This document shows positions 1-20,554 of a stretch of 20,554 nucleotides of DNA, one piece after another. The notes under the pieces were generated by a model. It ran no database searches. It saw nothing but the letters and a program-made list of their open reading frames with translations, and was not told the DNA's origin. Each line of letters opens with the position of its first letter. Position 1 is the first letter of the stretch. Position numbers and translations under genes: made by a program. Source of the stretch: a virus; the IMG/VR virus record IMGVR_UViG_3300035670_001456, positions 1 to 20,554 of that record; one strand, 5' to 3'.

Positions 1-12
1 AATTTGTGCCAT
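1..12 (-). CDS. Start of a gene cut by the window edge
   Basis: An ATG at 10-12 is followed by codons for Ala, Gln and Ile before the window ends, so only MAQI is visible. A good ribosome binding site (GGAG, at 24-27 on the complementary strand) sits 11 bases upstream of the ATG. The gene starts shortly after the stop of the 209-residue structural gene, in the same direction, so it probably continues the late structural operon. Nothing can be said about function. Confidence 0.5.
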
Positions 13-31
13 GTTCTTTTAATCTCCGTTA

Positions 32-661
32 TTATGTTGGTTGTACATAAGTAATGGTTACTGGAATAGTTTGAGAACCACCAGTTTCGTTACCATATAC
101 AGTCAATGTAGTTTTAATAGTTGTTGTGATATTTGGATTAGGAATAAATGTAAATGTTAATCCAGTTTCTACTGATGCAGTTGTAGTGATTTCATCACCC
201 AAGAATACAGGAACAGTACCACTACCGGCAGAAGCACCTTGACCAACTATTGAACCAGCGTTCTTGTTAGCAAGAACGATAGTATATCCACTTTGTGAAT
301 TACCACTTGGTGAGGTTGTTGGTGTAAGGGCTACTTGACCTGATGTCTGTGTTACAGAAATAGAAGGAACACCAAATTCTACTTTTGGAATTTTTCTTGT
401 TCCTTTTGGTAGGGTTACCAATTTATATTTAAGAACTTGTGTTTCATCTGGTGAAGCTTCGGTGATTGGAATAGCTCTAATTGCTGCATCATAATATGCA
501 GAACCTTTTGGGTGAGCTGGTTCATATAAGGTATAATCTACCTCATCATCACCTAACGCGAATTTTGTAATGTTTAATCCTTGACCAGCTGCAAGTTTCT
601 CTCTACCTTTTTTGGTAAGGATTGCATCTACTGTAATCGTTGAATTATCTAAATATGCCAT
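32..661 (-). CDS. Probable virion structural protein, 209 residues
   Basis: The N-terminal part (about residues 1-95) begins MAYLDNSTITVDAILTKKGR and continues through ITKFALGDDEVDY to DETQVLKYKLVTLPKGT. I associate this pattern, from memory, with conserved uncharacterised proteins next to baseplate genes in marine T4-like phages. The C-terminal part (about 98-209) is rich in Thr, Ser and Val and looks like one or two Ig-like beta-sandwich domains. A TATATTTATATA box lies 24 bases upstream of the ATG and an AGAGGAA ribosome binding site is present, so it can be transcribed apart from the giant gene before it. It has no signal peptide or membrane segment. Role inferred: a minor tail or baseplate-peripheral protein. 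The exact function is unknown. Confidence 0.75.
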   Translation of the reverse strand: MAYLDNSTITVDAILTKKGREKLAAGQGLNITKFALGDDEVDYTLYEPAHPKGSAYYDAAIRAIPITEASPDETQVLKYKLVTLPKGTRKIPKVEFGVPSISVTQTSGQVALTPTTSPSGNSQSGYTIVLANKNAGSIVGQGASAGSGTVPVFLGDEITTTASVETGLTFTFIPNPNITTTIKTTLTVYGNETGGSQTIPVTITYVQPT

Positions 662-685
662 AATTTATTCCTCTATGTTATTCAA

Positions 686-697
686 TATATAAATATA
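686..697 (-). promoter_or_regulatory. Late-type promoter box for the 209-residue gene
   Basis: On the minus strand the box reads TATATTTATATA followed by TTGAA. The same 17 bases occur at the promoter before the 136-residue gene. It ends 24 bases before the ATG at 661. There is no TTTG or TTGACA element in the expected upstream place, which fits a T4-type late promoter that carries only a -10-like box. The TATATTTA core also resembles the Bacteroidota -7 element TAnnTTTG. Transcription start is not known. Confidence 0.6.
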
Positions 698-727
698 ACT
701 AATTTATTTTTTAATTATTTTGTTTTT

Positions 728-3700
728 TTAATTTACTTCAAGAATTGGTTCCCCACTTCCTCTACCTGTATCAGAAACTCTTAACGTGTTCGGGTTAGTT
801 GTAAATATTTCCCAAGCCGGTCCACCATCAAGGGTAGTTGATTGGTTTTGTTTTGAACCATTAAAATATGAGTTTTGTAATCCGGTTGTTAAATCACCAA
901 CAGTTTGATAGTGTGTTGTGAATGTTCCATTCAACGGAGTTACTTCTACAATATTACCCGACACCGATGGGGGTGTAGTTGGTAAATTATCGGAACCAGT
1001 AAATGGTTGAATATTTACGTTGTATCTAAATTTTGTTACTTCTTCAATTTCTCTACCTAAACTTGAATCATTTGGGTCTGTGTTTTTCGGTACATATTCA
1101 ATATAAGATTCTTTTAATTTAAATACACGAACTCTATCTTTTACATATTGTCCGTCAATTAAACGAGTTCTAATAGAATGAGAACCACTACCATATAAAC
1201 CAAAACCAGCTACTGCTAAATCTGTTGGTAAGAATCCACCCACAGATTCATATCCTAAATTTTGGAAATATTGAGATGAAACCGAACCTGTAATTTTAGC
1301 ATCAACTTCAATTTCAAATCCTCCCATCGTAGAACCACTATTTCGGGTGATTTCTCCAATTAGATTTGTATCATCAGTTGAAACATAAGTTCCTTCATAA
1401 TTTTGTATTTCAGTAGAAACTTGTGTAATATCCCCACCACTAATATGTCCATCATAAAATGGAGTTTCTGAAGAAAGAATTGTGTTTTCACTTGCAGAAA
1501 TAATAGCAAGGTGATTACTTAATTCGGTACTAACCAAAGTTGTTTCAGTAGTATCAACAACAGTTTCGTGATAATTTTCTTCACCACTTGGTCGTTTCCA
1601 TTGAGTTTTACTTCTTTCTAAAATATGTGGTTCAAATAATAAACCTTTAGCAACTTTAGCTCTCGCAGGTACAAGTGATTCAAGTTGGTCAAACAAACTT
1701 CCATCAATATATCTAACTAATTGAACATATTCATTAAAGTTTAAATTATATCTTTGGAAATAATATTCTCTAAAAGTATCTAAACTTGAATAAGTAGAAT
1801 TGTAATTATCAGCAGGGTCACCGATAAAATCATCAACATTTATTGGTCCAACCGAACGGAGGATATCCATATTGATTTCTTTAATTGGTGAGAAGAAAAG
1901 TCCTAATCTATCCGAATCAATTGGTGATTGGTCATACGATTTTTTAGTACTTCTTTGTCTATGTGATAAATCAATAGAAGATGTTGATGTTAAAGTAGTA
2001 TCACTACCAAACTCGTATTGTGATTCAAATCTAAACTTGTTAGAATAATTAAATCCACTTGATGGAACTTGTGCAGTTACATCTCTATCGTATGGGGTAT
2101 AGTTGTAAGGGTAATCAACAATTGAATCAAATCCACTTGCAGTAGCATATGTTTCATAAGATTGAATTATTGAAACGTTTTTAATTTCAACATCAACCCC
2201 GCGATTCTTTGGATATTCAAAATCTAATCTAAAAATCAAATCTTCTGAAGATGCTGAATTATGATTTCCATTAATTGCATCAGGAACAAGAGTATGGTTT
2301 TCAATTACAGTTTCATTTAAAGCAGATGTCCATAAACGGAATTCATCAACTGAACCTGTAAAGTCAATTCCACCTATCTGAATAAAATTACCGCTTTCCC
2401 AAGATGAACTTGGTGCCAATAATGTAGTTGAAACTTCATTTCTAATTCTTTCTTGAAACCCTTCTTTTACAAATACTTCAAAAGAACTTGAACCCAAACT
2501 ACTCGTTTCTCTATTAACAACAATTTGAGTATATTCATCGTTAAAAAATGGTATAGTTGCAGTTGAAGAAGATAATCCACCAACAATAAGTTGAATTGTT
2601 GCAAGAGAACCCGTATCTTTTAAGATATTTAATGACCAATCAAAACCACTAATAATTTGTTGGTTTTGTCTTTGGTCTGTGTTTAATCTTATTTCTACCG
2701 AATTTGGATAATCAGAATTATATTCTTTCCAAGGTATTATTATTGAAGAAGACCCACTAATATTAATTGCAGCAGTTCTATCTTCATAAGTAAATTTGGT
2801 AGTTCCACTTTGGGTTACTTCTTTTGGTCCACCGAACTCCATCACCGTTAGCATGGAAGCAGGAACACCATAACAAGACATAAGAGCATGAAGAGCTCGT
2901 TTTGTTCCTTTGTGTTTTAGTAAATAAGGTAAGTTATTTAAAATTCTTCTCCAAATTTCGTTTTGTCTATCTTTACCCGATTGAGTAGAATTAGAAGTAC
3001 CATCTTTATTTGTACCGAAGGCATAATCCCAAAGAGCTTGTGATTGAACACCCATATCAGCATCCCAACCAAGAGATTCTAACATTTGGTATATAAACTC
3101 ATCTTTTATACCGTCACTATATTTGTGTTCTAATTTTTTAGATTCAGCCAAAGTTTTTGTATGAACCCATAAAACATCAAAGTGTTGTCCAATCATATCA
3201 AAGAACAATCTAAATTCTTGTCCTTCTTCATCAGTTTGAACATGTGATGGTAAGTTAGAAACTAATCTATGTGGATTGGTTGAATCGTATAATTGAGCTG
3301 ATAATAATAATCCTGAATATGACTGTAATGAAGATGATATTTCATTTTCATAAATGTACTTTTCAAATGAATCAAATCCAACTATTACCGAATTTTTTTG
3401 TATTTCTAATTTTGTCTTTTCATTTGAAATTGAAATTGAACTACCACCAACGGCAGATAAAGCCAAAGATGATGAAGCAATCATTGCATTATATCGTTCA
3501 ATTAAATTTACTTTGTATATAAAGTTTTCAACTCTTTCTTCAGCAGATGAATATTTTACAAAATTGTCCCAAAGATATTCAGAACCAGTAACAAATTGAA
3601 TATCTAATTTTTCTAAACTAAAATCAGAACCACTAACAAATTTATTTACTAAATCACTTGTAGTTTGAGAACCACTTGCAATTAAATCATCATAAATTTG

Positions 3701-5737
3701 AAGACCAATGTTGTCTGTGAATTTTTCGTTAAAGTTTGGTTGTAACGGTAAACAATATTTAACACCTTCATCAACAACTGTAACTTGTTCTATTAAAGGA
3801 ATTGATTGAACTTTTGAAAGCCAAACTTGTTGATTTGGTTGAACCGATTTTGGTAAAGGTTCATATAGTTTTAAAACAAGTGTTTTAACTTCTTTTACTT
3901 TGGTTTCAATACCGGTAGTTGGGTCGGTTGTATATTCAGAAAAAGTTTCTGTATCAACTCCCCAAGTGGAAATTAATTTATTATCACCATTACCCAAATG
4001 TAATAAGTGAGTGAGGTATTTAGAAGTTTCTGATTTTAAAACAGATGTATTGAATTGTCTTGCAATCGCTTCACGAATATCACGAACAACATTTCCTCGT
4101 TGGAGTTCTAAATCACCTTTGTCAAATCTAATAACAATTTCTTCGGTTTTACCAATAGCAGTAGAATCACCTTCATTGTTATATGGAGCCAAAAGTAATT
4201 TAAAGAAAATTTCATCTCTACCTTCGGCAAGATTTTCACCCGCTTTAGTTAAAACATCTCTAATATTTAAAGTAAGTTGTCCTTGTGGGTCTCGGTTAGA
4301 AAAAAGTTTAGTTGAATCTGAAACTTTACCTACCCAAACATCAACCCAATTTGTATTGATTGATGACCATGAAATTTTAAAATCAACATCATATCCCTTA
4401 AAATCCGCACCTTGAATGTTTGCCGGATATGAGATGTGTGTAATATCAGGACCTGCGAAAGATTTGGTATTAGAAACATTTACAATTACTTTTTTAACAT
4501 CACCACTACCACCATTACCAACGGGTTGTAAGTATAACTCATATTGACCTACACTTGAAAAATCAGATAATGATAAAGTAATATCACCATTTGGTGGTAA
4601 ATCTCTTGTTGTATTTCCTAATGAGTAAACAACTTTAGATGCATTTGCTGTCTTATATGAAAGTGATGTATTTTTTGAAGCAAGGTTAAAACTTATAACT
4701 TCTGCACCAACTGTTAAAAGTGGTCTTTCAAATGGTTTTGGTGTTGTATTTGGAATTTCACCTTTGGAAGCAGAAACTTGTAATATATAAGTTATACCTG
4801 GTTGTAATTGGTATGTTTGTAAATCTGCATTAGATTCATTAATGATATTACCTTCTTTTAATAAAGTATATTTGAATTGCCACGAGTTTCCAACTTCAGA
4901 TGAACTTGGTTTAACATTAAAAATACCAGGTCCTTCTGATTCTAAAATACCATCGACCAAATTTCCCTCTTGTCCATCAAAAGAATATTTCAATAAACTT
5001 GAAATTTCGGCAGAATCTGGATATATGTTTATAGTGTATTTTGGAGAAGGTTGACTTGGTGTAGTATTAACTTCAAAAGAAGATAAATCATAATCAAGTG
5101 TAATTATATCACCATCATTTTCAAAAAATTCCAATGGTTGTAATTGACCATTTATTTTTGTTTCCTTTACAACTACCCAAGAAAAAGTTTCTTGTAAATC
5201 AATACGATTTGTTTTTAAAAGATTTGGTTTTGCAAATAATCTATATACCTCGCGAGATGTTTTAGAATCACCTTCTCTAATTTCAAATTGCAATCCACCT
5301 ACTTCAAGTTGAGATGAATTGTAACCACGGATTGAAAAATCATCTTCAATTCCTGCAACAAATAATTTTCCCCTTGTTGATGATTTATTTATCCTAACTC
5401 TTATATCAATATGTTCTTTTTGATACTGTAAAAATTGTTGAGTCGCACCACCACTCTGAACATCAGATTGAATTTGAGCTAATGTCCCTGCGGTTGAATT
5501 AGTATTTACGACTTCAAAACCTTGACCTGTAATAAAACCTTGATTTATTTTAAAATCGTTGATAATACCTTCGTTTTGTCTTGCATCTGATTGGGCGGTA
5601 TATGTTGCACCACCCGATAATTCCCATCTATCACGGGGAGCAATCCAAGTCCATCTTTCTCCATTTGGTAGAGTAACGGATTCAAATGAATATATACCCT
5701 TTCTGCCTATTGGTTGATATGATAGTTCTACTGCCAT
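728..5737 (-). CDS. Giant baseplate-wedge protein, gp7/gpI-like with LamG domain
   Basis: This 1669-residue protein is the largest in the window. From about residue 800 to 960 it carries a segment ending in NNLPYLLKHKGTKRALHALM followed by CYGVP, which resembles the core of tail protein I of P2-like phages (Tail_P2_I); T4 gp7 contains a related core. At about 975-1175 there is a LamG/concanavalin-like jelly roll, recognised by GSVDEFRLWTSALNE and the following DLIFRLDF. Residues about 230-540 look like Ig/fibronectin-type beta domains. A further block at about 1282-1382 (GLFFSPIKEINMDI to VPARAKVAKGLLFEPH) looks conserved in marine phage virion proteins. It follows the gp25 and gp6 genes in the same operon, as W, J and I do in P2. 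The starting ATG has an AGGAAT ribosome binding site. The N-terminal 220 residues are unrecognised. The LamG domain may bind glycans. Confidence 0.75.
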   Translation of the reverse strand: MAVELSYQPIGRKGIYSFESVTLPNGERWTWIAPRDRWELSGGATYTAQSDARQNEGIINDFKINQGFITGQGFEVVNTNSTAGTLAQIQSDVQSGGATQQFLQYQKEHIDIRVRINKSSTRGKLFVAGIEDDFSIRGYNSSQLEVGGLQFEIREGDSKTSREVYRLFAKPNLLKTNRIDLQETFSWVVVKETKINGQLQPLEFFENDGDIITLDYDLSSFEVNTTPSQPSPKYTINIYPDSAEISSLLKYSFDGQEGNLVDGILESEGPGIFNVKPSSSEVGNSWQFKYTLLKEGNIINESNADLQTYQLQPGITYILQVSASKGEIPNTTPKPFERPLLTVGAEVISFNLASKNTSLSYKTANASKVVYSLGNTTRDLPPNGDITLSLSDFSSVGQYELYLQPVGNGGSGDVKKVIVNVSNTKSFAGPDITHISYPANIQGADFKGYDVDFKISWSSINTNWVDVWVGKVSDSTKLFSNRDPQGQLTLNIRDVLTKAGENLAEGRDEIFFKLLLAPYNNEGDSTAIGKTEEIVIRFDKGDLELQRGNVVRDIREAIARQFNTSVLKSETSKYLTHLLHLGNGDNKLISTWGVDTETFSEYTTDPTTGIETKVKEVKTLVLKLYEPLPKSVQPNQQVWLSKVQSIPLIEQVTVVDEGVKYCLPLQPNFNEKFTDNIGLQIYDDLIASGSQTTSDLVNKFVSGSDFSLEKLDIQFVTGSEYLWDNFVKYSSAEERVENFIYKVNLIERYNAMIASSSLALSAVGGSSISISNEKTKLEIQKNSVIVGFDSFEKYIYENEISSSLQSYSGLLLSAQLYDSTNPHRLVSNLPSHVQTDEEGQEFRLFFDMIGQHFDVLWVHTKTLAESKKLEHKYSDGIKDEFIYQMLESLGWDADMGVQSQALWDYAFGTNKDGTSNSTQSGKDRQNEIWRRILNNLPYLLKHKGTKRALHALMSCYGVPASMLTVMEFGGPKEVTQSGTTKFTYEDRTAAINISGSSSIIIPWKEYNSDYPNSVEIRLNTDQRQNQQIISGFDWSLNILKDTGSLATIQLIVGGLSSSTATIPFFNDEYTQIVVNRETSSLGSSSFEVFVKEGFQERIRNEVSTTLLAPSSSWESGNFIQIGGIDFTGSVDEFRLWTSALNETVIENHTLVPDAINGNHNSASSEDLIFRLDFEYPKNRGVDVEIKNVSIIQSYETYATASGFDSIVDYPYNYTPYDRDVTAQVPSSGFNYSNKFRFESQYEFGSDTTLTSTSSIDLSHRQRSTKKSYDQSPIDSDRLGLFFSPIKEINMDILRSVGPINVDDFIGDPADNYNSTYSSLDTFREYYFQRYNLNFNEYVQLVRYIDGSLFDQLESLVPARAKVAKGLLFEPHILERSKTQWKRPSGEENYHETVVDTTETTLVSTELSNHLAIISASENTILSSETPFYDGHISGGDITQVSTEIQNYEGTYVSTDDTNLIGEITRNSGSTMGGFEIEVDAKITGSVSSQYFQNLGYESVGGFLPTDLAVAGFGLYGSGSHSIRTRLIDGQYVKDRVRVFKLKESYIEYVPKNTDPNDSSLGREIEEVTKFRYNVNIQPFTGSDNLPTTPPSVSGNIVEVTPLNGTFTTHYQTVGDLTTGLQNSYFNGSKQNQSTTLDGGPAWEIFTTNPNTLRVSDTGRGSGEPILEVN

Positions 5738-5748
5738 TTATTATATTC

Positions 5749-7284
5749 CTACCTTCTTTGTTCAGTAATTCTTGTTCTAAATTGAAACTCATTTTCTATT
5801 GCATCCTGTGGATTTGAACCCCCACTACCAAGTGGTTGGCTATTAGACCTCCTACTTCCAAGTGGAGGATTTGATTGAGCACCTTCACCACTAACAGGAC
5901 TACCACCCGCAAGTGCAACTGGAAGTGGTGTTATTTCAAAAGTTTGACCTCCCACCACAATTTCAGTTGGTATATTTACCCTATCACCACCCAATTCAAT
6001 ACCAGGTCCTTGGGTTGGGTCAAACAAATTAAGAGATGTTGGTATTGGGTAAATACACTGTCCTTCTAAACCATAATTTAAAGCACGTGGGTCGTTACAA
6101 ATTATAGCTTCAGTAACCGGTGGAGCTGGTTCCGGTAATGGTATGATTTGTATAGGTGGTGTAACCTCATCCTTAAAGGTATCAACTACCAGTGCATAAA
6201 CACATAAAGTTCTATCATCAATATCTGCGTTTGGATTGTAATTTAAAGCATTAGGGTCTTTACATCCTGCAACTTTAGCTGATAAGGTTGGTGGAACTGT
6301 TGATTTATAAGTTTCATTACTTGTAACAGTTTTAAGAAGTTGTTCAACCTCATCAAGAGTTTTTTGTTGTTCAATTGTAAGAGAACTTTCTTCTTGTATA
6401 TTTCTTTTTGGTAAATAATACTCAATACATTGACCGGCAATTTCAACCATCTTATTTAAAATAACATTTACATCACCATCAAGAGTTTGTCTAATTCCTT
6501 TTGGTCTTCCGTAATTGTTTGATAAGATGTTTGATTCTCTATTATTTTTATAGTGATTTGCAGCCTCTGTGAATTTTGATTTTACTTGTTGTAAAAATAA
6601 TTCAAAGTTTTGTAGTTTGAATTCTGATTCAATTAACTTGATATATTGTTGTCCTGATTTTATATCTCCTTTTAGACCCAACATGGTTTCCAAAGTTTTT
6701 TGAACATCAAATTGTTCTATAAACTCATCTATAAATGGAAACACATCAGCTATAAAATCTCTTTCGTTTATAAAAAGATTATATCTTTCTTCTAAATCAG
6801 AATTTGGTTTTCCAGTTGAATCTTCTATTGTTGGTAAAATTCTAATCTCGGTTCTTGATGGAGAAATTTCGTGAATCCATGCCGTATCATTATCTCTATC
6901 TTCGGAACCCAATCTTCTATTCAATAAAGAAACTTGGGTTTTAAAAATACCGTTTGTATAACCAGCTTCTTTTAATAATTTTTCGGTATCAATGAAAAAT
7001 TCTTCTGACTGATTTGATTTTATGTTTTCTTTATTTAATTGAGTTTTACCAAAATACCTTTTTTCGGTATTATCGTTATACTCAATATATCTGACAGTTT
7101 TACCTTTAGCCGATTCTTGTGGTAATGGATTATCACTTGAATCGTAAATAATAAATTCAATAGTATCACCGATGTTCATGCCAAAGTAACCCTTGGAGAT
7201 TTCTCTCTCAAAGATTTTTCTATCTTTTTCATCAACAAGGTATCCCTTATTATCTTCTATTTTTTTAAAGTTACTAATTGCCAT
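5749..7284 (-). CDS. Baseplate-cassette structural protein with two NY/cysteine motifs
   Basis: The protein has 511 residues. The N-terminal half contains EISPSRTEIRILP (about 140-151) after VSLLNRRLGSEDRD, a pattern I associate from memory with uncharacterised structural proteins of marine myoviruses. Residues 340-363 form a cysteine motif beginning GCKDPNALNYNPNAD, then DD and a second Cys followed by V-Y. A shorter copy lies at 396-412 (CNDPRALNYGLEGQC, then IY). This C-x-DP-x-A-x-NY type is common as a repeat in secreted Bacteroidota proteins; its function is not known to me. Between and after the motifs the chain is Pro-rich and, near the C-terminus (460-495), Gly/Ser/Pro-rich and probably disordered. 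It lies 4 bases after the coiled-coil gene and 11 bases before the giant gene, so it is clearly part of the baseplate operon. Confidence 0.75.
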   Translation of the reverse strand: MAISNFKKIEDNKGYLVDEKDRKIFEREISKGYFGMNIGDTIEFIIYDSSDNPLPQESAKGKTVRYIEYNDNTEKRYFGKTQLNKENIKSNQSEEFFIDTEKLLKEAGYTNGIFKTQVSLLNRRLGSEDRDNDTAWIHEISPSRTEIRILPTIEDSTGKPNSDLEERYNLFINERDFIADVFPFIDEFIEQFDVQKTLETMLGLKGDIKSGQQYIKLIESEFKLQNFELFLQQVKSKFTEAANHYKNNRESNILSNNYGRPKGIRQTLDGDVNVILNKMVEIAGQCIEYYLPKRNIQEESSLTIEQQKTLDEVEQLLKTVTSNETYKSTVPPTLSAKVAGCKDPNALNYNPNADIDDRTLCVYALVVDTFKDEVTPPIQIIPLPEPAPPVTEAIICNDPRALNYGLEGQCIYPIPTSLNLFDPTQGPGIELGGDRVNIPTEIVVGGQTFEITPLPVALAGGSPVSGEGAQSNPPLGSRRSNSQPLGSGGSNPQDAIENEFQFRTRITEQRR

Positions 7285-7288
7285 TTAT

Positions 7289-8488
7289 CTATCCCTTGTT
7301 TTTCCTAAGTCCCCAAGTTCCATTTATATTTTCAGTAACACCATCCGCGTATGAAAGTGTAAAGGTCATACTACCATTATATGTCCTACCTTCTTCACCC
7401 GGGTCTCTTGGTTTTGGTGTGGAGGATAAATTACCACCTAATCGGGTATTGAAATATAGTGGTATTATTTCAGTTACACCAGTTTCTATATTTAATGTCT
7501 TAGTTTGTGCATTTCTACCCTCGGCATCTGTAAATCCAATTATAGGTGTTGTTGAACCAAGTAAATTACCTTTATTAACACTAATACTAATTTTAGTAAT
7601 TGGAGAACCACCTGTTTCACCGTCACCTTTAAGGTTTTTTATTGAAATTGAACCAGCGGCTCCACTTAATTTTCTATTTTCTCTTGATGTAGTCCATCCA
7701 ATATCAAATTTTTCCCAAGCTACATCATTTCCTTCTTGAGTAAATTTAAAGAATGATTCGTTTTTACTTGCAGGTGAGAAACCACCTGCAGCTGCAGATG
7801 ATTCAGCAGCTGCACCAGCTAGTTCTGATTGCTGTCGTTCTATTTGTCCTTGTAGTAATTTTATAATATCATTTAAAGACTGAATTTGAGCTCTTAAAGA
7901 TTCTTTTTGTGCAATCAAACCTTCGGTCTGTGCTTTAAGAGAAACTCTTTCTATACCTTCTTTGGTTGATTTAATTACAGCTTGTGAAAAATCTTGTAAT
8001 AAGGCAACATACTGTTCATTGGTTTGTTGAGCTTGATTTTCTGCAACAGCTTGTTGGATTCTTGCAGCATCAAGTTCAATTTGTAAAGCTTCTATTTGAG
8101 ATAATAGTTGTTCTATTTGTGATTGTAAATCTAAAACTTGAGATTCTAATTCGTTTATACGAGTAAGAGCTTCGTTATATAATCTTCGTAAGTCATCGTA
8201 TAATTCACGAGGAACTACATCGGGTTGTGGTTTTTTTGGTGGTCCGATTAACTCATCTACAACAGTATCAACCGCTTTAGTTAATTGGTCTTCGTTATAT
8301 TTTGGTTTTTCAATTCTACCAACTTGTTCACCATCTCTCTCACCTTTTAAGTGTGGGTATGGTTCATTAATAACTTCTTTAGAACCCTGAACAAAAGTAT
8401 GATTTCCCGTTACCTCGTCTTTGGAAACGATAGCACGAGAACCCTTACTGATAAGTTCATCTATTCTAAATTGATTATCTATTGCCAT
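7289..8488 (-). CDS. Coiled-coil structural protein, 399 residues
   Basis: No family is recognised. Residues about 95-225 form a long coiled coil, with heptad-rich stretches such as LYNEALTRINELESQVLDL and repeated Gln/Glu/Leu/Ile. An Ala/Ser linker (223-238, AGAAAESSAAAGG) joins it to a C-terminal beta-rich domain (about 244-399) ending NINGTWGLRKNKG. The coil-linker-beta arrangement is typical of fibrous phage tail or baseplate appendages that form trimers, but that is inference. The N-terminal 90 residues are charged and Pro-containing and may be the attachment point. The gene sits between the DNRLRE-like gene and the cysteine-motif gene with gaps of 3-4 bases, consistent with co-translation in the late operon. 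Confidence 0.7.
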   Translation of the reverse strand: MAIDNQFRIDELISKGSRAIVSKDEVTGNHTFVQGSKEVINEPYPHLKGERDGEQVGRIEKPKYNEDQLTKAVDTVVDELIGPPKKPQPDVVPRELYDDLRRLYNEALTRINELESQVLDLQSQIEQLLSQIEALQIELDAARIQQAVAENQAQQTNEQYVALLQDFSQAVIKSTKEGIERVSLKAQTEGLIAQKESLRAQIQSLNDIIKLLQGQIERQQSELAGAAAESSAAAGGFSPASKNESFFKFTQEGNDVAWEKFDIGWTTSRENRKLSGAAGSISIKNLKGDGETGGSPITKISISVNKGNLLGSTTPIIGFTDAEGRNAQTKTLNIETGVTEIIPLYFNTRLGGNLSSTPKPRDPGEEGRTYNGSMTFTLSYADGVTENINGTWGLRKNKG

Positions 8489-8491
8489 TTA

Positions 8492-9553
8492 TTATTTTTC
8501 TACTGTAAAGGTTAAATCTTTATCTTCAAAGTATTCAATTACACCATCTCTTTCAACTTTGATTTCAATATAGTAATCTCTATTATATTCCCAATTTGAT
8601 AAATTAAGTTTAAAGAAATTACCACTACTATCGCAACTTACTTTTGTGTAATCTGAAAAAGGTATAATAACCTCATCTGTAATTACATCTTTTATCTGAT
8701 AATAAGTAGTTGATGGCAGGAATTTTACATCGTTGTAAGCGTATTGATTGGTATAAGTTTTAAGAGGATATTTCTCTCTTGCAAATACTCTGATTTCAGG
8801 TTTACTACCAACTTTATATCGTGTCTTTAATCTTTTAAAAGTCACATGAATATCATCCGATGTAAGTTCGGTAAGTGAACCTGTTGTAAAAGTAGAATCA
8901 TCCCAACCAATTCTTATTTTAGGTTGGTAAATGGTATTAGTTTCTTTTGAGAAGAATTTTAATTGACCATAATCTTCGGTATCATTTTCTAAAACTGAAT
9001 CATGTTTTATAATAAAACCTTCGTTTGGAATTGAACCACTCAACCAAGATAACATTGGTTCCATGATATCCATATTGATATCAGATGATTCATATGAGAA
9101 TGATTGGGTTGTAAATGAACCAGTAAACCATATACCACCTTTACCATTGAATGAACCAGTAGTATCAGCAGAGTGAGAATCTTGAGTCATCCAATTCACA
9201 CCGGTTGAAATTGTATTCCAAGTTACACCATCGGTTGATATTTCATCAAAACGAGTTCCAATTCCCATATCCCAAGATTGAGAAACGAGAAAAGCGTAAA
9301 GTGTATAATCAACAGGAATTTCAGAAGATTCACATTCACGAAGAATGAGTTCGGCTGAACTCATCGTTACTTCTCCATTTGAAATTAATGTTGAAAGAGT
9401 TGAGGTTTCAAATTTAATTAAAGAGTGTGCAATATCTTTTAGGTTTCCATAATATGTTTTAGAAACTTCAAGAATTTCATCCAACCCTGTATTTTGAGTT
9501 GGTTGTTGTAAGTAAATTGATGCATCTTTAGACGCGGTTAAAAAGTAATACAT
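8492..9553 (-). CDS. Baseplate-associated protein with DNRLRE-like beta domain
   Basis: The protein has 353 residues and begins right after gp6; its ATG overlaps the gp6 stop as TAATG, indicating translational coupling. Residues about 5-215 resemble the DNRLRE type of beta-sandwich, usually attached to secreted or surface proteins: SKDASIYLQQPTQNTG, then HSLIKFETSTL (the usual 'LlrFd' strand), then SSAELILREC and YAFLVSQSWD. The remaining part (about 230-353) is beta-rich and ends in an Ig-like strand pattern (YIEIKVERDGV to LTFTVEK). The position after gp6 is where T4 has gp7 and gp8, but I see no clear gp8 similarity. Role inferred: a wedge-peripheral or receptor-contacting component. The domain call is from pattern memory and is moderately sure. 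Confidence 0.7.
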   Translation of the reverse strand: MYYFLTASKDASIYLQQPTQNTGLDEILEVSKTYYGNLKDIAHSLIKFETSTLSTLISNGEVTMSSAELILRECESSEIPVDYTLYAFLVSQSWDMGIGTRFDEISTDGVTWNTISTGVNWMTQDSHSADTTGSFNGKGGIWFTGSFTTQSFSYESSDINMDIMEPMLSWLSGSIPNEGFIIKHDSVLENDTEDYGQLKFFSKETNTIYQPKIRIGWDDSTFTTGSLTELTSDDIHVTFKRLKTRYKVGSKPEIRVFAREKYPLKTYTNQYAYNDVKFLPSTTYYQIKDVITDEVIIPFSDYTKVSCDSSGNFFKLNLSNWEYNRDYYIEIKVERDGVIEYFEDKDLTFTVEK

Positions 9554-11559
9554 TACACAACCCTCCCCTGAATATCTTTGTTTGGATATTTCACTTCAAA
9601 AACCGAAGGGTCTAATGAAGGATAAACCAATTTATTTCTAGTAGCATTTTGGATGTTATATGAAACACCTGAATAAGCACCATTACATTTGTTTGTAATT
9701 TCACATTTAGGAACCGACTGAACCCCCTCAACACCAGCAATCAATAATTCTAATTCAGAAATATTAATCGGCATATTAAAAGTCCAATTATCTATATTAA
9801 AGTATTTTTTAATTTCATCAATACACTTTAATAATACTTCTCTTTTATTATATCCACCGTAAACTCTGATTTCAAAATCAACTCCAATATTTACGATAAA
9901 TCCATCTAATAAATTTACACCATCGGTAAGTAGTCTATACTCACCTAAATATGTTTTTAAATTTTCTTTTACCGCTCTGTTTAAAGAAGATAATTTTTTA
10001 TCAGAATCATAACCAAGAACATACAAGTTGATTGCAAACGGATTGTTCTTTTCTTTAGAGTCGGTTTGTTTTCCAATGAGGAATTTATTAACTTCTTGTT
10101 TTATTTCAACTTCGGTTAAATTTCGTTCTTTTAAAGATGTTACCAAATCGGTAAATTCTTGTAGTGTATTTGGATTTGCAAGAATTGAAGCTGGTGAATT
10201 GTTATCTAACTCACCATCGGGTGCACAAAATGCTTTTGCAATCCCACCGTATTTTGATGGTAAAGATAATGCTCTAACTTGGTAATCTTTACGGGTTACT
10301 GCTCTGTTTTGAGAACCAAAGTTTGCAAGAGAGTTTTCTCTAATTTCTTCAATAGTTTCTTCACCTCTACCACCAGTTGCAGGTTCTTCATTATCAACAG
10401 CAACAGATGATTTCATAGTATTATAAGTAACCAATTCGGCATCACTAAATATTTGTGAATCATCATCAAAACTTATATTTTCTATTTTTGTAATTTCACC
10501 AACTCCAACGTTAGAACCAACACCACCACCTATTAAATAAGATACTGTAAATGTTCCCGATGGTGCCTGACCGTAAGAATCTGACTTTAAAAAGTTAGCG
10601 GGGTCAAATGATGAATCTAATCTATCTATTGATGAATTTAATCCTAATCCCACATTTTTAAAATTTGGAATAAGGGTTTCATCTGATGTAAATGAGTTTG
10701 TTCCACCACCAAATATTAAACTTGTTGTATTATCCTCATTTAATTTTGTTGTAAATCTACGAGAAGTTTTAATAAGTTTCAATACATTTGAAACTTGTGA
10801 TGATAATTGAGATAAATCCTTATCGGTTTGTTCTGAAACGGGATAATCAACATATACCATTTCTTGTGCCAAATATGGAACATAATACCACTTGTTTCCA
10901 TTTTCATCACGAACATCGTAAATATCAATTACATTTGTTTCAGTTAAATTTATTTTAGAAAAAGATTCTGCAGAACTAAATGTTACTGTTTTTGTTTTAA
11001 GTTCGGCAGAAATTGCATTAACATATTTTTTAATAAGGTATAGTGTTGGGACACCACCATTATTATTATATACTGTAATTTCTCTATCGGTTGAATCATT
11101 AAAATCTAATAATTCGGTTGTTCTAAAAGAAACACCGTTATTGGATTCAACCACCATTCCTTCTTTTATACGGAGGTAGTAATTTGAATCGGGTCTATTA
11201 TCTGCACCACTTCCAATTGCAGGAACCAATTGATATACCGACAATTTAACTAAAGCAGGTGAAGTAACTTTTGGTTTGTATCCTAAATATTGTGCAAGGG
11301 CAAGAACATTTGATTTGTCCTCTGCGGTGGTCATTAAAGATTCTTTTAAAGTATCATCAATATAATAACCAAGAACATCACCAAGGTAAGATGCCATTTC
11401 AATGAATAACATTCCCGGTGAAGATTCGTTAAAATCAGAATAAGTTTGGGGAAAATAAGTTTTTGAATACTCAATAAGATTTTCTCTAAAAGATGAGAAA
11501 TCCTTATTTAAGTATTTAATATTTCTTCCGTTTCTTGATGTAGAACTATTTAATGCCAT
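9553..11559 (-). CDS. 6: Baseplate wedge protein gp6 (J-like)
   Basis: This 668-residue protein matches the gp6 type of T4-like phages, which forms the iris-like inner ring of the baseplate and is related to gpJ of P2. The N-terminal signature is clear: KYLNKDFSSF, then DFNESSPGMLFIEMASYLGD and YYIDDTLKESLMTTAEDKSN followed by LAQYLGYKPK (residues about 15-97). The Baseplate_J-type motif TIEEIRENSLANFGSQNRAV then TRKDYQVRA lies at about 405-432. The C-terminal region (ISELELLIAGVEGVQSV) is also typical. Length is close to T4 gp6 (660). It lies 6 bases after gp25, the usual neighbour in contractile tails, and overlaps the next gene by one base (TAATG). Confidence 0.93.
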   Translation of the reverse strand: MALNSSTSRNGRNIKYLNKDFSSFRENLIEYSKTYFPQTYSDFNESSPGMLFIEMASYLGDVLGYYIDDTLKESLMTTAEDKSNVLALAQYLGYKPKVTSPALVKLSVYQLVPAIGSGADNRPDSNYYLRIKEGMVVESNNGVSFRTTELLDFNDSTDREITVYNNNGGVPTLYLIKKYVNAISAELKTKTVTFSSAESFSKINLTETNVIDIYDVRDENGNKWYYVPYLAQEMVYVDYPVSEQTDKDLSQLSSQVSNVLKLIKTSRRFTTKLNEDNTTSLIFGGGTNSFTSDETLIPNFKNVGLGLNSSIDRLDSSFDPANFLKSDSYGQAPSGTFTVSYLIGGGVGSNVGVGEITKIENISFDDDSQIFSDAELVTYNTMKSSVAVDNEEPATGGRGEETIEEIRENSLANFGSQNRAVTRKDYQVRALSLPSKYGGIAKAFCAPDGELDNNSPASILANPNTLQEFTDLVTSLKERNLTEVEIKQEVNKFLIGKQTDSKEKNNPFAINLYVLGYDSDKKLSSLNRAVKENLKTYLGEYRLLTDGVNLLDGFIVNIGVDFEIRVYGGYNKREVLLKCIDEIKKYFNIDNWTFNMPINISELELLIAGVEGVQSVPKCEITNKCNGAYSGVSYNIQNATRNKLVYPSLDPSVFEVKYPNKDIQGRVV

Positions 11560-11565
11560 TTCTTA

Positions 11566-11994
11566 TTATCCCTGAACCGTAAATGTTAATTCATTTAAAT
11601 CAATATCATTACCCACGGTAAATTTTATATTCATTGTTGCCTGATTTCTATCTTTCATTTCATCTGTCATTTGAATATCAATTTCTTCTATGTTGATATA
11701 TGGCAACCAAAAATTTACAGATTCTGTTATTGTTTCTTCTAATTTAGTTTCTAATTGGTCATCTGCTTGTTCAAATAATAAAGAATGAAGACCACTACCA
11801 AAATTTGGTTGCATTACCCTTTCACCCCTACGAGTCAAAAGTAAATTTCTTAAATTAGATTTAGCAGCATCATATGAGGTAAAAGTTTGTTCAAACATGG
11901 TACTACCCCTTTTTGTTGGTGAGGCAATTCCATATGCATAAGAATCAAATTCTTCTGTATCTTTTACGACTTTTTTACCTAAAATATAAGCCAC
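11566..11994 (-). CDS. 25: Baseplate wedge protein gp25 (GPW_gp25 family)
   Basis: The 142-residue protein shows the diagnostic gp25/gpW pattern: NLRNLLLTRRGERVMQPNFG followed by SGLHSLLFE (residues about 48-75), then a helix and a beta hairpin (NIEEIDIQMTDEM to TMNIKFTV). gp25 together with gp6 and gp53 forms the core wedge bundle that controls sheath assembly in T4. The usual acidic-Pro-Arg core region is here VMQPNFGSGL. Length is typical (T4 gp25 has 132 residues). It lies between the 207-residue gene (11-base gap) and gp6 (6-base gap), the conserved order of this tail module. Confidence 0.95.
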   Translation of the reverse strand: MAYILGKKVVKDTEEFDSYAYGIASPTKRGSTMFEQTFTSYDAAKSNLRNLLLTRRGERVMQPNFGSGLHSLLFEQADDQLETKLEETITESVNFWLPYINIEEIDIQMTDEMKDRNQATMNIKFTVGNDIDLNELTFTVQG

Positions 11995-12005
11995 TTAAAA
12001 CTTCC

Positions 12006-12629
12006 TTATCTTTTGAACTTTTTAACAAGTTCCGAGTTATCTCTATTTAAAATTCTATCCAATCCGGCAAGACCAGTTGTTACACCTAATCCACCGCGGT
12101 TTGGAGTTGAACCTCCCATATCACCGTAACCCATTTTTTGAGCCATTTGAGCTCTCATTGCTTCAATTCCACCTGCTCCTAAAGAAGACCCCATATTAAT
12201 AGTTCCTTCAACATCAGGTTCGGCATCCATATAAGAAGGAACATATGCAGCTGCTTCTTGTATTGGTTGTTGTTGGAATCTATCTAAAACAGATGACCCA
12301 CCAACTGGACCTGCCGTTCTTTGTGCAGAACTGAAAGGTTGTGTTTGATTTAAAATTTCATTTATTGCAGGATTTTTACTCAATTGTTTTTGTTGAACTT
12401 CGGTTCTTTCTTTTTGCAGAACTTTATTCGCCATTTCAAACGGGTCAATTTCCCTTTCAACCAATTGAGAACTCGGGGAAGCAACACCTCCCTTCACCCC
12501 TTTTAATCTACGAGAAACTTCCTCTTCCAAGATTTTTGGAAAAGTAGTAGAAAGAAACTGTTCGTGTTTCTTTGCAACTTCTGCTTCTACGATTACTTTG
12601 ATTAGTTTCGCTAATTTTTTTGAATCCAT
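12006..12629 (-). CDS. Unknown 207-residue protein upstream of gp25
   Basis: The family is not recognised. The N-terminal 45 residues are strongly helical and charged (KKLAKLIKVIVEAEVAKKHE to EEEVSRRLKG). The middle is Gln/Pro/Ser-rich, and residues 145-190 are Gly/Met-rich and probably disordered. The C-terminus ends with a short helix, LDRILNRDNSELVKKFKR. This shape, a helix followed by a flexible chain and a short terminal helix, suits a small assembly or linker protein of the baseplate, but that is only inferred from position. It has its own late-type promoter box 25 bases upstream of the ATG, so it and the gp25-gp6 genes may be boosted separately from the spike genes. Confidence 0.7.
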   Translation of the reverse strand: MDSKKLAKLIKVIVEAEVAKKHEQFLSTTFPKILEEEVSRRLKGVKGGVASPSSQLVEREIDPFEMANKVLQKERTEVQQKQLSKNPAINEILNQTQPFSSAQRTAGPVGGSSVLDRFQQQPIQEAAAYVPSYMDAEPDVEGTINMGSSLGAGGIEAMRAQMAQKMGYGDMGGSTPNRGGLGVTTGLAGLDRILNRDNSELVKKFKR

Positions 12630-12654
12630 TGTTAATTGTTTTGTTTCGTCTTAA

Positions 12655-12664
12655 TATAAATATA
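12655..12664 (-). promoter_or_regulatory. Late-type promoter box before the 207-residue gene
   Basis: The minus strand reads TATATTTATA in the 57-base gap between the GH19 gene and the 207-residue gene, 25 bases upstream of the ATG at 12629. No TTTG or TTGACA is seen at the right distance upstream. No terminator precedes it, so readthrough from the spike genes is likely and this box would add transcripts for the wedge genes. Confidence 0.6.
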
Positions 12665-12686
12665 TTCTAATCTATTTTATGGGTAT

Positions 12687-14048
12687 TTATGTGTAAAGGG
12701 TTGGGTCTTCTTGTAGTTTTTTCCAATAACCACAAAAGTATTTCTTTCTGTCATCATATCCATTATACCCACCGTTAACCCTTTTCGTTACCTTTTTTAA
12801 AGAAGCTTCGGTATCATCGGTAGCAATGTTATTTATTTTTCTTGTCTTCCAATACCAACCAGCTGTTTCGGCAGAGTATTTCGTTTTAACAATAAACGGA
12901 TTTTGAACTACATCATCATCAACACCTTTTCTAAATTGTTTATAATTCACTCTACCTGTTAATTGAATAAATCCTCTACCTTTATATTTTACACCATCAC
13001 CCGGTTGTATGTTTCCTAAATCTTTTCTACCCTCATAAGCTTTACCACTTGCAAATTCTTCCGTCCAACGGAAACCACCACTTTCGTGGGCGCATTGAGC
13101 AAGAAAATGTGCTCTTTGTATTGGGGTTAATATATCATACTTTTTCATTGCATCAATAACTGATTGGGGTGGGTTATATAATTTAACTCCTTCACATCCT
13201 TCAATTTTCTCGCTTGATGTATTGGGTTCTTGTGTTTCCGATTGTGGTCTTTCTTTTTTAGGTATATCGGGTTTTGGTGAAGGTGTTCCACCTGGTGGTG
13301 TTATTGGAACCGACAATCCGATTGCAGTGGACTCATTTAATCCATATCCCAATTCAGTAGCTTCATTAGCAGCTGCCTCTTGTTCAGGGGCAAGTGTTGT
13401 AGCTTCTTCTACCTTTGCCTTTACCGATGGGGTAATAACTTGTGGTGGAGTTGGAGTAGATGGTGGTGCCGGTGTTAAAGTATATCCTGTTAGGCCAATA
13501 TAACCTGGTAATGGTGGTATAAGTGGAAATCCAAAATATAATGAAATTGTAGAACACGAAAACTGAATTGTAGTTAAATGTGTTTGGGCATAAGAAATAA
13601 ATAAATCTAAAAATAGTTCTGAACTATCAATAGGTTGTTCGGGTCTTGATGTTGGCCATTTACCGGGATTGGAAACTACCCCACTTGTTAGGGCAATATT
13701 TTGAAAAGAAAATAAAGCAGGAATTAGTGGTGGAACTTGTGCCAATTGAGCACCACCCCAATAACCGATAACCGCCTGACCAATATCCTTTAACCAAGTA
13801 TGTTTTCCTGTTTCCGATTTTGTAAAAGCTATTGCACATGCAGCAATCATCAACTTTTCCATTACATCGGTATTTCCTGTTGCAACGGGTAAAGGGAAAC
13901 CCCCAAAACCACGAGTAGTAACAGAACCCATTTTAATTGCAGTATCGTATGCAACTGTAAATTGTTTTGCAAATAATTCTTTGGATTTAACCCCATCAGG
14001 ATTATCCATGTAGGGTTTCATTATTTTTTTAAATGTATCCCAAGACAT
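12687..14048 (-). CDS. GH19 muramidase/chitinase-type baseplate protein
   Basis: The protein has 453 residues. The C-terminal domain (about 285-445) is a glycoside hydrolase family 19 fold as in phage endolysins: RAHFLAQCAHESGGFRWTEE, YEGRKDLGNIQPGDG, and KYKGRGFIQLTGRVNYKQF. Glu322 in HESGG is the expected catalytic acid; Glu339 is a candidate for the second. It probably cuts peptidoglycan glycan strands. Residues about 1-190 form an unrecognised domain with Pro-rich loops and some hydrophobic helices (LMIAACAIAF), and 190-280 is a Pro/Thr/Ser linker, which suggests that the enzyme is tethered to the virion. It starts 3 bases after the gp5-like spike gene, which lacks a lysozyme of its own. 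A free lysis role cannot be excluded, but there is no signal peptide. Confidence 0.88.
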   Translation of the reverse strand: MSWDTFKKIMKPYMDNPDGVKSKELFAKQFTVAYDTAIKMGSVTTRGFGGFPLPVATGNTDVMEKLMIAACAIAFTKSETGKHTWLKDIGQAVIGYWGGAQLAQVPPLIPALFSFQNIALTSGVVSNPGKWPTSRPEQPIDSSELFLDLFISYAQTHLTTIQFSCSTISLYFGFPLIPPLPGYIGLTGYTLTPAPPSTPTPPQVITPSVKAKVEEATTLAPEQEAAANEATELGYGLNESTAIGLSVPITPPGGTPSPKPDIPKKERPQSETQEPNTSSEKIEGCEGVKLYNPPQSVIDAMKKYDILTPIQRAHFLAQCAHESGGFRWTEEFASGKAYEGRKDLGNIQPGDGVKYKGRGFIQLTGRVNYKQFRKGVDDDVVQNPFIVKTKYSAETAGWYWKTRKINNIATDDTEASLKKVTKRVNGGYNGYDDRKKYFCGYWKKLQEDPTLYT

Positions 14049-14051
14049 GAT

Positions 14052-15293
14052 TTACTCCGTATAATTTAATGTAGAAAGTGCGTCTTTTAATTTTGACTTT
14101 ATATCATTAAAGGTTGAACGGTTTGTAGGTCCAACCGCGGTAGGGCCGGCTGGAGTGTTATAAACTTGTTTGTTTATTGCATCAATAAGTTCGCTAAGTA
14201 ATTTAACAAGAGTATCACCCCTAACAATTCTTTCTTTTTTCTGTGTGGTATTTAAAAAGATATTTCCCGTTCCTGTTAGAATGGTAAAGTTTCCATTGTT
14301 TCTATCAGTTGTAATATTAACATCGTCACCAAAATCTAAATCAGCACCACCCTGACCATTATCAATTGTAAATTTACCATCCGAAATAAATCCATAATTT
14401 CCTTTTGAGAAAAATAACATTTCTTGTGATTTAGAAGAAATGATTATCCTTTCAGAATTTAATAACATTTGGTCAAACCCAACATATTCTTTTGGAAGTT
14501 TGGCTTTTATCGGAGTGGTTTTAAAATCAGAACTACCACCATCATCAACAAGACCCGGTTGGAAATTCATTTTATATTTGTTAGAAGAAAGAACAATTAC
14601 GGAACCATCTCTGTTTATGTCTTCTTCTATAAGAGAACCAAAATTTACCTGTGTATTATTTTGTCGGTTTCTTAAAATAGTTGTTGGTGAATATTCACTT
14701 TCAGGATTATTATATCCACTAAAACGAATTGACTGCCCAAACCTTGATTGAATTAATTTATCTCCTTCGTATAATAAAAGAGGATTTACTTGATTGGGTG
14801 TAAAATATTCACCTAACTTTGTTTCTCTATTTTGAGCGTTTGAATTTGTATTGGATATGCCTGTTGTAGATGTTGTTTTGTAATCACCAGTCTTTGAAGA
14901 ATCATCATCACCATAAGTTTTCGCATCTCGGTTTTCGACTGCATTACCAACATTGATATTACTGTTTGGTAGTCTTTTGTAATAAGTTGTTCCACCAACC
15001 CTTACAAGTTCTACCATTTCACCAACAAGTGGTAAATCTATTTGATTTGAATCTTGTGGTTTGTAATATCGTAATTCCTCATGTGGAGTGATTGCATCTG
15101 TGATAGGTCTGATTTTACAAGAACCAACTAAATCAGTTCGGGTAGGTTCAACTCCATCAACAGAAACTCCATTGTTTAATTTAGAATCATTTAATACAAC
15201 AGAAATTACAATACCAACTAAAGAATCCTTTGTTGTTGGTAATGATTTATTACTTTGAGAAGTAGATAGTGATTGTTGTATTCTATAACTCAT
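14052..15293 (-). CDS. gp5-like baseplate spike protein without lysozyme domain
   Basis: The protein has 413 residues. Residues about 24-110 look like the OB-fold domain at the start of T4-type gp5 proteins (SLVGIVISVVLND, then GSCKIRPITD, then DLPLVGEMVELVRVG). The middle and C-terminal parts (about 170-350) are short beta strands with repeated Asn/Asp/Gly turns (ERIIISSKSQEMLFFS, GKFTIDNGQGGADLDFGDD, FTILTGTGNIFLN), consistent with a spike or beta-helix-like stalk. It ends with a helix (GDTLVKLLSELIDAINKQ) and a loop. T4 gp5 carries an OB domain, a lysozyme and a beta-helix in one chain; here the lytic domain appears to be in the next gene. Its ATG overlaps the stop of the preceding gene as TAATG. 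gp5 identity is inferred from fold pattern and context. Confidence 0.75.
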   Translation of the reverse strand: MSYRIQQSLSTSQSNKSLPTTKDSLVGIVISVVLNDSKLNNGVSVDGVEPTRTDLVGSCKIRPITDAITPHEELRYYKPQDSNQIDLPLVGEMVELVRVGGTTYYKRLPNSNINVGNAVENRDAKTYGDDDSSKTGDYKTTSTTGISNTNSNAQNRETKLGEYFTPNQVNPLLLYEGDKLIQSRFGQSIRFSGYNNPESEYSPTTILRNRQNNTQVNFGSLIEEDINRDGSVIVLSSNKYKMNFQPGLVDDGGSSDFKTTPIKAKLPKEYVGFDQMLLNSERIIISSKSQEMLFFSKGNYGFISDGKFTIDNGQGGADLDFGDDVNITTDRNNGNFTILTGTGNIFLNTTQKKERIVRGDTLVKLLSELIDAINKQVYNTPAGPTAVGPTNRSTFNDIKSKLKDALSTLNYTE

Positions 15294-15703
15294 TACTTAC
15301 CGACCTTTTGTTTTAACTCTTCAATTTCGTTTGTTAAATCATCAACTCTATGTTCGTTCTCACTAACCACTTCTTTTGCGGTTAATTCTAAATCTTTAAG
15401 TAATTGTTCCTTTTCCTCGTTTGTTAAGAAACCAGCGTCTCCTTCGGCTTTATGTTGTGCCCCAATAATTCTTTGAGCAATTGCAGCCATCTTGATTAGT
15501 GAATCATCGTTTCTAACCGAGGTATCAATTAAGTCTTTAATGATAGGACCCATTACTGCCATATCACCCGAGTGACGAATCAATTTTCTCATCTCAGCGA
15601 TGAGTTCGGAAATCCTTTGTCTTTTGGTTTGTTGGTTATCGTAAATATCCTTAAAAAGACCCGAAAGGTTTTTACCAGGAAATAATTCAAAATCTGTACT
15701 CAT
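15293..15703 (-). CDS. Unknown helical 136-residue late protein
   Basis: The family is not recognised with confidence. It is almost fully helical and charged (QTKRQRISELIAEMRKLIRH, then AVMGPIIKDLIDTSVRNDDS and LIKMAAIAQRIIG), with a C-terminal coiled coil (ELTAKEVVSENEHRVDDLTN to LKQKVGK). The start FELFPGKNLSGLFKDIYDN is distinctive. It is the first gene of the structural operon, with a late-type promoter box 20 bases upstream and a terminator just before that. Its stop overlaps the start of the spike gene (TAATG), so the two are translationally coupled. Size and helix content resemble T4 UvsY (137 residues, a gene near 25 in T4), but I see no sequence match, so a structural or chaperone role is equally likely. 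Confidence 0.7.
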   Translation of the reverse strand: MSTDFELFPGKNLSGLFKDIYDNQQTKRQRISELIAEMRKLIRHSGDMAVMGPIIKDLIDTSVRNDDSLIKMAAIAQRIIGAQHKAEGDAGFLTNEEKEQLLKDLELTAKEVVSENEHRVDDLTNEIEELKQKVGK

Positions 15704-15723
15704 ATTATTATATGTTAGTTCAA

Positions 15724-15735
15724 TATATAAATATA
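15724..15735 (-). promoter_or_regulatory. Late-type promoter box of the structural operon
   Basis: The minus strand reads TATATTTATATA followed by TTGAA, the same 17 bases as the box before the 209-residue gene. It ends 20 bases before the ATG at 15703. It sits directly downstream of a terminator hairpin, so it is probably the main entry point for transcription of the spike and baseplate genes. Confidence 0.65.
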
Positions 15736-15741
15736 GGGAAT

Positions 15742-15769
15742 AAAAAAACCCAACCTTACGGGGTTGGGT
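15742..15769 (-). terminator. Rho-independent terminator
   Basis: On the minus strand an 8-bp perfect stem (ACCCAACC / GGTTGGGT) closes a 6-base loop and is followed by a run of seven T. This is the most GC-rich short stretch in the area. It separates the secreted-protein gene, and a possible small RNA, from the structural operon. Confidence 0.9.
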
Positions 15770-15806
15770 AATGATATCTAATCACTTTAAATTACGATTA
15801 GAGTTC
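15742..15806 (-). ncRNA. Candidate small RNA between a promoter box and a terminator
   Basis: The segment between the promoter box at 15812-15821 and the terminator hairpin has no open reading frame. It contains one more stem (TCTAATC at 15777-15783 pairing with GATTAGA at 15796-15802, seen on both strands as an inverted repeat, 12-base loop). A transcript starting about 6 bases after the box would be about 65 nt with two hairpins and a U tail, the usual form of a bacterial small RNA. The alternative is that this is just the 3' untranslated region of the 97-residue gene. The exact 5' end is a guess. Confidence 0.35.
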
Positions 15807-15811
15807 GTTTC

Positions 15812-15821
15812 TATAAATATA
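15812..15821 (-). promoter_or_regulatory. Late-type promoter box with no gene before the terminator
   Basis: TATATTTATA on the minus strand begins immediately after the stop codon of the 97-residue gene (TGA at 15823-15825). It is identical to the core of the other late-type boxes, but the next gene start lies beyond a strong terminator, so it can hardly serve that gene. It could drive a short non-coding RNA. A chance AT-rich match is possible. Confidence 0.45.
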
Positions 15822-15822
15822 A

Positions 15823-16116
15823 TCATTTATTAGAACTTACAATTTGGTTTTCTAATTGTTTAATTTTGTTGTTTAACTGAACTATTTGGATTTCTTCCGA
15901 AGTCCATCTTCTATTTCCTTTTGGGTGTATCCAAATTAATTTACCCATATCGTATTTCGCTTTAGCAAAATCCGATTTCCAAATACCATGTTCTTGGTAT
16001 TTACCATCAACAAGAATGAGTGTGCCTTTTTGGTGGCCATCATTAACTTTAATTTTTTCTTGCCCAAATCCATTTACCGAAAGGATTAGCAAAATTGTAG
16101 TGATAAATGTTTTCAT
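15823..16116 (-). CDS. Small secreted protein with flavobacterial-type signal peptide
   Basis: The protein has 97 residues. Residues 1-19 are a signal peptide (MKTFITTILLILSVNGFGQ), with cleavage likely before Q19 or shortly after; the FGQ/FAQ ending followed by a polar residue is typical of Flavobacteriia. The mature part (about 78 residues) contains GTLILVDGKYQEHGIWKSDF and KLIWIHPKGNRRWTSEEIQ, then a short coiled coil (VQLNNKIKQLENQI). No family is recognised. It would act in the periplasm or at the cell surface during infection, or interfere with envelope functions; this is inference. Upstream are four CTTAAC repeats resembling a Pho box and a TATATTTATA box 16 bases before the ATG, with AGAAGGAAT as ribosome binding site. 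A terminator follows. It is therefore an independently controlled accessory gene. Confidence 0.8.
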   Translation of the reverse strand: MKTFITTILLILSVNGFGQEKIKVNDGHQKGTLILVDGKYQEHGIWKSDFAKAKYDMGKLIWIHPKGNRRWTSEEIQIVQLNNKIKQLENQIVSSNK

Positions 16117-16132
16117 AATATTCCTTCTTTAT

Positions 16133-16142
16133 TATAAATATA
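16133..16142 (-). promoter_or_regulatory. Promoter box of the secreted-protein gene
   Basis: The minus strand reads TATATTTATAAT, so both the late-type box TATATTTATA and a perfect TATAAT (16131-16136) are present. The late-type box ends 16 bases before the ATG. The Pho-box-like repeats end about 3 bases before the first box and 9 bases before TATAAT. The latter distance resembles activator-dependent Pho promoters, in which the repeats replace the -35 element. Confidence 0.55.
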
Positions 16143-16144
16143 GG

Positions 16145-16184
16145 AATGTTAAGAAAAAGTTAAGAATGTTAAGTAAATGTTAAG
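16145..16184 (-). promoter_or_regulatory. Four CTTAAC direct repeats, Pho-box-like
   Basis: On the minus strand four CTTAAC copies start at 16184, 16173, 16164 and 16153, so the steps are 11, 9 and 11 bases. The first pair reads CTTAACATTTACTTAACAT and the second CTTAACTTTTTCTTAACAT. Direct repeats of about this sequence at 11-bp pitch are the known form of PhoP sites in Bacillus (TTAACA) and Pho boxes in cyanobacteria (CTTAACCT). They fill the gap between the carbamoyltransferase stop and the promoter of the secreted-protein gene. A PhoB-type response regulator of the host is the inferred binder. Confidence 0.55.
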
Positions 16185-17900
16185 TTAAAATAGTTTTTTC
16201 TTTACTATATAGTTTCCAAGAACAAGAGTATCCATCTCACAATTTAAAAAAGTTTCAATTGCTGATTTGGGGTCTAATACCATTGTTTGGTCTTTTAAGT
16301 TGAATGATGTGTTTAAAACAATAGGATATCCATTATCTTTTTGTAGTTGATTTAATAACTTATAGATACGATTGTGTTGTGATTGTTTTAAGGATTGGAT
16401 TCTTGCAGAACCATCAACGTGAGTAATAGCTGGTAAAAACTTTCTATGTTCTTCTTTTACAGGAACTACTTGATTCATATAAGGAACATCTTCTTTATAA
16501 TCAAAGTATTTTAATTGTTCTTCAATTTTTACAATAGGAGCAAATGGTCTGAACCCTTCTCTTTTTTTAATCACCTTATTTACTTTGGCTTTCATTTGTG
16601 GGTCACATGGATTTGCAAGTATTGAACGATTACCCAATGCACGAGAACCAAATTCCATTTTACCTTCAAACCAACCAATTACCAAACCTTCGGTAATTTG
16701 TTTAGAAATTAATTCAATAATCTCGTGATGTAGTTTGTGTGTATAAAAAACTTTGTCTTTAAAATCATCAAGAGTTTCTTTAATTTGGTCATTTGAATAA
16801 TGTGGACCTAAATATGGATTTTGATTATTTGCTTTTTTAATATTAACATCCGCAGTTGTATAGTAGTGATAAAGAGCACAACCGATTGCAGAACCTGCGT
16901 CTGATGGGGCTGATGGAATCCAAACATTTTTATAATTTGTCTTTTGTAAAATTTTACCATTGGCAGTTCCGTTGTAAGCACACCCACCACCAAGACATAA
17001 GTTATTAGATGGTCTCATCCCATACAAACGATTTACCAATCTAAAAAAGTAATTCTCGTATTCATGTTGTAGAGTTGCAGCCAAATCCTTATGGTCTTGG
17101 GTAAGTTCTTCATCGGGTAATCTGTTTGGTAATCCTAATAACTGTCCAAGTTTTTCGTTAAACATGGTTTTATCATCCCAATCATAGGTAAAATAATCCA
17201 TGTTAATTTCATACCCACCGTTATCTTTTGGAGAAATTAATTGAGAAAATTTAGATAGATATTTTTTATAATCACCATATGGGGCAAGACCCATTACCTT
17301 ATACTCACCTTCATTTGGTTTGAATCCAAGAAAGGCAGTAAAGGCAGAATATAACATTCCTAATGAATGTGGAAAATCTACTGATTGAATTTTGGTAAAG
17401 GTATTATTCTCTACATAATATAAAGAAGTGGTTTCCCATTCACCAACTCCATCTACCGAAACTATACCAGCCTTATCATAGGGAGAAGTGTAGTAAGAAT
17501 ATGCAACGTGAGAAAGGTGATGGTCTCCCCATACCACTCTAACATCTTTATGAGTGTGTTCATAAATTTTGTTTTCAATTTCTTTAAATTCTTTTTTGTT
17601 TCTTGAAATTATAGATTGTCTTTTTAAGAAGTTGGTAATACCACCTCTTTTAGTAGATTTTTCAATTCTATCTAATTTCTTTTTGGGGTCATCGTAAAAA
17701 CAAACTACCTCAATATCTTCGGGTGTAATTTTGTTGTATTCCAATAACCATTTAATAGTGTTTGTAGGAAATGAAGAATCGTGTTTTATTCCTGTAAATC
17801 TTTCTTCCTCAACTGCCCCTAAAACTCGTCCGTCTTTTATAAGTGATGCAGCAGAATCGTGGTATCCACATGCAATCCCTAAAATATAACCTTTAATCAT
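16185..17900 (-). CDS. Carbamoyltransferase, NodU/CmcH/TobZ family
   Basis: The protein has 571 residues, full length for the family. The N-terminal Kae1-like ASKHA domain is complete: GIACGYHDSAASLI (8-21), EEERFTGIKHD (31-41), the metal-binding HxxxH within GDHHLSHVAYSY (125-136), VDGVGEWETT (149-158), LGGGCAYNGTANGKI (303-317) and PSAPSDAGSAIG (329-340). The C-terminal YrdC-like part has GWFEGKMEFGSRALGNRSIL (409-428), REGFRPFAP and VLNTSFN (528-534). Such enzymes use carbamoyl phosphate and ATP to make a carbamoyl-adenylate and transfer the carbamoyl group to a hydroxyl of a sugar, antibiotic or similar small molecule. In a phage, targets could be surface glycans or a modified nucleotide; neither is shown here. 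It has its own promoter box, lies between a terminator and the Pho-like repeats, and has no glycan or nucleotide-modification gene beside it in this window. Confidence 0.92.
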   Translation of the reverse strand: MIKGYILGIACGYHDSAASLIKDGRVLGAVEEERFTGIKHDSSFPTNTIKWLLEYNKITPEDIEVVCFYDDPKKKLDRIEKSTKRGGITNFLKRQSIISRNKKEFKEIENKIYEHTHKDVRVVWGDHHLSHVAYSYYTSPYDKAGIVSVDGVGEWETTSLYYVENNTFTKIQSVDFPHSLGMLYSAFTAFLGFKPNEGEYKVMGLAPYGDYKKYLSKFSQLISPKDNGGYEINMDYFTYDWDDKTMFNEKLGQLLGLPNRLPDEELTQDHKDLAATLQHEYENYFFRLVNRLYGMRPSNNLCLGGGCAYNGTANGKILQKTNYKNVWIPSAPSDAGSAIGCALYHYYTTADVNIKKANNQNPYLGPHYSNDQIKETLDDFKDKVFYTHKLHHEIIELISKQITEGLVIGWFEGKMEFGSRALGNRSILANPCDPQMKAKVNKVIKKREGFRPFAPIVKIEEQLKYFDYKEDVPYMNQVVPVKEEHRKFLPAITHVDGSARIQSLKQSQHNRIYKLLNQLQKDNGYPIVLNTSFNLKDQTMVLDPKSAIETFLNCEMDTLVLGNYIVKKKLF

Positions 17901-17943
17901 AATTGGTGTAAGTTATTTATATTATAAGATTTGGTTCTTATAT

Positions 17944-17955
17944 TATATAAATATC
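17944..17955 (-). promoter_or_regulatory. Late-type promoter box of the carbamoyltransferase gene
   Basis: The minus strand reads GATATTTATATA, one mismatch from the common TATATTTATATA. It lies 43 bases before the ATG, farther than at the other sites. The leader can form an AT-only imperfect stem of about 13 bp (17912-17945) and shows no clear Shine-Dalgarno sequence (ACTTACACCAATTATG). A perfect palindrome CCATAT-N6-ATATGG (17955-17972) abuts the box on its upstream side. Confidence 0.5.
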
Positions 17956-17978
17956 CATATATCATAATATGGTTAATA

Positions 17979-18008
17979 AAAATACTCTTATCGTATTGAG
18001 AGTATTTT
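17979..18008 (-). terminator. Rho-independent terminator after the gp55-like gene
   Basis: A perfect 10-bp stem (AAAATACTCT / AGAGTATTTT) with a 10-base loop ends in TTTTTATT on the minus strand. It begins within the stop codon of the sigma-factor gene and separates that operon from the carbamoyltransferase unit. The stem is AT-rich, so efficiency is uncertain. Confidence 0.75.
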
Positions 18009-18786
18009 ATAAGAACTCATCATCAATATAAGTAGTATCAATTTCCAAGTCGTCATCGTCAATTGAGGCAACCCAAAATTGTTCTTTTGGTATTTCTCTA
18101 AATTCACCATGTTCTAAATAATCATTCAACATTCTTTTCTGATGTAATTTCATTGTATTTACAACTTTGGTAATATAATGAGTTTTACAATCGGTCATTT
18201 CTCTGATTAGAAGATATAAATGTTTTTTGTTGAAGTTTTCAATATACTCACTTCTTCGGAATAATTCTAATACCGCATCTGCAATTTGAATATCTCTTTT
18301 TTTAGTGAATACCGAATTTAAGTTTCTATCCCAATATGTGAGCATTATATCTTTGAACTCTTTAAACTCATCACCTTCTTCTACATCATAAAAATCATTT
18401 TCAGGATTCCATGATTCGGGCATTTCAGAAAGTAAAGCATTTTGTTTCCATCTTTTGTAATTACCATTGTTGGCAAGAATAAGATGGTTTTTTGCAATAA
18501 TAGTAAAATAAGAAAAAGCCCTACCTTTACCTTCTTGATACATGTGCATTTTCTCAACCATAGTAGAAACTACTTCGGTTTGAATATCTTTTTTAGAAAC
18601 ATCAAAATAAGAAAATTTAAATGTATTGATTACATTCTCTGCTAATTTCTCAAAAGGATATTTTATTTTTTCCTCATAAATCTTTGACCTCTTTATTGGG
18701 TCTTTTGTTTTGTTGTATTCAACAATTGCTTCTTGAGCAGGGGCACCAAAATATATCTTGGATTTTGGTTTTCTTGGTTTAGACAT
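18007..18786 (-). CDS. 55: Late-transcription sigma factor, gp55-like
   Basis: The protein has 259 residues (T4 gp55 has 185). The conserved part lies at about 45-105: YPFEKLAENVINTFKF, then EVVSTMVEKMHMYQEGKGRA and FSYFTIIAKNHLIL. The GKGRAFSYFT-type motif matches the sigma region 2-like segment of gp55 proteins of marine T4-like phages. gp55 binds the core RNA polymerase of the host and directs it to late promoters that have only a -10-like element, helped in T4 by the sliding clamp and gp33. The C-terminus is acidic with a hydrophobic end (SIDDDDLEID then YIDDEFL), in the place where T4 gp55 has its clamp-binding tail; this equivalence is inferred. A gene for a small membrane protein lies one base upstream, and a terminator overlaps the stop. 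Confidence 0.88.
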   Translation of the reverse strand: MSKPRKPKSKIYFGAPAQEAIVEYNKTKDPIKRSKIYEEKIKYPFEKLAENVINTFKFSYFDVSKKDIQTEVVSTMVEKMHMYQEGKGRAFSYFTIIAKNHLILANNGNYKRWKQNALLSEMPESWNPENDFYDVEEGDEFKEFKDIMLTYWDRNLNSVFTKKRDIQIADAVLELFRRSEYIENFNKKHLYLLIREMTDCKTHYITKVVNTMKLHQKRMLNDYLEHGEFREIPKEQFWVASIDDDDLEIDTTYIDDEFL

Positions 18787-18787
18787 A

Positions 18788-19051
18788 TTATAGTTCTTCG
18801 TTTAATTCTTCAACAATTTTTTTAAGACCATCAAAAGTCACACCAACCTCATCATCTTTTTCAAATGCTTGTTTAGTGTCTAACTGATACATTTTTTCTA
18901 ATGCATTTTGGACTTTATTTCTTGTTTCGTAGATTGTATTTACAACTTTATCTTCAAGTTGTTCATTTTGTCTAATAAGATTTCTAATCCCATATATAAG
19001 GATTAAATTGATGAAGATGGTAATCCCCAATCCAATTTGTAATAATTCCAT
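18788..19051 (-). CDS. Small membrane-anchored coiled-coil protein, 87 residues
   Basis: Residues about 4-24 form a single membrane helix (LQIGLGITIFINLILIYGI), followed by a charged coiled coil (NLIRQNEQLEDKVVNTIYET) and a conserved-looking tail, DTKQAFEKDDEVGVTFDGLK (58-77). I associate the 'FE-DDEVG-F' pattern from memory with short uncharacterised proteins of T4-like cyanophages and other marine myoviruses; its function is unknown. It lies one base before the gp55-like gene and 5 bases after the 145-residue gene, so it belongs to the same operon. Topology is probably N-terminus in the membrane with the coil in the cytoplasm. Confidence 0.75.
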   Translation of the reverse strand: MELLQIGLGITIFINLILIYGIRNLIRQNEQLEDKVVNTIYETRNKVQNALEKMYQLDTKQAFEKDDEVGVTFDGLKKIVEELNEEL

Positions 19052-19056
19052 ATTTT

Positions 19057-19494
19057 TTATGTGGTAAATAGTGCCCCCATTATATCTGATATTTTACCAT
19101 TGGAGGGAGTTTGTGGTTCAATAATTTCTTCGTGTCTTGGTCTATTAGTAGCCATATTAGAATCAATATCAGTCAAAAGGTTTAATTCGTTTTTAAACAT
19201 TTCTTGTTCAATCTTCTGTCTATCTTTTGAAATTGCCAATTTAATTTTCTCAATAAGAACATCTGAAAATTTAAAGTGGATTTGATTCGTGTAATAAAAC
19301 TTGTGATTTGTAATTTTAATAATATCAGATGATACCATAACAAAATAGTTCATTCTTTTATTATCCATATAATACACATCTCGAAGTGGGTCCATTAAGA
19401 TTAAAGTATCTTGATGATTTGCCATTTTAACAACAATAGAAAAAATTTGATTTTCTTTGTCGTTCATTTTGTAAGGTTTTGTAAATAGTTTCAT
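19057..19494 (-). CDS. Unknown 145-residue protein
   Basis: No family is recognised. The first half is a mixed alpha/beta segment with FSIVVKMANHQDTLILMDPL, then VYYMDNKRMNYFVMVSSDII and KITNHKFYYTNQIHF, followed by a charged helix (KIKLAISKDRQKIEQEMFKN). The last 35 residues are polar and probably flexible, ending NGKISDIMGALFTT, a short amphipathic tail that could be a protein-binding peptide. The absence of Cys and of a signal peptide points to a cytoplasmic protein. It sits 4 bases after the GH73 gene and 5 bases before the small membrane protein gene. Confidence 0.65.
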   Translation of the reverse strand: MKLFTKPYKMNDKENQIFSIVVKMANHQDTLILMDPLRDVYYMDNKRMNYFVMVSSDIIKITNHKFYYTNQIHFKFSDVLIEKIKLAISKDRQKIEQEMFKNELNLLTDIDSNMATNRPRHEEIIEPQTPSNGKISDIMGALFTT

Positions 19495-19498
19495 AATT

Positions 19499-20062
19499 TT
19501 AAAATTTATCTTTTAAGTTTTCTCGTTCAATTAATTTTTTAAGTTTAGACACATACTCGGGGTCGGTTGCATAATTCTGTGAAAGGTAAGAATAGTATTG
19601 TGATTCTGTTCTTAATTTATTTAAGTATGCATTGTAGTAAAGTGCATAATCGTATAAACTTTCTTTCCAAGTATCATAACTCGCATGACCAAATTCAGTT
19701 CCTTGTGCAGTGTTAGCCCTTGATTTGGCTTGTTTCATTCCAAACATATTGTTTCCATTAACAAATGATTGTGATTTGAAATTACCCGTTTCTAACTTTG
19801 CTTGTGCTAAAATAATGTGAGGAAATCTAAAATTTAATTCTCTAATCTTTGAAATTAATTTTTCTTCCGAGAACTCATTGTATTCATCAATGATAATTAA
19901 TTTTTCCTCTACCGAAAGTTCTTCAACCCTTTTCTTATTAATTTGAGAACTACTCCCATAAACAATAATTACACCAACTGTAAATATTATTGTTTTTAAA
20001 ATGATTTCACCGTATTTAACTCTATTGTAAACCAGTTTGTCTTTATCATATCTATAAAGCAT
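19499..20062 (-). CDS. Membrane-anchored glucosaminidase (GH73, FlgJ/Bax-like)
   Basis: The protein has 187 residues. One membrane helix lies near the N-terminus (about 20-37, ILKTIIFTVGVIIVYG), acting as an uncleaved anchor or signal-arrest segment. The GH73 domain (about 60-180) shows FPHIILAQAKLETGNFKSQS with Glu91 as the expected catalytic acid, NGNNMFGMK (102-110), SYDTWKESLYDYALYY (128-143) and YATDPEYVSKLKKLI (164-178). These enzymes cleave the GlcNAc-beta-1,4-MurNAc bond of peptidoglycan. It is therefore a likely lysis enzyme delivered through its membrane segment, distinct from the virion-type GH19 enzyme of the baseplate cassette. It is the first gene after a host-type promoter, with AAGGG as ribosome binding site, and shares the operon with the late sigma factor, which is an unusual place for a lysin. 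Confidence 0.88.
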   Translation of the reverse strand: MLYRYDKDKLVYNRVKYGEIILKTIIFTVGVIIVYGSSSQINKKRVEELSVEEKLIIIDEYNEFSEEKLISKIRELNFRFPHIILAQAKLETGNFKSQSFVNGNNMFGMKQAKSRANTAQGTEFGHASYDTWKESLYDYALYYNAYLNKLRTESQYYSYLSQNYATDPEYVSKLKKLIERENLKDKF

Positions 20063-20091
20063 AATTTATCCCTTTTGATAATTAGTTTATA

Positions 20092-20123
20092 TAAAGATAC
20101 GAAATCTTTATGAAATAACCAAA
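20092..20123 (-). promoter_or_regulatory. Host-type (Bacteroidota) promoter of the GH73-gp55 operon
   Basis: On the minus strand TTTG (20120-20123) is followed after 20 bases by TATCTTTA (20092-20099), which fits the Bacteroidota pattern TTTG-N19-21-TAnnTTTG except for the final base. It is the only box of this type in the window with the upstream TTTG element, and it precedes the operon that ends with the late sigma factor by 29 bases from the ATG. The box continues as TATCTTTATATA, so it is also one base from the late-type box. Confidence 0.5.
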
Positions 20124-20137
20124 TCTTTTAAAGATTT
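20121..20137. repeat. Short palindrome overlapping the promoter's upstream element
   Basis: AAATCTTT-T-AAAGATTT is a perfect 8-bp inverted repeat that ends just before the stop of the 82-residue gene and overlaps the TTTG element. A further AAATCTTT copy lies at 20102-20109. It could be a weak terminator on the plus strand (T run follows) or an operator. On the gene strand the T tail is poor. Confidence 0.35.
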
Positions 20138-20138
20138 T

Positions 20139-20387
20139 TTAACATTCACCCATGGGACCAAAATTCATTCCCATTAGATTTATTTTAGAAGTTTTTTTGT
20201 TGTCTGATAATTCTTTATCAATAAACTCCTGTTGAAGATGAATGTTTTCTTTAATTTGTTCGTTTAATTCATCCTCGGTAAATATCCCACTGTCTATAAG
20301 TAAATCACATAGGGATTCAATAATTACTCCTTGTGTAAGTAATCTTTTATTTAGGTTCTGTATTATCTCTTCTGATATTGAGCTCAT
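20139..20387 (-). CDS. Unknown 82-residue protein
   Basis: No family is recognised. The first 65 residues are helical and acidic (EEIIQNLNKRLLTQGVIIES, then LCDLLIDSGIFTEDELNEQI), with a 'GIFTEDEL' turn that is frequent in small phage proteins. The C-terminus changes to a short Met/Gly tail, NLMGMNFGPMGEC, which I associate from memory with other short proteins of T4-like phages. It overlaps the end of the upstream gene by 41 bases in another frame and is followed by the GH73 promoter. It is probably cytoplasmic, and its function is unknown. Confidence 0.65.
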   Translation of the reverse strand: MSSISEEIIQNLNKRLLTQGVIIESLCDLLIDSGIFTEDELNEQIKENIHLQQEFIDKELSDNKKTSKINLMGMNFGPMGEC

Positions 20388-20553
20388 CCAATAAGTCCTT
20401 TAATGTGTTTTTGTTTTCATCTCCATATACCAAATCACCAAAAGCCTTTTTGATGGTTTTATCTTGGTATCCAATAGCCGAAGCCAATCTCACACACATA
20501 ACCTTGTACTCGTTAATATCCATATCATCGGGTACAGTAAATTGGATTTCAGA
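20347..20553 (-). CDS. C-terminal part of an unknown protein, cut by the window edge
   Basis: Translating the minus strand from 20553 gives 68 residues without a stop, ending with TAA at 20347-20349: SEIQFTVPDDMDINEYKVMC, then VRLASAIGYQDKTIKKAFGD, and an end KDLLDELNIRRDNTEPK. It has helical, charged character and looks like a small regulatory or DNA-associated phage protein, but no family is recognised. It overlaps the start of the 82-residue gene by 41 bases. An internal ATG exists at 20521-20523 (MDINEYK), but the reading frame stays open to the window end, so the true start is probably outside. Confidence 0.6.
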   Translation of the reverse strand, partial: SEIQFTVPDDMDINEYKVMCVRLASAIGYQDKTIKKAFGDLVYGDENKNTLKDLLDELNIRRDNTEPK

Positions 20554-20554
20554 T

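Follow-up and report, generated by a model that had tools for sequence, protein, structure and literature searches.

The window, which is the whole stretch of DNA that was analysed, is a complete IMG/VR record of 20,554 bp and covers genes for the tail and baseplate of a T4-like phage. Distant relatives were found in Flavobacterium phage immuto, in an uncultured phage of 484 kb and in a phage whose annotated host is Microcystis. On the minus strand, a carbamoyltransferase gene of the NodU/CmcH type (16185-17900) is the upstream neighbour of a gene for a 97-residue protein with a signal peptide (sp97, 15823-16116), and past sp97 lies a probable intrinsic terminator (15743-15769, minus strand), which was read from the sequence by eye as CCCAACCCCGTAAGGTTGGG followed by a T run. 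Between the carbamoyltransferase stop and the sp97 start the minus strand reads CTTAAC-ATTTA-CTTAAC-ATT-CTTAAC-TTTTT-CTTAAC-ATTCC-TATATTTATAATAAAG. The first CTTAAC half-site (16179-16184) is directly 3' of the carbamoyltransferase TAA (16187-16185), the second (16168-16173) is 11 bp from the first, the third (16159-16164) is 9 bp from the second, and the fourth (16148-16153), which is nearest to the promoter, is 11 bp from the third; all four are on the minus strand. The initial annotation had described four CTTAAC copies on the gene strand at steps of 11, 9 and 11 bases, and these were re-found at 16184, 16173, 16164 and 16153. It had also placed them directly before the gene of a 97-residue secreted protein, which agrees with an array that lies between the carbamoyltransferase stop and the ORF start at 16116. 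The distance from the last repeat to a TATAAT (16136-16131), given there as 9 bases, is 11 when counted.

The sp97 product has a signal peptide and is probably exported, and the presumed cleavage site is marked by an invariant Gln (Q19) that follows the Bacteroidetes Q-rule. Its beta hairpins are weakly MORN_2-like and are followed by a helix at the C-terminus. Four of 11 sp97 homologues match PF07661 (MORN_2) weakly (best E 0.0003) and the protein of the window itself has no match. A structure model of moderate confidence (pLDDT 74) contains the beta hairpins and the C-terminal helix, and fold searches with this model returned no match. That the gene downstream of the repeats has no known phosphate function is a point against reading them as Pho boxes.

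The repeat array and its conservation with sp97

CTTAAC is the sole 6-mer of the window that occurs four times within 40 bp, and a fourfold cluster of a 6-mer of any sequence was found in three of 200 windows simulated with an order-2 Markov model. The exact pair CTTAAC-N5-CTTAAC is present twice in the window, so that the direct repeats of a Pho box (at least one pair at 11-bp pitch) are found here as two pairs. A scan for this double repeat, which the initial annotation had proposed, located it in the window solely at the sp97 promoter.

A single-sequence search with sp97 found no relatives in viral contigs or phage records, and relatives were reached by synteny via the baseplate wedge protein and then by profile search. 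Thirteen syntenic contigs have an sp97 homologue (29-58% identity) after the carbamoyltransferase, and all 13 have TTAAC-type repeats at 11-bp pitch ahead of the gene, the last one standing closely before TA(T/C)TTATA. The repeats are absent from relatives that have the carbamoyltransferase without sp97. The profile search added 27 homologues with upstream sequence. When the upstream stretches were scored with the host-trained matrix described below, the top site was before the gene in every case; 26 of these sites lie at -46 to -51, and that of L410 lies at -165. The conservation covers about 31 distinct promoter sequences. When 19 promoters were aligned, the proximal TAACAT (half-site 4) and the T-A-C positions of half-site 3 were invariant, the TAAC of half-site 3, which lies 11 bp upstream of the proximal one, was nearly so, and the DNA further upstream of the proximal pair varied; all 19 contain a TTAAC-like pair at 11-bp pitch. 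The sp97 gene and its boxes travel together, which rules against the concern raised at the outset that related phages might keep the gene and lose the repeats, since the repeats accompany the gene in all 13 syntenic relatives and all 27 further homologues. Immutovirus and Mel-JY01 have neither a carbamoyltransferase nor sp97 at the corresponding place, and the two genes therefore resemble a cassette that was inserted there.

Sites before phosphate genes of Flavobacteriales

A pattern scan of all bacteria gave sites that were scattered among the matches listed, and it served only to supply starting genomes. The exact pair CTTAAC-N5-CTTAAC is rare, with 106 sites in 296 Flavobacteriales genomes. 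In a comparison set of 79 PstS places from 70 of these genomes, four exact pairs, one in each of G036, G224, G143 and G160, lie about 110-205 bp upstream of a PstS match and share its strand, against 0.0023 pairs expected at such positions (Poisson P about 1e-12). Several more exact pairs were found in pst clusters before genes for Na/Pi cotransporters (PF02690), and a sample of Flavobacteriaceae contained one before a phosphate-selective porin gene (PF07396) that adjoins pstS. The pair shows no genome-wide enrichment in Flavobacteriaceae, where its 25 sites are several times fewer than those of a reversed-pattern control; because the pair is rare and less frequent than this control, only its position is informative. 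Upstream regions of pstS that were gathered without the pattern also contain TTAAC pairs at 11-bp pitch in many cases.

Another concern raised at the outset was that PhoB sites of flavobacteria might have another sequence. At pst and phosphate-transport genes the same sequence and the same 11-bp pitch were found, and the sp97 repeats are identical to sites that precede phosphate genes in the host group. We take the TTAAC pair at 11-bp pitch before these genes to be the flavobacterial Pho box, and an earlier report of its sequence was not found in the open-access papers searched, subscription papers being outside this search. The sp97 boxes have an A after TTAAC (TTAACA), which is the flavobacterial form, and TTAACC is common in arrays of the cyanobacterial type. 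Strong Pho boxes were also seen before Flavobacteriales genes for a PiT-like membrane protein with the motif ANDSIQTIGTFIASN (L342, L344, L346, L347, L351 and L352); these proteins are labelled PiT-like by eye only and have no Pfam or NCBIfam match.

A matrix was built from 28 host sites, some of which had been found with the exact CTTAAC pattern, and it therefore favours the CTTAAC shape; the positional enrichment before pstS is independent of it. In the window this matrix scores 26.0 at half-sites 3 and 4 and 25.5 at half-sites 1 and 2, the next site elsewhere scoring 10.3, and the maximum over 40 simulated windows was 15.9. The sp97 promoter is the top site in all 13 syntenic relatives (scores 20.7-28.1), mostly 46-48 bp before the ATG. 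It is also the only site above chance in a 252-kb record (27.0, the next being 15.3) and the sole one above 12 in a 128-kb record. The weakest sp97 promoters are L397 (14.8, a value within the range of chance scores, which extends to 15.9), L404 (17.5), and L385 and L388 (about 18). A second matrix, trained only on the nine non-pstS sites before Na/Pi and PiT-like genes, scored upstream regions of pstS above their antisense strands (P 0.0003) and ranked the sp97 promoter first in the window. A site scoring 19.4 in L083, the one high-scoring relative without the gene, was rejected and looks like chance; the region resembles a large structural gene by eye, and no ORF starts shortly after the site.

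The repeats could have arrived with a Pho-regulated host gene and have become irrelevant in the phage, an origin to which the weak similarity of sp97 to short secreted MORN-type proteins of Flavobacteriales lends some colour. These host genes, however, are not preceded by a Pho box (best score at most 5.0), which makes it improbable that the phage acquired its promoter together with a Pho-regulated host gene, and the boxes are kept across about 31 distinct phage promoters with diverged flanks. A relic of this kind is very unlikely. Conservation with the gene and identity to sites at flavobacterial phosphate genes both support the Pho-box reading given in the initial annotation. We conclude, with a probability of roughly 0.85, that the repeats are Pho boxes, which are predicted to be PhoB sites of a Bacteroidota host, most likely one of the Flavobacteriales.

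The late-type promoter core and the proposed regulator

At the sp97 promoter the octamer TATTTATA (16133-16140, minus strand) begins 7 bp past the last box, and TTATAATA (16137-16130, minus strand), which overlaps it, begins 10 bp past the last box. In intergenic DNA of 17 phage sequences TA[T/C]TTATA was found 77 times in the sense and three times in the antisense orientation, usually with 13-33 bp between it and the start codon of a late gene. It is because of this orientation and this place before late genes that the octamer is read, very probably correctly, as the late-promoter core of the phage group; the features looked for in such a core (an intergenic, sense TA[T/C]TTATA before late genes) were all found. 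The sp97 promoter combines this core with Pho boxes, and the remaining late promoters of the same phages have no boxes, among them that of the carbamoyltransferase gene (core at 17953-17946). Further copies of TATTTATA, each shortly before a gene, are located at 17946-17953, 15726-15733, 12655-12662 and 688-695, and a sixth copy of the core is located at 15812-15819, just past sp97. A conserved protein of the group, encoded at 18007-18786, was tentatively labelled gp55-like by position and by eye. This candidate has no match in Pfam, NCBIfam or PDB, and only one of 13 members of its group touches phrog_234 (late sigma) weakly (E 0.62).

The distance from the last box is 7 bp to the octamer and 10 bp to TTATAnTA, with one additional base in two promoters; among the 19 aligned promoters the spacing from box to TTATA is 10 bp in most and 11 bp in two. 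The sigma-A -7 element TAnnTTTG sits at -12 to -5 (PMC9723704), and the distance to it from the last box is 10 bp at some host Pho promoters; among Pho sites of hosts and other phages it is 10, 11 or 21 bp at some and longer at others. The boxes were found at a near-fixed distance from the -10/-7 element, which is a position compatible with activation, and the geometry of boxes and core is consistent with this mode of action. The core may be read by a phage sigma factor or by host sigma-A.

PhoB could instead bind these boxes as a repressor, so that the late-type promoter is repressed or blocked until phosphate suffices. The proximal box lies only 7 bp before TATTTATA, and a protein bound there could occlude polymerase that carries a phage sigma factor without region 4. 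In some Pho promoters of hosts and other phages, nevertheless, 10, 11 or 21 bp separate the last box from the -7 element, the spacing of 10-11 bp from box to TTATA in the phage promoters is as activation predicts, and the phage Pho boxes known so far are linked to induction (PMC10976474). Repression is therefore unlikely, and both geometry and precedent favour activation. Under activation, two tandem PhoB dimers would occupy the two 11-bp pairs, the conserved pair being the promoter-proximal one. Bound PhoB, held at a near-fixed distance from the late-type core TATATTTATA, would help RNA polymerase to start sp97 transcription under phosphate shortage.

The OmpR/PhoB-type DNA-binding domain (PF00486) was not found in 20 related phage records, including those of 289 and 253 kb, and the regulator is therefore probably host PhoB. 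The near-fixed distance to a phage late-type core and the conservation of the repeats across many phages could also be expected if the repeats were bound by a late-transcription regulator that the phage itself encodes. Such a regulator is very unlikely given that the repeats were found by a matrix from host DNA alone, that other late promoters of the same phages have no repeats, and that PF00486 was not found in the 20 related records.

The host itself is probably a member of the Bacteroidota. This assignment is based on the Gln that follows the signal peptide in 26 of 26 sp97 homologues, in agreement with the Bacteroidetes Q-rule (PMC5837995), and on the half-site TTAACA, which is that of Flavobacteriales. 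A phage of cyanobacteria, in which the repeats would be cyanobacterial Pho boxes, was also considered, as one of the distant relatives has Microcystis as its annotated host, the baseplate protein of Mel-JY01 is 40% identical and the cyanobacterial consensus CTTA-N7-CTTA also fits (PMC3037559). The sp97 boxes have the form TTAACA, however, whereas the cyanobacterial-type arrays in other contigs have TTAACC, Flavobacterium phage immuto is related about as closely, and the invariant Gln again points to Bacteroidetes. A cyanobacterial host is thus highly improbable. With host PhoB of a Bacteroidota cell as the predicted regulator, the virus probably times production of sp97 by the phosphate-hunger signal of its host. 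The purpose of sp97 may be guessed from its small exported product, which would most naturally act in the envelope and be required mainly when the host is starved of phosphate.

Known Pho systems and other arrays

That host PhoB can control phage genes is established in cyanophages, although the same study reports that predicted Pho boxes are no reliable predictor of PhoB binding (PMC10976474). The Pho boxes of cyanophages (before pstS of P-SSM2 and before genes of S-PM2d) resemble the present ones in that phage genes have PhoB sites of the host type, that the phages are T4-like phages of aquatic bacteria, and that some of the S-PM2d genes with Pho boxes are hypothetical. The sp97 system differs in its host phylum, which is probably Bacteroidota, in its units, which are TTAACA rather than of the TTAACC type, in having only one site in each long record scanned, which is fused to a late-type phage core, and in the conservation of its boxes before the gene of one exported protein, across about 31 distinct promoters. 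The host phylum, the fusion to a late-type core, the occurrence of just one site per long record scanned and the kind of gene are what is new relative to the cyanophages.

In F. johnsoniae, work on phoBR reports induced genes, and no mention of a motif or promoter was found in the main text (PMC8115612). The regulator proposed here is the same as in this Flavobacterium Pho regulon, and phosphate-transport genes have the same box in the present analysis.

The PhoP sites of Bacillus subtilis are TTAACA repeats at 11-bp pitch. They are alike in half-site sequence and pitch but belong to another phylum, and no relatedness of the sp97 phage to Bacillus phages was seen in the present analysis. T4-type late promoters have the sequence TATAAATA and are read by gp55. 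The resemblance to these lies in a strongly oriented A/T octamer upstream of late structural genes, and the differences are that the octamer is here TA(T/C)TTATA on the coding strand, that one copy has Pho boxes, and that the phage has only a gp55-like candidate (18007-18786).

Arrays that resemble Pho boxes were also seen in other contigs. A second kind of phage contig (L012, L039, L008, L030, L036; L013, L014, L029; L028) shares a terminase type and has Bacteroidota-type TATGTTTG elements. Each contig has several Pho-box arrays, mostly 21 bp and in some cases 11 bp before a -7 element, and the arrays precede small genes that lie past the terminase gene. Contigs of 43-55% GC (L020, L032, L046, L049, L051 and L052) contain CTTAACC units repeated in tandem at 11-bp pitch over long stretches. 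The CTTAACC unit resembles the cyanobacterial Pho-box consensus, and these arrays may have a regulatory role or be a repeat of another kind.

A more extended proposal, to which we give somewhat less than even odds, is that of a two-key promoter, in which host PhoB would act directly on a late promoter read by a phage sigma factor and would thereby gate one late gene by host nutrition, leaving the rest of the late programme ungated. In this proposal sp97 would be the first Pho-controlled gene in Bacteroidota phages, and in a second, separate phage group with Bacteroidota-type promoters these boxes would serve promoters of the host type that stand before several small genes.

The analysis yields a sequence for the flavobacterial Pho box and would tie an uncharacterised exported phage protein to phosphate starvation. 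The PhoB logic of the cyanophages would now be found in phages that probably infect Bacteroidota, which are major degraders of organic matter in aquatic environments, and the sp97 promoter suggests that phages can build an activator of the host into a promoter of the late type.
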